DNA from: Brevundimonas fluminis
GTDB taxonomy: Bacteria; Pseudomonadota; Alphaproteobacteria; Caulobacterales; Caulobacteraceae
DNA: 64,000 nt
Direction: 5' to 3'
Assembly (NCBI RefSeq): GCF_003934285.1
Contig: NZ_RQWJ01000006.1
Span: 62,001-126,000, forward strand
Positions within the stretch are counted from its first letter, which is position 1. Each line of letters starts with the position of its first letter. Below, in pieces: positions 1 to 64,000 of this stretch. A program made the translations under genes and the position numbers. A model generated the notes under the pieces. That model saw only the letters and a list, made by a program, of their open reading frames with translations. It had not been told where the DNA came from and ran no database searches.

Positions 1-529
1 TCTTGCCGAGGATGACGGCGCCGGCGTCCCGCAGCCGCGTCACGATCGGCGCGTCCCTGCCGGGGGCGTTGTTGGCCAGCGCCAGCGACCCCGCCGTCGT
101 CGGCATCCCGGCGGCCTCGATGTTGTCTTTCAGGAGGATGGGCACGCCGCCCAGCGCGCTTCCCTCGTGCGCCGCGCCGGCCTCATCGAGCGCCGTTTCG
201 CTGAGCCGGATCACGCTCTGCGGCGCGACGTCCGGCATGCCGCGATCGATGCGCGCAACGTCGCTCAGCGCCGTGGACGTGACGGCCCGGCGGCGCACCG
301 CGTCGGTTCCGAACGACCGCGCCTGAACCACCGTCATGCCGGACGGCGCCGACACGTCGTTCGCCCATGCCGGGGCCGCTGCAGGCGACGGCGGGCTCTC
401 CGTCCGCGTGACTTCGACGCTGATGCACCCACCCAGGGTCAGGGCAACCAGCCCCGCTGCGATCAGTCCTGCGCGGCCGGCGACCTTGAGCCGATCGTGC
501 GGTCGAGGAAGTCCAGATACGTCCGCCAT
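1..529 (-). CDS. Amidase-signature family lipoprotein, C-terminus beyond the window
   Basis: The reading frame runs off the left edge, so only about 176 N-terminal residues are present. It starts with a short polar stretch, a hydrophobic segment and a lipobox (LTLGGC, Cys about residue 35), so it is probably an exported lipoprotein. Near residues 137-147 comes [14 protein letters not shown], where the Lys of LKDNI is the catalytic Lys of the Ser-cisSer-Lys triad in amidase-signature enzymes. The two serines would lie outside the window. The ATG at 529 is inside the upstream peptidase gene (67-nt overlap). I found no later ATG, GTG or TTG before the lipobox. Substrate is unknown; linear amides or peptide amides are typical for the family. 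Confidence 0.85.
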
Positions 530-2715
530 TGGTGCAGCCCCCGCTCATTGCCCCGGATGCCGTGGCGCTGGCCGGGATAGAGCATGGTCTCGAACGGGAG
601 GCTCTTTTCCTGCAGGGCGTTCAGCACGCGGGTGGTGTTTTCGAAGATCACGTTGTCGTCGGCCATGCCGTGCATCAGCAGCAGCCGGCCGGTCATCAGC
701 GGCAGCTGGTCCAGGATGTCGGACGCGGCGTAGCCCTCCGGATTGGCTTGCGGCGTCGACATGAACCGCTCGGTGTAGTGGGTGTCGTACAGGCTCCAGT
801 CCGTCACCGGCGCGCCCGAGATGGCGGCCGCCAGCCCCATCTTCGGCTCGGTCAGCATGTGCAGGGTCATGAACCCGCCGTAGCTCCAGCCCATCGCCGC
901 GATCCGGTCGTCGTCGATGAACGGCAGGCTGCGCAGATAGTCGGCGGCCAGCACCTGATCCTCGATCTCCGGCTGGCCCATCTTCAGGTGCAGCGCCTGC
1001 TTGAACCGCGCCGAGCGATAGCCTTCGCCCCGATTGTCCAGCCGGAAGACGACGTAGCCCGCCTCGGTCAGCAGCTGGGTCGTCGCCGACGGCCAGCCGC
1101 GCTTCACCCCGCCGCCCGACGGGCCGCCGTACACCTGCATGACCACCGGATACCGCTTCGACGGATCGAAGCCCGGCGGCGTCGACATCTGCCAGTGCAG
1201 GGTCTCGCCATGGCTCTGCAGCGTGCCGAATTCCGGATCGCGCTGGCGGGCGTTGTACGGCCAGAAGGGGTGGGTCTCGTCCAGCCGGTTCTCCTCGATC
1301 CAGGCCAGACGCTGGCCGTCGATCGAATACAGCGCCGACTGCGGCGGGGTGTCTTCGTCCTGATAGTTGCCGACGTAGGCCGTGCCCGTGCGGTTGACCG
1401 AGGCGCTCCACCAGCCGCCTCGCGGCGTGATCTCGGCGGGGCGGCCCGGACGCCGCAGGCTGACGCTGAACAGCTGCTGCTCGATCGGATATTCCTTCCC
1501 GTCGCGCATCGAGGCCGTGAAGAAGACCGTGCCGGTCCGCTCGTCCACGGCGTTCAGGCCGGTCACCGCATAGTCGCCAGAGGTGATCGCCCGGATGCGC
1601 CGCCCGTCCGCGCGATGCAGATACAGGTGCTTCCACCCGCTCTCCTCGCTGGACCAGATGAAGGTTCCATCGGCCAGCGCCTTGAAGTCGTGCGTCAGCG
1701 GCACCCAGGCCTCCGACGTCTGGGTCGCGATGACCCGCCCCTGTCCGGTGGTCGGATCCACGGCGATCAGGTCCAGCGTCTTCTGGTCCCGCGACTGGCG
1801 CTGGACGTACAGGGTCTTGCCGTCGGCCGACCAGTTGACCCGCGCCAGATAGACGTCCGCGTTGGCGCCCAGATCGACCTTGATCCGCTGCCCCGTCGTG
1901 CGGTCGTGCACGTACAGGTCGACGACGGCGTTCGGTCGGCCGGCGCGCGGATAGCGCTGCTCGACCACCGTCGCCCCGCCGCCCGAGATGTCCAGACGCG
2001 GGATCACGTCCACGGTCGACTCGTCCGTGCGCTGCAGGGCGATGAAGCGCTCGTCCGGGCTCCACCAGTAGCCGGTGTCCCGGTCCATCTCCTCCTGGGC
2101 GATGAACTCCGCCGTCGCCCAGGTGATCAGGCCGTCGCCGTCGGTGGTGACCGCCTGCTCCGCGCCGGCGGCCAGGTCGTAGACGACCAGATCCTGATCC
2201 CTCACCCACGACACGTAGTTGCCGCGCGGCGAGACCTTGGCGTCGATCTCGTCAGCCTCGGTCTCGGTGAGCCGACGCACCGCTCCGCCTTCCCGTTCCG
2301 CCAGAAAGACGTCGCCCTCCAGCGGGGCCAGGATGTAGCGGCCCTGCTCGTCCCAGGAATACTCCACGACGCCGCGCGCCGAGATGCGCATGCGCTCGCG
2401 GCGCGCGATCTCCGCTTCCGACAGCTCGCCGGCGTCCGGAACCAGCGCCCGCGCGTCGATCAGCTTGAACGGCGCGCCGCCGCCGGTCGGCATGGCCCAC
2501 AGGTCCTGCACGTTCACGTCGTCTTCCCGCGAACGCAGGAAGGCCACCAGCTCGCCGTCCGGCGACAGGCTGACGCCCCGCGCCACCGGCCCGGCCAGCG
2601 ACGGATTGGCGAAGACGCGCTCCACCGTGAGGATGGAAGGATCGGTCGCGTCCTGGGCCGCGGCCGGCACGACGACGATGAGCGAAAGGGCCGAAGCCAG
2701 AAGCAGATTGCGCAT
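463..2715 (-). CDS. S9B dipeptidyl peptidase IV-like serine peptidase, exported
   Basis: A 750-residue protein with a cleavable signal peptide (hydrophobic stretch ending AAAQ). A beta-propeller (DPPIV_N-type) half is followed by an alpha/beta hydrolase half. The nucleophile Ser is about residue 611 in GWSYGG, the acid Asp about 686 in MADDN, and the His about 718 in GQRHG. The double-Glu motif that binds the substrate N-terminus in DPP-IV is visible in the propeller as [12 protein letters not shown]. It probably releases X-Pro or X-Ala dipeptides in the periplasm. Length is normal for bacterial DPP-IV. The downstream amidase starts inside this gene, so the two are probably co-transcribed and may act together on peptides. 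Confidence 0.92.
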
Positions 2716-2766
2716 GAGGCCGGACGCTAGAGGCAGATTCCGCCCGCGTCACCCCCCGCGTTCACC

Positions 2767-4407
2767 TCATGCCGCGAGCGACGTACGGACCGGCTCGACC
2801 ACCGGTGCGGGCAGATCGACGACGAACCGCGTGCCTTCCGACGGGACGCTGTGGACCTCTATTCGTCCGCCCATGGCCTCGACCAGACTGCGACAGATGG
2901 ACAGCCCCAGACCCGCGCCGCCGGTGGCGCTGGTCAGGCTGTCGTCGCCGCGCATGAACACGTCGAAGACGCTCGGCAGCAACTCCGTCGGAATGCCCGG
3001 CCCGGTGTCCCGCACCTCGAACCGCAGTCGTTCGTCGTCGGCGTGCAGCGAGAGTCCGACCGTCCCGGTCTTCGTGTAGGTGACGGCGTTGTCGAGCAGG
3101 TAGTCCAGCACCTGCGCCACGTGCCGGCCGTCGCCCAGCCGCGCGCCCGCGGCGGCCAGATCCGGTTCCAGCGTCAGACCCTTCGCGCGCGCGGCGGCGC
3201 CATGTCGCTCGACCGCGGCCCGGGCGACCTCCTCCGGCTCATAAACCGCCCGTTCGACCAGCACCTGCCCTTTCTCGAGCCGGGTCACCTGCAGCAGACG
3301 CTCGATCATCCCCAGCAGGTCCTGTCCCGAGGCCCTCAGGACGTCCAGACGCTCCCGCTGCAACGGGCTCAGCTCCCCGAGCGCCAGAATCTCGCTCATC
3401 GCGACCACGCCGTTCAAGGGCGTGCGCAGCTCGTGGCTCATGTTGGCGAGGAAGCGGGACTTGGCCTCGCTGGCCGCTTCGGCCCGATCCCGCGCCTCGA
3501 TCAGCGCGGCCTCCGACAGGGCCAACCGGGCTCCGGTGCGGCGCAGCCAGATCACCAGGCCGGCGGCCGCCGCGGCCAGCACCAGCAACAGGGCGATCAG
3601 ATACGGCGCCGCCTCGCGGACCACCGCCGTGCCGGGACGGTCGGGACTCCACGTCAGCCAGCCCAGGGGCCGGCCGTCGGGCCCCGCCACGGCCACGGCG
3701 GCGGCGCCCGGATCGGAGGTCGCGAACGCCGCGCCCTGCAGCTTGAGATCGGCGCCCAGGCTCTCGACCACCGTCGAAATCGGCTTGAGCGAGACGACCA
3801 CGCCATCCCCCTCCGGGCGTGCCGTGCCGTCGTCCTCCGGGACCACGGTCGAGATCGCGACCAGCCAGGCCTTGCCGTCGGCGCTCACCGCGCCGGATCG
3901 GCTGGCCGCGGCGTCGAAGGCGACCGCGCCGCGCCGCGCCGCCGTACGGCTCTCGGTCATGACGGCGTCCAGCATCCCCGCGGTCGCGGCCCGGAGCCCG
4001 GCCACCTGCGACGCGTCGACCGGCTCGCTCTCCCGCGACGCCAGCAGCAGGGCCCCGTCGCCGTCGTGAACCAGCGTCACCTCATGGTTCATGTAGTCGG
4101 CGTAGTAGTCGCCGAAATTGACCTGCAGCCACTCCAGGTCCCGCGCTTCGACGGCGACGACGGCGTCGTTCCAGATCGTCGCCGAATGAAGGTCGTCGAC
4201 GAGGGCGGAACTCAGCCGCTCGAGCCGGCGCTCGACCAGAGCGGTCTCCTTCGAGACCTGGATGCGATCGACGGCCGCCGCCGCCCAGAGCACCAGACCG
4301 CCGGCCCCGGCCAGCAGCAGCGTCGCACAGATCGAGGCGGCGGCGAGGATGCGCCACATGTCCCGGCGATGTTGCGAAACGGCCCCCATGCGACCGGCGT
4401 ACGCCAC
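2767..4407 (-). CDS. Membrane sensor histidine kinase with CHASE4-type periplasmic domain
   Basis: A 546-residue protein. One transmembrane helix near residues 19-42 and another near 268-288 enclose a roughly 220-residue periplasmic domain. Its start (ATIWNDAVV, then WLQVNFGDYY) resembles CHASE4 sensor domains. After TM2 and a short linker comes HisKA with phospho-acceptor His325 in MSHELRTPLNG, then HATPase_c with the N box (LDNAV near 438) and G1 box DTGPGIP. No receiver domain is fused and no response regulator gene is adjacent, so this is an orphan kinase. An internal ATG six residues in (4389) is a possible alternative start. The signal is unknown. It is transcribed away from the porin gene at 4498. 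Confidence 0.9.
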   Translation of the reverse strand: MAYAGRMGAVSQHRRDMWRILAAASICATLLLAGAGGLVLWAAAAVDRIQVSKETALVERRLERLSSALVDDLHSATIWNDAVVAVEARDLEWLQVNFGDYYADYMNHEVTLVHDGDGALLLASRESEPVDASQVAGLRAATAGMLDAVMTESRTAARRGAVAFDAAASRSGAVSADGKAWLVAISTVVPEDDGTARPEGDGVVVSLKPISTVVESLGADLKLQGAAFATSDPGAAAVAVAGPDGRPLGWLTWSPDRPGTAVVREAAPYLIALLLVLAAAAAGLVIWLRRTGARLALSEAALIEARDRAEAASEAKSRFLANMSHELRTPLNGVVAMSEILALGELSPLQRERLDVLRASGQDLLGMIERLLQVTRLEKGQVLVERAVYEPEEVARAAVERHGAAARAKGLTLEPDLAAAGARLGDGRHVAQVLDYLLDNAVTYTKTGTVGLSLHADDERLRFEVRDTGPGIPTELLPSVFDVFMRGDDSLTSATGGAGLGLSICRSLVEAMGGRIEVHSVPSEGTRFVVDLPAPVVEPVRTSLAA

Positions 4408-4461
4408 CCGGCGCTAAGGTGGGGTTATTCGGTAAGGTGAACGAAATCTTGGCTTAACCTC

Positions 4462-4494
4462 GGAGTTGCAAGCTCCAGCATTCGCTGGAGTTTT
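4462..4494 (+). promoter_or_regulatory. Two mutually exclusive hairpins; the second masks the Shine-Dalgarno sequence
   Basis: CTCCAGC (4473-4479) pairs perfectly with GCTGGAG (4484-4490) around an ATTC loop and is followed by TTTT. The only good SD, GGAG at 4487-4490, sits in the 3' arm, 7 nt before the ATG at 4498. The same CTCC can instead pair with GGAG at 4462-4465. The arrangement could be a translational switch or an attenuator; this reading is inference from base pairing only. Confidence 0.4.
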
Positions 4495-4497
4495 CGC

Positions 4498-5157
4498 ATG
4501 CGCCGCAGTCTGCTTCTGGTCCCTGTCGCACTGGCCTCGGCACATCCCGCCGGCGCACAATCGTGGTCGTGGGAAACCATGGCCGGCGTGGCTTCGGAGT
4601 ACAGGGACCGCGGCTGGGACCTCTCTGCGGGCCGGCCCTCCGCCTACGGAGAGTTCACGGCGTACCACTCCTCCGGCGCCTACGGCGGCGTGTGGGCCGC
4701 GGACATCGCCGACTACGAGGGCGCCGAGGTCGAGCTGACCGGCTACGTCGGCTGGGCGGGCGCCGTCGGCGGCTGGGACGTCGACGTGGCGGTCTGGCAG
4801 AACGTCTATCCGGACGGCGTCGACGTCGACTACGTCGAGTTCCCGGTGCAGGTCGGCCGGACCTTTGGAGCCGCGGCCGTGTCCGCCGGCGCGGTCTGGG
4901 CGCCGGCGCAGTCGGGCACCGGCGACGACGAGAACCTGTGGGTCTGGACGCGTTTCGACTGGGCGCCCGAGGCGTGGCCCCTGTCCTTTCATGCCCGCGT
5001 GGGCCACGAGGACGGCGGGTTTGCGCCCGACGGCAAGACCGACTGGCTGGTCGGGGCCGAGGCGCCGGTGGCCCACGGCTTCAGCATCGCCGTTGAGTGG
5101 GTAGAGTCCGACCTGGAGGACGGCGCCGTGGTGGCGAAGCTGGAATGGCGACGCTGA
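4498..5157 (+). CDS. TorF-like putative outer-membrane porin, exported
   Basis: A 219-residue protein with a signal peptide ending near AGA-QSW. The rest is rich in Trp, Tyr and Gly with alternating hydrophobic/polar strands (for example VELTGYVGWAG), as in outer-membrane beta-barrels. The opening ETMAGVASEYRDRGWD and the overall length fit the TorF-like 'conserved proteobacterial barrel' family (TIGR02001), where such proteins are putative porins. The protein ends in a basic-aromatic strand (KLEWRR) rather than the classical terminal Phe. The start is fixed by the signal peptide. The gene is monocistronic and diverges from the histidine kinase, which might control it; that link is inference only. 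Confidence 0.75.
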   Translation: MRRSLLLVPVALASAHPAGAQSWSWETMAGVASEYRDRGWDLSAGRPSAYGEFTAYHSSGAYGGVWAADIADYEGAEVELTGYVGWAGAVGGWDVDVAVWQNVYPDGVDVDYVEFPVQVGRTFGAAAVSAGAVWAPAQSGTGDDENLWVWTRFDWAPEAWPLSFHARVGHEDGGFAPDGKTDWLVGAEAPVAHGFSIAVEWVESDLEDGAVVAKLEWRR

Positions 5158-5215
5158 CGCCCGCGTCACCCCCGACCCTTCCGCTTCGGCGCCGCATCCC
5201 CTATTCACCCCCGCG

Positions 5216-6019
5216 ATGACCGACGCCGCGCCCGGAAAGCCCAGCCCCTTCCATTCGCTGAAGGTCTTGTGGGTGAAGCACTGGACCGACCAGCTGTTCA
5301 GCTTCGCCTGCGAGCGGCCCGAGGATTTCCGTTTCCGCTCCGGCGAGTTCGTCATGATCGGCCTGCCGGGCGAGGACGGCGCCAAGCCGATCCTGCGCGC
5401 CTATTCGATCGCCAGTCCGCAGTGGGCCGAGGAGCTGGAGTTCCTGTCCATCGCCGTGCCCGACGGGCCCCTGACCTCGCGTCTGGTCAAGATCGAGGCC
5501 GGCGATCGCGTGCTGATGGGCAAGAAGCCGACAGGCACCCTTGTGCTGGACGCCCTGACCGGCGGCGAGCGTCTGTGGCTGATCGGCACGGGCACCGGTC
5601 TGGCGCCCTGGCTGTCCGTGGCCCGCGACCCGGACACCTACAGCCGCTTCGGCCAGGTGATCGTCTGTCACACGGTGCGCAACGTCGCCGACTTGGCCTA
5701 TCGCGACTTCTTCACCTCGGGCATCCACGACGACCCGCTGGTCGGTGACGAGGCGAAGGCCCAGCTGACCTACTATCCCACCGTCACGCGCGAACGCTTC
5801 GAGACGCCGGGCCGGATCACCGACCGCATCCGCTCGGGTGACCTCTTCGCCGACCTGCAGCTGCCGATCGGCTTCTCGCCCAACAGCGACCGCGTCATGC
5901 TGTGCGGCTCCATGGCCATGATCAAGGAGACCGGCGAACTGCTGGAGTCCTATGGCCTCAGGGAAGGCTCGAACGCCGAGCCCGGCGACTACGTCCTGGA
6001 GCGCGCCTTTGTCGGATGA
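5216..6019 (+). CDS. fpr: Ferredoxin-NADP(+) reductase
   Basis: A 267-residue cytoplasmic flavoprotein. The N-terminal FAD domain has the RAYSIAS motif (RxYS type, near residues 62-68). The NADP domain has IGTGTGLAPW (near 122-131), and the C-terminal half carries LCGSMAMI followed by the aromatic-poor tail ERAFVG typical of the bacterial/alphaproteobacterial subclass. It moves electrons between NADPH and ferredoxin or flavodoxin and is usually linked to oxidative-stress defence and iron-sulfur metabolism. The chorismate mutase gene starts 1 nt after its stop, suggesting translational coupling. Confidence 0.93.
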   Translation: MTDAAPGKPSPFHSLKVLWVKHWTDQLFSFACERPEDFRFRSGEFVMIGLPGEDGAKPILRAYSIASPQWAEELEFLSIAVPDGPLTSRLVKIEAGDRVLMGKKPTGTLVLDALTGGERLWLIGTGTGLAPWLSVARDPDTYSRFGQVIVCHTVRNVADLAYRDFFTSGIHDDPLVGDEAKAQLTYYPTVTRERFETPGRITDRIRSGDLFADLQLPIGFSPNSDRVMLCGSMAMIKETGELLESYGLREGSNAEPGDYVLERAFVG

Positions 6020-6020
6020 C

Positions 6021-6335
6021 GTGAAAGCGGATGCGCGCACCCCGCCGGAGGCCTGCGAGACCATGGCCGAGGTCCGGCAGGGCGTCGACGCCCTGGACCG
6101 CGCGCTCGTCGTCCTGCTGGCCGAGCGTCAGCGCTACATGGACGCCGCCGCCCGCATCAAACCCAGCCGCGACGTCGTCCACGACGACGCCCGCATCGAG
6201 GACGTGGTGCGGAAGGTCCTGGCCGCCGCCGGCCCCGCAGGCCTCTCGCCAGACATCGCCGAGCCGGTCTGGCGCACCCTGATCGACCGCTGCATCGCGC
6301 ACGAGTTCGCGCAGTGGGACCGGACGCGGGGCTGA
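6021..6335 (+). CDS. AroQ-class chorismate mutase
   Basis: About 104 residues, all helical. VDALDRALVVLLAERQRYMDAAARIK matches helix 1 of AroQ mutases in type: an Arg-rich face with D-x-LL-x-R-x-x-x-x followed by Lys. The C-terminal helix (WRTLIDRCIAHEF) is also typical. It would rearrange chorismate to prephenate for Phe/Tyr synthesis, although the family also contains isochorismate pyruvate lyases. The GTG at 6021 directly follows the fpr stop; TTG at 6009 and ATG at 6063 are in-frame alternatives. No other aromatic-pathway gene is nearby. Confidence 0.8.
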   Translation: MKADARTPPEACETMAEVRQGVDALDRALVVLLAERQRYMDAAARIKPSRDVVHDDARIEDVVRKVLAAAGPAGLSPDIAEPVWRTLIDRCIAHEFAQWDRTRG

Positions 6336-6554
6336 TCAGTTGGCGGCGATGATCCAGACGCAGAGCCCGCCGCAGATGAGTCCCGTCACGGCAAACAGCA
6401 CCCAGGCATAGCCACGAGCGGCGTGAACTTCCTCATCAGTTGGTGACCTGCGGAGCGGTACAGCGCCCCTGCTCAGCGACTTTCGCAGCCCCAACCCGAT
6501 GCCGACCATCGCGACGAGAAACCCGAGCAGCACGGCCCAGTCGTCGACGCTCAT
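6336..6554 (-). CDS. Small two-helix membrane protein, unknown
   Basis: A 72-residue protein with two hydrophobic stretches (about residues 6-23 and 49-69) separated by a basic, Ser-rich loop containing LRKSLSRGAVPLRR. There is no signal peptidase site or recognised family motif. It ends base-to-base against the chorismate mutase gene (convergent) and starts 1 nt after the Hpt gene ends, so it is probably the last gene of the permease-Hpt transcript. Function unknown. Confidence 0.6.
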   Translation of the reverse strand: MSVDDWAVLLGFLVAMVGIGLGLRKSLSRGAVPLRRSPTDEEVHAARGYAWVLFAVTGLICGGLCVWIIAAN

Positions 6555-6555
6555 G

Positions 6556-6909
6556 TCAGCCTCTCAACCCGCGCAGCATCAGCTCGTGCCGGTAAGCCGC
6601 CACGTCGGCCAGCGCCGCATCCAGCGCGTCACGCACCCGGTCCAGCAAGGGCGGCGCGTCGGCCTTCTGCGCGGCTTCGGCGGCGGCGCAGGCCTCGGCC
6701 AGGGCGCCCGCCCCGATCCCCGCCGCCGCGCCGCGCACCGTGTGCGCCGCGTCGCGCCAGCCCTCCTCCCGCACGTCCAGCAACGGCGCCCACATCGAGG
6801 CCTGCTGCACGAACAGGCCCAGCACCTCTTCGGACACGCCGGCGTCGCCGCCGGTCATGCGCTCCAGCACCGAAAAGTCGACCGCGCCCGACAGGTCGCG
6901 GGCGGCCAT
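6556..6909 (-). CDS. Stand-alone Hpt histidine-phosphotransfer protein
   Basis: A 117-residue helical protein. The Hpt signature is DAAHTVRGAAAGIGA, with phospho-acceptor His about residue 56 and the Lys of the usual H-x-L-K-G replaced by Arg. It contains little else, so it is a shuttle without kinase or receiver domains. Such proteins pass phosphate between hybrid kinases and response regulators; the Caulobacter ShpA protein is a similar-sized example, but I cannot tell whether this is its orthologue. Its ATG overlaps the permease stop codon by one base (TGATG), so translation is coupled to the permease. Confidence 0.8.
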   Translation of the reverse strand: MAARDLSGAVDFSVLERMTGGDAGVSEEVLGLFVQQASMWAPLLDVREEGWRDAAHTVRGAAAGIGAGALAEACAAAEAAQKADAPPLLDRVRDALDAALADVAAYRHELMLRGLRG

Positions 6910-8405
6910 CAGGCGGCGGTCTCTTCACCCTTGGCCAGCCGGGAGTTCCGCGCCGACCAGGCCAGATAGATCGCCAGTCCGATGACGTTCCAGATCACGA
7001 ACGCGACCTGGGTCGAGGTGCGCAGGCTGAAGAAGAAGATCACGCAGCCGACCATCGTGATGATCCCGACCAGCCAGAACAGCGGCGCGCGGAACACGCG
7101 CGGCCGGTTCGGATCGCGCAGCCGCAGCACGATCAGGCTCAGACCCACGGCGAAGAAGGCCGCCAGCGTCCCGGCGTTGGCCAGGGACGCCAGATCGCCC
7201 AGCGTCATCACTCCGGCCAGGATGGAGACCACGATGGCCGTGAAGATGGTCACCGCCACCGGCACGCCCCGCTCCGACACCTTGGCCAGGCCACGCGGCA
7301 ACAGGCCGTCGCGCCCCATGCTCAGGAAGATGCGGGTCTGGCCGAACAGAAAGGCCAGGATCACCGTCGGCAGGGCGATCACGGCCGCCGCGCCCAGGAT
7401 CTGGGCCGCCACGGGCTGGTTCAGCTGGCGCAGGATGAAGGCCAGCGGCTCGCCGCTCTCCGCGAACGTCGCCGGCGGACTGGCCCCGATCGCGGCGGCC
7501 GCGACGATCAGATACAGCGCGGTGCATGCCACCATCGAGCCGACGATGCCGATGGCCAGGTCGCGGCTGGGGTTCTTGGTTTCCTCAGCCGCCGTCGAAA
7601 TGGCGTCGAAACCGTAGAAGGCGAAGAAGATGATGGCCGCGGCCGCCATGACGCCCGTCTCCATCGGCGGCCTACCGGTCAGCTGCTCCTGGAAGGGAAA
7701 GGTCGGCGCGCCGAAGCCTTCGGGCAGGAAGGGGACGAAGTTCTGCAGGTTGAACGCCGGCAGGGCCAGCACCACGAACAGCACCAGCGCCAGGATCTTC
7801 ACCACCACCAGCACGGCGTTCAGCGTCGCGCTCTCGCGCGTGCCCAGCAGAAGCAGGCCCGTCACCACCACGATGATGAACACCGCCGCCAGGTTGACCA
7901 GCCCGGCCGCCGGGTTCCATCCCTGCAAGGCCGCGACGAACCCTTGCGAGAAGTCCAGCTGCGGCCCTGCCGCCAGCGCCGCCGGCAACTGCAACCCCAG
8001 CCCTTCCAGGAAGCCGACGGCGTATCCCGACCAGCCGACGGCCACGGCCGACACGACCAGCGAATATTCAAGGATCAGGCTCCAGCCCACGATCCAGGCC
8101 AGCGCCTCGCCCAGCACGGCATAGGAATAGGTGTAGGCGCTGCCCGCCGCCGGCATCATCGTCGACAGTTCGGCATAGGCCAGCGCCGCGCAGGCGCACA
8201 CCAGCCCGGCCAGCGCGAAGCTGACCATCACGCCCGGCCCCGCCAGACCGGCGCCTTCGCCGATCAGCGTCAGGATGCCGGTCCCGACGATGGCGCCGAC
8301 GCCCAGGGCGATGAGGTGCGGCCACCCCAGCGTCTTCTTCAGCGCCGGCCCCTCGCGCGGGGCCGTCAGCACGTCGATCGAGCGTCGCCGGTTCCAGAAC
8401 GCCAT
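6909..8405 (-). CDS. APC-superfamily amino-acid permease
   Basis: About 498 residues with roughly 12-14 hydrophobic helices. The family's first-helix signature is clear: LGVGAIVGTGILTLIGEGAG, the unwound GxG substrate-binding region. AYAELSTMMPAAGSAYTY follows in helix 2-3. It resembles the cationic amino-acid transporter branch (CAT/YfnA-like). The ATG at 8405 is preferred because a GGGGGAG element lies about 7 nt upstream; an in-frame ATG at 8411 abuts that element. It is co-transcribed with the Hpt protein, an unusual partner for a permease. Substrate is not predictable. Confidence 0.88.
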   Translation of the reverse strand: MAFWNRRRSIDVLTAPREGPALKKTLGWPHLIALGVGAIVGTGILTLIGEGAGLAGPGVMVSFALAGLVCACAALAYAELSTMMPAAGSAYTYSYAVLGEALAWIVGWSLILEYSLVVSAVAVGWSGYAVGFLEGLGLQLPAALAAGPQLDFSQGFVAALQGWNPAAGLVNLAAVFIIVVVTGLLLLGTRESATLNAVLVVVKILALVLFVVLALPAFNLQNFVPFLPEGFGAPTFPFQEQLTGRPPMETGVMAAAAIIFFAFYGFDAISTAAEETKNPSRDLAIGIVGSMVACTALYLIVAAAAIGASPPATFAESGEPLAFILRQLNQPVAAQILGAAAVIALPTVILAFLFGQTRIFLSMGRDGLLPRGLAKVSERGVPVAVTIFTAIVVSILAGVMTLGDLASLANAGTLAAFFAVGLSLIVLRLRDPNRPRVFRAPLFWLVGIITMVGCVIFFFSLRTSTQVAFVIWNVIGLAIYLAWSARNSRLAKGEETAA

Positions 8406-8559
8406 GGTCATCTCCCCCGTCCGCCCTCCCGGCGGATTCGCGGACGACCTTAACCTGAGGACCCGCTGCGTTGAAATGCCCGCTTGCGCCGGGAGGGGGC
8501 AGAGGCTATGTCCCGCCCCCTTCGACGGCGTGCCCGTCGGCAAGCCGCACCGATGGCTC

Positions 8560-8635
<76 letters not shown>

Positions 8636-8658
8636 TCGGCGCAGGCGGCCTCCGGCCC

Positions 8659-9018
8659 TCAGTCGTCCTTGCCGTCGAAGAGGACGGTGAACGTCTCCCC
8701 CGGCCGCACGTTGATCCGGCCGCCGGGCGTCGATCCGACGCCGACCGCTCCGGCCATCACGTCATAACAGCCGGCCGACACCGTCCATCGGTGCCGCTGT
8801 CCCGGGTAGACCGTCACGCCTTCGGGCAGCCGGTCGAGGCCATACGACGACGCCTCGCAGGTCGAGATCAACACCGTGTCGATCGGCTGCGTCGAGCTGT
8901 TCTGGAACACCAGCGTCGCCGTGGGGAGCCCTTCACGGATCAGATCGCCCCCGGTGATCAGGGATTCGCAGCCCCCCAGGGCCGCGGCCCCGGCCATGAT
9001 CAGCAGCATCTTCTTCAT
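8659..9018 (-). CDS. Small secreted lipoprotein, unknown
   Basis: A 119-residue protein. Positively charged start, short hydrophobic core and lipobox LGGC with the lipidated Cys about residue 17. The mature part is small and beta-rich, with three further cysteines and a Gly-rich end (GVGSTPGGRINVRPGETFTV). I recognise no family. It is divergent from the Gln/Gly-rich protein at 9188, with a 169-bp promoter region between them, and converges on the tRNA gene. Confidence 0.65.
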   Translation of the reverse strand: MKKMLLIMAGAAALGGCESLITGGDLIREGLPTATLVFQNSSTQPIDTVLISTCEASSYGLDRLPEGVTVYPGQRHRWTVSAGCYDVMAGAVGVGSTPGGRINVRPGETFTVLFDGKDD

Positions 9019-9187
9019 CGCACCCCTCCTGTCCCTCGCGACGCTGGAAGAACAGCGCTCGACGGGCAGCGGCGCAATCCCACTGAATCTGACGAACGGC
9101 CACGCCTGTCACAGGCGCGCGAGCGACGGAACGCGGCCGCGCCCGCATGGATTTCTCCCACATCATCAAAGCTCAAGGAGACGTGCC

Positions 9188-9964
9188 ATGAACAATCCCT
9201 TCCGCAATCAGGACCGGGATCGACAGCAGGATCGCGGGCGCTGGACCGAGCAGGGCCAGGACGGCGGTTACTACGGCGACGGCGCCCGCAGTCAGGGTCA
9301 GGATTGGGGGCGTGACCGCTCGTATGAGCGCAACAGTCCCTATGCCCAGGGTCAGGGAGGATACGCTCGCGACCACGACCAGGGCCATGGCCAGTACGGT
9401 GCCCCGTCGCAGGGGGCCTCTGCGGGTCAGGCGAACTGGGGCGGAAACTACGGCCAGTCGGCGGGCGATCAGTGGAACACGCGCTCCGGGCCGGGCTCGC
9501 AGAGCTCGTGGCACGGCCAGATGAACATGGGCCCCTCCGGCTACGACCAGGGTCGCTCGCAGGGCATGGACTCGGGCGGCTGGAGCCAGGGGGGCGGCCA
9601 TGGCCAGCCGTCATACGGCCAGTCGCCCTCGAACCAGTCCTGGGGGCAGTCGTCCTACGGTCAGGGCTCCCCCTCGTCGTACGGCCAGACCTCGCCCGGC
9701 CGCCAGCAATCCGGCTCGCATCACGACTTCGAGCCCGACTATCTGCACTGGCGCGAACAGCAGATGGCCAACTACGACCGCGATTACCACGAATGGCGCA
9801 ACGAGAAGCGCCAGAAGTTCTCGTCCGACTTCGAGGGCTGGCGAACGTCGCGCGGCCCCGCCGTCCAGGCCGAGAACTCGGTCGTCGGCGACGTGACCGA
9901 CGGCGGCGGCGGCAGCCAGACCCACGCCAAGGCGCTGCACGAGGACAAGCCCGCCAAGCACTGA
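9188..9964 (+). CDS. Gly/Gln/Ser-rich low-complexity (prion-like) protein with C-terminal WR-repeat segment
   Basis: A 258-residue cytoplasmic-looking protein without signal or membrane segment. Residues 1 to about 180 are disordered and strikingly rich in Gly, Gln, Ser, Tyr and Asp, with repeats such as SYGQ, SSYGQ and GWSQGG. Residues about 185-225 form a conserved-looking charged aromatic block (DYLHWREQQM, DYHEWRNEK, DFEGWRTSR) that I recall from other alphaproteobacterial proteins of unknown function. The start is supported by AAGGAG seven bases upstream; an in-frame upstream extension lacks that support. It ends just before a strong hairpin terminator. Role unknown; condensate- or stress-related behaviour is speculation. 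Confidence 0.75.
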   Translation: MNNPFRNQDRDRQQDRGRWTEQGQDGGYYGDGARSQGQDWGRDRSYERNSPYAQGQGGYARDHDQGHGQYGAPSQGASAGQANWGGNYGQSAGDQWNTRSGPGSQSSWHGQMNMGPSGYDQGRSQGMDSGGWSQGGGHGQPSYGQSPSNQSWGQSSYGQGSPSSYGQTSPGRQQSGSHHDFEPDYLHWREQQMANYDRDYHEWRNEKRQKFSSDFEGWRTSRGPAVQAENSVVGDVTDGGGGSQTHAKALHEDKPAKH

Positions 9965-9986
9965 CGCCGACCCGTCGACGTGACGA

Positions 9987-10010
9987 GGGGCCCGGTTTGC
10001 GCCGGGCCCC
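9987..10010. terminator. Strong GC hairpin between convergent genes
   Basis: GGGGCCCGG (9987-9995) pairs with CCGGGCCCC (10002-10010) around TTTGCG, a perfect 9-bp stem followed by TTT. It lies between the low-complexity protein gene (+) and the S9 peptidase gene (-) and can act for either strand. Confidence 0.75.
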
Positions 10011-10016
10011 TTTCGC

Positions 10017-12491
10017 TTACTGCGCCCCGACTTCCGCCGGCGCGGCGGCCGGGGTGCGCGGCGGGGCGTTCTTCACGTGCCGGTCCAGCCAGCGGACCAT
10101 CTCCCAGAGGGTGTGCCCCACCGATTCCCGTGCGCGATAACCGTGGGCCTCCAGCGGCAGCACGACGTAGCGCACCGTCGCCCCGTGACCCTTCAGGGCC
10201 GCGTAGAACCGCTCGGACTGCACCGGGAAGGTGCCCGAGTTGTCGTCGTCCTGGCCGTGGATCAGCAGGATCGGCTCGTTGACCTTGTCGGCGTAGGTGA
10301 AGGGCGACATCTCGGTGTAGACGTCGGTCGCCTCCCAGTAGGTCCGCTGCTCCGACTGGAAGCCGAAGGGCGTCAGCGTCCGGTTGTAGGCGCCCGAGCG
10401 CGCGATGCCCGTCCGGAACAGGTCCGTGTGCGCCAGCAGGTTGGCCGTCATGAAGGCCCCGTAGCTGTGCCCGCCGACGGCGATGCGGTCCGGATCGGCC
10501 ACGCCCCGATCGACCACCGCCTTCACCGCCGCCTCGGCGCTCGCGCGCAGCTGTTCGACGTAGGTGTCGTTGGGCTCCGCGCCGTCGCGGCCGACGATCG
10601 GCATCGACGGGTCGTCCAGCACGGCATAGCCCTGGGTCAGCAGGAACAGGTGGCTGGAGCCGCCGGGGCGCACGAAGCGGTTGGCCGTGTCGACCACCTG
10701 CCCCGCCACGGCCGCGTCGGTGAACTCCGCCGGATAGGCCCACATCACCAGCGGCAGCGGCCCGTCGCGATCCTTGTCGTAGCCGGCGGGCAGATACAGC
10801 GTGCCCGACAGCATCACCCCGTCGGCGCGCTCATAGGTGATCAGCTCGCGCGTCACTCCCGCCAGCTGCGGCGCCGGGTCGGGGAACTCCGTCAGCGCGG
10901 TCATCGACGACGCGTCCAGATCGCGGACGAAGACGTTGGCCGGCAAGGTCGGGGTCTCGCGCCGCGTGACCACCCGGCGCCCCGTGTCGTCCAGGAAGCC
11001 GATCACGCTCTCATATTCGCCGGGGGCCGAGCGCCAGACGATCTCCGACTGGCCGGTCGCCGGATCCATCAGCGAAACGAAGGGATACTCCCCCTCGCGC
11101 GTCGCACCGGCCCCCGCCATGACGATCCGGCCGTCCGCGGCGAAGCGGATGCGCGCCCGACCGCGCTCGTCCGGCTCGGTCACCGGGAAGCCCGGGTCGT
11201 TGTACCGGTCCTGATAGTTCCGCTCGAGCAGCTGACGTCCCTGCCCCGGATTCGAAGGATCGACGATCCAGCGCGTCTCGTGCCGCGTGTTGAACCAGCG
11301 ACTGTTGACGATCGCCGTGTCCGCGTCGCCCCAGACGATGCCGGAGTAGCGCTCGGCGAGGTCGATCAGCTTCGTCGGCCGCCCGTCGAACGGCGCCGCC
11401 AGCATGAAGACGCTGTCGCGCACCGTCGCCTGATTGCGCGGATCGCCGCCGTCCTGGGCCTCCACCCAGGTCAGGGTCGCGTCTGCGTCCGCCCGCCACT
11501 GCACCGAACGCGGGCCCGGCGCCACGGCGTCGAACGGCGTCGGCACGTCGTCCCTCAGCGGGAGGTCGGCGACCGCGTGCACGACCCGACCCTGCATGTC
11601 GGTCACGAACACCTCGGCCGGGAACAGGCCGGCCGGCACGACGTAGGAATAGGGCCGCTTGGCCCGGGTCTGCAGCACGTAGCGTCCATCGGGCGACGCC
11701 GACGAGCCCAGGATCACGCCCGGCCCGCCGATGTTCCGCATCGTCCCGTCCAGCCCGACGATCGTCAGCTGGCTGGTGAAGTAATGGTCGAACAGGGCCT
11801 CGTCCCCCGGCGATCCCAGCAGGTCCTGGTAGGTCCGGACCGGCGCCGCCCGACCGGCGGTCTCCTCCACGATCGGCCCGGTCGGCGCGCGCGTCACGTC
11901 CGGCGCCGCGCCGCGGTTGGCCGGCGTCATCCGCACCAGCAGACCCGATCCGTCCGGCAGCCAGTCGAAGCCGTTTCCGGTCGCGGCGTTGACCCGCGCC
12001 GTGGTCAGCCGCCGCGCCGGCCCGCCCTCGGTCGAGGCGACGTAGAGGGACATGCCCTCCTGCTCGTCGACCAGAAACGCCAGCGACTTGCCGTTCGGCG
12101 ACCAGCTGGGGCTGGTGAACCGCACCCCGTCCGGCAGCTGAACCCGGCGCACCGCCCCGCCCGACACGTCCTGGAAGCTCAGCCCGGTCAGCCACGACAC
12201 GCGGCTGTTGGCCGGCCCGTTGTTCCGCGGATTGATCCGATATCCGGCCAGCTTGAGCATCGGCTCGGCCAGTTCATCGATCGGCGGCAGGTTCGACCGG
12301 TCGTAAAGCGCCAGCGTCTCCCGGTCCGGGCTCAGGCTCGGCGTCGGGCTGGGCTGGGAATCCAGAATCGCGGCGATCGGCGCCGGCGGCTGCTGATAGA
12401 CGACGGGCTCTCCCGCCTGCTGCGCCGCCACCGGTCCCGCCGCCGCCAGCAGCGCCAGAACCGAAACCAGACCGAATGCCGAAACCCGCAT
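10017..12491 (-). CDS. S9-family serine peptidase, glutamyl-endopeptidase-like, exported
   Basis: About 824 residues with a signal peptide ending VAAQQ. The N-terminal beta-propeller is followed by an alpha/beta hydrolase domain. Catalytic residues visible are Ser about 676 in GGHSYGAF, Asp about 749 in GQDDDNSG, and His about 783 in LEAHGYR. The long propeller and the block VMWAYPAEFTD resemble the plastid glutamyl endopeptidase (cGEP) branch of S9 more than DPP-IV. The start at 12491 is chosen because GGGGAG lies 7 nt upstream and the signal peptide begins there. It follows the Pro-rich membrane protein by 39 nt, so may share its transcript. It is the second large periplasmic S9 peptidase in this window. 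Confidence 0.88.
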   Translation of the reverse strand: MRVSAFGLVSVLALLAAAGPVAAQQAGEPVVYQQPPAPIAAILDSQPSPTPSLSPDRETLALYDRSNLPPIDELAEPMLKLAGYRINPRNNGPANSRVSWLTGLSFQDVSGGAVRRVQLPDGVRFTSPSWSPNGKSLAFLVDEQEGMSLYVASTEGGPARRLTTARVNAATGNGFDWLPDGSGLLVRMTPANRGAAPDVTRAPTGPIVEETAGRAAPVRTYQDLLGSPGDEALFDHYFTSQLTIVGLDGTMRNIGGPGVILGSSASPDGRYVLQTRAKRPYSYVVPAGLFPAEVFVTDMQGRVVHAVADLPLRDDVPTPFDAVAPGPRSVQWRADADATLTWVEAQDGGDPRNQATVRDSVFMLAAPFDGRPTKLIDLAERYSGIVWGDADTAIVNSRWFNTRHETRWIVDPSNPGQGRQLLERNYQDRYNDPGFPVTEPDERGRARIRFAADGRIVMAGAGATREGEYPFVSLMDPATGQSEIVWRSAPGEYESVIGFLDDTGRRVVTRRETPTLPANVFVRDLDASSMTALTEFPDPAPQLAGVTRELITYERADGVMLSGTLYLPAGYDKDRDGPLPLVMWAYPAEFTDAAVAGQVVDTANRFVRPGGSSHLFLLTQGYAVLDDPSMPIVGRDGAEPNDTYVEQLRASAEAAVKAVVDRGVADPDRIAVGGHSYGAFMTANLLAHTDLFRTGIARSGAYNRTLTPFGFQSEQRTYWEATDVYTEMSPFTYADKVNEPILLIHGQDDDNSGTFPVQSERFYAALKGHGATVRYVVLPLEAHGYRARESVGHTLWEMVRWLDRHVKNAPPRTPAAAPAEVGAQ

Positions 12492-12530
12492 GCGAACGCT
12501 CCCCTGAAAAAGTGGGGGCACGCTAACGGC

Positions 12531-13145
12531 TCATGCGGCGGGCGCAACCTCGACGGCCGCTTCCGGGCCGGCCCACTCCGCGTCACGCGCGGCCTCATAG
12601 GCCTCACGCACGCCCTGACGGGGCAGGTCGGCGCCCAGCAGGGCGACCTGCGCGGCCCAGACCTCCGACACGCCGCGCACCGTGTCGGTCACCCAGCCCG
12701 GCGCCTGCTGCCGCGACCAGTTGGGCACGGAGCCGGCGTTGAAGATCGCCATGAAGACCGTCACCACAAGAATCACCCGCGTGGCCCAGCGCCGGTCGCG
12801 CGCGGCCAGACCCTCGTCGTCCGGCGGCGGGCCGGGCGGGAAGGCGAACCGGGCCATGGCCTTCAGCCGGCTCTCCCGCTCGATCAGATCGTGGGCGTCG
12901 GCCTTTTCGTTCCAGTCGCTGGGCGGGTCGGGCTCCGGAGCGACGGCCAGGGGAACGACCACGGCCGGCTCCGCCTCGGGCTCTGGCTCAGGCTCGGGCT
13001 GAGGGTCGGCCGCGAGGGGCGCCGGCTCGGGCTCCAGCGGCGGGAACGGCGAGAACGTCGGCCGTCCTCCGAAGGCGGGAAACGGATCGGGAGGTCCGGT
13101 CTCTTCGGGCGGGCGGGGGTCGTTCGGGTCGGTCGGTCCGGTCAT
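12531..13145 (-). CDS. Pro-rich single-pass membrane protein, unknown
   Basis: A 204-residue protein. The first 75 residues are almost entirely Pro, Glu, Asp and Ala, with a PEPEPEPEAEPA run like the periplasm-spanning arm of TonB-type proteins. One hydrophobic helix sits near residues 122-138 (VILVVTVFMAIFNAG). About 60 residues follow that contain an amphipathic helix. No catalytic motif is seen. It starts 13 nt after the MBOAT stop, so it is a likely accessory of the acyltransferase system. If the Pro-rich arm is cytoplasmic, the C-terminal 60 residues are periplasmic. Confidence 0.65.
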   Translation of the reverse strand: MTGPTDPNDPRPPEETGPPDPFPAFGGRPTFSPFPPLEPEPAPLAADPQPEPEPEPEAEPAVVVPLAVAPEPDPPSDWNEKADAHDLIERESRLKAMARFAFPPGPPPDDEGLAARDRRWATRVILVVTVFMAIFNAGSVPNWSRQQAPGWVTDTVRGVSEVWAAQVALLGADLPRQGVREAYEAARDAEWAGPEAAVEVAPAA

Positions 13146-13158
13146 CGCGCGCCTTCCG

Positions 13159-14562
13159 TCAGAACTGGAAGTAGATGAAGGGCGCCACGCCCTCGGGCCG
13201 AACGGCCTCGACCAACAGGAACGCCGCGCCGATCAGAAGGCCCATCGTGATCGACGGCGCGTCCTTCAGCCGGGCCGTCAGCCCTTCCGCCGCCCGCGAC
13301 GGCAGCCAGTGCATGCCGAGGCCCACCACTATGAGACCCAGCAGGAACGGAGTCGTCACGACCGCGGGTCCCCACCGGCTCAGGCCCTCCAGCATGGCCA
13401 CGGCCAGGTCGAAGGTCTCGGCCCGGAACAGAATCCACCCCAGACAGACCACGTGGAAGGTGATCAGCACGCCCAGCCACATCGGAATGACCTTCCGCTC
13501 TCCGAAGGCGCGCTTGCCGACCCGCTCCACGACCTGCGCCCCGCCGTGCAGGGCGCCCCACAGCACGAAGGTCCACGCCGCCCCATGCCACAGGCCGCCC
13601 AGCAACATGGTGATCATCACGTTGAGGCTGGAGCTGAACGTCCCCTTCCGACCGCCGCCCAGCGGCACATACAGATAGTCGCGCAGCCAGCTGGACAGAC
13701 TGATGTGCCACCGCCGCCAGAACTGCTGCATCGAATGCGCGCGGTAGGGCTGGTCGAAGTTCCGCGGGAAGGAATAGCCCAGCAGCGCCGCGATCCCGAT
13801 CGCCATGTCCGAATAGGCCGAGAAGTCGCAGTAGATCTGCACCGCATAGCCATAGACGGCGGCGGCGACGTCCAGCGCCGAATAGGCGGAGGGATCGAAG
13901 AACACCGGATCGACCAGCCGCACGGCCAGCTCCGACGCGATCACCGTCTTCTTGAACAGGCCCCACACGATCAGCAGCAGGCCATGCGTCGCCATTTCCC
14001 GCGTCAGGCGCGGCGTTCGGTCGAACTGCGGCAGCAGGTCGGACGCGCGCACGATCGGCCCGGCGACCAGATGCGGGAAGAAGCTCATCAGCAGCATGAC
14101 GTCCAGCAGGCTCTTCGCCGGCTCGGTCGTGCGGCGATGCACGTCCACGACGTAGCTGATGCCCTGGAAGGTGAAGAAGGAAATCCCGACCGGCAGGATC
14201 ACCTGCAGCAGCGGCAGGTCCCGCTCCCAGCCCACCCGCGCCAGCAGCTGCCCCATCTCCTCGACGAAGAAGCCGTAGTATTTGAAGAAGCCAAGGATCA
14301 GCAGGTTGATCGCCACGCCCAGCGCCACCAGCCACTTCCGCGTCGACGGCTTTTCCTTGCGCGCGATGAGCGCCGCCACGCCCCAGTTCAGCACCGCCGA
14401 CAGGATCAACAGGCCGACGAAGCGCCAGTCCCACTGGGCGTAGAAGAACCAGCTGGCCAGCAGCAGGAACAGCTTGCGCCGTCCGTTCTCGCGATCCAGC
14501 GACCACGAGGTGAAATAGACGAACAGGAAGAAGACGCCGAAGGCGAGCGTCGGGAACAGCAT
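13159..14562 (-). CDS. MBOAT-family membrane O-acyltransferase (AlgI/DltB-like)
   Basis: A 467-residue polytopic protein with 10 or more hydrophobic segments. The MBOAT active-site region is clear: GGLWHGAAWTFVLWGALHG, with the invariant His about residue 326 and a second His about 339. YCDFSAYSDMAIG and RRWHISLSSWLRDYLY are also typical of AlgI/PatA-type enzymes. It probably takes acetyl groups from a cytoplasmic donor and passes them across the inner membrane to a periplasmic SGNH partner that modifies an envelope polymer. Two SGNH-type genes lie directly upstream (1-nt gap to the first). The acceptor polymer is unknown. Confidence 0.9.
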   Translation of the reverse strand: MLFPTLAFGVFFLFVYFTSWSLDRENGRRKLFLLLASWFFYAQWDWRFVGLLILSAVLNWGVAALIARKEKPSTRKWLVALGVAINLLILGFFKYYGFFVEEMGQLLARVGWERDLPLLQVILPVGISFFTFQGISYVVDVHRRTTEPAKSLLDVMLLMSFFPHLVAGPIVRASDLLPQFDRTPRLTREMATHGLLLIVWGLFKKTVIASELAVRLVDPVFFDPSAYSALDVAAAVYGYAVQIYCDFSAYSDMAIGIAALLGYSFPRNFDQPYRAHSMQQFWRRWHISLSSWLRDYLYVPLGGGRKGTFSSSLNVMITMLLGGLWHGAAWTFVLWGALHGGAQVVERVGKRAFGERKVIPMWLGVLITFHVVCLGWILFRAETFDLAVAMLEGLSRWGPAVVTTPFLLGLIVVGLGMHWLPSRAAEGLTARLKDAPSITMGLLIGAAFLLVEAVRPEGVAPFIYFQF

Positions 14563-14563
14563 C

Positions 14564-15763
14564 CTAGGGCGTCCCCGCCCGACCGACCTTCCAGGCCTCG
14601 TAGGCGCCGATCAGGTCGTCGGCCAGCAGACCGCCGATCCACTCGCCGCCCGCCGAGGTGAAATGCACGCGGTCCCCGCGCATCAGGGGCTCGGGCGACG
14701 TCGCCAGCCGCTCCGCCGAACACTCTCCGCCCATCCGCCCCTGCCAGTCCCAGAACGCGACGCCCGTCTCGGCCGCGACCAGCCGTTGCAAATGCCGGAC
14801 CCGCGCGAGGTTCGCCGGCGGTCCCCGTTCCGGAACGCCCCGGCACGCCGGGGATTCGCCCCGCCTCAAGGCGTCCGGCGCCCCCAGCAGCAGAATGGCG
14901 GCGTCCGGCGCGAACACGCGCATGCGCCGGATCTGGTCCCTCAGCGTCGCCTCGTAGACGTAGAAGTCCAGCCCGCCGTCGAAGCCCTCGTTGGTGCCGA
15001 AGGCGAGGATGATCAGGTCAGGCCGGAACGGCGCCAGCTCGGCCCGCACCGTCGCCTCGTCGCGGGCCTGAAGGTCCGCCAGGGTCGCCCCGACCTGGCC
15101 GACGTTGCTCAGGATCACGCCCGGCTCGGCCCCCTCCAGCCAGACCCCGTCCAGCGCGCCGCCGGGGCCCGTCGGTCGCACCGTCAGGCTGCGCGCCGAC
15201 GGGTCGACCGAGGCCGTGCGGCACTGCGGGCCGAACAGCTCCAGCTCCGCCGCCTCGACTCCGTCCGCCTCCACGAGCCAACGCCCGTCCCGGCCGCAAA
15301 GACCGACGCGCGCCGTCGCCGCTTCCGGATCCAGCGCCAGCGTCAACGCCCCGCCCTCGAACACGCGCGCCGGGCCACCGAAAAGGCCGGTCGTCTCCGC
15401 GCTCAGATAGCCGCCGACCCGCGCCGGCTTCGGCGTCCAGCTCCAGCCGCTCACCGTCGCGACCGCCTGCCGCGGGGCGTAGCCGTCGTAGGGAATGCCC
15501 GGCGCCAGATAGCCGCGTCCGCCGCGCCCGAACCGGCCCTGAAGCCGGCTGCGCACCGTGCCCGGGATGACCTCGCCGGCCGTGTGGCTGTCGCCGATCT
15601 GCACGACGTGGACCTTGATCGGCGCCCCGGCTTCCAGCCGCGCCAGATCCTCGAACCAGGGGTTCAGGGCCTCCGCCCCGCACAGGCCGCCGGGACACGT
15701 GGCCTCCTGCCCGGCCGCCGGCGCGGCCAGCGCCAGCAGCGCGGCCGCCAGAAGCGCCCTCAC
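14564..15763 (-). CDS. Exported SGNH/GDSL-type O-acetyl transferase or esterase
   Basis: A 399-residue protein with a signal peptide (hydrophobic to about residue 18). SGNH blocks are all present: IGDSHTAGE (Ser about 59), a Gly in the NVGQVGAT region, FGTNEG (Asn block III), and GDRVHF with catalytic Asp about 364 and His about 367. The middle holds a roughly 120-residue beta-rich insertion (residues about 100-215), as in the OAT-associated SGNH proteins that pair with MBOAT enzymes. It is translationally linked on both sides: 4-nt overlap with the DUF459-like gene and 1 nt from the MBOAT gene. Its likely job is to put acetyl groups on, or remove them from, a periplasmic glycan. Confidence 0.82.
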   Translation of the reverse strand: MRALLAAALLALAAPAAGQEATCPGGLCGAEALNPWFEDLARLEAGAPIKVHVVQIGDSHTAGEVIPGTVRSRLQGRFGRGGRGYLAPGIPYDGYAPRQAVATVSGWSWTPKPARVGGYLSAETTGLFGGPARVFEGGALTLALDPEAATARVGLCGRDGRWLVEADGVEAAELELFGPQCRTASVDPSARSLTVRPTGPGGALDGVWLEGAEPGVILSNVGQVGATLADLQARDEATVRAELAPFRPDLIILAFGTNEGFDGGLDFYVYEATLRDQIRRMRVFAPDAAILLLGAPDALRRGESPACRGVPERGPPANLARVRHLQRLVAAETGVAFWDWQGRMGGECSAERLATSPEPLMRGDRVHFTSAGGEWIGGLLADDLIGAYEAWKVGRAGTP

Positions 15764-16647
15764 TCAGCCAGGCCCGCGTCGCGCCGGATCGCGGCCTCCA
15801 CCGGACCGGCCAGCCGCAGATAGCCGTCCATGCTCATGTGGATGCCGTCGTTGGCGCGCATCAACCGGCGACGCCCGCCGTCCTCGGCATAGGGCATGTA
15901 CTTGCCGCTCGCGTCCGAGGTCAGGCTGACCGTCTCCAGATAGGGGACCCCCAGCGCCTTCATCCGCGCCTCGACCACCTCGTTGATCAGCGCCATCCGC
16001 CCGTCGAAGCCCTCGCGCTTCATGCGCGGCATCCCGACCCAGTAGACGACGACGCCGCGCGATCGGAACAGGCCCACCAGATCGTCGATCCGCCTGCCGT
16101 AGGCGGCCTTCCATCCGTCCGTGCCGAAGGCGTGCACCGTCCCGCCGTCGTCGATGCCCTGGGCGTCGTTGGTGCCGAACACGACCACCGCGACGTCCAC
16201 CGGGCCGTCGTCCAGCTGGCGCGTGGTCTTGGCGTGAATGTTGACGTAGTCGTAGCGCGACAGGCCCGTGGAGACCTCGCTGAACTTGGTCACCTCGACG
16301 CCCGGATCGTCGCTGAACTCGCGGTACAGCGCCGCCCAGACGCCGTCGCCCATGCTGTCGCCGAACACCCCTATCCGCAGGTTTCCGGCCTTCGTCTTCA
16401 GAACCGAGGCGTCCTGCGCCTGCACGACGGGCGCCGTCGGCGGCGCCACGACCGGCCGTGGCTCAGGCTCGGGGCTGGCCGAAGCGTTAGCCTGTCCGCC
16501 CAACATCAGAGTGGGCGACCTCAACCACGCGCGCCCGTCCGGCGTCAGGGCCAGCCCCCCCACCACGCCCGCCACGAACATCGCGGTCAGTGAATTGACG
16601 CCGAACTTCACGCCCGCCCCCACGCGGTTAACCCTTCGGAGGCGCAC
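15760..16647 (-). CDS. DUF459-type SGNH hydrolase, membrane-anchored
   Basis: About 295 residues. A hydrophobic stretch near residues 19-36 probably anchors it, followed by a Pro/Ala-rich linker. The catalytic domain carries FGDSMGDG (Ser about 98), VVFGTNDAQG (block III Asn/Asp) and NDGIHMSMDGY near the C-terminus with the Asp-x-x-His pair. This pattern matches DUF459 proteins. It is the first gene of the putative O-acetylation operon. The GTG at 16647 is used here; GTG at 16623, with AAGGG eight bases upstream, is equally possible. A second SGNH enzyme beside the first suggests separate transfer and trimming steps. Confidence 0.78.
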   Translation of the reverse strand: MRLRRVNRVGAGVKFGVNSLTAMFVAGVVGGLALTPDGRAWLRSPTLMLGGQANASASPEPEPRPVVAPPTAPVVQAQDASVLKTKAGNLRIGVFGDSMGDGVWAALYREFSDDPGVEVTKFSEVSTGLSRYDYVNIHAKTTRQLDDGPVDVAVVVFGTNDAQGIDDGGTVHAFGTDGWKAAYGRRIDDLVGLFRSRGVVVYWVGMPRMKREGFDGRMALINEVVEARMKALGVPYLETVSLTSDASGKYMPYAEDGGRRRLMRANDGIHMSMDGYLRLAGPVEAAIRRDAGLAE

Positions 16648-16704
16648 CCTTACCTGAAATCACGAGGGAAACCACCTCACGCGCCTGTGACGCGAGGAGC
16701 AAGG

Positions 16705-17118
16705 TTAACCGAAACGTCCCTCGGCCCAACGTGCGGCGAAGTATCCCCCCGTAGCCGTCAGCGCCGTCAGCGCCGTGCCCCACACCAGGTCGATGATCGT
16801 CAGCTTCGTCGACCATACCGACAGCGTCGCCTGGTTGGTCAGGTCATAGGTGCCGTAGGCGATCAGCCCCAGCACCGCGCCGTGGATCAGGGCCCGCGTC
16901 CATTGCCCGTCCTTCAGCGCCGGCGCGACGGCGAAGAAGCAGACGCCGAAGATGTACAGCAGATAGAAGACCACCGCCGCCTTCATGTCCGGCTTGTCGG
17001 CCATGATCGGGCCGATGATCGGCCGGTACAGGCGATCGGCCATGGTGGTCAGCCAGACCGCGTCGATCGCCGCCATCGTGATCGCCGCGCCCAGATATCC
17101 CGCGACCCATTTGATCAT
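16705..17118 (-). CDS. DUF2177 integral membrane protein
   Basis: A 137-residue protein with four hydrophobic helices. It opens WVAGYLGAAITMAAIDAVW and contains YGTYDLTNQATL, the conserved core of DUF2177. Its ATG overlaps the stop of the methyltransferase gene by 4 nt, so the two are translationally coupled. In other bacteria DUF2177 genes recur beside CFA-synthase-like methyltransferases, FAD oxidoreductases and DUF1365 genes, exactly the set seen here. Molecular role unknown; membrane lipid modification is the contextual guess. Confidence 0.85.
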   Translation of the reverse strand: MIKWVAGYLGAAITMAAIDAVWLTTMADRLYRPIIGPIMADKPDMKAAVVFYLLYIFGVCFFAVAPALKDGQWTRALIHGAVLGLIAYGTYDLTNQATLSVWSTKLTIIDLVWGTALTALTATGGYFAARWAEGRFG

Positions 17119-18167
17119 GTCGTCGTCTCCTCCGTCGGCTTGAGCAGGTAATGGCTGACGGCCCAGGTGTTTCCGCCGTCGTTGCCGAACAGACCGGCCG
17201 TGGCGAGATAGAACCGCCGCCAGCGCCGCCGCCACAACTTCCAGTCGTCGCCGTACGTCTCGCGCATCAACTCCGACACGCGGTCGACGTTCAGATCCAT
17301 GTTCTTCAGCCAGTGCTCGGCGGTCCGCTGATAGTGGACGCCGTTCCAGGTCCACTCCCGCTCCACCTCGAACAGGTCCGGAAACTGCCGCATCAGCCCC
17401 TTGGACGGCATCACCCCGCCGGTGAAGAAGTGCTGGGCGATGAAGTCGCCCCCGTCCGTGTGGTCGAAGCGGTAGGGGGCGTCCCTGTGGGTGAAGATGT
17501 GGATGAACATCCGCCCGTCCGGCTTCAGCCAGCCCTTCGCCCGCGTCAGCAGGGCGCGCCAGTTGGCCATGTGCTCGAACATCTCGACCGACACGACGCG
17601 GTCGAACCGCTCCGCCTCGCCGACCTCGGGCCGGAAGTCGTTCATGTCCTGCGTGATGACCGTCAGGTTGGTCAGCCCTCGCGCCGCGGCCTGCGCCTCG
17701 ATGTGTCCGCGCTGACCATGGCTGTTCGACACCGCGGTGATCTCGGAGCTCGGATACCGCTCGGCCATCCAGAGGCTGAGCGAGCCCCAGCCGCAGCCCA
17801 GTTCGAGGATCCGCTGCCCGTTCGCCAGTCCCGCGCGGTCGCAGGTCTCCGCCACCGCCAGCGCCTCGGCCTCCGCCAGCGTCTCGTCGCCGGTGGGGTA
17901 GAGGCAGCACGAGTACTTCAGCCGCGGCCCCAGACAGATGCGGAAGAATTCCGGCGGCAGCTCATAGTGTTGATCATTGGCGGCGTCCGCATGCTCCGCC
18001 ACCGCGCGCTTCGCCATGTCGGCCGCGAAGGCCGCCTCGTCGTGCGGGCCTTCCCGATCCAGCCGCTTGCGCGCCTCGGTGACCAGCGCCGCGATCGCCG
18101 GGCGGGTCACGAAATCGGGGAACGGCGCGTCCTGCAGGCTGCGGATGGCGGCTGTGGCCGGATTCAT
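17115..18167 (-). CDS. Cyclopropane-fatty-acid-synthase-like SAM methyltransferase
   Basis: About 350 residues, a little shorter than E. coli Cfa (382). SAM-binding motif I is ILELGCGWGS (near 120-129). SVEMFEHM and HIFTH in the second half match the CFA synthase fold. KYSCCLYP appears where Cfa has its YSCAYF-like segment. It would add a methylene or methyl group to unsaturated acyl chains of phospholipids. The start is the ATG at 18167 preceded by a GGGAAGAAAT purine tract; an upstream extension is not supported. It is divergent from the FAD oxidoreductase at 18334. The pair of operons resembles Rhodobacter loci for fatty-acid methylation (furan fatty acids), recalled from memory. Confidence 0.85.
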   Translation of the reverse strand: MNPATAAIRSLQDAPFPDFVTRPAIAALVTEARKRLDREGPHDEAAFAADMAKRAVAEHADAANDQHYELPPEFFRICLGPRLKYSCCLYPTGDETLAEAEALAVAETCDRAGLANGQRILELGCGWGSLSLWMAERYPSSEITAVSNSHGQRGHIEAQAAARGLTNLTVITQDMNDFRPEVGEAERFDRVVSVEMFEHMANWRALLTRAKGWLKPDGRMFIHIFTHRDAPYRFDHTDGGDFIAQHFFTGGVMPSKGLMRQFPDLFEVEREWTWNGVHYQRTAEHWLKNMDLNVDRVSELMRETYGDDWKLWRRRWRRFYLATAGLFGNDGGNTWAVSHYLLKPTEETTT

Positions 18168-18222
18168 CGGTTGATTTCTTCCCTTGGGCTTGAGGACGGC
18201 CGCTGCGACGACGCGTCCACGC

Positions 18223-18316
18223 GCGGAACGGCTCCGCTTCTGCGTCATTGATACGCACCGTACGGCGAGTTGGATGCCTGACATCCGTCCGACGACGCGG
18301 TCCGTATTTGTCGGAC
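18223..18316. promoter_or_regulatory. Cluster of inverted repeats in divergent promoter region
   Basis: Within 94 bp between the two divergent lipid-modification operons lie five inverted repeats: GCGGA/TCCGC (18223-18237), TGCGT/ACGCA (18241-18257), the perfect CCGTACGG (18258-18265), GGATG/CATCC (18272-18286), and GTCCG/CGGAC (18300-18316, with another GTCCG at 18287). The arms are 4-5 bp. Some are probably operators for a shared regulator, but none matches a site I can name. Confidence 0.4.
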
Positions 18317-18333
18317 GCAGATCAGGAGCCTTC

Positions 18334-19695
18334 ATGTCCTTCTCGCCGGCAGCCCCCCTTCCCGCGAACTCCGGCGGCAAGCGCGTCGCCGTGGTCGGCT
18401 CCGGCATCTCCGGCCTTTCGGCCGCCTGGCTGCTCTCGCAGACGCACGACGTCACCCTGTTCGAGGCCGACGACCGCCTCGGCGGCCACTCCAACACCGT
18501 GGACGCCCCCTCGCCGGCCGGACCGATCGCCGTGGACACCGGCTTCATCGTCTTCAACGAGGCCAACTATCCGAACCTGACCGCGATGCTGGCCCACCTC
18601 GGCGTGGCGACCAAGCCGGCCATGATGTCCTTCGCCGTCTCCATCGACGAGGGCGCGCTGGAGTACTGCACCCAGGGCCTGCGCGCCCTGTTCGCCCAGA
18701 AGCGCAACTGGGCCAGCCCCCGCTTCTGGCGGATGATCGGCGACATCCTGCGCTTCCAGAAGGAGGCGCCTGAACAGCTGACGGAACTGGAAGAGACGGG
18801 CGAGAGCCTCGACGCCTGGCTGGGCCGCAACGGCTACGGGCCGATGTTCCGCAACGCCTACCTCCTGCCCCAGGCCGCGGCCATCTGGTCCTGCACCCTG
18901 GAGCAGATGACCGACTATCCCGCCGCCGCCTTCGTCCGGTTCTACATGAACCACAACCTGCTGACCTACGACCTGCGCCCCACCTGGCGCACCGTCGACG
19001 GCGGCAGCCGCGAGTACGTCGGCCGACTTCACGCCGCCCTCGCGGGTCGCGTCGTCACCGGCGCCCGCATCGCCGCCGTCGTCCGGGATCAGGACGGCGC
19101 GGCCCTGCGGATGGAAGACGGCGCGCTTCTCCGCTTCGACGAGGTCGTGCTGGCCACGCATTCGGATCAGGCCCTGCGGCTGCTGGAGGCGCCGACCGCG
19201 CCCGAGCGCCGCCTGCTGGGCGCCATTCCCTACCGCGCCAACCGCGCCGTCCTGCACCGCGACGTTTCGTTGATGCCGCGGCGGCGCAAGGCCTGGGCCG
19301 CCTGGACCCACATGGGCCGCTCCGACCGCGCGGGCGAAGGCGGGGTCACCTACTGGATGAACGAACTCCAGTCGCTGCCCGGCCCGCCCCTGTTCGTCAG
19401 CCTGAACCCCGCCCGCGAGCCCGACCCCGAACTGGTCATCGGCGAATGGGACTATGAGCATCCCGTCTTCGACGTCGCCGGCGTGGCGGCGCAGAAGGAG
19501 CTGTGGAGCCTGCAGGGTCAGGGCGGCGTCTGGTTCGCCGGCGCCTGGTTCGGCGCGGGCTTCCATGAGGACGGCCTTCAGGCCGGTCTGGCCGTCGCCG
19601 AGGCCATCGGCGGCGTCCGCCGTCCCTGGCAGGTCGAAAACGAGAGCGGCCGCATCCATCTGCCGACCGCCGTGCGGTGGGCCGAGGCCGCGTGA
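18334..19695 (+). CDS. FAD-dependent amine-oxidase-type oxidoreductase
   Basis: A 453-residue protein. The N-terminal dinucleotide motif VAVVGSGISGLSAAWLL is followed by an acidic strand end (LFEADDRLGGHSNT) that binds FAD. The C-terminus has the second FAD block (GVWFAGAWFGAGFHEDGLQAGL). This is the flavin 'NAD/FAD-binding protein' family regularly paired with DUF1365 and CFA-like genes. AGGAG five bases before the ATG at 18334 fixes the start. It probably oxidises or desaturates a lipid chain; substrate not shown. The stop overlaps the DUF1365 start. Confidence 0.85.
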   Translation: MSFSPAAPLPANSGGKRVAVVGSGISGLSAAWLLSQTHDVTLFEADDRLGGHSNTVDAPSPAGPIAVDTGFIVFNEANYPNLTAMLAHLGVATKPAMMSFAVSIDEGALEYCTQGLRALFAQKRNWASPRFWRMIGDILRFQKEAPEQLTELEETGESLDAWLGRNGYGPMFRNAYLLPQAAAIWSCTLEQMTDYPAAAFVRFYMNHNLLTYDLRPTWRTVDGGSREYVGRLHAALAGRVVTGARIAAVVRDQDGAALRMEDGALLRFDEVVLATHSDQALRLLEAPTAPERRLLGAIPYRANRAVLHRDVSLMPRRRKAWAAWTHMGRSDRAGEGGVTYWMNELQSLPGPPLFVSLNPAREPDPELVIGEWDYEHPVFDVAGVAAQKELWSLQGQGGVWFAGAWFGAGFHEDGLQAGLAVAEAIGGVRRPWQVENESGRIHLPTAVRWAEAA

Positions 19696-20459
19696 CGGCG
19701 GCGTCCGCCCTCTACGTCGGCCACGTCGTCCACCGTCGGCTGGCCGACTTCGACCACCGCCTGCGCTACCGCACCTGGATGCTGCTGATCGACCTCGACG
19801 CCATCGAGGCGGAGCGCCCGCGCCTGCTGTCCCGCCGCCGGTTCTCCCTGCTGTCCTGGCGCCCGACCGACCACGGCGACGGCTCCGGCACGCCGCTGCG
19901 CGCCCAGATCGAAGCCGTCCTCGCCGGGGCCGGCGTCCGCCTGGACGGCGGTCCCCTCCGCCTGCTGACGATGCCACGCGTGCTCGGCTACGGCTTCAAT
20001 CCGATCAGCGTGTGGTTCGCCTACGGCGCCGACGGCGTCCTGCGCGGTCTGGTGCACGAGGTCACCAACACCTTCGGCGAACGGCACAGCTACGCCGTGC
20101 CCGCCGGCCTCGGCGCCGACGGCCGCGCCCGCCACGCGACCGACAAGACCCACTTCGTCTCGCCCTTCATGGATCAGGCCCTGACCTATGAGTTCGAGGT
20201 TCACGCCCCCGACGACCGCGTCTCCGTCGCCATCCTGGCGAAGCGCGACGGCCGCCCCCTGCTGACCGCGTCCTTCGCGGGCGAGCGCCGCCCGCTGACC
20301 GACGCGGCGCTGGCCCGCCTGTTCGTCACCCACGCCCTGCTCACCTTCAAGGTCACCGCCGCCATCCACTGGGAGGCGCTGAAGATGATGCTCAAGGGCG
20401 CCCGCTACCGCCACCGGTCGGCGCCGCCGAAAGAGCCGGTCACCGTCGGCCGCACCTGA
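19692..20459 (+). CDS. DUF1365 protein
   Basis: A 255-residue protein starting at a GTG that overlaps the previous stop (GTGA), so it is made by coupled translation. Conserved DUF1365 segments include YVGHVVHRRL at the N-terminus, VLGYGFNPISVWF in the middle, and VTNTFGERHSY followed by KTHFVSPFM. There is no membrane helix. Members sit almost always beside the FAD oxidoreductase and the CFA-like methyltransferase, as here, which points to a shared lipid-modification job, although its own reaction is not known to me. Confidence 0.88.
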   Translation: MTAASALYVGHVVHRRLADFDHRLRYRTWMLLIDLDAIEAERPRLLSRRRFSLLSWRPTDHGDGSGTPLRAQIEAVLAGAGVRLDGGPLRLLTMPRVLGYGFNPISVWFAYGADGVLRGLVHEVTNTFGERHSYAVPAGLGADGRARHATDKTHFVSPFMDQALTYEFEVHAPDDRVSVAILAKRDGRPLLTASFAGERRPLTDAALARLFVTHALLTFKVTAAIHWEALKMMLKGARYRHRSAPPKEPVTVGRT

Positions 20460-20546
20460 CCCGACGCTTGCCCGAGACGCGCCCTCGCCCTAGAGACGAA
20501 GCAAGCGCGCCGATATTCATCAGGCGATGAAAAGCACGAGGAAGCG

Positions 20547-21251
20547 ATGCGGAAGATCTATCCGGACGCGAAGTCCGCGTTGGAGGGGCTGACCTTCGAC
20601 GGCATGACCGTCATGTCCGGCGGCTTCGGCCTGTGCGGCATCCCGGAAAACCTGATCGCGGCCCTGCGCGACACGGGCGTGAAGGGGATCACCGTCATCT
20701 CCAACAACGCGGGCGTCGACGGCTTCGGCCTGGGCCAGCTGCTCGAGACGAAGCAGATCGCCAAAATGATCTCGTCCTACGTCGGCGAGAACAAGGAGTT
20801 CGAGCGCCAGTATCTGGCCGGTGAGCTGCAGCTGGAGTTCAACCCCCAGGGCACCCTGGCCGAGCGCATCCGCGCGGGCGGCGCGGGCATCCCCGCCTTC
20901 TTCACCGCCACCGGCGTCGGCACCCTGGTCGCGGAGGGCAAGGAGCTCCGCAACTTCGACGGCCGCGATTACGTCATGGAGACCGGCCTGGTCGCCGACC
21001 TGTCGATCGTGAAGGCCTGGAAGGCCGACGAGCGCGGCAACCTGGTCTTCCGCAAGACGGCCCGGAACTTCAATCCCATGATGGCCACCGCCGGCAAGGT
21101 GACCGTGGTCGAGGTCGAGGAGATCGTCCCGACCGGCTCGCTCGACCCCGACCAGATCCACACCCCCGGCATCTACGTCGACCGCCTGATCCAGGGCACG
21201 TTCGAGAAGCGCATCGAGCAGCGCACCATCCGTCAGCGCGAGACGGCGTGA
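20547..21251 (+). CDS. scoA: Succinyl-CoA:3-ketoacid CoA-transferase, subunit A
   Basis: A 234-residue subunit. The glycine-rich CoA-binding start is [15 protein letters not shown], and [11 protein letters not shown] and [17 protein letters not shown] are conserved in ScoA/AtoD-type alpha subunits. With subunit B it moves CoA from succinyl-CoA to acetoacetate and so feeds ketone bodies into acetyl-CoA. The thiolase at 38722 in this window could complete the route. GAGGAAG lies just before the ATG. Its stop overlaps the start of a small membrane-protein gene (TGATG) that separates it from subunit B. Confidence 0.93.
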
Positions 21252-21451
21252 TGGAAGAGCGCCACTTCGCCCTGCTGAAAAGCATCAGCGACAAGCTGAC
21301 CTGGGCCCTGATCTTCCTCTTCATCATCATGCTGAACACCTGTGCGGTCAGCGACGACGTGGAAGACGCCATCCGCGACTCGCGCCGCGACCGCGCCGAC
21401 ACCGAAGCCGTCACGCCCGCCCCCGCGCCCGTCTCGAAGGAAGCCGCCTGA
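21251..21451 (+). CDS. 66-residue single-pass membrane protein between CoA-transferase subunits
   Basis: A short protein with a polar N-terminus ([16 protein letters not shown]), one hydrophobic helix (about residues 17-35, [17 protein letters not shown]) and an acidic/basic then Pro/Ala-rich tail. Both ends overlap their neighbours in TGATG junctions: the scoA stop with its start, and its stop with the scoB start. It is therefore part of the same translational unit. GTG at 21248 would add one residue. No known family recognised. Being wedged between two subunits of a soluble enzyme is unusual. Confidence 0.7.
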
Positions 21452-22110
21452 TGCCCCGCACCCGCGACCAGCTCGCCGCCCGCGCCGCCCAGGAACTGCG
21501 GGACGGCTTCTACGTGAACCTCGGAATCGGCATTCCGACGCTGGTGGCGAACCACATCCCGGCGGGGATGGAGGTGACGCTGCAGTCGGAAAACGGCATG
21601 CTCGGCATGGGACCCTTTCCCTATGACGACGAGGTCGATCCCGACCTGATCAACGCCGGCAAGCAGACGATCACCGAGATCCCGGAGAGCGCCTACTTCA
21701 GCTCGGCCGACAGCTTCGCCATGATCCGCGGCGGCCACATCAACCTGTCCATCCTCGGCGCCATGGAAGTCGCCCAGAACGGCGACATCGCCAACTGGAT
21801 GATCCCGGGCAAGCTGGTGAAGGGCATGGGCGGGGCCATGGACCTGGTCGCCGGCGTCAAGCGCGTGGTCGTGGTCATGGAGCACGCCAACAAGCACGGC
21901 CAGTCCAAGGTGCTGAGGTCCTGCACCCTGCCCCTGACCGGGACGGGCGTGGTCAGCCGCGTCATCACCGACCTGGCCACCTTCGACGTCAAGCCGGACG
22001 GCTCGGGCCTGGTCCTGATCGAACTGGCCGACGGCGTGACGCTGGAGGAGGTCGCCGCCAAGACCGAGGCGGCCTACGAAATTGCCCCTGGGTTGAAAAC
22101 CGTCGCATAG
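21451..22110 (+). CDS. scoB: Succinyl-CoA:3-ketoacid CoA-transferase, subunit B
   Basis: A 219-residue beta subunit. The catalytic Glu lies in [12 protein letters not shown] (near residue 50), the SENG motif of family-I CoA-transferases, which forms the glutamyl-CoA thioester. [11 protein letters not shown] and [14 protein letters not shown] are further signature blocks. Its ATG overlaps the stop of the small membrane-protein gene. It works as a heteromer with ScoA. Confidence 0.94.
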
Positions 22111-22119
22111 TCCGTCCAG

Positions 22120-22138
22120 CCCGCCCATCGTCGGCGGG
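22120..22138 (+). terminator. Hairpin after scoB, possible weak terminator
   Basis: CCCGCC (22120-22125) pairs with GGCGGG (22133-22138) around a 7-nt loop, ten bases after the scoB stop. No T-run follows, so factor-independent termination is doubtful. Confidence 0.35.
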
Positions 22139-22155
22139 AACGGGGAGGACGGGGC

Positions 22156-23004
22156 ATGGCGGACGGCGCTTACCTGCGGGCGGGCGGGCTTCCGGCGCCG
22201 GACGCGGCGCGCGTCGAGGCCCTGCGTGCCGCGCTCGACCCGGCGGCGCCCGAGGCCTTCGGCGAAGCCGAGCGCAGGGCGATCCTAGACCTTCTCGACC
22301 GCGTCCTCTCCGACGTCCGCACGGGCGACCTCACCGAGGCGCGCGCCCGCCTGACCCACCTTGACGCCACGCTGGGCCGTTTCGACGTGGGTTCGCTGCA
22401 ACCGCGTCGGGGGCTGGCCGGCCTGTTCGACTCGCGCGGCAAGCGGCTGCGCGCCTTCCGCGAGGCCTTCGCTGACGGCGCGCGCACCCTGGCCGAGACC
22501 GCCGGTGAACTGACCGAACGGGCCGGCGCCGTCACGCGCCGCGACGCCGGTCTGGAGGTTCTGTGGTCACGGCTGCGCGAGGCGCTGGAGACCCTGAACG
22601 CCCACGTCGCCGCCGCTGCGGCCGCCCTCACGCCCCCTCCGACCGGCGACGAGCCCGATCCTCACGCCGCCCTGCGCGCCCGCACCCGCGACCTGGTCGC
22701 CTGCCGGGATGCGGCGGTCGCCGCCCTGCCCCGGCTCCGCGCGGCCCAGAATGCCGACGCCCCCGCCGTCGCCGCGTTGGAGCGTTGCGGCGCCGCCGTG
22801 GAGGCGTGGAAGAGGGAATGGGCCGACGCCCTCGGCCTCGCCGGCCGCCGCCCGAAGAAGGTCCGCCCCGATCCCGTGCGTCTGGAGACGGCCCGCAAGA
22901 CGCTGACCGACGCCGCGGCGCAGGCCTCCGCCCGGCTCGACGCCGCACTGGCCCGCCGCACGACGGTGACGGGAGAGCTTCAGGAGCTGCGCCGGCCGCT
23001 CTAG
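22156..23004 (+). CDS. Helical TelA-like (toxic-anion-resistance type) protein, tentative
   Basis: A 282-residue, almost wholly alpha-helical protein rich in Ala, Arg and Leu, with no membrane segment. The segment GLAGLFDSRGKRLRAFREAFADG followed by a long heptad-like helix and VLWSRLREALETLNAHV resembles the central part of TelA proteins (a GLFGK..NRL-like start, then a helical bundle). It is shorter than full TelA, and I cannot confirm the match. GGGGAGG precedes the ATG. Its stop overlaps, tail to tail, the lipoprotein gene on the other strand. Confidence 0.5.
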   Translation: MADGAYLRAGGLPAPDAARVEALRAALDPAAPEAFGEAERRAILDLLDRVLSDVRTGDLTEARARLTHLDATLGRFDVGSLQPRRGLAGLFDSRGKRLRAFREAFADGARTLAETAGELTERAGAVTRRDAGLEVLWSRLREALETLNAHVAAAAAALTPPPTGDEPDPHAALRARTRDLVACRDAAVAALPRLRAAQNADAPAVAALERCGAAVEAWKREWADALGLAGRRPKKVRPDPVRLETARKTLTDAAAQASARLDAALARRTTVTGELQELRRPL

Positions 23005-23603
23005 GGGCGCGCCGTGCTTTCGATCCAGCCCGCGATCTGCTCGGCCAGATCCCGCGAGCCCGCGTCATAGGCCGCCACGATGGGGCCGACCCGGTTCTCC
23101 GTCGCCGGCGTCTGGACGGTGAAGGTCCGCTCCGCCTCGATCTCCCGGTCCGGCAGGCCGACCAGCCGCGCCCGCACGGTCATCACCACGACCGGGGTCG
23201 CGCCCGGCGCCGCATAGCGGGTCTCGAACGTCGTGGCGTCGACGTCCAGCGCCACGTCGCCCTGCGCCAGATCCCGCGCCCCGATCAACCGGATGCGGCC
23301 GCCGCGGTTCGCCACCGCCCCCTCAAGCGCCGCTGCGAACAGGCGGTCCGCCGGCTCCACCCAGCGGGCGCCCTTCAGATACGCCGCCTCGGTGCCCGTG
23401 ATCGTCAGGATGCGCTCGCCTTCAGCCGACTCCGGGAAGGTGACGCGCCGCACGGCCACGTCCACCGCCCCGGCCGCCTCGCCGCTTCGTGGGGCCTCCA
23501 TCGCCTGGCCGAAGCGGTACATCTGCACCGGATCCGGCGTGGACAGCAGCGCGCAGGCGGACAGGCTGGCGGCGACGGCCGCGATCGAAAGCTTACGGAT
23601 CAC
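23001..23603 (-). CDS. ABC transport auxiliary lipoprotein (PqiC/DUF330-type)
   Basis: A 200-residue lipoprotein with lipobox LSAC (Cys about residue 17) followed by a beta-rich domain. VQMYRFGQAM near the mature start and DVAVRRVTFPE fit the ABC-type transport auxiliary lipoprotein family that accompanies MCE systems. It probably sits on the inner face of the outer membrane and receives the MlaD-like tube. It is the last gene of the four-gene operon; its start overlaps the MlaD-like stop by 4 nt. Confidence 0.8.
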   Translation of the reverse strand: MIRKLSIAAVAASLSACALLSTPDPVQMYRFGQAMEAPRSGEAAGAVDVAVRRVTFPESAEGERILTITGTEAAYLKGARWVEPADRLFAAALEGAVANRGGRIRLIGARDLAQGDVALDVDATTFETRYAAPGATPVVVMTVRARLVGLPDREIEAERTFTVQTPATENRVGPIVAAYDAGSRDLAEQIAGWIESTARP

Positions 23604-24538
23604 GGCTGCACCTCCAGCTCCTTGGTGGGCGGTCGCCCGATGAAGTCGCGCGGGCTGGAGCGCACCTCGTCGATCAGGTCTTCCAGCGACGCGGTCGCCG
23701 CCTCGAGGCCAGCGATCGCCCGCTCCAGCTGCGGCAGGCCGTTGTCCGCGAAGTCGCCCAGCGGCTGCTCCAGGTTCGACACCGTCCGGTTCACCGACTC
23801 CGCCGCCGCCTTCGCCTCGGCCGTGGCCGCGTTCATGTTGGCGATCGCCTCGCGACCCTCGGTGTTGACCAGCCGCCGCGCGTCCGCGCCCAGCGCCGTG
23901 TACTCCTCCAGGGCGCGGTTCGCCTGCTCCAGGGCGCGCTCAAGGTCCTCCAGCATGCCCTTGCGGGCCTCAAGTTCCGCCGTCAGCGACTCGATGTTGC
24001 GCAGCGAGGTCGAGAAGCTGCGGATGTTGTCGTCGCTCAGCACCCGGTTGATCCGGTTCAGCGCGTCCACGGTCTGCGCCAGCACGGTGCCGGAACCGCT
24101 CAGCAGCTCCGAGATGGGGCTGGGCTGGCTCTGGATCACGGGAACGACGTTGTCGGGGTACTGGCTCTTCAGGAGCGGACGCCCGTCGGTCCCGGCGGTG
24201 ATCTGGATGTAGTTCAGGCCTGTGATGCCCTGCGGCTCCAGCTGGGCGCGGCTGTCGACGCGGATCGGCGTGGTGGCGTCCACGCGAATGCGCGCCACGA
24301 CCTGGTTGCCCTTCCGCGGATCCAGTCGGAGGTCCGTCACCTCCCCGACGCGGATGCCGTTGAAGTGCACCTCGCCGCCCTCCGACAAGCCGCGAACGGG
24401 CCCATAGAAGACGATGTCGTACTGGTCGAACTCGTTGTTGAACGACAGGCGGGCCAGCCAGATCGAGAACACCACCAGCGCCGCCACAAGGGCGACGGTG
24501 GCGATGCCGACGGCGGCGTAGTGGGCGTCTCGTTCCAT
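23600..24538 (-). CDS. MCE/MlaD-family periplasmic lipid-transport protein
   Basis: A 312-residue protein. An N-terminal anchor helix (about residues 8-30) is followed by the MCE domain (GPVRGLSEGGEVHFNGIRVGEV is the signature region, near 46-67) and then a long coiled coil (residues about 140-290) rich in Glu, Arg and Ala. MCE proteins form hexameric rings that carry phospholipids across the periplasm. It lies between the ATPase and the auxiliary lipoprotein. The long C-terminal helix suggests a needle-like form rather than a short MlaD ring. Confidence 0.9.
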   Translation of the reverse strand: MERDAHYAAVGIATVALVAALVVFSIWLARLSFNNEFDQYDIVFYGPVRGLSEGGEVHFNGIRVGEVTDLRLDPRKGNQVVARIRVDATTPIRVDSRAQLEPQGITGLNYIQITAGTDGRPLLKSQYPDNVVPVIQSQPSPISELLSGSGTVLAQTVDALNRINRVLSDDNIRSFSTSLRNIESLTAELEARKGMLEDLERALEQANRALEEYTALGADARRLVNTEGREAIANMNAATAEAKAAAESVNRTVSNLEQPLGDFADNGLPQLERAIAGLEAATASLEDLIDEVRSSPRDFIGRPPTKELEVQP

Positions 24539-24546
24539 CGTCTACC

Positions 24547-25317
24547 TCAGGCGGCCCTCGCGGCCCGACCGCGCGGACCCAGGAAGTATTCCCTGATCCA
24601 CGGATGGTCGGAACGCTCAAGCTCCGAAACGGTCGCCTTGGCGACCACGCGTTTGTCGGCCAGCACCGCGACCTTGTCGGTGATGGCGTACAGGCTGTCG
24701 AGATCATGGGTGATCATGAAGACCGTCAGGCCCAGGTCGTCGGACAGCTGGCGGATCAGCTCGTCGAACGCCGCGGCGCCGATCGGATCCAGCCCCGCCG
24801 TGGGCTCGTCGAGGAACAGCAGTTCCGGATCCAGCGCCAGCGCCCGGGCCAGGCCGACCCGCTTCTTCATGCCGCCCGACAATTCCGCCGGCTTCAGGTG
24901 ATGCGCCCCGGGCTTCAGGCCGACCATGGCGATCTTCATCTCGGCGATCTCGTTGATCGTGTCGATCGGAAGACGCGTGTGCTCGACCAGCGGAGCGGCC
25001 ACGTTCTGCAACACCGTCAGGGATGAGAACAACGCCCCCGACTGGAAGAGCACGCCGGTCCGGCGTTCCACGTCGGCGGCCTCCTCCTTCGACAAGGTCG
25101 CCATGTCGCGCCCGAAGATCGAGACGGAGCCGCCTTCCGGCTCCTTCAGGCCGATGATCGTGTTCAGCAGCACCGTCTTGCCCGTGCCCGATCCCCCGAC
25201 CACGCCGATCACTTCTCCGCGCTCGACGGTCAGGTCGAGGTCGTCGTGGATGACGTTGTCTCCGAACTGACTCCTCAGGCCGCGCACCTCGATCAGGTGT
25301 TCCTTCGGGGCGGTCAC
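24547..25317 (-). CDS. MlaF-like ABC transporter ATPase
   Basis: A 256-residue ATPase. Walker A is GGSGTGKTV (near 40), the Q-loop is FQSGALFSSLTV, the signature is LSGGMKKRVGLARAL, Walker B is LLFLDEPTAGLDP, and the switch is MITHDLDS. The SGG-M-KKR and AGLDPIGA details are those of MlaF-type ATPases. The start is a GTG overlapping the permease stop (GTGA); a much longer in-frame extension is an out-of-frame read of the permease. It powers lipid movement by the MlaE-like permease. Confidence 0.93.
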   Translation of the reverse strand: MTAPKEHLIEVRGLRSQFGDNVIHDDLDLTVERGEVIGVVGGSGTGKTVLLNTIIGLKEPEGGSVSIFGRDMATLSKEEAADVERRTGVLFQSGALFSSLTVLQNVAAPLVEHTRLPIDTINEIAEMKIAMVGLKPGAHHLKPAELSGGMKKRVGLARALALDPELLFLDEPTAGLDPIGAAAFDELIRQLSDDLGLTVFMITHDLDSLYAITDKVAVLADKRVVAKATVSELERSDHPWIREYFLGPRGRAARAA

Positions 25318-26429
25318 AGGTTGAGCTCCAGGTAGATCAGGGCGAACACCGCATCCAGGAAGATGATCGCGAAGATCGCCTGCACCACCGCCGCCGTCAC
25401 GCGCCTGCCCAGGCTCTCGACGTCGCCGGCGACGGCCATGCCCTGCCGGCAGCCGATGGCGGCCACGACGAGGGCGAAGACGGGCGCCTTCGACAGCCCC
25501 ACCATCGCGTGCTGGAACATGTTCGGGTCGTCCTGCAGCCGCTGCATGAAGAAGGCCGGTCCCAGGTTCAACGAACTCCAGGTCACCAGCAGCCCCCCGA
25601 AGAGCCCCGCCAGCATGGCCGCGAAGGTCAGCAGCGGAAGCATCACCAGCAGCGCGGCCAGCCTCGGGATGACCAAGGCCTGGAAGGCGTTGACCCCCAT
25701 GACCTGCATGGCGTCGATCTCCTGGTTCATGCGCATCGCGCCGACCTCGGCGGCGAAGGCCGACGCGCTGCGGCCGGCCAGCAGCACGGCGGTGATCACC
25801 ACCGCGAACTCGCGCAGCACCGACACCCCGATCAGCTGCACGGCGAACACGCCGGCCCCGAACTGGGTCAGCAGGTCGACGCCCAGGAAGGCCACGACCG
25901 CACCGATGAAGAAGTTCGTGACCATGATGATCGGCAGGGCGTCCAGCCCGGAGCGCTCCGCCTGGCTGACCCAGGCGGCCCAGCGGATGCGCCCCGGATG
26001 CTTCAGCGCCGAGCCGGTCGCCGCGATCAATCGTCCGAGAAAGGCCAGCGACAGCGTCGCCTCGGCTGCGAAGTCGTATACCCCGTGGCCGATCTTGGCG
26101 AAGGTCCGCGTGACCGGGTCCGCCCTGCGCGGCGGCGGGACGCTCTGCCGCTCCAGCTTCTCGACAAGCGCATAGATGCGCCCGGCTTCCGGACGCGCCT
26201 TCCATGCGGCCTTGCCCAGACCCCCGACGCCGCCCTGCACCAGCGCCAGCGCCCCCGCCGTGTCGAACTTCTGCAGATCGGTCAGGTCGATGCGCGCCAC
26301 CTTGCGGCCCGCGACGGCGTCCTGCAGCCGACGGCCTGTGCGGCCCAGCGAGGTGGTGGTCCAGTCGCCGGACAGGCTGAGCACGGCGCCGTCGCCCTTC
26401 TCCTCTACCTGGAAGTCCGCTCTCGCCAT
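25314..26429 (-). CDS. MlaE-family permease with N-terminal STAS-like domain
   Basis: A 371-residue protein. Residues 1 to about 95 form a STAS/anti-sigma-antagonist-like domain (SLSGDWTTTSL, then IDLTDLQKFDTAGALAL) that in other bacteria is a separate MlaB-like protein. Residues about 140-371 are the MlaE permease with five or six helices, including FFIGAVVAFLGV and the EVGAMRMNQEIDAMQVMG coupling loop that contacts the ATPase. It is the first gene of the operon, which is complete: permease, ATPase, MCE protein, lipoprotein. The system is likely to maintain outer-membrane lipid asymmetry. Confidence 0.92.
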   Translation of the reverse strand: MARADFQVEEKGDGAVLSLSGDWTTTSLGRTGRRLQDAVAGRKVARIDLTDLQKFDTAGALALVQGGVGGLGKAAWKARPEAGRIYALVEKLERQSVPPPRRADPVTRTFAKIGHGVYDFAAEATLSLAFLGRLIAATGSALKHPGRIRWAAWVSQAERSGLDALPIIMVTNFFIGAVVAFLGVDLLTQFGAGVFAVQLIGVSVLREFAVVITAVLLAGRSASAFAAEVGAMRMNQEIDAMQVMGVNAFQALVIPRLAALLVMLPLLTFAAMLAGLFGGLLVTWSSLNLGPAFFMQRLQDDPNMFQHAMVGLSKAPVFALVVAAIGCRQGMAVAGDVESLGRRVTAAVVQAIFAIIFLDAVFALIYLELNL

Positions 26430-26480
26430 GTCCCCTGCTTAAACGGAGCCGTGGCGGCTGACCACCGCCGTAAACTCCCG

Positions 26481-27401
26481 TCAGGACAGGAAGTTCAGCA
26501 GGGAGACCTGACGCAGCTGGTTGATCACCTGGGCCGAGGCCTGCATCGCGACCTGCGACAGCTCCAGGTCCGTCAACGCCTGGGCCAGATCGGCGTCGGT
26601 GCGCTCGGACACCAGCGCCTCCAGCGCGTCGCGCTGGTCCTGCTGGGCTTTCAGCACGTTGTCGACGCGGTTCTGCACCGCGCCGTTCCGGGCCGCCAGA
26701 TTGGTCACCCCCTCGCGCGCGGAATCCAGCCGCGACAGCATGCCGGTCAGGAAGTCGCGCGTGGCGTCGTCCATGTCGCCGGCGATCGGCGTCGTCTCGT
26801 GCCGCCGCTGGATCTCGTGAAAGATGCGGAACAGCTCGCTGCCCACGTCGTCGGCGAGGAAGCCCGTCTCCAGCGCCGTCCCTTCGTCCAGCCGCGACAC
26901 CTGGACCAGGCCGTCGTTGACGAAGCCCGTGTCCGGATCGGCCAGGGCTGACAGCTCCGCCAGGGTCCGTGGCGTCACCGGAGCCTCGGAAGACGCTCCG
27001 CCGGAGAAGAGATAACGCCCCTGGTGCCGCGTGTTCAGCCCGTCCAGCGCGATCTGGAACTGGCCCTGCAGCTCCAGCATCAGACCGTCGACGCGTCCGG
27101 CCGCCAGCGCTCCGGCGATCGCCTCGCGCGCGCCGCCCGCCCCGTCCGCCACCCGGTTCAGGGCCAGGTTCTGGCTGGCCAACCGCCCGGCCGCCGCCTT
27201 GCCCGCTTCGATGAATCCGGCGATGCGGCTCTGCGCGGACTTCAGCGCCGTCAGCGATTCCGAGCCGCGCCCGAAGCCGACCAGATCGGTGGCGTTCTTC
27301 TGCGTCGACACCCGCTGCTGCGCCTCCTGCGAGCGCACCTGCGCGCCCATCAGATCCAGCAGCGCCGACTGGTAGTTTCCGAACGTCGAGACCCGCATCA
27401 C
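26481..27401 (-). CDS. flgL: Flagellar hook-filament junction protein FlgL (HAP3)
   Basis: A 306-residue protein. The N-terminus MMRVSTFGNYQSALLDLM and the helical C-terminus ending VINQLRQVSLLNFLS are the D0 coiled-coil ends shared by FlgL and flagellins. It lies immediately after flgK with a 4-nt overlap. It joins the hook to the filament outside the cell and is exported by the flagellar type III apparatus, so no signal peptide is expected or seen. Confidence 0.9.
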   Translation of the reverse strand: MMRVSTFGNYQSALLDLMGAQVRSQEAQQRVSTQKNATDLVGFGRGSESLTALKSAQSRIAGFIEAGKAAAGRLASQNLALNRVADGAGGAREAIAGALAAGRVDGLMLELQGQFQIALDGLNTRHQGRYLFSGGASSEAPVTPRTLAELSALADPDTGFVNDGLVQVSRLDEGTALETGFLADDVGSELFRIFHEIQRRHETTPIAGDMDDATRDFLTGMLSRLDSAREGVTNLAARNGAVQNRVDNVLKAQQDQRDALEALVSERTDADLAQALTDLELSQVAMQASAQVINQLRQVSLLNFLS

Positions 27402-29512
27402 ACGATCCCCAGGAGCACGTCGTAAAGGTCCTTGGCCGCCTGGATCAGGCGCGCCGAGGCGTTGAAGGCCTGCTGATAGGTGGTCATCAGCACCAGTTCC
27501 TCGTCCAGGTTGACGCCCTCATGGGCGCGCTGGCGCGAGAAGGCCTCGGAATGCAGGGCCGCCGAACTCTCGGCGCGCGATTTCGCCACCGCCGCGCGGC
27601 CGCCGACGTCGCCGGCCAGTTCCGACGCGTACCGCGACACCGACGAGGCGCCGCCCACGGATTCGCCCGCCGGGTCGAACACCGTCGAGCCCTGCCCGGC
27701 GTCGGCCAGCGCCAGCCCGCCGCGCCCGTCCCCCGACACGAAGGCGCGACCCCCGACGATCGTTGCGTAATCCGCCCGCGCCAGTCCCAGCAAAGCCGGA
27801 TTGCGCGCGATGTCGGTCCTCAGGGCGAAGCCGTCGGCGCGCGAAGCCCTCACGCCGCCGCCGATGCCGAACATCTCGGTCATCGACGTGCCCGAGGCCG
27901 ACTGGCTGGTCCGGTCCTCCAGCACCGAGAGCTTCGCGGGCGGCGTGGTCGAGCCCACGAAGGTGAGCGAGCCGTCGCCGTTCAGACGGAAGGCGCCGTG
28001 CCCGCCGACTCCCGTGACCGGGTCGTTCAGGGCGTTCAGCAGGTCCGTCATCGTGCCGCCCGGCACGGTGACCTCCACGTCCCGCAGGCGGGCGCCGGTC
28101 TCGCCCGTCAGCCGGAGCTTCAGCGTCTGCCCGGCGGGAAAGCCGTGTGGCGACGTCGCGCCCAGCCCCGTCGCGTACAGGGCCGGCCGGTCCGTCGTGA
28201 TCAGGTCGTTCAGGCCGAAGAAGTGCGACAGCCCCATGCCCTGCTTGCGGGCGGGCGACGCTGGATCGTCGACCACCGCCGCGCCCCGCCCGGCCGCCGC
28301 CGTGATGCTCAGCCGGCCGTCCACGAAGCTGGCCGCGCCGCTCGCGCCCAGCTTGGCGTTCAGTTCCACCAGAAAGCCGGACAGCGGGACCGTGTCGCCG
28401 TTCACCGAGACGTTTCCCGCCCCGTCGAACGCCAGCGCCACGCGCGTCTGCACCACCCCGCTCGCGTCGGTGATCAGGACGGCCGTGTTCCCGCTGAACC
28501 CGGTCAGGGCCGTGTCCAGCGCCTGCCCCACGTTGCGCCCGCTCAGGGTCTGCGGCGCCGGCACGGAGGTGTTGGCGTTGTGCGCGCGGTTCAGTTCGTC
28601 GGCGGCGCGCGTCAGCAGCTCGGCCAGCCGCTCCGCCGCCTGCGGCGCATCCTCGTCGCGCAGCTCCACCAGTCCCTTGATCTCGCCCGACGTGATCCCG
28701 TCCAGCAGCGGCCGCTTCTGGCCGCGCGGTTCGGTGACCCAGATCTCGTTGAAGCTGGACTCGGCGTTGACCACCCCCGCGCGCGCGTAGTCCAGCGTCG
28801 CGAACCCGTCCCCGGCGAGCAGGGCGCCGCCGTTGGTGCGGATCGACACCCCGCCGACGTTCCGCTGCGATACCCGGACGTCGAGGATGCCGGACAGTTC
28901 GTCGATCAGCCTGGCCTGCGCCGCCTCGGCGCCCGATGCGTCCTCGTTCACGACCGTGGCCTTGGCGATCTGGACGTTCAGCGCCTCGATCTGCTGCAGC
29001 AGGCCGTTGGCCCGGTCCACCGCGCTCTTGATGCGGCCGTCCGCATCCTCGCGAACCGACTGGATCTGGCGCGAGATGCGCGCGCCCTCGTCGAAGAGGC
29101 TCTGGATGCCGAAGATCGCGGCCTGTCGAGCGGGCGACGACGCCGGATCCTCCGCCGTGGCGGCGAAGGCCGAGAACATCTCGTCGACCTGGGCGAAGAA
29201 CCCCGAGGTCCCGCCCGGATCGCCGAACAGGCCCTGGATGCGGTCGAACAGCTCGTGCCTGACGCCCTGGCGCTGGGCTTCGGCCGACGCCGACATGGTC
29301 GCCGCCTGAAGGAAGCGGTCGGTCGCCAGCCGGACCCGCGTCACCTCGACGCCGACGCCGATGCCCTGGCTGATCAGCGAACTTTGCTCGGCGACCTTGC
29401 GGACGTAGCCGGGCGTATTGACGTTGGCGACGTTGTCCGAAACGACGCGCAACTGCATCTGCGCCGCGGTCAGGCCCGACTGGCCGGCGTTCATGATCAA
29501 GTTCAGCGACAC
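27398..29512 (-). CDS. flgK: Flagellar hook-associated protein FlgK (HAP1)
   Basis: A 704-residue protein. The start (ATG at 29512) is followed by LNLIMNAGQSGLTAAQMQLR and DNVANVNTPGYVRK, the rod/hook/HAP N-terminal signature. The end has LVLMTTYQQAFNASARLIQAAKDLYDVLLG, the matching C-terminal helix. The middle is Gly/Ala-rich and variable. It forms the first layer of the hook-filament junction. Transcription probably begins in the divergent region shared with fliK. Confidence 0.93.
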   Translation of the reverse strand: MSLNLIMNAGQSGLTAAQMQLRVVSDNVANVNTPGYVRKVAEQSSLISQGIGVGVEVTRVRLATDRFLQAATMSASAEAQRQGVRHELFDRIQGLFGDPGGTSGFFAQVDEMFSAFAATAEDPASSPARQAAIFGIQSLFDEGARISRQIQSVREDADGRIKSAVDRANGLLQQIEALNVQIAKATVVNEDASGAEAAQARLIDELSGILDVRVSQRNVGGVSIRTNGGALLAGDGFATLDYARAGVVNAESSFNEIWVTEPRGQKRPLLDGITSGEIKGLVELRDEDAPQAAERLAELLTRAADELNRAHNANTSVPAPQTLSGRNVGQALDTALTGFSGNTAVLITDASGVVQTRVALAFDGAGNVSVNGDTVPLSGFLVELNAKLGASGAASFVDGRLSITAAAGRGAAVVDDPASPARKQGMGLSHFFGLNDLITTDRPALYATGLGATSPHGFPAGQTLKLRLTGETGARLRDVEVTVPGGTMTDLLNALNDPVTGVGGHGAFRLNGDGSLTFVGSTTPPAKLSVLEDRTSQSASGTSMTEMFGIGGGVRASRADGFALRTDIARNPALLGLARADYATIVGGRAFVSGDGRGGLALADAGQGSTVFDPAGESVGGASSVSRYASELAGDVGGRAAVAKSRAESSAALHSEAFSRQRAHEGVNLDEELVLMTTYQQAFNASARLIQAAKDLYDVLLGIV

Positions 29513-29679
29513 GGGCGCGCCTCCCCGGTGGGCAAAGCCTGCATCCGGACGCGCGGAATTTGCCGCCCGGCCTCGAAGGCCAAGTCACTGATAAGTCTGG
29601 AGTGTCGGTCGAGGCGCACGGTCATGGCGAACGAGACGCGCAAGGACCGGACCAATCCGGACCCGGCGGCCGGCGCCGG

Positions 29680-29693
29680 GCAAAAACCGGTCC
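29680..29693 (-). promoter_or_regulatory. Candidate sigma-54 promoter for flgKL
   Basis: Read on the minus strand, GG is followed by ten bases ending in TTTTT and then GC, giving the GG-N10-GC spacing with a T-rich -12 element. The -24 box (CGGACC) is weak. It would give a leader of about 155 nt to flgK. The region 29513-29870 also holds an AT-rich stretch around 29750-29775 that could bend or bind IHF. Tentative. Confidence 0.35.
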
Positions 29694-29791
29694 GGGCGCG
29701 GCAGATTTGGCCGCAAGTCGAGGCCGGCATGACGGCCGCAGAGGGGCATGTTTCTTACATAAAACAGTGACTTGATCGCCAAAGTGCGGAC

Positions 29792-29806
29792 TGGCCCGGA
29801 GCTTGC
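29792..29806 (+). promoter_or_regulatory. Sigma-54 promoter upstream of fliK
   Basis: TGGCCCGGAGCTTGC matches the -24/-12 consensus (TGGC, N spacing, TTGC) with the exact GG-N10-GC spacing. Transcription would start near 29818, about 53 nt before the fliK ATG. Sigma-54 drives hook-stage flagellar genes in Caulobacter, so the position makes sense. Confidence 0.65.
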
Positions 29807-29870
29807 GCCGGCGGCTCCCGACCTTTGGGCGCAGCAGGCGCCGCCGTTCCCCACCCTTTCCCGGTGCCCG

Positions 29871-31166
29871 ATGCTCGCCCAGAGCCTGTTCGCCCTCGCC
29901 GTTCCCGCCGCGCCCCAGGCCGGCGACGCGCCCGCCGCCCCGGCGGACGGCGCGTTCGGCCGTCTGGTCGACATGGCCACGCGGGCGGTGGAGGCCGGCG
30001 GGCCCGCGCCGACCGGGGGGCCGGCCGCGCCCGCCTCCACCAAGGCTCCGACCGACGGAACCGGACCCCAGATCCTGCCGGGCGTCGACCATCCGTCCGC
30101 GACGCCGAAACACGCCGGCCCGCCGCGCCCGGAGGTCCTCCCGGTCGACGTCGGCCCGACCGACGACGCGACGCCCGGGCCCGAGATCCTGCCCGCCGAA
30201 TCCGATCAGGGGGGCGGTCAGGGGCCCGCCTTTGATCCGAAGGCCGCCGGGAAGGACGGCGGGGCCCGCCCGGAGGTCCTGCCCCGGGACGTCGGTCCGG
30301 ACTCGCCACCTCGTCCCGAGATCCTGCCCCTCGACGTCGGGCCCGTTCCGCAGGGCAGCGCGAGGAGCGTCGCTCCCGAGCCGCTGCCGACTGCCCCCGC
30401 GCCCGCGGCCGCCGTCGCCGCCGGCGCACTGCAGACGGCGGTCCGCCCGGCGGACGCCGACGCCACGCCCGCCGGAGGCGGAGAGCCTCTCTCCGACCCG
30501 GGCGGCCCGGCGGCCGAGGCTCCGGTTCCGCCCCCGCCGTCGGCGGCGGACGCCGCCACGTCCACGCCCCAGCCCGCTCGCCCCGCCGGCACGCAGGCCT
30601 CTCCAGGGGCCGCCGCGGCCGAGGCTGCGCGCTTCGACGCCCCGGCGCCCGGCCCGGGCGCCGAATCGGCCCCCGCTTCGGCCCCGGACGCCGCCGCCCC
30701 TTCTGCAGAGGCGCCCGCCTTCTCCCTCTCCCGCGTCGCCCACGAGACTCTCGCCGATCTGAGCGCCCAGATCGTGAAGCGGCTGGAGGGCAAGTACACC
30801 CGCTTCGAAATGGCCCTCACGCCCGAGGACCTGGGCCGGGTCGACGTCAGTCTCGAGATGGGCGAGGACGGCAGCCTGACCGCGCGTCTGGCCTTCGACA
30901 CTCCGGCCGCCGCCGCCGAGATGCGCGCCCAGGTCGACCAGCTGCGCCGTCAGCTCGAACAGGCCGGCTTCCAGCTGGCCCGCGACGCGCTGGAGTTCTC
31001 CCACCGCGACGGCTCGGCCCAGCAGCGGCAGGACCACTTCGAGCGCCGTCAGAACCGCGCCTTCGCCGCCGCACGCGACCTGGCCGACCGGACCGAGGCC
31101 GCGCCGCTGATCAACCTGTCCCTCTCTCTCGGATCGGCGCGTGACCGCGTCGACGTGAAGGTCTGA
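29871..31166 (+). CDS. fliK: Flagellar hook-length control protein FliK
   Basis: About 431 residues. Residues 1 to about 290 are Pro/Ala-rich and disordered, and hold five copies of a motif (PEVLPxDVGP and variants QILPGVD, PEILPAES, PEILPLDVGP) between residues about 64 and 160. The C-terminal domain (about 295-370) has the FliK core: FEMALTPEDLGRVDVSLEM, then LRRQLEQAGFQLA. FliK measures hook length and switches export from hook to filament proteins. The ATG at 29871 is preferred because an in-frame ATG at 29772 lies upstream of the sigma-54 promoter. Confidence 0.85.
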   Translation: MLAQSLFALAVPAAPQAGDAPAAPADGAFGRLVDMATRAVEAGGPAPTGGPAAPASTKAPTDGTGPQILPGVDHPSATPKHAGPPRPEVLPVDVGPTDDATPGPEILPAESDQGGGQGPAFDPKAAGKDGGARPEVLPRDVGPDSPPRPEILPLDVGPVPQGSARSVAPEPLPTAPAPAAAVAAGALQTAVRPADADATPAGGGEPLSDPGGPAAEAPVPPPPSAADAATSTPQPARPAGTQASPGAAAAEAARFDAPAPGPGAESAPASAPDAAAPSAEAPAFSLSRVAHETLADLSAQIVKRLEGKYTRFEMALTPEDLGRVDVSLEMGEDGSLTARLAFDTPAAAAEMRAQVDQLRRQLEQAGFQLARDALEFSHRDGSAQQRQDHFERRQNRAFAAARDLADRTEAAPLINLSLSLGSARDRVDVKV

Positions 31167-31170
31167 ATCC

Positions 31171-31884
31171 ATGGTCGACGCCGTCACCACAGCGAACCAG
31201 GCCGGGGGGCGCATCGGCGCCTCCTCGGCCCTGCTCACGCAGAATTTCGAAACCTTCCTCGCCCTTCTCACCGCCCAGCTGAAGAACCAGGACCCCCTGT
31301 CCCCGGTGGATTCCAACGAGTTCACCGGTCAGCTGACGCAGATGGCGGGCGTCGAGCAGCAGCTGCTGACCAACGACCTCCTGACGGCCATCCTGGAAGG
31401 CCAGGGCGGCGCCGGGCTGACGGGCGCCACCAGCTACATCGGCCGCGACGCCACCGCGGTCTGGTCGGCCGTCAAGGCGACGGACGGCAAGGCGACCTGG
31501 AGCTATGAACTGGCGTCCGACGCCGCCTCGGCCAAGCTGCAGGTGCTGGATTCCTCGGGCCGCGTGGTCCACGAGGTCGATGCCCTCGGGAGGGGCGTCG
31601 GCGTCCACGACTTCACCTGGACCGGCGGTCAGGACGGTCAGGTCTACACCCTGAAGGTCGCCGCCACGAACACCGCCGGCGAGGCCGTGCAGTCCCAGGT
31701 TCTGGTCCGGGGCCGCGTCACCGGCGTCGAGATGTACGACGGCCAGCCCTACCTGACGATCGGCGCGTCGATCCTGCCCCTGTCGGCCGTGATCGCGGTC
31801 GAGGAAGCCCGCGCCGCGGTCGAGGAACCCGAAGCCCAGGCTTCGATCCTCTCCGCTCTCAATCCCATGAAATTGTTCTCGTAA
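31171..31884 (+). CDS. flgD: Flagellar hook-capping protein FlgD
   Basis: A 237-residue protein. The N-terminal FlgD signature is FLALLTAQLKNQDPLSPVDSNEFTGQLTQMAGVEQQL (residues about 29-65; only the hallmark part is distinctive). The C-terminal half is a Tudor/FlgD-Ig-like beta domain (VHDFTWTGGQDGQVYTLKV). It caps the growing hook and is lost afterwards. It begins 4 nt after fliK, in the same operon. Confidence 0.93.
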   Translation: MVDAVTTANQAGGRIGASSALLTQNFETFLALLTAQLKNQDPLSPVDSNEFTGQLTQMAGVEQQLLTNDLLTAILEGQGGAGLTGATSYIGRDATAVWSAVKATDGKATWSYELASDAASAKLQVLDSSGRVVHEVDALGRGVGVHDFTWTGGQDGQVYTLKVAATNTAGEAVQSQVLVRGRVTGVEMYDGQPYLTIGASILPLSAVIAVEEARAAVEEPEAQASILSALNPMKLFS

Positions 31885-31896
31885 CGGAGCCGCGCC

Positions 31897-33351
31897 ATGT
31901 CCATCAACAGCGCCCTTCTCGCCGGCGTGTCCGGTCTGACCGCCAACTCGGCCGCCCTCGCGGCCATCTCCCAGAACATCGCGAACGTGAACACGGTCGG
32001 CTACAAGCGCACGGCCGGCGAGTTCCAGACCGTGATCAACAGCCAGTCGCAGGGCGCGGGCTATTCCGCCGGCGGCGTCCTGTCGACCGCGCGCCACTAC
32101 ACCAGCCAGAACGGCCAGCTGCAGCGCACCACCTCCTCCACCGACCTCGGCATCGCCGGTCAGGGCTTCTTCGTCGTCACGGAGAAGGCGGAGAACCTCG
32201 AAGTCACCGACAGCCGCCTGTTCACCCGCGCGGGCGCCTTCCGCGTCGACAACCTCGGCTACCTCAAGAACACGGCGGGCCTTTACCTGCAGGGCTGGCC
32301 GGTCGACGCCGAGGGCAACATCACCACCGACCCGTCGGACCTGAACCGTCTGCGCACCATCAACGTCGGCTCGGTCGGCGGCACGGCGGAAGCGACCACC
32401 CGCATCCAGCTGAACGCGAACATCCGTTCCAGCCAGACCGTCTCGGCCGAGGCGACCGCCGCCGCCGCGACGCCTCCGGGCGCGGACGCCTATGATCCCC
32501 TGACGAACTCCATGGCCATGTGGGACCCGGAAACCGGCGCCGGCGTGAAGCCGGACTTCGAGCTGACCATCCCGGTCTCCGACTCCAAGGGCGGCCAGCG
32601 CACCATCGCCATCTCCTTCCTGAAGAGCACCACGCCCAACCAGTGGTACTCGGAGATCCGTGCCGTGCCGGCGGGGGACGTCGTCTCCGGCGCCGGTCTG
32701 GCCAACGGCCAGATCAAGACCGGTCTGGTCGCCTTCACCCAGGACGGCCGTCTCGACGTCGACGCCATGGCCGCACTCGGCGCCCAGGCCCTGTTCGCCG
32801 ATCCTTCGGTCGCCTCCCTGACCTTCGGCTCGTCCGACTCGGCCGCGCCCGGAGCCGGTCAGGTGAACTGGGCCGCGGGGCTCGGCATCGACGACCAGAC
32901 CCTCAGCTTCGACCTGACCGCGGCCACCGGCGGCCTGACCCAGTACGACAGCGCCTCGGTGGTGCAGGCCGTGCTGACCAACGGCACCGCCTTCGGCAAC
33001 CTCTCCGAGGTCAAGATCGACGAGACCGGCTTCGTCACGGCCATCTTCGACAACGGCGTGACCCGCCGCATCGCCCAGATCGCGATCGCCACCTTCCCCA
33101 GCCCCGACGCCCTGCTGCAGTCCAGCGGCAACGCCTACCGGGTCAGCCAGGGGTCCGGCACCTACAATCTGAAGACCGCCGGGTCTGGCGGCGCCGGGAC
33201 CATCGGCTCCTCCCAGCTGGAGGCCTCGACCGTCGACCTCTCGGCCGAGTTCACGGGCCTGATCACGACCCAGCGGGCCTATTCCGCCTCGTCCAAGATC
33301 ATCACCACGGCCGACGAAATGCTGGCCGAGCTGATCAGCATCAAGCGCTGA
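31897..33351 (+). CDS. flgE: Flagellar hook protein FlgE
   Basis: A 484-residue protein. The N-terminus SINSALLAGVSGLTANSAAL with ISQNIANVNTVGYKR is the hook/rod signature. The C-terminus has SAEFTGLITTQRAYSASSKIITTADEML, the matching D0 helix. The variable middle (residues about 190-400) is Ala/Gly/Thr-rich. The protein polymerises into the universal joint. A CGGAG element lies upstream of the ATG. sciP follows 162 bp downstream. Confidence 0.94.
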   Translation: MSINSALLAGVSGLTANSAALAAISQNIANVNTVGYKRTAGEFQTVINSQSQGAGYSAGGVLSTARHYTSQNGQLQRTTSSTDLGIAGQGFFVVTEKAENLEVTDSRLFTRAGAFRVDNLGYLKNTAGLYLQGWPVDAEGNITTDPSDLNRLRTINVGSVGGTAEATTRIQLNANIRSSQTVSAEATAAAATPPGADAYDPLTNSMAMWDPETGAGVKPDFELTIPVSDSKGGQRTIAISFLKSTTPNQWYSEIRAVPAGDVVSGAGLANGQIKTGLVAFTQDGRLDVDAMAALGAQALFADPSVASLTFGSSDSAAPGAGQVNWAAGLGIDDQTLSFDLTAATGGLTQYDSASVVQAVLTNGTAFGNLSEVKIDETGFVTAIFDNGVTRRIAQIAIATFPSPDALLQSSGNAYRVSQGSGTYNLKTAGSGGAGTIGSSQLEASTVDLSAEFTGLITTQRAYSASSKIITTADEMLAELISIKR

Positions 33352-33407
33352 TCGGCGGTCTGAGGGGGGAGGATGAGCCGTCCGGAGATCATGAACGAAG
33401 GCTCCCG

Positions 33408-33422
33408 CCGACCGTCGGTCGG
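33408..33422 (+). terminator. Short perfect hairpin after flgE
   Basis: CCGACC (33408-33413) pairs with GGTCGG (33417-33422) around GTC. It lies 57 bp after the flgE stop and 24 bp before the CtrA box. It may end the fliK-flgE transcript or be an operator. No T-run. Confidence 0.35.
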
Positions 33423-33445
33423 TAAGGGCTCCTTCACCACGCCGC

Positions 33446-33460
33446 TTAAACGGCCCTTAG
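33446..33460 (+). promoter_or_regulatory. CtrA-box-like site upstream of sciP
   Basis: TTAA, seven bases, TTAG: one mismatch from the full CtrA consensus TTAA-N7-TTAA. It is 54 bp before the sciP ATG. In Caulobacter sciP is switched on by CtrA late in the cell cycle, and SciP then blocks CtrA-dependent promoters, so the site fits that loop. Confidence 0.65.
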
Positions 33461-33513
33461 CGGCGCCGGTGTCATGGTCCGCCCGTGATGGTTGGTGAAT
33501 GAGGCAAAAGCCC

Positions 33514-33798
33514 ATGCTGCAAGAGCGTAGAGTCAACAGCAAAGGCGAGCAGTACGTGGTCGGCCCGACGGGCACGCCGCTGACGCTGCGCGACCTGCCC
33601 CCGGCGAACACGGACCGCTGGGTCATCCGTCGCAAGGCGGAGGTGGTGGCGGCCGTTCGCGGCGGACTTCTGTCCATCGACGACGCCCTGAACCGCTACG
33701 GCCTCACCGCCGAAGAGTTTTCCGCCTGGCAGCAGTCCATCGACAAGTGGGGCATGCAGGGTCTGCGCACGACCCGTATTCAGCACTACCGCTCGTAA
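33514..33798 (+). CDS. sciP: SciP, small CtrA inhibitory protein (DUF1153)
   Basis: A 94-residue basic protein. The sequence [18 protein letters not shown], then [20 protein letters not shown] and a helix-turn-helix-like segment ([14 protein letters not shown]), is the DUF1153/SciP pattern. In Caulobacter SciP binds CtrA and DNA and stops CtrA from activating its targets in swarmer cells. The position after flgE matches my memory of the Caulobacter order. The ATG at 33514 gives the family's usual length; an ATG five codons upstream is possible. A strong palindrome follows the gene. Confidence 0.93.
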
Positions 33799-33824
33799 AC
33801 CCTCCCCCCTCCCTACGAGCCGAA

Positions 33825-33860
33825 CCGAGGGCCGCCGACGTCGACGTCGGCGGCCCTCGG
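33825..33860. repeat. 36-bp perfect palindrome after sciP
   Basis: Two 18-bp arms meet at GTC|GAC with no mismatch (arm from CCGAGGGCC to CGACGTC). As RNA it would form a very stable hairpin and could end sciP transcription, but no T-run follows. As DNA it could be a cruciform or a binding site. It lies between sciP and mnmA, 26 bp after the sciP stop. Confidence 0.85.
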
Positions 33861-33907
33861 CGCGTCCGGCCTCGAAAAGACGCGCATTACGCACTAAATG
33901 GCGCGCC

Positions 33908-35122
33908 ATGAGCCTGTCCGAGGACGTCTGCCCGATCCCGAGCATCGCCCCCATGAGCGCCGACGGCGACATGGACGCGGCGATCGCGTCCGCGCGCGCG
34001 GCGGTCGGCCTGCCGGTCGGGACTCGCGTGGTGGCGGCGATGTCCGGCGGCGTGGACTCCACCGTCGTCGCCGCCCTGCTGCATAAGGCGGGCTATGACG
34101 TCGTCGGCGTGACGCTTCAGCTCTACGACCACGGGGCGGCGCTGAAGAAGAAGGGCGCCTGCTGCGCCGGTCAGGACATCCACGACGCCCGCTTGGCGGC
34201 GGAGACGCTGGGCATCCCGCACTACGTCCTCGACTATGAGTCGAAGTTCCGCGACGCGGTGATCGACCAGTTCGCCGACAGCTACCTGCGCGGCCAGACG
34301 CCGGTGCCCTGCATCCGCTGCAATCAAACCGTGAAGTTCCGCGACCTGCTGGACGTCGCCCGCGACCTGGGCGCCGAGGCCATGGCCACCGGCCACTACG
34401 TCCGCCGCGCGGTCGGCGCCGACGGCCGCCCGCAGATGCGCAAGGCGGTCGACCACTCTCGCGACCAGTCCTACTTCCTGTTCGCCACCACGCCGGAGCA
34501 ACTGGATTACCTCCGCTTCCCCCTCGCCGATCTGGAAAAGCCCCAGGTGCGCGGCGTCGCCGCCGAGCTGGGCCTGCGCATCGCCGCCAAGCCGGACAGC
34601 CAGGACATCTGCTTCGTCCCGTCGGGCGACTATCGCTCGCTGATCGACAAGCTGCGTCCCGAAGGCCGTCAGGCCGGCGAGATCGTGCACATGGACGGCC
34701 GCGTGCTGGGCGCCCACGCGGGCATCACCGACTACACCATCGGCCAGCGCCGGGGCCTGAACGTGGCCGTGGGCGAGCCCCTGTTCGTCACGAGGCTGGA
34801 TCCGGCGAGGCGCCACGTCATCGTCGGCCCGCGCGAGGCCCTTCTGACGGCGGCCCTGACCCTGGAGGAGACCAACTGGCTGGGCGACGCCCCGACCATG
34901 TCCGACGCCGCCCGAGAGGGCGCGCCCGTGCTCGCGCGGGTCCGCTCCACCCGGCCGCCCTCTTCGGCCCGTCTGACGCTCACCGGCGACGTGATCGGCG
35001 TGGCCTTCGAGACCGGCGAGGAAGGCGTCGCCCCGGGCCAGGCCTGCGCCCTCTACGACCCCGCCGATCCCGACCGCCTGATCGGCGGCGGCTTCATCCG
35101 CGAGACGACGGCGGTTGTCTGA
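33908..35122 (+). CDS. mnmA: tRNA-specific 2-thiouridylase MnmA
   Basis: A 404-residue enzyme. The PP-loop ATP-binding motif [10 protein letters not shown] is near residues 44-53. Conserved cysteines are in [14 protein letters not shown] (Cys135/138) and QDICFVP. The central HTIGQRRGL-like block appears as YTIGQRRGL. The C-terminal beta domain is present. It thiolates U34 of tRNA-Lys, -Glu and -Gln. The N-terminus is about 35 residues longer than E. coli MnmA before the PP-loop, so a later ATG (33953 or 33971) is possible. The hemerythrin-like gene starts inside its last codons. Confidence 0.95.
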
Positions 35123-35687
35123 CGACGCCCTGCACCTGTCGACGCGCGCGGGGCTGCCCGAGGACCTTCGCGTCGGCCTGAGCGACTTCCCCCGCGACCG
35201 CTGGGCCGAGCCGACCGTCGCGGAGATGGCGCGCTTCTGGCTGGGCGTGCACGAGAATTTCCGCCGCCATCACGCCCACCTCGGCGCCCTGGTCGCCCCC
35301 TGGCGCGAGGGCCGGTCCGACCTGCGGACCCTTCACGGCCGCCTGATCCCGGCCGTGCAGCAGTTTCTCCAGCACCTCGACATGCACCACCGCATCGAGA
35401 GCAGTCAGTATTTCCCCGCCTTCCGCGATCTGGATCCGCGCATCGCCCACGGCATCGACCTGCTGGACCGCGACCACGACGTCGTCCACGAGCGGCTCGA
35501 GGCCCTCTTCGCCGCGGCCTCGGCCTTCCACGGCGCGGTCCAGACCAATGCGCCGGACGCCGCCGACGCCGCAGCCCGCCTGTCCGACGTCGTCGACGCC
35601 ATGGGCCCGCTGGTCCTGCGGCACCTCGACGACGAGGAGGAGATCGTCATTCCCCTGATCCAGTTGCGCGGCGCCGGGCTGACCTAA
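35115..35687 (+). CDS. Hemerythrin-like (HHE) protein
   Basis: A 190-residue four-helix protein. Candidate di-iron ligands: His in [13 protein letters not shown] in [12 protein letters not shown] with the following Glu, His in [13 protein letters not shown], and [11 protein letters not shown] near the end. It may bind O2, NO or iron. The start is a TTG at 35115 overlapping the mnmA stop by 8 nt, so it depends on coupled translation. Its stop overlaps the thioesterase stop on the other strand. Confidence 0.8.
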
Positions 35688-36520
35688 CCCCGCGTCGGCA
35701 TGATCCGCCGCCGCTGCCGGACCAGCGCCAACGCGGCTCCGTCCGGAGCCTGGGCCGTGCCGTCCTCGACCGCCCAGCCGCCGCCGACGTCGCGGCTGAC
35801 GAAGTGGAAATAGGCCCACCCCTGTGGCGACGTCGCCGGCGTCAACGGCGCCAGCAAATCGGCCCTCAGGTCGACGCTGGCCGAGATCGCCGGCGGGCCC
35901 TCGAAGGCCGTGAAATAGGTGGGATAAAGGCCGTCGAGCAGGAACAGCAGCCGGGCCTCGTCCAGCGGCCGGCCGTCGATGCAGCGCATCCAGCAACCCA
36001 GTTCCACCGCCTTGCCCGCATTCTGGCCGAACAGACCATGGCCGTTCGGGAAGCGATGCTCGATGTGACGCGTGAACCAGGGCCCGAAGGCGGCGTCCAT
36101 CGGCTGGGTGTCGAAGTCGTCCGGAGACGCCGGCACGGGCCCCATGGGCCGCAGCTCCGGCCCGGCCACGTCGCGACCGAAAGTGATCAGGGCCTGCACC
36201 GCCGCCCGGCCGTCCTGCCCGCCCGACGCCGTCGCATAGGTCAGGTTGCGCCCGCCCCGCAGCAGCGCTGGCGTGAAGCCCACCTCTTCGAACCGCGCCG
36301 CCGCCAGATACTGGATCGTCAGGCTTCGGATCGGCGCGACGACGCCCAGCCCCTCTCGCGCCGCCTCGCCGGCCAGCGCCGCCATCAGCCCGCCGAACGG
36401 CGCCCCCTTCAGCGGATCCACCGCCTGCGGGGCGTTGGAGAACTCCGGATGCAGCGTCGCCGTCAGCACGCCGTCGCGCGGCGTCAGGGTCAGGGCCTCG
36501 GCCAGAGTCGTGGTGTTCAT
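35684..36520 (-). CDS. Acyl-CoA thioesterase, double hot-dog (TesB/4HBT_3-type)
   Basis: A 278-residue protein. The N-terminal hot-dog has GAPFGGLMAALAGEAAREGL with the long central helix. RSLTIQYLAAARFEEVGF is the typical beta strand pair. A second hot-dog follows, with LLFLLDGLYPTYF and DLRADLLAPL. It probably hydrolyses acyl-CoA. The ATG at 36520 starts a natural N-terminus; an ATG six codons earlier is possible. It is divergent from the HxlR regulator, which may control it. The shared 171-bp region has no clear repeat. Confidence 0.75.
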   Translation of the reverse strand: MNTTTLAEALTLTPRDGVLTATLHPEFSNAPQAVDPLKGAPFGGLMAALAGEAAREGLGVVAPIRSLTIQYLAAARFEEVGFTPALLRGGRNLTYATASGGQDGRAAVQALITFGRDVAGPELRPMGPVPASPDDFDTQPMDAAFGPWFTRHIEHRFPNGHGLFGQNAGKAVELGCWMRCIDGRPLDEARLLFLLDGLYPTYFTAFEGPPAISASVDLRADLLAPLTPATSPQGWAYFHFVSRDVGGGWAVEDGTAQAPDGAALALVRQRRRIMPTRG

Positions 36521-36691
36521 CCGCCCGTCGTGCCGCAATCAAGGAGCGGGCGGAAGCGTCGCCGCCTCCGCCCGAGTTTGGGGATCGGGACGCGCCGTCG
36601 CCGGCCAGTCCGTCTCGAAAGGAAACTTACTAGGTCCGTTCCGAATGGCAACCCTCTTGTCAAACCGCTGACGCAGGGTCACTTTCACGCG

Positions 36692-37183
36692 ATGGGACGC
36701 ACCGCCGACTATTCGCGCCAGAGCTGCTCGATCGCCGCCACGCTGGAGGTGATCGGCGACCCGTGGACGCTTCTGGTCGTGCGCGACGCCTTCAACGGCG
36801 TGACCCGCTTCGAGCAATGGCAGGAGCGGCTGGGCGTGGCCCGCAACGTGCTTGCCGCCCGCCTCAAGAGCCTCGTCCAGCACGGCGTGCTGGCGCCGCG
36901 CCTGTATTCCGAGCGGCCGCCGCGCAACGAGTACGTCCTGACCGCCAAGGGCAAGGACCTCTACGGCGTGCTGGTCACCCTCCACGGCTGGGGCGCCAAG
37001 CACGTGTACGGAGAGGCGGATGCCGGGGTGTCCATGCGCCACAAGACCTGCGGTGAGGACCTGAAGCCGCGCATCGCCTGCGGCTGTTGCGGCGAGATCG
37101 TCAAGCCGCGCGACATCCAGCTGACCCTGACCGCCGACCGCCCGACGGTCGGCGACGTCATGCCCGACGACAAGGCCGCCTAG
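36692..37183 (+). CDS. HxlR-family transcriptional regulator
   Basis: A 163-residue protein. Winged helix: CSIAATLEVIGDPWTLLVVRDAF, then FEQWQERLGVARNVLAARLKSL and the wing APRLYSERPPRNEYVLT. After the wing comes a small Cys-rich tail (CGEDLKPRIACGCCGE) that may bind zinc, as in one HxlR subgroup. The first Cys (position 11, QSCSI) is the conserved redox-type cysteine of many HxlR proteins. It probably represses the divergent thioesterase gene in response to an electrophile or oxidant. Confidence 0.88.
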   Translation: MGRTADYSRQSCSIAATLEVIGDPWTLLVVRDAFNGVTRFEQWQERLGVARNVLAARLKSLVQHGVLAPRLYSERPPRNEYVLTAKGKDLYGVLVTLHGWGAKHVYGEADAGVSMRHKTCGEDLKPRIACGCCGEIVKPRDIQLTLTADRPTVGDVMPDDKAA

Positions 37184-37247
37184 GTCCGCAGGGCCGTCAG
37201 GTCCGGAGGGCTGGCGCGCCGACGGCCTCCGGCGTAGCGGTGGGTCC

Positions 37248-38660
37248 ATGCGCCCCGGCCTGATCCTCGCGCTTTTCCTGACGCTGTGGGCCGTACCTGC
37301 CGCGGCCCAGGATCCCGCGCGCATCCAGTCCGACGTGCGCGAGGGTCAGCGCCTCATGGCCGAAGGTCGTCCTGCAGAGGCCGAACCCCTGTTCGCCCGC
37401 GCCGCCGCCGACGCCCGCACCCTTTGGGGAGACTCGTCTCCCGACGCCGGCAGTCTGCTTCTGCTCCGCGCCAATGCCGTCGAGGAACTGGGCCGGCTGA
37501 CCGAGGCGGAGGGCCTCTATCGCGAGGCCCTGGCCGCCCTGGAGCGCGCCACGGACACGGGTCACCCAAGGCGCGGCTGGGCGCTGAACGATCTCGGCCT
37601 GAACCTGCACAGGCAGGGCCGTCATGAAGAGGCGCGCCAGCTCTTGGTCCGCGCCGTCGACCTGCGCGCCGCCTCCGAAGGTCCCGACTCGCCGCCGACG
37701 CTGACGTCCCTGAACAATCTCGCCTCCATCCTCCGCGCGCTTGGCCGGTTCCAGGAGTCCGCCGACATCCAGCGCCGCATCCTGTTCGTGCGCGAGGCGA
37801 CCCTGTCGCCCGACGACGCCGACCTCGCCCTGACGCTGAACAATCTGGGCGCCGTCCTCCTGGACCTCGACCGCCCGGCCGAGGCCGAGACCGTGCTCCG
37901 CCGCGCGGCGGAAATCCGCTCCCACGCGCTGGGCGACGACGCGCCGCTGACGGCCCAGACCCTCACGCTTCTGGCCGAAGCCCTCGCCCTCGACGGTCGT
38001 CTCGATGCCGCCTGGACGATGCAGGTCCGCGCTGTGGAGGCGCTGGAACGCGCCGACGCCCCGATCGATCTGGCCGCCGCCCTGTCGGCCCACGCCGACC
38101 TCGCTCTCGTGCTCGGCCGGCGCGATGAAGCGCTCGCGGCGGCGGAGCGCGCCCTGTCGCTGCGCCGCGGACACCTGCCGGCCGCCCATCCCGACGTCGC
38201 CGGCGCCCTGACGGTACTTGCCGACGTCCATCTCAGCCGCGGACGACCCGATCTGGCCCTCCCGCTGCTGGAAGAGGCGCTGGCCCTGACCCGGGCCTCG
38301 CTGGGCCCGGACCACGTCGACGCCCTGCGCATTCTCAGCCTGCTGGGGCTGGTGGAGGGCGAACTGGGCCACGCCGATCGCGCTCTCGCCCGCCTTGGGG
38401 AGGCCGCCGCACTCGCCGCCGCCGCCCTGCCCCCACATCACCTCGGGCGGCTGGCGACCACCGCCGATCTCGGTGCGGCGCTCGCCGCCGCACGAAGGCC
38501 GGAAGAGGGTCTGCCCTTCCTGCGCGACGCGGGCGCCGACCTGATCCTGCGGCGGGGCGGCACGGCGCGCGCGGGCGCTGCGGATCGGGAGCGCCGTGCC
38601 CTGCGGCACCTCTGGCGCCTGACCGTCACGGCCGCCTGGGACGCCGCCCATGCCGACTGA
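37248..38660 (+). CDS. Exported TPR-repeat protein
   Basis: A 470-residue protein with a signal peptide ending AAAQ. It is then built almost wholly of TPR units of the kinesin-light-chain type (for example LTSLNNLASILRALGRF and LALTLNNLGAVLLDLDR, spaced about 42 residues apart), so it is a periplasmic superhelix for binding other proteins. No catalytic motif. It lies between the HxlR regulator and the thiolase without clear operon partners. Confidence 0.8.
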   Translation: MRPGLILALFLTLWAVPAAAQDPARIQSDVREGQRLMAEGRPAEAEPLFARAAADARTLWGDSSPDAGSLLLLRANAVEELGRLTEAEGLYREALAALERATDTGHPRRGWALNDLGLNLHRQGRHEEARQLLVRAVDLRAASEGPDSPPTLTSLNNLASILRALGRFQESADIQRRILFVREATLSPDDADLALTLNNLGAVLLDLDRPAEAETVLRRAAEIRSHALGDDAPLTAQTLTLLAEALALDGRLDAAWTMQVRAVEALERADAPIDLAAALSAHADLALVLGRRDEALAAAERALSLRRGHLPAAHPDVAGALTVLADVHLSRGRPDLALPLLEEALALTRASLGPDHVDALRILSLLGLVEGELGHADRALARLGEAAALAAAALPPHHLGRLATTADLGAALAAARRPEEGLPFLRDAGADLILRRGGTARAGAADRERRALRHLWRLTVTAAWDAAHAD

Positions 38661-38721
38661 GCACTTGCAACATGACGCGGGAGCCGCGATCTACACGGCC
38701 TGAGTTTCGAAAGGCCACGTC

Positions 38722-39903
38722 ATGTCCGATCCCGTCGTCATCTGCTCCTTCGCCCGCACGCCCATGGGCGGCTTCCAGGGCGCCCTCAGCGGCGTGAAGG
38801 CCACCGAGCTGGGCGCGACGGCGGTCAAGGCCGCGGTCGAACGCGCGGGCGTCCCGGCCGGGAAGGTCGACCAGATCTTCATGGGCTGCGTCCTGCCCGC
38901 CGGTCTGGGCCAGGCCCCGGCGCGTCAGGCCGCCATCGGCGCCGGCCTCGGCCAGCACGTGGAAGCGACCACCGTGAACAAGATGTGCGGCTCGGGCCTG
39001 CAGGCGGCCATGATGGCTCACGACGCGCTGAAGGCGGGCACCGCCGACGTGATCGTGGCGGGCGGCATGGAGTCGATGACCGGCGCCCCCTACGTCATGA
39101 ACAAACACCGCGGCGGCGCGCGCATCGGTCACGACGTGATCGTCGACACGATGTACATGGACGGGCTGGAGGACGCCTACACCCCCGGCAAGCTGATGGG
39201 CGCCTTCGCCGAGGACGCCGCGGGGATGTATCAGTTCACCCGCGAACAGCAGGACGAGTACGCGCTGGAAAGCCTGCGTCGCGCCACCGCCGCCATCGCC
39301 GAGGGCGCCTTCAAGGCCGAGATCACGCCGGTCGAGGTGAAGACCCGCGCCGGCGTCGAGACGATCGAAGTGGACGAACAGCCCGGCAAGGCCCGGCCGG
39401 ACAAGATCCCGACCCTGAAGCCCGCCTTCGCCAAAGACGGCACCATCACCGCGGCCAACGCTTCCTCGATCTCCGACGGCGCCGCCGCCCTGGTCATGAC
39501 GCGCGAGAGCGTGGCCAAGGCCCTGGGCATGCCGATCGTCGCCCGCGTCGTCAGCCATGCCTCACATGCGCACGAGCCCGGCCTGTTCACCACCGCCCCG
39601 GTGCCCGCCATGAAGAAGGCGCTGGAGAAGGCCGGCTGGACCGCCGCCGACGTCGATCTGTGGGAGGTCAACGAGGCCTTCGCCGTCGTCGCCATGATCG
39701 CCCAGAAGGAACTTGGCATCGACCGGGCCAGGCTGAACGTCAACGGCGGCGCGACCGCGCTCGGCCACCCCATCGGCGCCTCGGGCGCGCGCATCCTGTC
39801 CACCTTGCTGGCGGCGCTTCAGGCGCGCGGCGGGAAGAAGGGCATGGCGTCGCTGTGCATCGGCGGCGGCGAGGCCGTGGCGATGGCGGTCGAGCTGGCC
39901 TGA
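38722..39903 (+). CDS. Acetyl-CoA acetyltransferase (thiolase)
   Basis: A 393-residue enzyme. The acyl-accepting Cys89 lies in VNKMCGSGLQA, the catalytic His in NGGATALGHPIGASGAR, and the second active Cys in LCIGGGEAVA. These are the three thiolase signatures. It condenses two acetyl-CoA to acetoacetyl-CoA or runs backwards in ketone-body and fatty-acid breakdown, so it would partner ScoAB at 20.5 kb. The C-terminal motif has GGGEA where most thiolases have GGGMG or GGGQG. The start is supported by GAAAGG. Confidence 0.93.
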   Translation: MSDPVVICSFARTPMGGFQGALSGVKATELGATAVKAAVERAGVPAGKVDQIFMGCVLPAGLGQAPARQAAIGAGLGQHVEATTVNKMCGSGLQAAMMAHDALKAGTADVIVAGGMESMTGAPYVMNKHRGGARIGHDVIVDTMYMDGLEDAYTPGKLMGAFAEDAAGMYQFTREQQDEYALESLRRATAAIAEGAFKAEITPVEVKTRAGVETIEVDEQPGKARPDKIPTLKPAFAKDGTITAANASSISDGAAALVMTRESVAKALGMPIVARVVSHASHAHEPGLFTTAPVPAMKKALEKAGWTAADVDLWEVNEAFAVVAMIAQKELGIDRARLNVNGGATALGHPIGASGARILSTLLAALQARGGKKGMASLCIGGGEAVAMAVELA

Positions 39904-40055
39904 CCGAGGGCCCCGGCGTCGCGATCTGCAGTCGAAGCGCCGGCCCGGGCCTGCGGATTGCGTCGATCGCTCCGGGAAACGGTCGCTGGATCAACCCGGA
40001 TGATCGATCTTGAGCGATCTTGCCGACGCGGCCCGCGACGCGTCGCAGACTGTGT

Positions 40056-40085
40056 CCGGGCGACGCCTCTTCAGGCGACGCCCGG
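40056..40085 (+). terminator. Long hairpin downstream of thiolase
   Basis: CCGGGCG (40056-40062) pairs with CGCCCGG (40079-40085), then after a single A/A mismatch CGCCT (40064-40068) pairs with AGGCG (40073-40077) around a CTTC tetraloop. This is a 12-bp stem 152 nt after the thiolase stop. It is a likely 3' end of the transcript, possibly with the T-run at 40118-40122. The stretch 39904-40055 shows nothing else. Confidence 0.55.
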
Positions 40086-40090
40086 GCCGG

Positions 40091-40131
40091 CCGGACTGTC
40101 CGGACTGTCCGGACTCATTTTTCCAGTCCGG
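40091..40131. repeat. Three tandem 9-mers plus an inverted copy
   Basis: CCGGACTGT occurs at 40091-40099 and 40100-40108, followed by CCGGACTCA (40109-40117). AGTCCGG at 40125-40131 can pair with any CCGGACT, best with the last around a T-rich loop. It lies 12 bp beyond the sulfurtransferase-like stop on the other strand and could end that transcript. Confidence 0.6.
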
Positions 40132-40142
40132 GCGAGCCGGCC

Positions 40143-40562
40143 TCAGCCGGCGAGATCAAGCCTCGGCCTGAGCCCTTCGAGGTCATAGCCGGCCGCGGCC
40201 GCCGTCGACACGATCTCGTCGGTCGGCCGCCGCCCCGCCTGCGAAAGGGCCCACAGCACCGTCGAGCGTGTGCCCGTGCGGCAGAAGGCCAGCGTCGGCC
40301 CCGGCAGCTCGTCCAGCGCGGCGGCGAAGGAATGCGCGTCCTTCTGCGACAGCGTCGGCATGGTCACGGGCAGCCAGCGGAACTCCAGACCTGCGGCGCG
40401 CGCGGCCGCCTCGACCTCCGCCGCCGTCGGCTGGCCGGACTCCTCCCCGTCGGGGCGATTGGACATCAGGCTGCGGAAGCCCTGCGACGAGGCGGCGGCC
40501 ACGTCCTCGAGCGCGATCTGGGGGGAGACGGACAGGCCGTCGGTCAGGGGGCGGACTTGCAT
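40143..40562 (-). CDS. TIGR01244-type sulfurtransferase/phosphatase-fold protein
   Basis: A 139-residue single-domain protein. The cysteine loop AFCRTGTRS (Cys about 94) has the C-x5-R shape of protein tyrosine phosphatases. FRSLMSNRPDGEE and WLPVTMPTLS are hallmarks of the beta-lactamase-hydrolase-like (BLH/DUF442) group, linked elsewhere to hydrogen-sulfide metabolism. It starts 38 nt after the KdgK-like gene, so may be co-transcribed with it, but no sulfur gene is nearby. Confidence 0.8.
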   Translation of the reverse strand: MQVRPLTDGLSVSPQIALEDVAAASSQGFRSLMSNRPDGEESGQPTAAEVEAAARAAGLEFRWLPVTMPTLSQKDAHSFAAALDELPGPTLAFCRTGTRSTVLWALSQAGRRPTDEIVSTAAAAGYDLEGLRPRLDLAG

Positions 40563-40600
40563 GCCGCCATCCTGCGACGGACAGGCTCGTCCGCCAAGCC

Positions 40601-41680
40601 TCAGCGCACCGACCGGGCGTCCGCGCCGGCGACCAGGGCCGCCACCTCCGACGCGTCGACCATCGAGGTGTCGCCCGGCGTCGTCATGGCCAGCGCCCCG
40701 TGCGCCGCGCCCCACTCCACCGCCGTCTGCAGGTCCCGTCCCTCCAGCAGGGCATGGGCCAGCCCCGCCACGAAGCCGTCGCCCCCGCCGACGCGGTCCA
40801 GCACGTCCAGCCCCGGCCGCTCGACGGAACGAACCGGGCGCCCGTCGGACCAGGCCTGCGCCGACCAGTCGTTGCGCCCCGCCGTGCCCGCCTTGCGCAC
40901 CGTGGCGGCCACGATCCGCACCTCCGGGAACCGGTCCGCATACGCGCGGGCCGCCGTCTCCAGATCGGCCGACCCGTCCACGTCCAGGCCCAGACACTCG
41001 CGGAAGCCCCAGGCGTCTCCCACCATCACGTCCACGTGTCGCGCGATATCCCGGCTGATGCGCCGCGCCGCCTCCGCATCGGCATGCGCGGCCCACAGAC
41101 TGGCCCGGTAGTTCAGGTCGTAGGAGACGACCGCCCCCGACGCCTTCGCCGCCTCCACCGCCGCCAGCGCGGTCCGCGCCGACGCTTCGGACAGGGCCGC
41201 GAAGATGCCGCCCGTATGAAACCAGCGGACGCCCTCCGTCTGGAACAACCGGGTCCAGTCGACCTCGCCCGGCCTCAACTGCGACGCCGCCGACCCGGCC
41301 CGGTCCGACACCCCCTTCGCCGGCCGCACGCCGAAGCCCCGCTCGGTGAAGTTCAGCCCCACCCGGGTGTTCCGCCCTATGCCGTCGAAGTCCCGCCAGA
41401 CGACGTGGCTCCGGTCCACCCCGCCCTGCGCCATAAGGTCGTCGACCAGCAGGCCCAGGTCGTTGCGCGGCAGGGCCGTCACCGCCGTCGTCCGCCGGGC
41501 GAAGCCCTTCGCCAGTGCGCGCGCCACGTTGTATTCGCCGCCGCCCTCCCAGACGTCGAACCGTCGTGCGGTGCGGACGCGGCCCTCGCCCGGGTCCAGC
41601 CGCAGCATGACCTCCCCCAGCGCCGCCAGGTCCCAGCGGCACGCGTCTGCAGGTCGGATGGTCAGGGGCGCCGCGGTCAT
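40601..41680 (-). CDS. kdgK: PfkB-family sugar kinase, probable 2-keto-3-deoxygluconate kinase
   Basis: A 359-residue kinase. The N-terminal GGGEYNVARALAKGF is the sugar-binding PfkB signature. The C-terminal DRVGGGDGFVAGLAHALL carries the catalytic Asp of the anion-hole GxGD motif. The family also holds fructokinases and others; assignment to KDG rests on the neighbouring KduD, isomerase and pectate lyase. GAGGAG is placed correctly before the ATG at 41680. It lies downstream of the TonB receptor behind a strong hairpin, so it may be expressed by partial readthrough or its own promoter. Confidence 0.72.
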   Translation of the reverse strand: MTAAPLTIRPADACRWDLAALGEVMLRLDPGEGRVRTARRFDVWEGGGEYNVARALAKGFARRTTAVTALPRNDLGLLVDDLMAQGGVDRSHVVWRDFDGIGRNTRVGLNFTERGFGVRPAKGVSDRAGSAASQLRPGEVDWTRLFQTEGVRWFHTGGIFAALSEASARTALAAVEAAKASGAVVSYDLNYRASLWAAHADAEAARRISRDIARHVDVMVGDAWGFRECLGLDVDGSADLETAARAYADRFPEVRIVAATVRKAGTAGRNDWSAQAWSDGRPVRSVERPGLDVLDRVGGGDGFVAGLAHALLEGRDLQTAVEWGAAHGALAMTTPGDTSMVDASEVAALVAGADARSVR

Positions 41681-41729
41681 CGCATCTCCTCGGCGCACCC
41701 TGCACCAGGGCGCGCGGCGGACAAAGAGA

Positions 41730-41760
41730 CGGCCGGTCCGGTTGGGGTCCGGACCGGCCG
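41730..41760 (-). terminator. 12-bp perfect hairpin between TonB receptor and kinase
   Basis: CGGCCGGTCCGG (41730-41741) pairs without mismatch with CCGGACCGGCCG (41749-41760) around a 7-nt loop, 27 nt after the receptor stop. On the minus strand a pyrimidine-rich GTCTCTTTGTCC follows. It probably stops most receptor transcripts and leaves a fraction for the kinase. Confidence 0.7.
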
Positions 41761-41787
41761 AAGTGGCTCCTCAGGAGAGGAAGAGGA

Positions 41788-44754
41788 TCAGAACCGCGCG
41801 CGCGCGCCGATGTAATACTGGCGTCCGGTGTGGTGATAGACCGACGTGCTCTGGCGCGTCTCGTCGCCCACCCACTGGTGGTTGAACTCGTCCGTCAGGT
41901 TGATCGCCTCGAACGTCAGGTCGATGTTGTCGGTCAGCGCGAACGAGGCCGAGGCGTCCAGGTTGAACGTCTCCATCTTGCCTTCCAGCGCATTGCCGTT
42001 CCGGCCCGGCACGTTCTGGATGTAGGCGTCCCGCGCCGAGCCCGAGACCCGCGCCGAGAACCGGTCGTCCTCGTAGTAGAGCGTGGCGTTCCACGACTCC
42101 GGCGACAGGTTGATCAGGTCCGCCGTGACGAAGGTCGAGCACAGGGCGTCGTTGCAGTAGTCGATCTCGCTCTCGACCCGGGTGTAGTTCAGCTGGACCC
42201 CCGTGGCGCCCAGTGGACCGGGCAGGAAGGTGAAGGGCTGCTGGTAGCTGACCTCGAACCCGCTCAGCGGGCCGCCCTCGGTGTTCACCGCGCTGGTCAG
42301 CTGAAAGATGGTCGTGGGGCTGCACACGCCGGTGCAGAACGCCGGCGCGAAGGCCGACGGGTTCAGCGCCGTCAGGTCCGTGTACGGCAGGTCCTGCCGC
42401 AGGATCTGGATGTAGGTGTCGATCTCCTTGTGGAAGTACGCGAACGACAGCAGGCTTTCGGGCGCGAAGTACCACTCGATCGAGAAGTCGTAGGTGTCGG
42501 CCCGGAACGGCTCCAGCTTCACGTTGCCGATCGAGGCGGTGAAGTTGGGACCCGAGGCGTTCAGCGACGTGGTGGGCACCAGGTAGTTGGTGCCCGCCAG
42601 GGTGTTGCCGATCTGCGGACGGGCCATGACCTTGGCCGCGCCGAAGCGGACCAGCAGATCGTCCATGGGCTCGAACACGAGGTTCAGCGACGGCAGGGTG
42701 TCGGTGTACTCGTGCTCTCCGCTCACCTTGGTGCCGCCGCCGGTCGAGCTGTAGCCCTCGGCGTAGATGCGGGTGTTGGCCTGGCGCACGCCCACGTTGC
42801 CGCGGAAGGGCATGCCGAACAGCTCGGCGTTCCAGTCGGCCTGGACGTAGAAGGCCAGGTCCTCCTCCTCGATCGACCGGTTGCCGCCACGGGCGTTGCC
42901 GTTGGTGACGCTGGTCAGGCGGAAGTCGCCGCCCGGCACGCCGGTGTCGCAGTTGCAGTAGATGTCGAACAGGCTCGCGATCGCGTTGAGGTCCGGCCGC
43001 AGCCAGTTGATCGCCCCACCGGGGATGAGGTCGCGCCCGAAGCCGGTCAGCTGGTTGGAGATGTCGGCCACCGTCGTCCCGCCCGGAAGCACCGGAACGA
43101 CCGTCTCGTCAGTACGACGAAACTCGTAGGTCGTGGATTCGTAGCTCTTGAAGTTGACTCCGGTCTTCAGCGTCAGCCAGTCCGATGCGTCGAACTCCAG
43201 ATCGCCCTGCCACGACATGAACAGGTTGTCCGCGCCGTTCGGGCGCATCCGGATCTCCGAGCGCGGCGTCGAGGCCGTGGACGGCCGCCAGGCCCATGCG
43301 GCCGGGTCGGACACGTCCATGCCGTAGGTGATGACCGGCGAGTTCATGTTTCCGCGGAAGTCCCAGCCGTAGCCGTCGACGTTGTTGGCATCGAGGGTGA
43401 CGGTGGTCTGGATCGGGTTCTCGAACGTCGATTCCGCCCGGCCGATGTAGTAGCGGCCGCGCAGGCGGTCGGTGAACTCGTGCTCGGCGGTGAAGCTGAT
43501 CTGGGTGAACTCGGTAGACAGCACGTCGAAGCGGCTCTCGGAGCGCAGGTCGACGTTGTCGAACAGGCCGTAGACCAGCATGCCGTTCTCGACCGCGGCG
43601 TCCCGCACGATCACCTGCGTCTGGCCGCCGGCGGCCGCGTTGCGGCTGAACGACAGGGCTTGCAGGAAGTCCTCCTGACGGGTCGCGTCCAGCTTCGAAT
43701 ACAGCACGTCGACCGAGAACTGCGTCGTGTCGGCCGGACGCCACTGGAACGATCCGGTTACGCCCAGACGCTCCTGCTCGTGCGTCAGCCGGCCATATCG
43801 CGGCAGACGCGGGATGAAGACGTTGGCCTGGTTGGCGGTCTGGTAGGCCGCGACGTTGTCGGGCGTGTTCGCCGGTCGCGGCACGCCCGTGGCGCAGTTG
43901 GCGGCGTTGGAGCCGTTGGCGCCGCTGTTGCCCGGATTCTGGGGCGCCACGCCCACCGGGCTGCAGAAGCCCCCCGAGCTCCCGGCGCCGACGGCGGGCG
44001 CCCAGCGCACGGTGCTGAAGCCTTCTTCCAGCAGGCTGCGCTCGCTGTAGGCGACGGAGATGAGGGCGCCGAATTGATCCTGGTCGCCGAAGGTAGTGCT
44101 GGCCAGCACCGCCATGCGCGGATTCCACTGTTCCGACAGGTCGTTGTAGCCGCCTTGGGCCGAGAAGGCGAAGGCCGATCCCGGGTAGTCGAACGGGCGC
44201 GACGCCTGCAGATCCACCGTGGCGCCCAGCGAGCCCTCCTCGGTTTCCGCCGCCGCGGTCTTGCGCACGGTGATGGAGTTGAAGAGCTCCGACGCGAAGA
44301 CGTTGAAGTCGAAGCCGCGGCCCCGGTTGGCGCCGCCGGACGAGTCGGTGCCGCCGGTGGTGGCCTGGGCCTCCATGCCATTGATGCGGGTGCGCGTGAA
44401 GTCGGAGCCCAGTCCGCGCACGGTGATCGAGCGCCCCTCGCCGGCGTCACGGTCGATGGCGACGCCCGGGACCCGCTGGATCGCTTCGGCCAGGTTCAGG
44501 TCGGGAAAATCGGCGATGTCTTCCGCTACGATGACGTCGACGACCGTCGCCTCCCGGCGCTTGGCGGCCAGACCTGCCGTCAGACTGGCGCGGTAGCCGG
44601 TGACCACGATCTCATCGACCTCGGCGTCGGGGTCCTGGACCTGGGCCACGGCCCCGATGACGCCCAGCGTCATGGCCATGGCGATACCGGACCCACCGGC
44701 GATCAGGGTGCGACGGAAGGCGCGGGAATCCCCGGCCTGGATGAACTGCGACAT
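41788..44754 (-). CDS. TonB-dependent outer-membrane receptor (TonB-Xanth-Caul type)
   Basis: About 988 residues with an extended signal peptide, then a TonB-box-like segment (DEIVVTGYRASL, near 45-56), a plug domain (EDIADFPDLNLAEAIQRVPG), and a long beta-barrel ending in aromatic Phe (GARARF), the usual terminal signal for barrel insertion. VRGLGSDFTRTRINGMEA is typical of the Xanthomonas/Caulobacter carbohydrate receptor group. It probably imports oligogalacturonides or similar. GGAGGAGG before the ATG at 44754 sets the start. It is divergent from the pectate lyase across two palindromic operators. Confidence 0.92.
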   Translation of the reverse strand: MSQFIQAGDSRAFRRTLIAGGSGIAMAMTLGVIGAVAQVQDPDAEVDEIVVTGYRASLTAGLAAKRREATVVDVIVAEDIADFPDLNLAEAIQRVPGVAIDRDAGEGRSITVRGLGSDFTRTRINGMEAQATTGGTDSSGGANRGRGFDFNVFASELFNSITVRKTAAAETEEGSLGATVDLQASRPFDYPGSAFAFSAQGGYNDLSEQWNPRMAVLASTTFGDQDQFGALISVAYSERSLLEEGFSTVRWAPAVGAGSSGGFCSPVGVAPQNPGNSGANGSNAANCATGVPRPANTPDNVAAYQTANQANVFIPRLPRYGRLTHEQERLGVTGSFQWRPADTTQFSVDVLYSKLDATRQEDFLQALSFSRNAAAGGQTQVIVRDAAVENGMLVYGLFDNVDLRSESRFDVLSTEFTQISFTAEHEFTDRLRGRYYIGRAESTFENPIQTTVTLDANNVDGYGWDFRGNMNSPVITYGMDVSDPAAWAWRPSTASTPRSEIRMRPNGADNLFMSWQGDLEFDASDWLTLKTGVNFKSYESTTYEFRRTDETVVPVLPGGTTVADISNQLTGFGRDLIPGGAINWLRPDLNAIASLFDIYCNCDTGVPGGDFRLTSVTNGNARGGNRSIEEEDLAFYVQADWNAELFGMPFRGNVGVRQANTRIYAEGYSSTGGGTKVSGEHEYTDTLPSLNLVFEPMDDLLVRFGAAKVMARPQIGNTLAGTNYLVPTTSLNASGPNFTASIGNVKLEPFRADTYDFSIEWYFAPESLLSFAYFHKEIDTYIQILRQDLPYTDLTALNPSAFAPAFCTGVCSPTTIFQLTSAVNTEGGPLSGFEVSYQQPFTFLPGPLGATGVQLNYTRVESEIDYCNDALCSTFVTADLINLSPESWNATLYYEDDRFSARVSGSARDAYIQNVPGRNGNALEGKMETFNLDASASFALTDNIDLTFEAINLTDEFNHQWVGDETRQSTSVYHHTGRQYYIGARARF

Positions 44755-44836
44755 ATGCCTCCTCCCAATGGGCATACAGGGCGCCGGAGTGACTCCGGTC
44801 TATCTGTTTTTGCGGCCCTGCCCTCGGGCACTGCCG

Positions 44837-44854
44837 TTTGACACCGGTGTCAAA
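44837..44854. promoter_or_regulatory. Palindromic operator O1 (LacI-type)
   Basis: A perfect 18-bp palindrome, TTTGACACC then GGTGTCAAA, with the CCGG centre typical of LacI-family operators. It is 83 bp before the TonB receptor start and 48 bp before the pectate lyase start. The LacI gene of the same locus at 47807 is the obvious reader. Confidence 0.8.
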
Positions 44855-44872
44855 TCCGAATGAAATGCGTTC

Positions 44873-44886
44873 TGACACCGGTATCA
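44873..44886. promoter_or_regulatory. Palindromic operator O2 (LacI-type)
   Basis: TGACACCGGTATCA, one base different from a perfect TGACACCGGTGTCA. Its centre is 34 bp from that of O1, about three helical turns, so both sites face one side of the DNA. It is 16 bp before the pectate lyase ATG. Confidence 0.8.
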
Positions 44887-44902
44887 ATGTGAGCCTAAAC
44901 CC

Positions 44903-46264
44903 ATGCCTTGCGTTTCGGCAACCCCGTTCTCTCAAGCGCGCCGCCTGTTCGTCGTCATGGGCGTGGTCACCGTTGCCGTTTCCGCACACTCTCCGGCCGA
45001 GGCCCAACAGCTCGCCTTCCCGGGAGCGGAGGGCGCCGGCCGTCACGCCGTCGGCGGCCGGGGCGGGCCCGTCCTGAGAGTGACGTCGCTTGAAGATTCC
45101 GGGCCGGGAACCCTGCGCGCCGCGCTGGAGACGGCAGGCCCCCGCACCATCGTCTTCGACGTCGGCGGCACCGTCCGTCTCACCTCCCCCCTGGTGATCC
45201 GGCACGGCCGGGTCACCGTCGCGGGTCAGACGGCGCCGGGCGGCGGGATCACCCTTCGCGACCAGCCCCTGATCGTAAGAGCCGACGACGTGATCATCCG
45301 GCACCTGCGCTCGCGCCTCGGCGACGAGGGCGGCGTCGAGGCCGACGCGGTCTCCATCGAGCGCGGAAGCCGCATCATCCTTGACCACGTCTCTGCCAGC
45401 TGGTCGGTGGACGAGACCCTGTCGGTCGGCAGCCGCTACGACCCGCCCGAGCGCGGCATCTACGACGTGACCGTGCAGAACTCGATCATCGCCGAGTCCC
45501 TGAACGCCTCGATCCACGGCAAGGGCGAACACGGCTACGGGACCCTGGCCCGCGGCGGGCACGGCGCGCGGATCAGCTTCATCGGCAACCTGTGGGCCAG
45601 CCACCGGGCGCGCATGCCCCGACCCGGGAACTACAATCCCCCGACGGTCGACCCGGTCGGCGCGTCGTTCGAGTTCCGCCAGAACGTCTTCTTCAACTGG
45701 GGCGGCGACCACGCAGGCTACGACGCCGACACGGACTCGATCTCGACCTACGCCTTCGTCGGCAATGCCTATCTGCCGGGCCCGGACAGTGAGGGTCGGT
45801 GGGCTTTCGAGGACTCCAATCCGCTGGCCCGGGCGTGGTTCGAGGGGAACTCCATGGCCGGCGTCGTGCCGGACGATCCGTGGAGCCTCGTCCGGTTCGA
45901 TGGCGGCCCGGGCGAGCGGCTTGCCGTGCGGCCCGCATGGGTAGGCGTTCCTGACGCCGACCCGTGGGCCGCCGGCGAGCGCGTGCTTTCAAGGGCCGGG
46001 GCATGGCCGCGCGATCAGGTCGATGCGCGGGTGACGGTCGGAGTGCGCATAGGCGCCGGCCGCATCATCGACAGCCAGGCGGACGTGGGGGGATGGCCCG
46101 AGCTTGCGCCCGGCGTGCCCTGGGTCGACGGCGACGGCGACGGCATGCCGGACGACTGGGAGCGCGCGCTTGGGCTGGATCCGGCGAACGCCGCAGACGG
46201 CGGCGCCGATCCCGACGGCGACGGCCACACCAATCTGGAGGACTGGCTGAACAGCCTCGCCTGA
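44903..46264 (+). CDS. Exported pectate lyase (PL1-like) with C-terminal Ca-binding repeats
   Basis: A 453-residue protein with a signal peptide ending AEAQ. The body is a right-handed beta-helix: FPGAEGAGRHAVGG start, VTVAGQTAPGGGITL, then DDVIIRHLRSRLGDEGG and ILDHVSASWSVDETLSV, which are pectate-lyase family blocks. The last 45 residues have two Asp-rich Ca loops (DGDGDGMPDDWE and DPDGDGHTNLEDW), like thrombospondin type-3 or dockerin-like loops. It should cleave polygalacturonate by beta-elimination to unsaturated uronates. Start is uncertain (ATG at 44957 also possible). It meets kduD tail to tail 3 bp apart. Confidence 0.85.
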   Translation: MPCVSATPFSQARRLFVVMGVVTVAVSAHSPAEAQQLAFPGAEGAGRHAVGGRGGPVLRVTSLEDSGPGTLRAALETAGPRTIVFDVGGTVRLTSPLVIRHGRVTVAGQTAPGGGITLRDQPLIVRADDVIIRHLRSRLGDEGGVEADAVSIERGSRIILDHVSASWSVDETLSVGSRYDPPERGIYDVTVQNSIIAESLNASIHGKGEHGYGTLARGGHGARISFIGNLWASHRARMPRPGNYNPPTVDPVGASFEFRQNVFFNWGGDHAGYDADTDSISTYAFVGNAYLPGPDSEGRWAFEDSNPLARAWFEGNSMAGVVPDDPWSLVRFDGGPGERLAVRPAWVGVPDADPWAAGERVLSRAGAWPRDQVDARVTVGVRIGAGRIIDSQADVGGWPELAPGVPWVDGDGDGMPDDWERALGLDPANAADGGADPDGDGHTNLEDWLNSLA

Positions 46265-46267
46265 ACC

Positions 46268-47017
46268 TCAGCGCGCCATCCAGCCCCCGTCGACGGTCAG
46301 GATCGTGCCGTGGACATAGGCCGAGGCGTCCGACGCCAGAAAGACGGCCGCGCCCTTCAGGTCGTCGGGCGAGCCCCAGCGACCCGCCGGGATGCGGGCC
46401 AGGATGTCGCGATTGCGGCCTTGGTCCGCGCGCAGGGCCTCGGTGTTGCTGGTGGCGAAATAGCCGGGGGCGATGCCGTTCACGTTGATGCCCTTCGACG
46501 CCCATTCGCACGCCAGCAGGCGGGTAAGCCCGGCCAGTCCGCTTTTGGACGCCGTGTAGCTGGGCACCCTTATGCCGCCCTGGAAGCTCAGCATCGAACA
46601 GATGTTGATGATCTTGCCGCCGCGCCCGGCTTGGACCCAGGTCCGCGCCACCGCCTGGGAGAGGAAGAAGGCGGACTTCAGGTTCGTGTCCATCACCGCG
46701 TCCCAGTCTTGCTCGGTGAACTCCAGGCTGTCGGCGCGGCGGATGATGCCGGCGTTGTTGACGAGGACGTCGATCGCCCCGACGGCGGAGGTCGCCTCGG
46801 TCAGCACATCGGCGATCGGCGCCGTCGAGCCCAGATCGGCGGGAATGGCGTGCAGCGCGCGCCCGGCAGCCGCTACCAGTGCGGCGGTCTCCGTCGGCGC
46901 CGAGCGGCCCACGGCCACGATGTCGGCGCCGGCCTGGGCCAGACCCACGGCGATGGCCTGGCCGAGCCCGGTGTTGGCGCCGGTGACGAGGGCCGTTCGG
47001 CCGGTGAGATCGAACAT
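46268..47017 (-). CDS. kduD: 2-dehydro-3-deoxy-D-gluconate 5-dehydrogenase KduD (SDR family)
   Basis: A 249-residue short-chain dehydrogenase. The NAD motif TGANTGLGQAIA is near residues 12-23, NNAG near 90, and the catalytic Ser, Tyr and Lys in SMLSFQGGIRVPSYTASKSG. NGIAPGYFATSNTEALR and the C-terminal DGGWMAR match KduD. It reduces 2,5-diketo-3-deoxygluconate to 2-keto-3-deoxygluconate. The ATG at 47017 matches the family N-terminus; a 22-residue extension is not supported. It is divergent from the isomerase gene, which makes its substrate. Confidence 0.88.
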   Translation of the reverse strand: MFDLTGRTALVTGANTGLGQAIAVGLAQAGADIVAVGRSAPTETAALVAAAGRALHAIPADLGSTAPIADVLTEATSAVGAIDVLVNNAGIIRRADSLEFTEQDWDAVMDTNLKSAFFLSQAVARTWVQAGRGGKIINICSMLSFQGGIRVPSYTASKSGLAGLTRLLACEWASKGINVNGIAPGYFATSNTEALRADQGRNRDILARIPAGRWGSPDDLKGAAVFLASDASAYVHGTILTVDGGWMAR

Positions 47018-47084
47018 GGCGCTCACTTCGTTGGATCGGGAAGGCTGACGCGGCGATGGTGCCGGCCGCCGCGGATTGTGCATA

Positions 47085-47098
47085 GGTAACCGGTGTCA
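47085..47098. promoter_or_regulatory. Imperfect operator O3 between kduD and the isomerase gene
   Basis: GGTAACCGGTGTCA matches the O1/O2 consensus TGACACCGGTGTCA at 11 of 14 bases, with an intact right half and CCGG centre. It lies 53 bp before the isomerase ATG and 68 bp before kduD, so one site could serve both. Confidence 0.7.
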
Positions 47099-47150
47099 TA
47101 TCTAGACGCAAACGCGCCCGCTTCTCCGCGCGGCGCCGAAAGGACCGTCC

Positions 47151-47795
47151 ATGAAGATCGCCCTGATCATCGAGAACAGCCAGGCCGCCAAGAGCGGGAC
47201 CGTCCACGCGGCGCTGAAGGCCGTGGCCGAACCGCTGGGGCATCAGGTTCACCACTACGGCATGTATTCCGCCGAGGACGGCGCCTCGCTGACCTACGTC
47301 ATGAACGGCCTGCTGGCGGGCATCCTTCTGAATTCGGGCGCCGCCGACTTCGTGGTCACCGGCTGCGGCACGGGCACGGGCTCGATGCTGGCGGCCAACG
47401 CCATGCCGGGCGTCTTCTGCGGGCTGATCGTCGACCCGACGGACGCCTTCCTGTTCGGCCAGATCAACGACGGCAACGCCATCGCCATGCCCTACGCCAA
47501 GGGCTTCGGCTGGGCGGCCGAACTGAACCTGCAGGACTGCTATCGCAAGCTGTTCGAGGGCGATCGCGGACTGGGCTATCCGAAGGAGCGCGCCGAGATC
47601 ATGCGCCGGAACCGCGGCATCCTGAAGGACCTGAAGGCGGTCACCTGCCACGACATGCTGACGGTGCTGAAGACCGTCGATCCGGACCTGCTGAAGGCTG
47701 CGATCGCCGGCGAGCGGTTCGAGGAGCTGTTCTTCGCCAACGCCACCGACGCGGCGATCCGCGATCACCTCAGGACGGTTCTCCAGGTCGCCTGA
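47151..47795 (+). CDS. RpiB/LacAB-family isomerase, DhuI-like (4-deoxy-5-hexulose-uronate isomerase)
   Basis: A 214-residue protein of the RpiB/LacA/LacB fold. MKIALIIENSQAAK opens it, and FVVTGCGTGTGSMLAANAMPGVFCGLI holds the conserved glycine-rich phosphate/sugar site with its Cys. A C-terminal extension of about 60 residues separates it from plain RpiB. Streptococcal DhuI, an RpiB-type enzyme of this length that isomerises the unsaturated-uronate product DHU, is the closest functional model. Adjacency to KduD supports that role and would replace the unrelated KduI. The ATG is preceded by AAAGGA. Confidence 0.8.
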   Translation: MKIALIIENSQAAKSGTVHAALKAVAEPLGHQVHHYGMYSAEDGASLTYVMNGLLAGILLNSGAADFVVTGCGTGTGSMLAANAMPGVFCGLIVDPTDAFLFGQINDGNAIAMPYAKGFGWAAELNLQDCYRKLFEGDRGLGYPKERAEIMRRNRGILKDLKAVTCHDMLTVLKTVDPDLLKAAIAGERFEELFFANATDAAIRDHLRTVLQVA

Positions 47796-47806
47796 CCGGC
47801 TGAGCG

Positions 47807-48850
47807 TCAGCGGAGAGGGGCGGCCGTCGATTCCCGCTCGACCAGCTGCGGATCGACGGTCGGCTGGTCCAGATCGGCGGGATCGAGGCCGCGCAGCCGG
47901 GCGGTCAGCTTCTCCGCCGCCATGCGGCCCATGTCGCGGATCGGCAGGCGCACCGTGGTCAGGTTGGGCCAGACGCGCGACGCCATGGGCAGGTCGTCGA
48001 AGCCGACGATGGACAGGTCGCCGGGCACGTCGAGACCGAGGTCTCGGGCGGCCTTCATCACGCCGATCGCCATCTCGTCGTTGCCGGCGAAGATGGCGGT
48101 GGGCCGGCGCGTCGAAGCCAGCAGGTCGCGCGCCGCCTGCACCCCCGACTCGAAGGTGTAGGCGCCCTGACGCACCAGATCCGGGGCGAGCTCCAGCCCG
48201 TGCTCGGCCAGCCCCTCGCGGAAGCCTCTGCCCCGCTCGTGCGAGGAGCGGAAGCTGTCGGGACCTGAGATGAAGGCGATGCGCCTGTGGCCCAATCCCG
48301 CCAGATGGCGCGCCGCCCGCGCCGCTCCGCGGCTGTCGTGGGTGACCACCATCGACCCGGCCTCGTCCAGCGCCACCGAAGCGATCCGGACGTAGGGACA
48401 GTCGGCCGCCTTCAGGATCTCCACGACGCGCTCGTCCTCGGACACCGACGGAGGCATCACCACGCCGAACAGCTTCTGGCGCACGACGAAGTTGCGGACG
48501 TCGTCGAGGAAGCGCGATGAGGCGCGGTCGCAGGGGTGGACGACCAGTTCCAGCCCCGACCCGCGCACCCCGTCCAGCACGCCCTGCTGCATGTTGACGA
48601 CGTAGTTGGGGCTCGGGTTGTCGTAGATCATCCCGACGAGGAAGGAGCGCCGGAAGGCGAGGCCGCGGGCCTGCGGATCAGGGGTGTAGCCGTGCTCGGC
48701 GATGACCGCCTCGACGCGCCGCCGCGTCTCCTCCTTCACCGAGGGGGAATTGTTGATGACGCGCGAGACGGTCTTCTTGGACACGCGCGCCATACGGGCG
48801 ATGTCGTTGATCGTGGCGGGCTTGCCACCGGTGCGGGAAGTCTCGCTCAC
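47807..48850 (-). CDS. LacI-family transcriptional regulator of the uronate locus
   Basis: A 347-residue protein. The helix-turn-helix and hinge are textbook: ATINDIARMARVSKKTVSRV, then the hinge region. The periplasmic-binding-like effector domain starts LVGMIYDNPSPNY. Local operators have the CCGG centre that LacI proteins usually read. It probably represses the receptor, lyase, isomerase and kduD until a keto-deoxy-sugar or uronate binds. A weak operator-like stretch (48823-48836) lies in its own first codons. Confidence 0.92.
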   Translation of the reverse strand: MSETSRTGGKPATINDIARMARVSKKTVSRVINNSPSVKEETRRRVEAVIAEHGYTPDPQARGLAFRRSFLVGMIYDNPSPNYVVNMQQGVLDGVRGSGLELVVHPCDRASSRFLDDVRNFVVRQKLFGVVMPPSVSEDERVVEILKAADCPYVRIASVALDEAGSMVVTHDSRGAARAARHLAGLGHRRIAFISGPDSFRSSHERGRGFREGLAEHGLELAPDLVRQGAYTFESGVQAARDLLASTRRPTAIFAGNDEMAIGVMKAARDLGLDVPGDLSIVGFDDLPMASRVWPNLTTVRLPIRDMGRMAAEKLTARLRGLDPADLDQPTVDPQLVERESTAAPLR

Positions 48851-48913
48851 ACGTCCGTCTCTCTGGCCGAACGCCGTGCTTAGAGCAGAAGCCGGCGGAT
48901 GGCGACCCGTCGG

Positions 48914-50233
48914 TCAGCGGTCGTCGCGATGGACGACTCCGCCCTTCATGACGAAGCGCACCCGCTCCAGCTCGGTCACGTCCTGCAGCGGATCGCCGGA
49001 GACGGCGATCAGGTCGGCGGGCATGCCGGGCAACAGGCGGCCGGCCTGGTCGGAAATGCCGAGATGCTCGGCGGCGTTGACCGTGGCGGTCTGGATCGCT
49101 TCCAGCGGCGTCAGGCCGGCGCGGACCAGCAGGGCGAACTCCCGGGCGTTGTCGCCGTGACGCGAGACGCCGCTGTCGGTGCCGAACGCGATCCTGACGC
49201 CACCGCGATGGGCGCGCGCGGCCATGTCCAGCATCCGGGGGCCGGCCTCCAGCGCCTTGGCCGTCTGGGCCGGCGTGAAGAAGTTGTCCGGCCCCGAGGC
49301 GACGCGGGCGACGTAGTCTCCGGCCATCAGCGTCGGCACCAGCCAGGCCCCGTTCTGGCGGAACAGGCGGATCGACTCGTCGTCCAGGTAGGTGCCGTGT
49401 TCGATCGAGTCGCCGCCGGCGCGAAGGAAGGCGTTGACGCCGTCGGCGCCGTGAGCGTGCGCGGTGACCTTTCGGCCCATGCGGTGGGCGACCTCGACGA
49501 TGGCGGCCAGCTCGGCGTCGGTGAACTGCTGGCCAAGGCCCGCCGCGGTGTTGGACAGGACGCCGCCCGTCGAGGTGATCTTGATGACGTCGGCGCCGGC
49601 GCGGACCTGGGTGCGGACGGCGCGCATGCAGTCGTCGGGACCCGAGCAGACGGATTCCGACGACAGCACGTGCAGGACGTCCTCGCGGTAGCCGTTGGCG
49701 TCGCCGTGGCCGCCGTGGACCGAGACCGAACTGCCCGAGGCCAGGATGCGCGGCCCGATCACGTCGCCGCGGGCCACGCCGTCGCGCAGGGCGAAGATGG
49801 CGTCGTTCGGCGCGCCAAGATCGGCCACGGTGGTGAAGCCCGCGAGCAGCGTCCTGCGGGCGTTGCCGGCGCCGACCATGGCCCGGTCCGAGGCGTCCCA
49901 GGTCACGGCCTGGAGCCGGGCGTCCGGGTTCTGTTCGCTGGTCAGGTGGACGTGGGAATCGATCAGGCCGGGCAGCACGAAGGCGTCCCGCAGGTCGATG
50001 ATCTCCCCCTCCCCGACGAAGCCGTCACGGATCTCGACGACCCGGTTCCCGGCGATCACCAAAGTTTTATCGCGCTGCACAACGCCGTTCGACGGGTCCG
50101 CAAGCAGGCGGCCGACGTGGACGAACAGGGTTCGCCCGGCGGGCGAAGCGGTCGCGACGGCGGGCGTTTGCTGGGCGAAGGCGGCGCCGGCCAGCACAAG
50201 CCAGGCCATCGCGGCGGCGACGATCGATCTCAT
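48914..50233 (-). CDS. Exported metal-dependent amidohydrolase (prolidase-like branch)
   Basis: A 439-residue protein with a signal peptide ending AFAQQ. Metal ligands: HVH in IDSHVHLTSE, the probable carbamylated Lys in VIKITSTGG, His in KVTAHAHG and DSIEHGTYL, and Asp in FGTDSGVSR. This is the binuclear subtype that includes Xaa-Pro/Xaa-Arg/Lys dipeptidases of Caulobacter. It probably cuts dipeptides or related amides in the periplasm. GGGAGGGG before the ATG at 50233 sets the start. Apparently unrelated to the uronate locus. Confidence 0.87.
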   Translation of the reverse strand: MRSIVAAAMAWLVLAGAAFAQQTPAVATASPAGRTLFVHVGRLLADPSNGVVQRDKTLVIAGNRVVEIRDGFVGEGEIIDLRDAFVLPGLIDSHVHLTSEQNPDARLQAVTWDASDRAMVGAGNARRTLLAGFTTVADLGAPNDAIFALRDGVARGDVIGPRILASGSSVSVHGGHGDANGYREDVLHVLSSESVCSGPDDCMRAVRTQVRAGADVIKITSTGGVLSNTAAGLGQQFTDAELAAIVEVAHRMGRKVTAHAHGADGVNAFLRAGGDSIEHGTYLDDESIRLFRQNGAWLVPTLMAGDYVARVASGPDNFFTPAQTAKALEAGPRMLDMAARAHRGGVRIAFGTDSGVSRHGDNAREFALLVRAGLTPLEAIQTATVNAAEHLGISDQAGRLLPGMPADLIAVSGDPLQDVTELERVRFVMKGGVVHRDDR

Positions 50234-50360
50234 GGAGCCCCTCCCGGTACGAGGCTTGCACCCTACTCCGTCGCGGGCGTTCGCCAAGGCTCAGGTTGAA
50301 ACGAACGCCCGGGTTTGAAATGTTCGGAAACAGTCGGTGTAACCGCTACGAGGGCGTCGC

Positions 50361-51062
50361 ATGCGGGTTTCGAGACGGGGGATGATTCTGGGCGGGTCCG
50401 CGCTGCTGGCCGGGTGCTCGTCGGCGGCGCAGACCGTGCGTCCGGCGGCGATGCCGCTGGCGGCCGTCGTGGAGGCGCCGGTCGTGGCCGCTCCGGCGAT
50501 CGAGGTCGTCTCGACGGAGCCCTTCGTCTCTCCCCCGCTGGATCCCCGCGGCGTGGTCCGCAAGGAGCTGATGGAGCGCGCCATGGCGGCGCTGGACATC
50601 CACCACGCCCGCATCCCGAACCGCGACCGCATGTACCTGGTCGACTTCAAGCGCCACTCGGGAGAGGAGCGGCTGTACGAGGTCGACCTGCACGCCGGCA
50701 CGGTGAAGACGCTCCGCACGAGCCACGGCCGCGGCTCGGATCCGTCGCACACCGGCTTTGCCCAGAGCTTCTCCAACGTGCCGGAGAGCTACTGCTCGTC
50801 GGTCGGCTCCTATGTGACCGCAGGTCCGTCGTGGGGCCCCGCGCAGGGGCCGAACGTGCTGCTGGACGGGCTGGAGTACTCCAACGACAAGGCCCGCGAC
50901 CGCGCCATCATCGTGCACGGCGCGGACTATGCCGACCCGGACTTCCTGGCCCGCGAGGGCAAGCTGGGCCGCAGCTACGGCTGCTTCTCGGTGGCCCACG
51001 CCGACCTGCCGGCCCTGCGCGAGCGCATGGGCGAGGGCCGGCTTCTGTTCGCCTTCGCCTGA
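50361..51062 (+). CDS. YkuD_2-type L,D-transpeptidase-like lipoprotein
   Basis: A 233-residue protein. The start MRVSRRGMILGGSALLAGC has an RR pair (Tat-like) and a lipobox LAGC (Cys about 19). The catalytic-type segment is IIVHG followed by GRSYGCFSV, the His-x-G and Ser-x-GC motifs of YkuD_2 (DUF4850-related) proteins. It probably cross-links or trims peptidoglycan, although the family is less studied than classical L,D-transpeptidases. A 127-bp region separates it from the divergent amidohydrolase. Confidence 0.82.
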   Translation: MRVSRRGMILGGSALLAGCSSAAQTVRPAAMPLAAVVEAPVVAAPAIEVVSTEPFVSPPLDPRGVVRKELMERAMAALDIHHARIPNRDRMYLVDFKRHSGEERLYEVDLHAGTVKTLRTSHGRGSDPSHTGFAQSFSNVPESYCSSVGSYVTAGPSWGPAQGPNVLLDGLEYSNDKARDRAIIVHGADYADPDFLAREGKLGRSYGCFSVAHADLPALRERMGEGRLLFAFA

Positions 51063-51064
51063 GG

Positions 51065-51274
51065 TCACTCGTGGCCGTGCGCGGCCTCGTTGATGACCTG
51101 ACTGGGCATGGACGAGAAGTCTACGCTGACGGGCTGGGCCGCCTTGGCCCGGAAGGTCTTCAACACGTGTTCCAGCCGGCGGCGCACCTCGCGTTCGGCC
51201 TCGGTGCCGTCCTGAAGGGCGAGCGGCGCCAGGCAGAAGTCGATGATGGCGGCGGGGTTGCTGAGCGGTTCCAT
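51065..51274 (-). CDS. 69-residue protein downstream of isocitrate lyase, unknown
   Basis: A short, soluble, mixed-charge protein. Helical centre ([20 protein letters not shown]) between a hydrophobic N-terminal part ([13 protein letters not shown]) and a polar tail ending HGHE. GGAG lies eight bases before the ATG, and it follows aceA by 17 nt, so it is very likely on the same transcript. No family recognised. It might be a small partner or regulator of the glyoxylate shunt; that is only context. Confidence 0.65.
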
Positions 51275-51291
51275 GGGTCCATCTCCGGGGG

Positions 51292-52578
51292 TCAGTGGGC
51301 GGCCGCGAACTGGGCGGCCTCGGTGGAGTCCTTGAGCGCGGTCGTGGAAGACCGGCCCTGCGAGATGACGGTGGCGACGGCGTCGAAGTAGCCGGTGCCG
51401 ACCTCGCGCTGGTGGCGGGTGGCGGTGTAGCCGGCGGCCTCGTTGGCGAACTCGCGCTGCTGCAGCTCGGAGTAGGCGGCCATGCCGCGGTCGCGGTAGC
51501 CCCTGGCGAGCTCGAACATGCCGTTGTTCAGGCTGTGGAAGCCGGCGAGGGTCACGAACTGGAACTTGTAGCCCATGGCGCCCAGCTCGCGCTGGAAGCG
51601 GGCGATGGTGTCCTTGTCCAGTTTGGCTTCCCAGTTGAAGGAGGGTGAGCAGTTGTAGGCCATCAGCTTGCCGGGGTGTTCCTTCTGGATGGCCTCGGCG
51701 AAGCGGCGGGCGTCGTCCAGATCGGGGTGGCTGGTCTCCCACCACAGGACGTCGGCGACCCTGGCGTAGGCGAGGCCGCGGGCGATGCAGTGGTCGAGGC
51801 CCGTCCCGGGCTTGAGCCGGTAGAAGCCCTCCACGGTGCGGTCGTCTCGGTCGATGAAGGGATGATCGCGCTCGTCGACGTCGGAAGTGATCAACTGGGC
51901 CGACTCGGCGTCGGTGCGGGCCACCGTCAGCGTGGCCGTGCCCATGACGTCGGCGGCCAGACGCGCGGCGATCAGGTTGCGCTCGTGCTGGGCGGTGGGG
52001 ATCAGCACCTTACCGCCCAGGTGGCCGCACTTCTTCTCGGAGGCCAGCTGGTCCTCGAAGTGCACGCCGGCGGCGCCCGCCTCGATGAAGGCCTTCATGA
52101 TCTCGAAGCTGTTCAGGGGGCCGCCGAAGCCGGCCTCGGCGTCGGCGACGATCGGGACGAACCAGTCGCGCTTCGCCCCGCCCTCGGCGTGCTCGATCTG
52201 GTCGGCGCGCTGAAGGGTGCGGTTGATGCGGCGGCACAGCTCGGGCGCGGCGTTGGCCGGATACAGCGACTGGTCCGGATACATGGCGCCGGCGGTGTTG
52301 GCGTCGGCGGCGACCTGCCAGCCCGACAGGTAGATGGCCTTCAGGCCCGCACGGACCATCTGCATGGCCTGGTTGCCGGTGACGGCGCCGAGGGCGTTCA
52401 CGTAGTCCTCGGAGTGCAGCAGCTCCCACAGGCGGGCGGCGCCGCGCTGGGCCAGCGTCTGGGCGATGGGGACGGAGCCCCGCAGGCGCAGGACGTCGTC
52501 GGGCGTGTAGGGGCGCTCGATGCCGTCGAAGCGGCCCGGAGGGGCGGGGACGAGGTCGGCGAAGTCGGTCATGGTCAT
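51292..52578 (-). CDS. aceA: Isocitrate lyase
   Basis: A 428-residue enzyme. The catalytic KKCGH loop is present in [15 protein letters not shown], with [16 protein letters not shown] (metal site) and [13 protein letters not shown] (near the C-terminus) also conserved. It splits isocitrate to succinate and glyoxylate for growth on acetate and fatty acids. No malate synthase is in the window. ATG at 52578 or 52572 (ATGACCATG) are both possible. It is divergent from an ScfR-type regulator across a palindrome. Confidence 0.96.
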
Positions 52579-52667
52579 CTCGCGGCGCCGCAGGATGCGG
52601 CCTGACGGGAGAGGAACACGGAGCGGTCACGAACGACACAGGTGCCGCTCGACCTTTGCGGTCGTTT

Positions 52668-52682
52668 TGTCATGATATGACA
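52668..52682. promoter_or_regulatory. Palindrome between aceA and the ScfR-type regulator
   Basis: TGTCAT-GAT-ATGACA is a perfect inverted repeat with 6-bp arms, 36 bp before the regulator start and 90 bp before aceA. The surrounding 50 bp are unusually AT-rich. It is the best candidate operator for the adjacent regulator, controlling aceA and itself. Confidence 0.6.
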
Positions 52683-52717
52683 TATCTTGTTAAGTCGTAT
52701 TGTGACACGTTCGACTG

Positions 52718-54127
52718 ATGGACGCGGCCGAGAAGAAGCTGTTCCTGGGCGGCCGGCTGAAGCGGCTGCGGCGGGATCTGGGGCTGACCCAGACGGCGAT
52801 GGCCGTCGATCTGGGCGTGTCGCCCAGCTATCTGAACCACGTCGAGCGCAACCAGCGGGCCGTGTCGGCGCAGCTCCTGCTGCGGCTGGCCGAGACCTAC
52901 GACGTCGACCTGAGGGCGCTGGGGCGCGACGGGGCCGCGGACGAGGCGCAGATCCGGGAGGCGCTGGCCGATCCTGTGCTGGCCGGGCTGGACGTTCCGC
53001 GCCACGAGATCGTGCAGCTGATCGACGACCAGCCGGCGCTGGCCGAGGCGCTTCTGCGGCTGTTCCGGGCCCACGACGCGCGGCGCACGGCGCAGGCGAC
53101 GCTGGGACAGGACGCCGTCGAAGGCCCCGCCGACTGGGTGCGCGAGCACGTGCAGGGGCGGCGCAATCATTTCCCCGAACTGGACGCGCTGGGCGAGACG
53201 CTGGCGGCGGACCTGGAGGCCGAGGCGCCCGGCGAGCCGTTCGAGTCGCGGGCCCGGGCGCGGTTGAAGGGGCGGCACGACCTGACCGTCCGCACCGTGC
53301 CGGCCGAGGTGATGGTGGAGTGGACGCGCCGGTTCGACCCCCACCGAAAGCGCCTGCTGCTGACCGAGACGCTGGGGCCGTCGTCCCGGGCGTTCGCGGT
53401 GGCCTATCAGCTGGCGCTGACCGAACACGGCCCCGAGCTGGAAGCCATGGTCGCCGCGGCCGCCCCGCCGGACGAAGGCGCCGGGCGACTGCTGAAGACG
53501 GCGCTGACCAACGCCCTGGCCGCGGCCATGCTGATGCCCTACGGGGCTTTCCACGCGCTGGCGGAGGCCACGGGATACGACCTCGGACGGCTGCAGGCGC
53601 GGTTCGGCGTCAGCTATGAGCAGGCCGCGCATCGGCTGACCACGCTGTCGCGGCCCGGCGCGCGGGGCGTGCCCTTCTTCCTGATGCGGGTGGACCAGGC
53701 GGGGAACGTGTCCAAGCGGTATGCGGCCGACGCCTTTCCGTTCGCCCGGTTCGGCGGGTCGTGCGCGCGCTGGCGGCTGTTCTCGGCCTTCCGCACGCCG
53801 GGACGCGTGGTGACGCAGATCGTCGAGACGCCGGACGGCGGACGCTGGTTCACGATGGCGCGGACGGTGGATCGTCAGGGTCATGACGGCTTCGGCGAGG
53901 GACAGGACCTGGCGATCGGCCTGGGGTGCGAGCTGCGCCACGCGCCCCGGCTGGCTGCCGCGCGCGGACTGGATCTGGCGGCGCCGCAGGTGACGCCGAT
54001 CGGCCCGGCCTGTCGTCTGTGCCCACGCCACCCCTGCGCCGAACGGGCGGCCCCGCCGCTGGACCGCCCGCTGGCGGTCGACGACTGGGCCAAGTCCGTG
54101 AGCCCGTATCCGTTTCGGGGCGGGTGA
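52718..54127 (+). CDS. ScfR/RamB-type XRE regulator of short-chain fatty-acid/glyoxylate metabolism
   Basis: A 469-residue protein. The N-terminal XRE helix-turn-helix is LKRLRRDLGLTQTAMAVDLG and SPSYLNHVERNQR. The middle matches the ScfR region (IxxE/ImmA-like and DUF2083), including FAVAYQLALTE and LMPYGAFHALAEATGYDL. The C-terminus has a cysteine cluster (CRLCPRHPC) that could hold metal. RamB relatives repress aceA and propionate genes. Divergent position next to aceA fits that role well. A hairpin with a T-rich tail follows. Confidence 0.88.
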   Translation: MDAAEKKLFLGGRLKRLRRDLGLTQTAMAVDLGVSPSYLNHVERNQRAVSAQLLLRLAETYDVDLRALGRDGAADEAQIREALADPVLAGLDVPRHEIVQLIDDQPALAEALLRLFRAHDARRTAQATLGQDAVEGPADWVREHVQGRRNHFPELDALGETLAADLEAEAPGEPFESRARARLKGRHDLTVRTVPAEVMVEWTRRFDPHRKRLLLTETLGPSSRAFAVAYQLALTEHGPELEAMVAAAAPPDEGAGRLLKTALTNALAAAMLMPYGAFHALAEATGYDLGRLQARFGVSYEQAAHRLTTLSRPGARGVPFFLMRVDQAGNVSKRYAADAFPFARFGGSCARWRLFSAFRTPGRVVTQIVETPDGGRWFTMARTVDRQGHDGFGEGQDLAIGLGCELRHAPRLAAARGLDLAAPQVTPIGPACRLCPRHPCAERAAPPLDRPLAVDDWAKSVSPYPFRGG

Positions 54128-54136
54128 AAACGGGAG

Positions 54137-54168
54137 TGGGAGTCCACAAAAAAAGACTCCCATTTCTT
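54137..54168 (+). terminator. Rho-independent-type terminator after the ScfR-type gene
   Basis: TGGGAGTC (54137-54144) pairs with GACTCCCA (54155-54162) around a 10-nt A-rich loop, followed by TTTCTT. It starts 9 nt after the stop and serves the plus strand; it also lies just beyond the end of the facing gene. Confidence 0.75.
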
Positions 54169-54172
54169 CCAC

Positions 54173-54640
54173 TCAGTCGTCGGCGAGGTCTTCGAGACGC
54201 TTGACGCCGAGCGCCGCCGCCGCGTGCCGCTCGATCAGCCGGGCGCGATCGGAGAGCTCGTCCATCCGCTCTCTCGTCTGCCTGCGCTGACGGGAGTCCG
54301 CCCGTGCCTCTCCGCCCACCAGTTCGGCGTGCAGGCGACGCCAGCGCATCGCCTCGACGGCGCGGCCCGCTTCCAAGGCCTGCGTCATGCGTCGCCAGGC
54401 GAGGTCGGCCGCGTCCGACGCCTCCTGCACCGGGGCCGCCATGTCCAGGGGTTCGGGGGGCGCGACGCGACGATCGCGCCGCAGCCAGTTCTCCTGCCGG
54501 GCGCGGCGCCAGAAAGTGGTGGGGGCGAGACCGAGATCCTCGCAGATCATCTTTCCTGTGTATCCGGCGTCATAGAGCTGTCGCGCGACGTCCCACAGAT
54601 CGTCGCCGGAGATCGGGCCGTCACAGGTCGCGTCGGTCAT
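54173..54640 (-). CDS. HTH-containing protein, unknown
   Basis: A 155-residue, charged, mostly helical protein. The N-terminal half looks like a helix-turn-helix (DVARQLYDAGYTGKMICEDLGLAPTTFWRRA, in which the turn is around TGKMI). The rest is a basic/acidic helix bundle (RRLHAELVGGEARAD, then RQRRQTRERMDEL). Phage small-terminase proteins begin in a similar way, but no phage gene is near. Probably a DNA-binding protein. Starts 72 nt after the secreted-protein gene. Confidence 0.55.
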   Translation of the reverse strand: MTDATCDGPISGDDLWDVARQLYDAGYTGKMICEDLGLAPTTFWRRARQENWLRRDRRVAPPEPLDMAAPVQEASDAADLAWRRMTQALEAGRAVEAMRWRRLHAELVGGEARADSRQRRQTRERMDELSDRARLIERHAAAALGVKRLEDLADD

Positions 54641-54711
54641 GCGGGAAGCATGCGGCGCCGCTGCGTCAGAAGCGGACGTGAGAGCCCGGCATGAGCGCGC
54701 AGTCCTTCGCC

Positions 54712-55416
54712 TCAGCCTCGCGGTATCAACACGCCGTCCTCCGGCCTCGCGAGCGGCCGGAGGACGGATTCGTAGGGAGAAGGGCCCGAGATCGCGCGCA
54801 CCACGGTCCCGTCGGACCGGCTCGAGAAGGCGAAACAGCTCCAGTCGCTCGAGACGCCGGCGAGGAACGCCTTCACCTCCGGATCGCCTCGACGTGTCTC
54901 CGGAATGGCCGCCGCCATGTCGGCGAAGGCGTCGGCCCACAGCCGGTAGTAGGCTTCGGCGTCGGCCGACGGGATCAGCAGGTCTTCCGGGTCGCGCCAC
55001 GCGCCGGAGCGTGAAAGGCGCATTTCGGGCTTGCCCTCGGTGCTCCACTCGCTGGCGCAAAGGGCGTCGCCTTCCCGTTTGAAGGCGCGGGTCCAGCAGA
55101 ACTTGATCCGGTCGGCGTCCATGCTCCGGGCCTGCGCCTGCAACCGATCCAGCACCGGGAGCACACGCTGGACCGACGGCAGACCGTCGCGACGCCCCCA
55201 GTCGATGGCGGTCTGGATCCACGCGATCTCGGTGCCGCCACAGGTCTCGATCACGCCGCGGCGAAAGTCGTAGCGGTCAATGAAAGCACAGCCGTTCTCC
55301 ACCTCGTCCCAGCTGCACCACCAGCCCTTGCCGAGCACGGCGGGCAGGTCCGCGGCGGAAAGCGGATCAGGACCGACCGAGGCCAGAGCGGCGGAGAGGG
55401 CGAGCGCGACGGACAT
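54712..55416 (-). CDS. Secreted protein of unknown function
   Basis: A 234-residue protein with a signal-like start (MSVALALSAALASVG). The mature part has four cysteines, many aromatic residues (GKGWWCSWDEVENGC) and an acidic helix rich in Ala and Met. No family recognised. The ATG at 55416 is preferred (AGGATCG upstream); another ATG lies five codons before it. Confidence 0.6.
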   Translation of the reverse strand: MSVALALSAALASVGPDPLSAADLPAVLGKGWWCSWDEVENGCAFIDRYDFRRGVIETCGGTEIAWIQTAIDWGRRDGLPSVQRVLPVLDRLQAQARSMDADRIKFCWTRAFKREGDALCASEWSTEGKPEMRLSRSGAWRDPEDLLIPSADAEAYYRLWADAFADMAAAIPETRRGDPEVKAFLAGVSSDWSCFAFSSRSDGTVVRAISGPSPYESVLRPLARPEDGVLIPRG

Positions 55417-55533
55417 GGGGCGATCCTGCACGGGGCCGGGCGGCGATCAAGGCGGGCGTTCGGCCTGTCTCGCCGCGTCGCTCCTGCCCGGCGCCGCGCG
55501 CCACCCTCCCCGCCGGGAGGGAGAGGCGCATGT

Positions 55534-56514
55534 TCAGCCCAGCGCCGCCCGCGCCGCCGCGAGTTCGTCGGCCATGACCTGTTTCAGCCGCTCCGGCGCG
55601 AGGATGGTCACCGAGCCCGACCAGGTGAAGAGGTGCCAGGCGAGCTCGCGCATGCCCGAGGCGGTGAAGCGGACGATCACGCCGCCGTCGGGCTGGTCCT
55701 CCAGCGTCTGGGTGGGGTGCCAGCGCCAGGCGCGGGCTTCCTCGGCCTTCTCGCCGGGGGCCACCCTGAGCACGACGTCCTCGACCGCGTCCTGATAGAT
55801 GCCGAAACTGCGGGCGGCGAAGGCGCCGAGGTCGAAGTCGGCGGGGGGCGGGGCGGTCCCCTCCTCCGCGCGGACGGCGGCCATCCGGTCGAGGCGGAAG
55901 GTCTGGATCTTGCCGGACGTCAGGTCGGCGGCGACCAGATAGTTGGCGCGGCCGAACATCAGGCCGCAGGCCGCGACGGTGCGGCGGCGCGCCTCGGCGC
56001 CCGGGCGGCTGTAGGTGAAGCCCAGCGGGCGCTGGGCCAGCACGGCCTGGCGGATCTCGGCCAGCACGGCCTCGTCCGACGAGGGGCGGGGGCCGGCCTG
56101 GACGGCCAGGGTTTCGGCGCGCATCAGCGCCTCCTGATCCGGGGCGATGCGGGTCAGGACCGAGGCGCGCATGGCGGCCTTGATCTTGCGTTCCAGACTT
56201 TCGAGGGCGGCGGCGCGGGCGGGTTCCCCGGTCGCGCGAAGGCCCTGCGCAGCGCGGGACAGTTCGACCAGCTCGGGCATGGTCGGCGCCTGCTCGAAGC
56301 CGGACAGGCCGCCGCGGATGCGCCAGCGCTTGGTCGGAGGGTCGGAGACTTCCTCGGCCAGCGGATACAGCGCCATGACCGCGTCGCGCATGCGCTCGAC
56401 CGTGCGGCGGCCGACGCCCATTTCCTGAGCCATCTCGTCCAGCGTCAGGCCCTCGGCCGACGCCGCCATGCGCCGCGCCAGTTCAAGGACCAGACCCGCC
56501 TTCTCATGCCGCAT
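55534..56514 (-). CDS. WYL-domain transcriptional regulator
   Basis: A 326-residue protein. N-terminal helix-turn-helix: LTLDEMAQEMGVGRRTVERMRDAV. The WYL domain follows (residues about 130-235), with QRPLGFTYSRPGAEARRRTV and FGRANYLVAADLTSGKIQTFRLDRM, where the usual W-Y-L positions appear as N-Y-L. A WCX-like C-terminus ends it. WYL proteins sense ligands such as nucleotides and often control DNA-repair or defence genes, but no such gene is adjacent here. Confidence 0.85.
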   Translation of the reverse strand: MRHEKAGLVLELARRMAASAEGLTLDEMAQEMGVGRRTVERMRDAVMALYPLAEEVSDPPTKRWRIRGGLSGFEQAPTMPELVELSRAAQGLRATGEPARAAALESLERKIKAAMRASVLTRIAPDQEALMRAETLAVQAGPRPSSDEAVLAEIRQAVLAQRPLGFTYSRPGAEARRRTVAACGLMFGRANYLVAADLTSGKIQTFRLDRMAAVRAEEGTAPPPADFDLGAFAARSFGIYQDAVEDVVLRVAPGEKAEEARAWRWHPTQTLEDQPDGGVIVRFTASGMRELAWHLFTWSGSVTILAPERLKQVMADELAAARAALG

Positions 56515-56605
56515 GGGCGCCTCGGTACACTACGACCGTTTCTGACGCAACGCCGCTTCATAAGGGTCCCATCGACACGTCGCCCCCGAGCCGGAGACCT
56601 CGCCA

Positions 56606-56827
56606 ATGACCGCCTTCCACCCCCAAGCCGCCGTCGCCGAAGCCCGCTACATGGTCGTCCCGTGCGAGGGCCGGTCGAAAGATCTGGCCGTGATCTGGGA
56701 CCGTCTGGAGGAGCAGGTGGTCGACGTCATCGACCGCCGCGCCGTCGCGCGCTGGACCGAGGAGGACGCCCTGTGGGACGAGGGTCGCGCCGCGCTGGAC
56801 TCCGAGCCGATGCGTATGGCGGCGTGA
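56606..56827 (+). CDS. Small acidic protein, unknown
   Basis: A 73-residue soluble protein with a mixed alpha/beta look (ARYMVVPCEGRSKDLAVIWDRLEEQVVDVI). No recognised domain. CGGAG is placed about 10 bases before the ATG, and the gene stands alone between the WYL regulator and the sulfotransferase. Confidence 0.55.
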   Translation: MTAFHPQAAVAEARYMVVPCEGRSKDLAVIWDRLEEQVVDVIDRRAVARWTEEDALWDEGRAALDSEPMRMAA

Positions 56828-56870
56828 TCCGGGCCTTGCCCCCGCGGCGCCCGCCCGGTAGCCGGAGGGC

Positions 56871-58361
56871 ATGACGGACACGATCAAGACCCTGGACGGC
56901 GCGCAGGCCGTGAACGCCGCGGTGGCCGCCTTCAAGGCGCGGGACCGGGACGCTTGCGCGGCCCTGCTGGCGCGGGCGATCCAGGCGGACCCGCCGCTGG
57001 GCGTGAAGTGGATGTCCGTGTCGCGCATGGCGGACTCCATCGGCGAGGTGAGCATCGCCCTGGCGGCCGCGCGCCGCGCCATCGCGGCGGCGCCGACGCC
57101 CGAGCACCGCCAGGCCTATGCCAACATGCTGAGCCAGAACGGACGGCCGGAAGAGGCGATGCGAGAGGCCAGGGCGCTGGTCCGCGAGCGGCCGAACGAC
57201 CCGTCGGCGCTGCATTTCCTCGCCACCATCCACGTGCAGTTCGGCGAGGAGGAGGAGGCGACCGCCCTCCTGCGCCGCATCCTGGACCTGCCGACGGTGG
57301 CCATGGGGGCGGAGAACGCCTGGGCCGTGCTGGCCGGGATCAAGAAGTTCACGCCCGGCGATCCGGACATCCCGGCGATGGAGGCCCTGCTGGCGCGCAT
57401 CGGCACGGCGCCCGAGCGGCGCATGAGCCGGGTCGTGCTGCTGTACGCCCTGGGCAAGGCCTATGACGACACGGACCAGGTCGACCGGGCCTTCGACGCC
57501 TTCGCCGAGGCGGGGCGGCTGCAGATGCCGGACAGCCACTACAATCCGGACGAGGCCGACCGCTTCGTCGACGAGGTGACCGGCGGCTATGACCGCGCCT
57601 TCATCGACGGCCTGCCGAAGAGCGACGAGGCGAGCGACCGCCCGATCCTGGTGCTGGGCCTGCCGCGGTCGGGGACCACCCTGGTCGAGCAGATCCTGGT
57701 CAGCCACTCGGCCGTGCACGACGGCGCCGAGGTGCAGGTGTTCCGCCACGCGGCGATGAACATCCCGGGATACACGCCGTCGACTGTGCGGGAGGTCTTC
57801 TCGCGGCCGGGGGGCGAGACCCTGGCCGGCCGGATCGCGCGGTCGTACCTGCACCTGCTGGACGAGCGGTTCGGCAAGGCGGGGCGCGTCGTCGACAAGA
57901 GCCTGAGCCAGACGCGGTTCCTGGGCCTGATCCACCAGTGCCTGCCGAACGCGAAATTCATCTGGCTGCGGCGCCACCCGGCGGGGATCGCCTGGTCCTG
58001 CTTCCGGACGCGGTTCGTCCGGGGCGCGGACTGGACGCGGTCGCTGGAGCACATCGGCCGGCATTTCCGCGGCGAGGACCGGCTGCACGCGCACTGGACG
58101 AAGGTGCTGCCGCCCGGAACGCTGCTGACCGTGCCCTATGAGGAACTGGTGGCCGACCCGGACAGGTGGATGCGGAAGATCCTCGACCACGTCGGCCTGC
58201 CGTGGGAGGACCAGGTGCGGGACTTCCACAAGACCGACCGGGCCGTGACCACCGCCAGCTTCGCCCAGGTGAGGAAGCCGCTGTACTCGAAGTCGGCGAC
58301 GGCGTGGAAGCGGTACGAGGACCGGCTGAAGCCGTTCTTCGACGCCTATGAGGGGCGCTAG
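56871..58361 (+). CDS. TPR-domain sulfotransferase
   Basis: A 496-residue protein. Residues 1 to about 235 are TPR-like repeats (for example AYANMLSQNGRPEEAMREA). Residues about 245-496 are a PAPS-dependent sulfotransferase: 5'-phosphosulfate loop LVLGLPRSGTTLVEQIL, and 3'-phosphate site FIWLRRHPAGIAWSCFRTRF. VDKSLSQTRFLGLI also fits. It would sulfate an unknown sugar, lipid or protein. No PAPS synthesis genes are nearby. Its stop overlaps the DUF1801 stop on the opposite strand. Confidence 0.88.
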   Translation: MTDTIKTLDGAQAVNAAVAAFKARDRDACAALLARAIQADPPLGVKWMSVSRMADSIGEVSIALAAARRAIAAAPTPEHRQAYANMLSQNGRPEEAMREARALVRERPNDPSALHFLATIHVQFGEEEEATALLRRILDLPTVAMGAENAWAVLAGIKKFTPGDPDIPAMEALLARIGTAPERRMSRVVLLYALGKAYDDTDQVDRAFDAFAEAGRLQMPDSHYNPDEADRFVDEVTGGYDRAFIDGLPKSDEASDRPILVLGLPRSGTTLVEQILVSHSAVHDGAEVQVFRHAAMNIPGYTPSTVREVFSRPGGETLAGRIARSYLHLLDERFGKAGRVVDKSLSQTRFLGLIHQCLPNAKFIWLRRHPAGIAWSCFRTRFVRGADWTRSLEHIGRHFRGEDRLHAHWTKVLPPGTLLTVPYEELVADPDRWMRKILDHVGLPWEDQVRDFHKTDRAVTTASFAQVRKPLYSKSATAWKRYEDRLKPFFDAYEGR

Positions 58362-58765
58362 GTCGGGTATTTCCGGGCCATGGCGGCCCAGGTGGTGGCG
58401 GCCAGTTCGCGCAGGACGTCGAGGTCCACGTCCGCCAGCTTGTTGACGTACAGGCAGGCGACCGAGGTCTTGTGCTTGCCCAGCTTCGCCAGCAGCGGCG
58501 CGACGTCGGGCGAGCCGGACAGGACGTAGAGCGACAGGTTGGCCTTGCGCGGCGAAAAGCCGATGCGCGGCCAGTCGCCGGTGGGGGAGCGGTAGCTGCC
58601 GAAGCCGACGATGGCGTCGCCCCACATGACCGGCGGCTGACCCGAGACCTCCTGCAGCATGCGGCACACCACCTCGGCGTCGGCGCGGCGCGTCGGATGC
58701 TCGATCGAGGCGATGAAGTCGGCGACCGGGACGTCGGTGGGGCGGGTCTTGGGTTCGGCGGCCAT
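58358..58765 (-). CDS. DUF1801 protein
   Basis: A 135-residue protein with the SCP-like/YdhG fold blocks of DUF1801: SQIEHP-like start (IASIEHPTRRADAEVVCRML), PPVMWGDAIVGFGSYRS, GDWPRIGFSPRKANLSLYV, and LGKHKTSVACLYVNKLADVD. No catalytic function is established for the family. It stands alone and is transcribed towards the sulfotransferase end. Confidence 0.85.
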   Translation of the reverse strand: MAAEPKTRPTDVPVADFIASIEHPTRRADAEVVCRMLQEVSGQPPVMWGDAIVGFGSYRSPTGDWPRIGFSPRKANLSLYVLSGSPDVAPLLAKLGKHKTSVACLYVNKLADVDLDVLRELAATTWAAMARKYPT

Positions 58766-58794
58766 GGGTCAGGTCTCCGCGGGGACGCCCGATC

Positions 58795-59700
58795 CTAGCA
58801 GACCACGGCGGCCGCGGCGTCACCGCACGCGCGGACGATTTCCGTTTCGGACGCGCGGCCCTCGTAGACCGTGGTCTCCCGGGCCGGAACGCCGAGGAAC
58901 TCCAGGATGTGATCGTAGCCGCCGTCGCGGGTCAGCGTGTTGTGGTCGGAGCCGATCATGCGGACGAACCGCTTCGGGGGACGGGCCAGATCGTAGAGCG
59001 CGCGGCCCTGCGCGAAGGGGACCACCGTATCGCGGTCGCCGTGCAGGACGAGCAGGGGCATACGGACCCGGTCGATCCGGTCCCGCGACAGGAACCGGTC
59101 CTGCATCAGCAGGTGGACGGGCGCCCACGGATAGGCCCGGGCCGCGACGTCGGACGCGGACGTGAATGGAGCCTCCAGCACCAGCGCCCGCGCCGGGCGT
59201 TCGCTCGCGAGGCGGGTCGCAACGCCGGTGCCCAGAGAGAAGCCGTGGATGACGAGGTCGGAAGGCGGCACGCGCGCGGTGATCCAAGCGTAGGCCGCGC
59301 GGGCGTCCTGATGCAGGCCCGCCTCGGTCGGCCGACCGGTCGAACCGTCGTAGCCGCGATAGGCGACGGCGAGGACACCGACGCCGGCGTCCGACAGACG
59401 GGTCCATCGGCCCCGCTGCATGGCCAGCCCGGCCGCGTTGCCGTTGAAGAACAGTATGGTCGGGCGCCCGTCTTGGGCCGGCAGCCACCAGCCGACGAGG
59501 GTCTCGCCGTCGGTGGTCCGGAAGCGGACGATCTGGATCGGAGGGCCGTCGCGATCCGGCCCGGCCCCCGCCGCGACCGGGTGGTAGAGCAGGCTGCGCT
59601 GGTTGACGTACAGCAGGCCGATCACGGTCAAGTAGGCGACCGCCACGGCACCGGCGACGCCGAGAAGTGAACGCCAGCGACGATGGGATGGGGAAGCCAC
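58795..59700 (-). CDS. Membrane-anchored alpha/beta hydrolase (BEM46-like)
   Basis: A 301-residue protein. N-terminal helix (about residues 10-30) anchors it. The hydrolase core has the oxyanion strand ILFFNGNAAG, nucleophile elbow HGFSLGTGV (Ser about 152), acid Asp in LHGDRDTVVPF, and the catalytic His in GSDHNTL. This is the esterase-like BEM46/YfhR family. Substrate unknown. It starts 4 bp downstream of the pntB stop and may share that transcript. Confidence 0.82.
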   Translation of the reverse strand: MASPSHRRWRSLLGVAGAVAVAYLTVIGLLYVNQRSLLYHPVAAGAGPDRDGPPIQIVRFRTTDGETLVGWWLPAQDGRPTILFFNGNAAGLAMQRGRWTRLSDAGVGVLAVAYRGYDGSTGRPTEAGLHQDARAAYAWITARVPPSDLVIHGFSLGTGVATRLASERPARALVLEAPFTSASDVAARAYPWAPVHLLMQDRFLSRDRIDRVRMPLLVLHGDRDTVVPFAQGRALYDLARPPKRFVRMIGSDHNTLTRDGGYDHILEFLGVPARETTVYEGRASETEIVRACGDAAAAVVC

Positions 59701-59704
59701 GCCC

Positions 59705-61120
<1,416 letters not shown>

Positions 61121-61138
61121 GCCGTCCCTCTCCTCATT

Positions 61139-61417
61139 CTATCGACCCAGCCGCGTGCGGTTCAGCCGCCACAGGGCGGCGGCGATGAACAGGGGGCCGA
61201 GGAAGACCATGGCCCAGTCGAAGGCGTTCATCGGCTCGGTCTTGACCAGCAGCCAGGTCAGGACGGCCGAGAAGACCAGCACCACGCCGCAGTCGTAGAG
61301 CCGCATCCGGGTGATGGCGCAGTCGCAGCGCCACGCCATCCAGACCCACAGGCCCAGACCCGCCACGGCGGACAGCCAGGCGGCGCCGACGGCGAGGCGG
61401 ACCGGGTCCAGCGTCAT
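61139..61417 (-). CDS. 92-residue membrane protein inside the transhydrogenase operon
   Basis: Three hydrophobic helices (about residues 8-28, 43-60 and 66-84) with three cysteines near the first loop (CDC at 31-33 and another at 43). Its ATG overlaps the PntAB stop by 4 nt, and pntB follows 18 nt later. No family recognised and it is not part of known transhydrogenase structures. Confidence 0.7.
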   Translation of the reverse strand: MTLDPVRLAVGAAWLSAVAGLGLWVWMAWRCDCAITRMRLYDCGVVLVFSAVLTWLLVKTEPMNAFDWAMVFLGPLFIAAALWRLNRTRLGR

Positions 61418-61752
61418 GCCCTGGCGGCCTCCGGCTTCGGCCGTTCCTTCTTGCGGTACATGGCCAGCATGCGGCGCGTGACCATGAAGCCGCCGAAGAT
61501 GTTGACGCTGGCCAGGGTCACGGCGGCGACGCCGGCGCCCTTGGCGACCCAGGCGTTGGCGCCCGTGGCGTCGCCGCTCATGGCCGCCGCGGCGATCAGG
61601 CCGCCGACGACGATGACGCTGGAGATGGCGTTGGTCACGGCCATCAGCGGCGTGTGCAGCGCCGGCGTGACCGACCAGACGACGTAGTAGCCGACGAAGA
61701 TCGCCAGCACGAAGATGGCCAGGCGGAAGACGGTGGGGTCGACGTGTTCCAT
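61414..61752 (-). CDS. pntAB: NAD(P) transhydrogenase subunit alpha part 2
   Basis: A 112-residue membrane subunit with three or four helices. FVGYYVVWSVTPALHTPLMAVTNAIS is the conserved segment of the alpha C-terminal membrane part, and FGGFMVTRRMLAMYR near the end follows. It corresponds to the separate PntAB polypeptide of the Rhodospirillum-type three-subunit enzyme. It starts 1 nt after the preceding small gene. Confidence 0.93.
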   Translation of the reverse strand: MEHVDPTVFRLAIFVLAIFVGYYVVWSVTPALHTPLMAVTNAISSVIVVGGLIAAAAMSGDATGANAWVAKGAGVAAVTLASVNIFGGFMVTRRMLAMYRKKERPKPEAARA

Positions 61753-61753
61753 C

Positions 61754-61981
61754 TCAGCCTTCCCGCTGTCTGCGTTTCATCTTGATGGTCCTTGCGGTGC
61801 AGTCACCCACGATCCCTACACCAAGCAACCCTGCGGCCCAGTTGAGCAGGGTCGTGCCTCCAAGGGCCATCTTGGTAAGCTGCCAAGAAATGATCGACAC
61901 GAGCAGGAGGCCTACGCCCGCCCACAGAACAAGCTGCGCAAGCTTGGCGAGGCGGTCGAGTTGACGATCGCTGAGCGTCAT
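61754..61981 (-). CDS. 75-residue membrane protein between PntAA and PntAB
   Basis: Two hydrophobic helices (about residues 15-34 and 42-58) with a basic C-terminus (KMKRRQREG). The N-terminal helix LSDRQLDRLAKLAQLV is amphipathic. The ATG overlaps the pntAA stop by 4 nt, so translation is coupled. No family recognised. Its position in the middle of a complex operon makes a role in assembly or regulation of the enzyme plausible. Confidence 0.7.
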   Translation of the reverse strand: MTLSDRQLDRLAKLAQLVLWAGVGLLLVSIISWQLTKMALGGTTLLNWAAGLLGVGIVGDCTARTIKMKRRQREG

Positions 61982-63111
61982 CCCCGTACCCCCTCATGCA
62001 CCACCGCGCCGCCGTGGGTGACGACGGCGGCTTTCAGGATCTCGTCTTCCAGATCGACCGCCAGCTCCCCGTCCTTGACCAGCAGGCCGAGGAAGGCGGT
62101 CAGGTTGCGGGCGTAGAGGGCGCTGGCGTCCGAGGCGATGCGGCCCGGCAGGTTGGACCAGCCGACGATCTGGACGCCGTTGGGGGTGGTGACGACCTCG
62201 CCCGGCTTCGCGCCCTCGACGTTGCCGCCGTTGTCGACGGCCAGATCGACGATCACGGAGCCGGGCTTCATGGAGGCGACATGGGCGGCGGTGATCAGGC
62301 GGGGCGCCGGGCGGCCGGGGATCAGGGCGGTGGTGATCACCACGTCCTGCTTGACGATGTGCGAGGCGGTCAGCTCGGCCTGTTTGGCCTGATACTCCGC
62401 GGACATCGGCTTTGCATACCCGGCGGCGGTTTCGGCGGCCTTGAATTCCTCGTCCTCGACGGCGACGAATTTGGCGCCGAGGCTCTCGACCTGCTCCTTG
62501 GCGGCGGGGCGGACGTCGGTGGCGGTGACGACCGCGCCCAGACGTCGCGCGGTGGCGATGGCCTGAAGCCCCGCGACGCCCGCGCCCATGACGAAGACCT
62601 TGGCGGCCGCGACGGTGCCGGCGGCGGTCATCATCATGGGGAAGCCGCGGCCGTAGCTGTGCGCCGCCTCGATGACCGCGCGATAGCCGGCCAGGTTCGC
62701 CTGCGACGACAGGGCGTCCATGACCTGGGCGCGGGTGATGCGGGGCACGAACTCCATGGCGAAGGCGGTGGCGTTCGCCTTGGCCAGTGCGGCGACGCCA
62801 TCCTTCTCGCGATATGCGTCCAACAGGGCGACGACGACGGCGCCGGGCTTCAGGGCGCTGATCTCCTGGGCCGTGGGGCCGCGGACCTTCAACAGGACGT
62901 CGGCGTGGGACAGGACGGCCTTGGTGTCGGCGGCGACGGTCGCGCCGGCGGCCGTGAACTCAGCGTCGGGGATGGAGGAGCCGAGACCGGCGCCGGCCTC
63001 GACCGTCACTGTGCAGCCCAGCGCGGTCAGCTTCTTCACGGCGTCGGGGGTGACGGCGCAGCGGGTCTCGCCGTCGCGGCGCTCGCGGGTCACGGCCAGG
63101 GCGACGGTCAA
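61978..63111 (-). CDS. pntAA: NAD(P) transhydrogenase subunit alpha part 1
   Basis: A 377-residue soluble subunit (dI). It opens TVALAVTRERRDGETRCAVTPDAVKKL, as in alanine-dehydrogenase/PntA proteins. The NAD motif VMGAGVAGLQAIATARRLGA is near residue 171, with the acidic strand ending TDVR. MKPGSVIVDLAVDNGGNVE is also conserved. The start is a TTG at 63111 with GGGGAGGGG about 6 nt upstream. It binds NADH and begins the operon. Confidence 0.94.
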   Translation of the reverse strand: MTVALAVTRERRDGETRCAVTPDAVKKLTALGCTVTVEAGAGLGSSIPDAEFTAAGATVAADTKAVLSHADVLLKVRGPTAQEISALKPGAVVVALLDAYREKDGVAALAKANATAFAMEFVPRITRAQVMDALSSQANLAGYRAVIEAAHSYGRGFPMMMTAAGTVAAAKVFVMGAGVAGLQAIATARRLGAVVTATDVRPAAKEQVESLGAKFVAVEDEEFKAAETAAGYAKPMSAEYQAKQAELTASHIVKQDVVITTALIPGRPAPRLITAAHVASMKPGSVIVDLAVDNGGNVEGAKPGEVVTTPNGVQIVGWSNLPGRIASDASALYARNLTAFLGLLVKDGELAVDLEDEILKAAVVTHGGAVVHEGVRG

Positions 63112-63179
63112 GCGAATCCCCTCCCCTCAGGTCAGGGGATGGACGTTAGGCCGGTTTGTGAAGGGGCGTAAAGCGGCGC

Positions 63180-63419
63180 TCAGTGCGCCTTCTTCTTCTC
63201 GCGCAGCAGGAAGACGCCCAGCACGACGAGGACGATGGCCGAGAAGAACGAGGTGAAGAAGTTGCCCGTCGACAGGATCAGGGTCGTGAACAGGATCACG
63301 GCCACGGTGCCCAGCGAGCCCCACTTGGTCAGCATCATGACGAGGTGGAAGGTCGAGACCTGCTCGGAGATCTCCTGCGTGCCGCGCTGGTAGTCGCCGG
63401 AAGCGTGCGGGTCGGCCAT
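63180..63419 (-). CDS. aa3-type cytochrome c oxidase subunit IV
   Basis: A 79-residue protein. Two hydrophobic helices (about 27-47 and 52-70) follow a polar N-terminus with GDYQRGTQEISEQVSTFHLV, typical of the short bacterial aa3 subunit IV (Pfam COX4_pro_2). The rest of the oxidase is not here. It lies 68 bp upstream of pntAA, so it may be read into the transhydrogenase operon. Confidence 0.85.
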   Translation of the reverse strand: MADPHASGDYQRGTQEISEQVSTFHLVMMLTKWGSLGTVAVILFTTLILSTGNFFTSFFSAIVLVVLGVFLLREKKKAH

Positions 63420-63485
63420 GTCGTCGGGTCCTGGGCGAAACGGAATCTGGCGGCCCTCATAGCGGCCGGGGGCCCGGCGCTCAAG

Positions 63486-64000
63486 TCAGCCGTCGGCCAG
63501 CGACTGGAGCAGATCGGCGAGGCGGTCGCGCAGCAGTTCGCAATGCTCCTGCGACAGGGTCTGGGGGCCGCCGGTCATCTCGCGGCCGATGGACATGCCC
63601 ATCAGCAGGCCGGCCATGAGCCGGGCGCGGACCGGGGCGTCGTCGCCGCCCAGCCAGTCGGTCAGGGGCTGCATGAAGTCCTGGACGCAGGAGCGCTGGA
63701 CGACCTCCAGCGCCTTGGCCGAGCCGAGGGAGCGCAGGATGATGGAGAGACCCTGCATCTTGCCCGGCTTCTTGGCGGCGCCGAAGACCAGCTGGTCGGC
63801 GATGCGGCGGCCGAAGTCGGCGCGGTCGCCCTCCCAGAAATGCTCGCCGTCGAAGCAGGAGTCGATGGCGGCCTCGAAGAGCTGTTCCTTGGAGCCGAAG
63901 TAGCGGACCACCAGGGCGGCGTCGATGCCGACGTCGCCGGCCACGTCGCGCATGCCGACGTCGTCGTAGCCGTCGCGCGCGAACCGCTTCACCGCCGCGT
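63486..64000 (-). CDS. TetR-family regulator, N-terminus beyond the window
   Basis: The reading frame stays open to the right edge, so the first residues are missing. Visible: AVKRFARDGYDDVGMRDVAGDVGIDAALVVRYFGSKEQLFEAAI, the TetR helix-turn-helix, then a helical C-terminal ligand domain ending LLQSLADG. An internal ATG at 63992 is probably not the real start because the first helix of the domain lies upstream. Target unknown. Confidence 0.85.
   Translation of the reverse strand, partial: AAVKRFARDGYDDVGMRDVAGDVGIDAALVVRYFGSKEQLFEAAIDSCFDGEHFWEGDRADFGRRIADQLVFGAAKKPGKMQGLSIILRSLGSAKALEVVQRSCVQDFMQPLTDWLGGDDAPVRARLMAGLLMGMSIGREMTGGPQTLSQEHCELLRDRLADLLQSLADG

Follow-up and report, generated by a model that had tools for sequence, protein, structure and literature searches.

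Which lipid does a divergent four-gene locus of Brevundimonas fluminis make, and which sigma factor switches it on? The locus lies in a window (the whole 64,000-nucleotide stretch of DNA analyzed here) and is organized as two operons diverging from a 166-bp gap (18168-18333); the four genes and the gap, first described in an earlier note, are borne out by Pfam searches with start codons of our choosing, the open reading frame list containing longer frames for all four genes. Our preferred reading, which we consider probable, is that this is a furan fatty-acid module, both operons of which are read in this lineage by a SigK-like/RskA system instead of SigE-ChrR. Products that we take to be a TonB receptor, LemA, and MBOAT carry labels read off the sequence. 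The features of the locus are as follows.

16705-17118, minus strand: small DUF2177 membrane protein of 137 aa, encoded second in the leftward operon (PF09945, 4.5e-44)
17115-18167, minus strand: CMAS-fold SAM-dependent fatty-acyl methyltransferase, 350 aa (PF02353, 8.2e-42)
18252-18276, minus strand: predicted ECF-type promoter of the methyltransferase-DUF2177 operon, -35 CATCC at 18272-18276, N16, -10 CGTA at 18252-18255
18282-18306, plus strand: predicted ECF-type promoter of the ufaD-ufaO operon, -35 CATCC at 18282-18286, N16, -10 CGTA at 18303-18306
18334-19695, plus strand: UfaD-like FAD-dependent fatty-acyl desaturase, 453 aa (PF01593/PF13450)
19692-20459, plus strand: UfaO-like DUF1365 protein, 255 aa (PF07103, 2e-70)

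The FAD protein (18334-19695) is amine-oxidase-like in the Pfam search and, with the chosen starts, its frame shares 4 bp with that of the DUF1365 gene, the two forming one operon. At the sequence level they match the furan fatty-acid pair UfaD/UfaO, and the available text of PMC7380195 describes the UfaD-DUF1365 pairs of R. sphaeroides (RSP1091-1090) and R. palustris (RPA2571-2570) as needed for furan formation, with UfaO, a DUF1365 protein, required for conversion of the methylated diene to the furan. The earlier note's view that DUF1365 has no established reaction is wrong in light of this reported role, and the likeness it saw to stress-induced furan fatty-acid loci is supported by the presence of a UfaD/UfaO-type pair. 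The locus is very likely a furan fatty-acid gene module for protective lipids of the membrane, in which UfaD would desaturate a methylated acyl chain and the DUF1365 protein (19692-20459), presumably the furan-forming oxygenase, would oxygenate it to the furan.

The organization is similar to the R. sphaeroides and R. palustris pathway (UfaM, UfaD, UfaO, and FufM) in that UfaD and DUF1365/UfaO genes are adjacent in one operon and a SAM-dependent acyl methyltransferase is present, but here the adjoining methyltransferase is of a second class, divergently oriented, and transcribed with DUF2177, there is no ChrR, and genes of the CFA/UfaM class are located elsewhere in the genome. The window methyltransferase has 29-36% identity to the CFA/UfaM class and, by elimination from the class comparison and the available text of PMC7380195, is perhaps FufM-like, for which R. 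palustris RPA0924 is the orthology reference in the same source; it would add a methyl group, perhaps the second one. A GATCC-N16-CGTA match 5' of the genome's CFA-class gene, also seen in five relatives, was set aside as probably upstream coding sequence. We know of no reaction for DUF2177, which may be a membrane partner. In Chlamydomonas, according to Table 5 of PMC4067076 in the part available, singlet oxygen induces it together with genes for CFA and DUF1365 proteins. A methyltransferase outside the CFA/UfaM class and a DUF2177 protein without a known reaction would both suit a general membrane-modification island making methyl-branched or dimethyl acyl chains or cyclopropanes and not furans, but such products are unlikely given the UfaD-DUF1365 pair and given two CFA/UfaM-class enzymes encoded away from the locus (C5:213884 and C3:748711), which could act as UfaM.

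Transcription of both operons would start from head-to-head ECF promoters. Two CATCC-N16-CGTA elements, with their -35 boxes back to back, are present in the gap and are found on both strands in 30/30 nearest relatives' loci; when the comparison is broadened to 53 loci, with spacing of 15 to 17, the forward promoter is present in 47 and both are present in 45. Both sites together were recovered in 0/20,000 shuffles and at least one in 25, a post hoc figure because the pattern was picked after seeing the relatives, and conservation, not the shuffle, is therefore the evidence. The exact pattern has six matches in the genome (control pattern, one), including the two at the locus and one directly after rskA, and two others (C3:290709 and C4:568863) that fall within reading frames and are taken as chance; a slightly longer pattern with one mismatch has 44 matches versus 15 for a reversed control. 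The SigE-ChrR type of promoter, GATCC-N16-CGTA, was not found at the locus, where both sites read CATCC. SigE-type Brevundimonas loci share the head-to-head geometry and N16 spacing, but are mostly GATCC and often CGTAGCT, unlike the CATCC and CGTATT/CGTATC here. SigE-type genomes also use CATCC, as CATCC-N16-CGTATT before the same methyltransferase (G060 and G022) and on the UfaD side in 4/14 SigE-type loci (12 distinct genomes), and so the -35 box alone does not name the sigma factor. A one-base promoter switch within the genus as the whole story was rejected on this ground and also because the UfaD proteins of SigK and SigE genomes belong to different lineages.

The distribution of anti-sigma factors points to the regulator. 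The earlier note had seen no ECF/ChrR pair nearby and proposed that control may be different; ChrR (TIGR02451) has no match in the entire genome (the control, Caulobacter vibrioides, does match), and SigK-RskA is present instead, in keeping with that proposal. Among 131 genomes of the genus, with the two UfaD groups split at a 59% identity cut, the lineage of the window's UfaD has RskA in 51/52 and ChrR in 1/52, whereas the other lineage has ChrR in 58/59 and RskA in 1/59, counts that are not independent because they reflect one UfaD lineage. ChrR was counted only over its cut-off (59 of 64 genomes having a match), excluding sub-cut-off matches in four SigK-lineage genomes (G091, G100, G101, and G106; E values of 1.8e-4 to 7e-4), and RskA was counted at an E value of 0.001, with G071, which is divided between two contigs, as the weakest row; G004, absent from the tree, was assigned by hand to the ChrR group from the ChrR beside its UfaD. 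The exceptions are G107, with neither protein, and G018, with both, and six genomes have RskA without UfaD. In the UfaD tree the 52 SigK genomes form one group (97/92), although G070 and G094 are flagged as long branches of unsure placement. Four genomes (G018, G100, G113, and G070) carry sigK-rskA and the ufa genes in one cluster. Three sister loci not titled Brevundimonas (L042, L045, and L047) lie in genomes that encode RskA_C, lack a ChrR match above the cut-off, and have SigK at 55-56%. RskA_C is not exclusive of ChrR outside the genus, since 5/22 searched genomes hold both over the cut-offs. Of 80 proteobacterial loci, many have a UfaD homolog next to SigE-ChrR, and SigE-ChrR controls these genes in R. 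sphaeroides and, as gene position suggests, in the second UfaD lineage of the genus; the locus resembles the ECF11 SigE-ChrR singlet-oxygen regulon in its target genes, but lacks ChrR and has RskA as the anti-sigma factor.

The sigma factor has its best solved-structure match to SigK 4nqw, presumably the M. tuberculosis protein, and is called SigK-like because it scores below the NCBIfam SigK subfamily cut-off (145 of 226 bits). Aligned to 4nqw, cysteines 130 and 180 are present in 56/56 SigK-like proteins, and the adjacent gene codes for an anti-sigma factor with an RskA_C domain (PF10099, 2e-12), one hydrophobic stretch, and no cysteine. Both the cysteine pair and the adjacent RskA_C protein are shared with the SigK-RskA (ECF18/ECF19) systems of Mycobacterium and Yersinia; M. 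tuberculosis SigK has cysteines at 133 and 183, and the regulon described for this type of system includes mpt70 and mpt83 but, in the available text, names no furan-lipid genes (PMC7509140). The M. tuberculosis relative is described as redox-sensitive in the portion of PMC8103513 available. A SigK-like photooxidative-stress sigma factor has an alphaproteobacterial precedent in RpoE-ChrR of R. capsulatus, reported to have a SigK-like sigma factor (34%) and an RskA-like anti-sigma factor (25%); the available text lists no R. capsulatus homologs of RSP_1090/91, which leaves this system without linked furan genes (PMC7074977). We envisage that an ECF18/19-type SigK-like factor, restrained by RskA at the membrane, would read both promoters once released by oxidants acting through its retained cysteine pair, although no exact promoter site is present upstream of sigK within the 1.5-kb flank in the window genome.

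The same factor may also drive a small structured RNA. A CATCC-N16-CGTA promoter precedes a covarying small RNA adjoining rskA, which is present in 42 genomes, every one with rskA; in four genomes the RNA is not beside rskA, and the same promoter type precedes it, with CATCC in three and CATCT in G100. Transcription of the RNA is predicted from these elements. The genome does code for further ECF sigma factors, and with CATCC promoters occurring in SigE-type genomes, one of these others could read the locus while SigK-RskA merely travels with the lineage; this is quite unlikely, as sigK-rskA lies within the ufa cluster in four relatives, the motif precedes the RNA even where the RNA is separated from rskA, replacement of ChrR matches the lineage, and the sister loci agree. 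Control by the SigK-like factor and RskA remains the preferred reading, drawing on what the sequences themselves contain: gene families, promoter pair, ChrR absence, co-occurrence, linkage in four relatives, UfaD tree, and RNA covariation.

The rskA-linked RNA covaries well and is without a named family, an Rfam 15 scan to an E value of 1 at four loci (L142, L149, L151, and L170) giving three weak hits that all lie away from the RNA. Five of 40 sequences were omitted from alignment A1, four being short (G020, G034, G077, and G084) and one having an insertion (G121). The first stem was not recovered when RNAalifold was applied to the MAFFT alignment; it was named by hand from G119 and then counted, such that the paired percentage leans towards that stem; slid controls drop to 39-51%. 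In 19/50 genomes examined, the RNA can pair with the methyltransferase mRNA at its ribosome-binding site (UCCUGACA with UGUCAGGA), and in the window's own genome the RNA is present and this pairing is absent. Duplex energies of the RNA with the methyltransferase leader, set against those for shuffled leaders, give a mixed picture (mean z of -1.35 over 36 genomes; window genome, +0.48), and the short pairing motif is not unique to the methyltransferase gene, since it also precedes other ATGs (3 to 12 per genome in six genomes). We tentatively raise the possibility that, in one lineage, SigK-RskA displaced SigE-ChrR as regulator of the furan-lipid genes, helped by nearly interchangeable promoters, and brought along its own small RNA; SigK would then activate both the lipid genes and an RNA able, in those 19 genomes, to pair with the methyltransferase mRNA, giving an incoherent feed-forward loop.

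The five inverted repeats claimed for the gap in the earlier note were not confirmed as stated. One perfect repeat (arms of at least 6, loops of 3 to 60) was observed versus a mean of 2.1 in 1,000 dinucleotide shuffles, 89% of which reached the observed count, and a permissive finder gave 11 perfect and imperfect pairs in 18150-18350; with a count not above that of shuffled sequence, the repeats as such were rejected as a meaningful feature. Conservation in relatives, whose absence the earlier note named as a refutation, holds for the promoter elements but not for the 8-bp repeat CGTCCGAC/GTCGGACG, which was rejected because it was not seen by eye in the two nearest relatives, G081 and G089. 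The palindromic center (GGATG-N5-CATCC) might suggest sites for a dedicated repressor or activator, such as a MerR/LitR light sensor, but this is highly improbable, as either half alone makes up a full promoter, its -35 and -10 boxes at a constant N16 spacing, SigE-type genomes have the same geometry, mostly with GATCC, between sigE and ufaD, and the repeats do not outnumber those expected by chance.

The singlet-oxygen response governed by SigE-ChrR is described as including furan fatty acids, and the furan genes in turn act on the turnover of ChrR (PMC6852236, in the text available). Furan lipids made by the same genes with no ChrR, and with an anti-sigma factor in the membrane, would uncouple the lipid pathway from the sensor of the textbook model, and the genus would constitute a natural experiment on the exchange of one sigma factor for another within a regulon. 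The locus also makes DUF2177 testable in a simple module, and the regulator seems to travel, in one lineage of the genus, with a small RNA of no named family.

The module consists of four genes around a 166-bp gap, the size of which depends on the start codons chosen for the flanking genes, and this organization, as an earlier note had described it, is borne out: a DUF2177 gene and a CMAS-type methyltransferase gene are leftward-transcribed, and FAD amine-oxidase-like and DUF1365 genes are rightward-transcribed.

Window 16705-17118, minus strand: DUF2177 gene
Window 17115-18167, minus strand: methyltransferase gene
Window 18252-18276, minus strand: CATCC-N16-CGTA site
Window 18282-18306, plus strand: CATCC-N16-CGTA site
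Window 18334-19695, plus strand: UfaD-like gene
Window 19692-20459, plus strand: DUF1365 (UfaO-like) gene

The window encodes a UfaD-DUF1365 pair. RSP1091 (UfaD) and RSP1090 (UfaO, a DUF1365 protein) turn a methylated 18:1 chain first into a diene and from there into a furan, and RPA2569-2571 of Rhodopseudomonas palustris are described as performing the same conversion (PMC7380195); because UfaO has this reported role in furan formation, the earlier statement that DUF1365 lacks an established reaction is out of date. In Chlamydomonas, singlet oxygen induces DUF2177 together with CFA1, CFA2, and DUF1365 (PMC4067076, Table 5), a link of DUF2177 to the same response that assigns no reaction to it. 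CoA-transferase genes lie downstream of ufaO (window 20547-22110). On the other side is a stretch (window 13159-16647) resembling an O-acetylation cluster, presumably with an MBOAT-like gene first and then an SGNH-like gene, followed by a DUF459/GDSL gene whose PatB-like match is below cut-off.

The window methyltransferase shares 59-63% identity with eight enzymes of a class found mostly near DUF2177 but only 29-36% with eight enzymes of the class adjoining UfaO or UfaD, and judged by sequence it is not a member of the CFA/UfaM class. The source genome (G000) comprises 2.64 Mb in 10 contigs, with the window at C7:62001-126000. Two CFA-class genes are present elsewhere in it (C5:213884 and C3:748711, on other contigs). 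The product of the former shares 45% identity with a Bradyrhizobium enzyme whose gene adjoins that of UfaO, and 57% with an enzyme encoded divergently from ufaD in Brevundimonas genome G018. The R. palustris methyltransferases are UfaM, RPA3082 (38% identity to UfaM), and FufM (RPA0924; 26% to UfaM), the last of which adds the second methyl (PMC7380195); by elimination, the window enzyme may be FufM-like. One of two Bradyrhizobium genomes searched has a methyltransferase of the window class (52% identical), and DUF2177 is absent from the 6 kb around it, so the methyltransferase-DUF2177 pairing is not universal.

The most likely reading is that a SigK-like ECF sigma factor and its membrane anti-sigma factor RskA control these genes instead of SigE-ChrR, the textbook singlet-oxygen pair. 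ChrR has no match anywhere in the source genome. There are 11 sigma-70 region 2 matches, one of which (L034) is SigK-like, with SigK (4nqw) as its best solved-structure match and RpoE (2q1z) behind, although it scores 145 bits against the NCBIfam SigK model, below the cut-off of 226. The adjacent gene encodes an RskA_C protein with a single hydrophobic stretch (residues 95-119) and zero cysteines. The two cysteines that form an oxidant-dependent disulphide in Mycobacterium tuberculosis SigK (PMC8103513) are retained in the SigK proteins of 56/56 relatives. The nearest precedent is Rhodobacter capsulatus: its RpoE-ChrR pair is SigK-RskA-like, yet the species is described as without RSP_1090/91 homologs (PMC7074977). 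Among the top-ranked open-licence PubMed Central papers, none was found that connects SigK-RskA with furan fatty-acid genes.

Among 131 Brevundimonas genomes surveyed, with ChrR counted only over its cut-off, the window's UfaD lineage (52 genomes) has RskA in 51 and ChrR in 1, and the other UfaD lineage (59 genomes) has ChrR in 58 and RskA in 1 (G070, which is without ChrR); the 20 genomes without UfaD include six with RskA and none with ChrR. The exceptions in the window's lineage are G107, with neither, and G018 (L172, L218), with both, the sole such UfaD-bearing genome of the 131. Sub-cut-off ChrR matches occur in five more genomes, of which G091, G100, G101, and G106 belong to the window's lineage. 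The methyltransferase, DUF2177, sigK, and rskA genes stand in one row close to ufaD-ufaO in G018, G100, and G070, and sigK-rskA adjoins the methyltransferase gene in G113.

The inverted repeats noted earlier in the gap are not more numerous than expected by chance: there is one perfect repeat whose arms measure at least 6, and shuffled sequences average 2.1. What the relatives share is instead a pair of CATCC-N16-CGTA sites, one per strand, whose -35 boxes stand back to back; the pair occurs at 30/30 loci of the closest relatives. When the set was widened to 53 loci (those of the 52 genomes in the window's UfaD lineage, and G070) and spacings of 15-17 were allowed, the forward site is found in 47 and both sites in 45 within 450 nt; in G099 and G113 the forward site is present and was missed by the cut of the search region, and no site was seen in G025. 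The exact pattern has six matches in the source genome, and the reversed control pattern has one. Of the six, two lie in the window gap, one immediately past rskA, one in an intergenic position (C7:47484), and two inside reading frames. An intergenic exact CATCC-N16-CGTAGCT outside the window (G000:C7:47481-47508; L141:2482-2509, minus strand) lies ∼370 nt before what we take to be a TonB-type receptor gene, and is a possible further regulon member.

The exact promoter directly follows rskA at 20 of 30 loci, and a relaxed promoter and then a hairpin do so at 40 of 52, with a length of about 90-130 nt and one of 194.

G000:C4:633636-633771 (L142:2218-2353): sequence of the source-genome RNA with its SigK-type promoter
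C4:633662-633771, outside the window: RNA directly after rskA, covariance model E 1.5e-5

The loop of the hairpin, GCCCUUCC, varies very little across the aligned sequences, and two stems are supported (35/40 sequences, 92.5% of cells paired, 11 pairs changed on both sides), with 0/500 shuffles as high and slid controls at 39-51%. A covariance model, trained on rskA neighbours, finds one copy each in 42 of the 131 genomes (E 0.01), all of which carry RskA (42/58 RskA genomes), and in 0/73 genomes without RskA. In G018, G047, G071, and G100 the RNA is away from rskA (on other contigs in G047 and G071, at 55 kb in G100, and at ∼1.9 Mb in G018); these displaced copies each have a promoter (with CATCT in G100 and CATCC in the other three) and sit between apparently the same neighbouring genes. 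At the four loci scanned, Rfam has no match for the rskA-linked RNA.

Pairing of this RNA with the methyltransferase leader is a lead: genomes with UCCUGACA in the RNA have UGUCAGGA over the methyltransferase ribosome-binding site in 19/25, versus 3/25 without UCCUGACA (19/28 versus 3/22 with three more genomes that have the RNA elsewhere), an association inflated by relatedness of the genomes. The pairing motif also occurs before other ATGs, duplex energies are mixed, G059, G064, and G085 have the RNA and lack UfaD altogether, and the source genome has neither half. UGUCAGGA also precedes the start codon of a presumed LemA-like lipoprotein gene in G042 (L246), G104 (L248), and G103 (L250).

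In a maximum-likelihood tree built from 84 UfaD proteins, the 52 sequences from SigK genomes require one change (support 97/92); adding G070, L042, L045, and L047 to them gives a group of 56 (support 100/97). Four SigE-type Brevundimonas sequences are placed elsewhere, and the positions of G070 and G094, both long branches, are unsure. Because the SigK-genome and SigE-type proteins stand apart, they look like two separate cassettes rather than a single one whose promoter was altered in situ. L042, L045, and L047, selected after the tree was seen, are from genomes not titled Brevundimonas, each with RskA_C, SigK at 55-56% beside RskA, and no ChrR over cut-off, with two weak ChrR matches in one (G133). 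Twenty-two genomes searched have RskA_C in 10, ChrR over cut-off in 13, both in five, and neither in four, so RskA does not exclude ChrR outside the genus. SigK or RskA was the best match in the extracted flanks of 0/80 named-genome loci (tblastn, 1e-4), and the ufa-sigK-rskA linkage is therefore so far a Brevundimonas feature.

The sigE-ufaD gap in 14 SigE-type loci (12 genomes; L176 duplicates L122 and L048 duplicates L124) has the same head-to-head promoter geometry, with GATCC on the sigE side in 13/14 and, on the ufaD side, GATCC in 10/14 and CATCC in 4/14. In SigE-type G060 and G022 (L296, L297), a methyltransferase-DUF2177 pair (78-80% identity) with the promoter CATCC-N16-CGTATT directly adjoins the CoA-transferase genes that in the window lie downstream of ufaO, with no ufaD-ufaO between; ufaD-ufaO is present at this site in the window's lineage and absent in these two genomes of the other. 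This promoter counts against taking a CATCC box as proof of SigK, and the sequences suggest that SigK and SigE recognise nearly the same promoter. Such near-identical promoter preference, if true, would ease replacement of one sigma factor by another.
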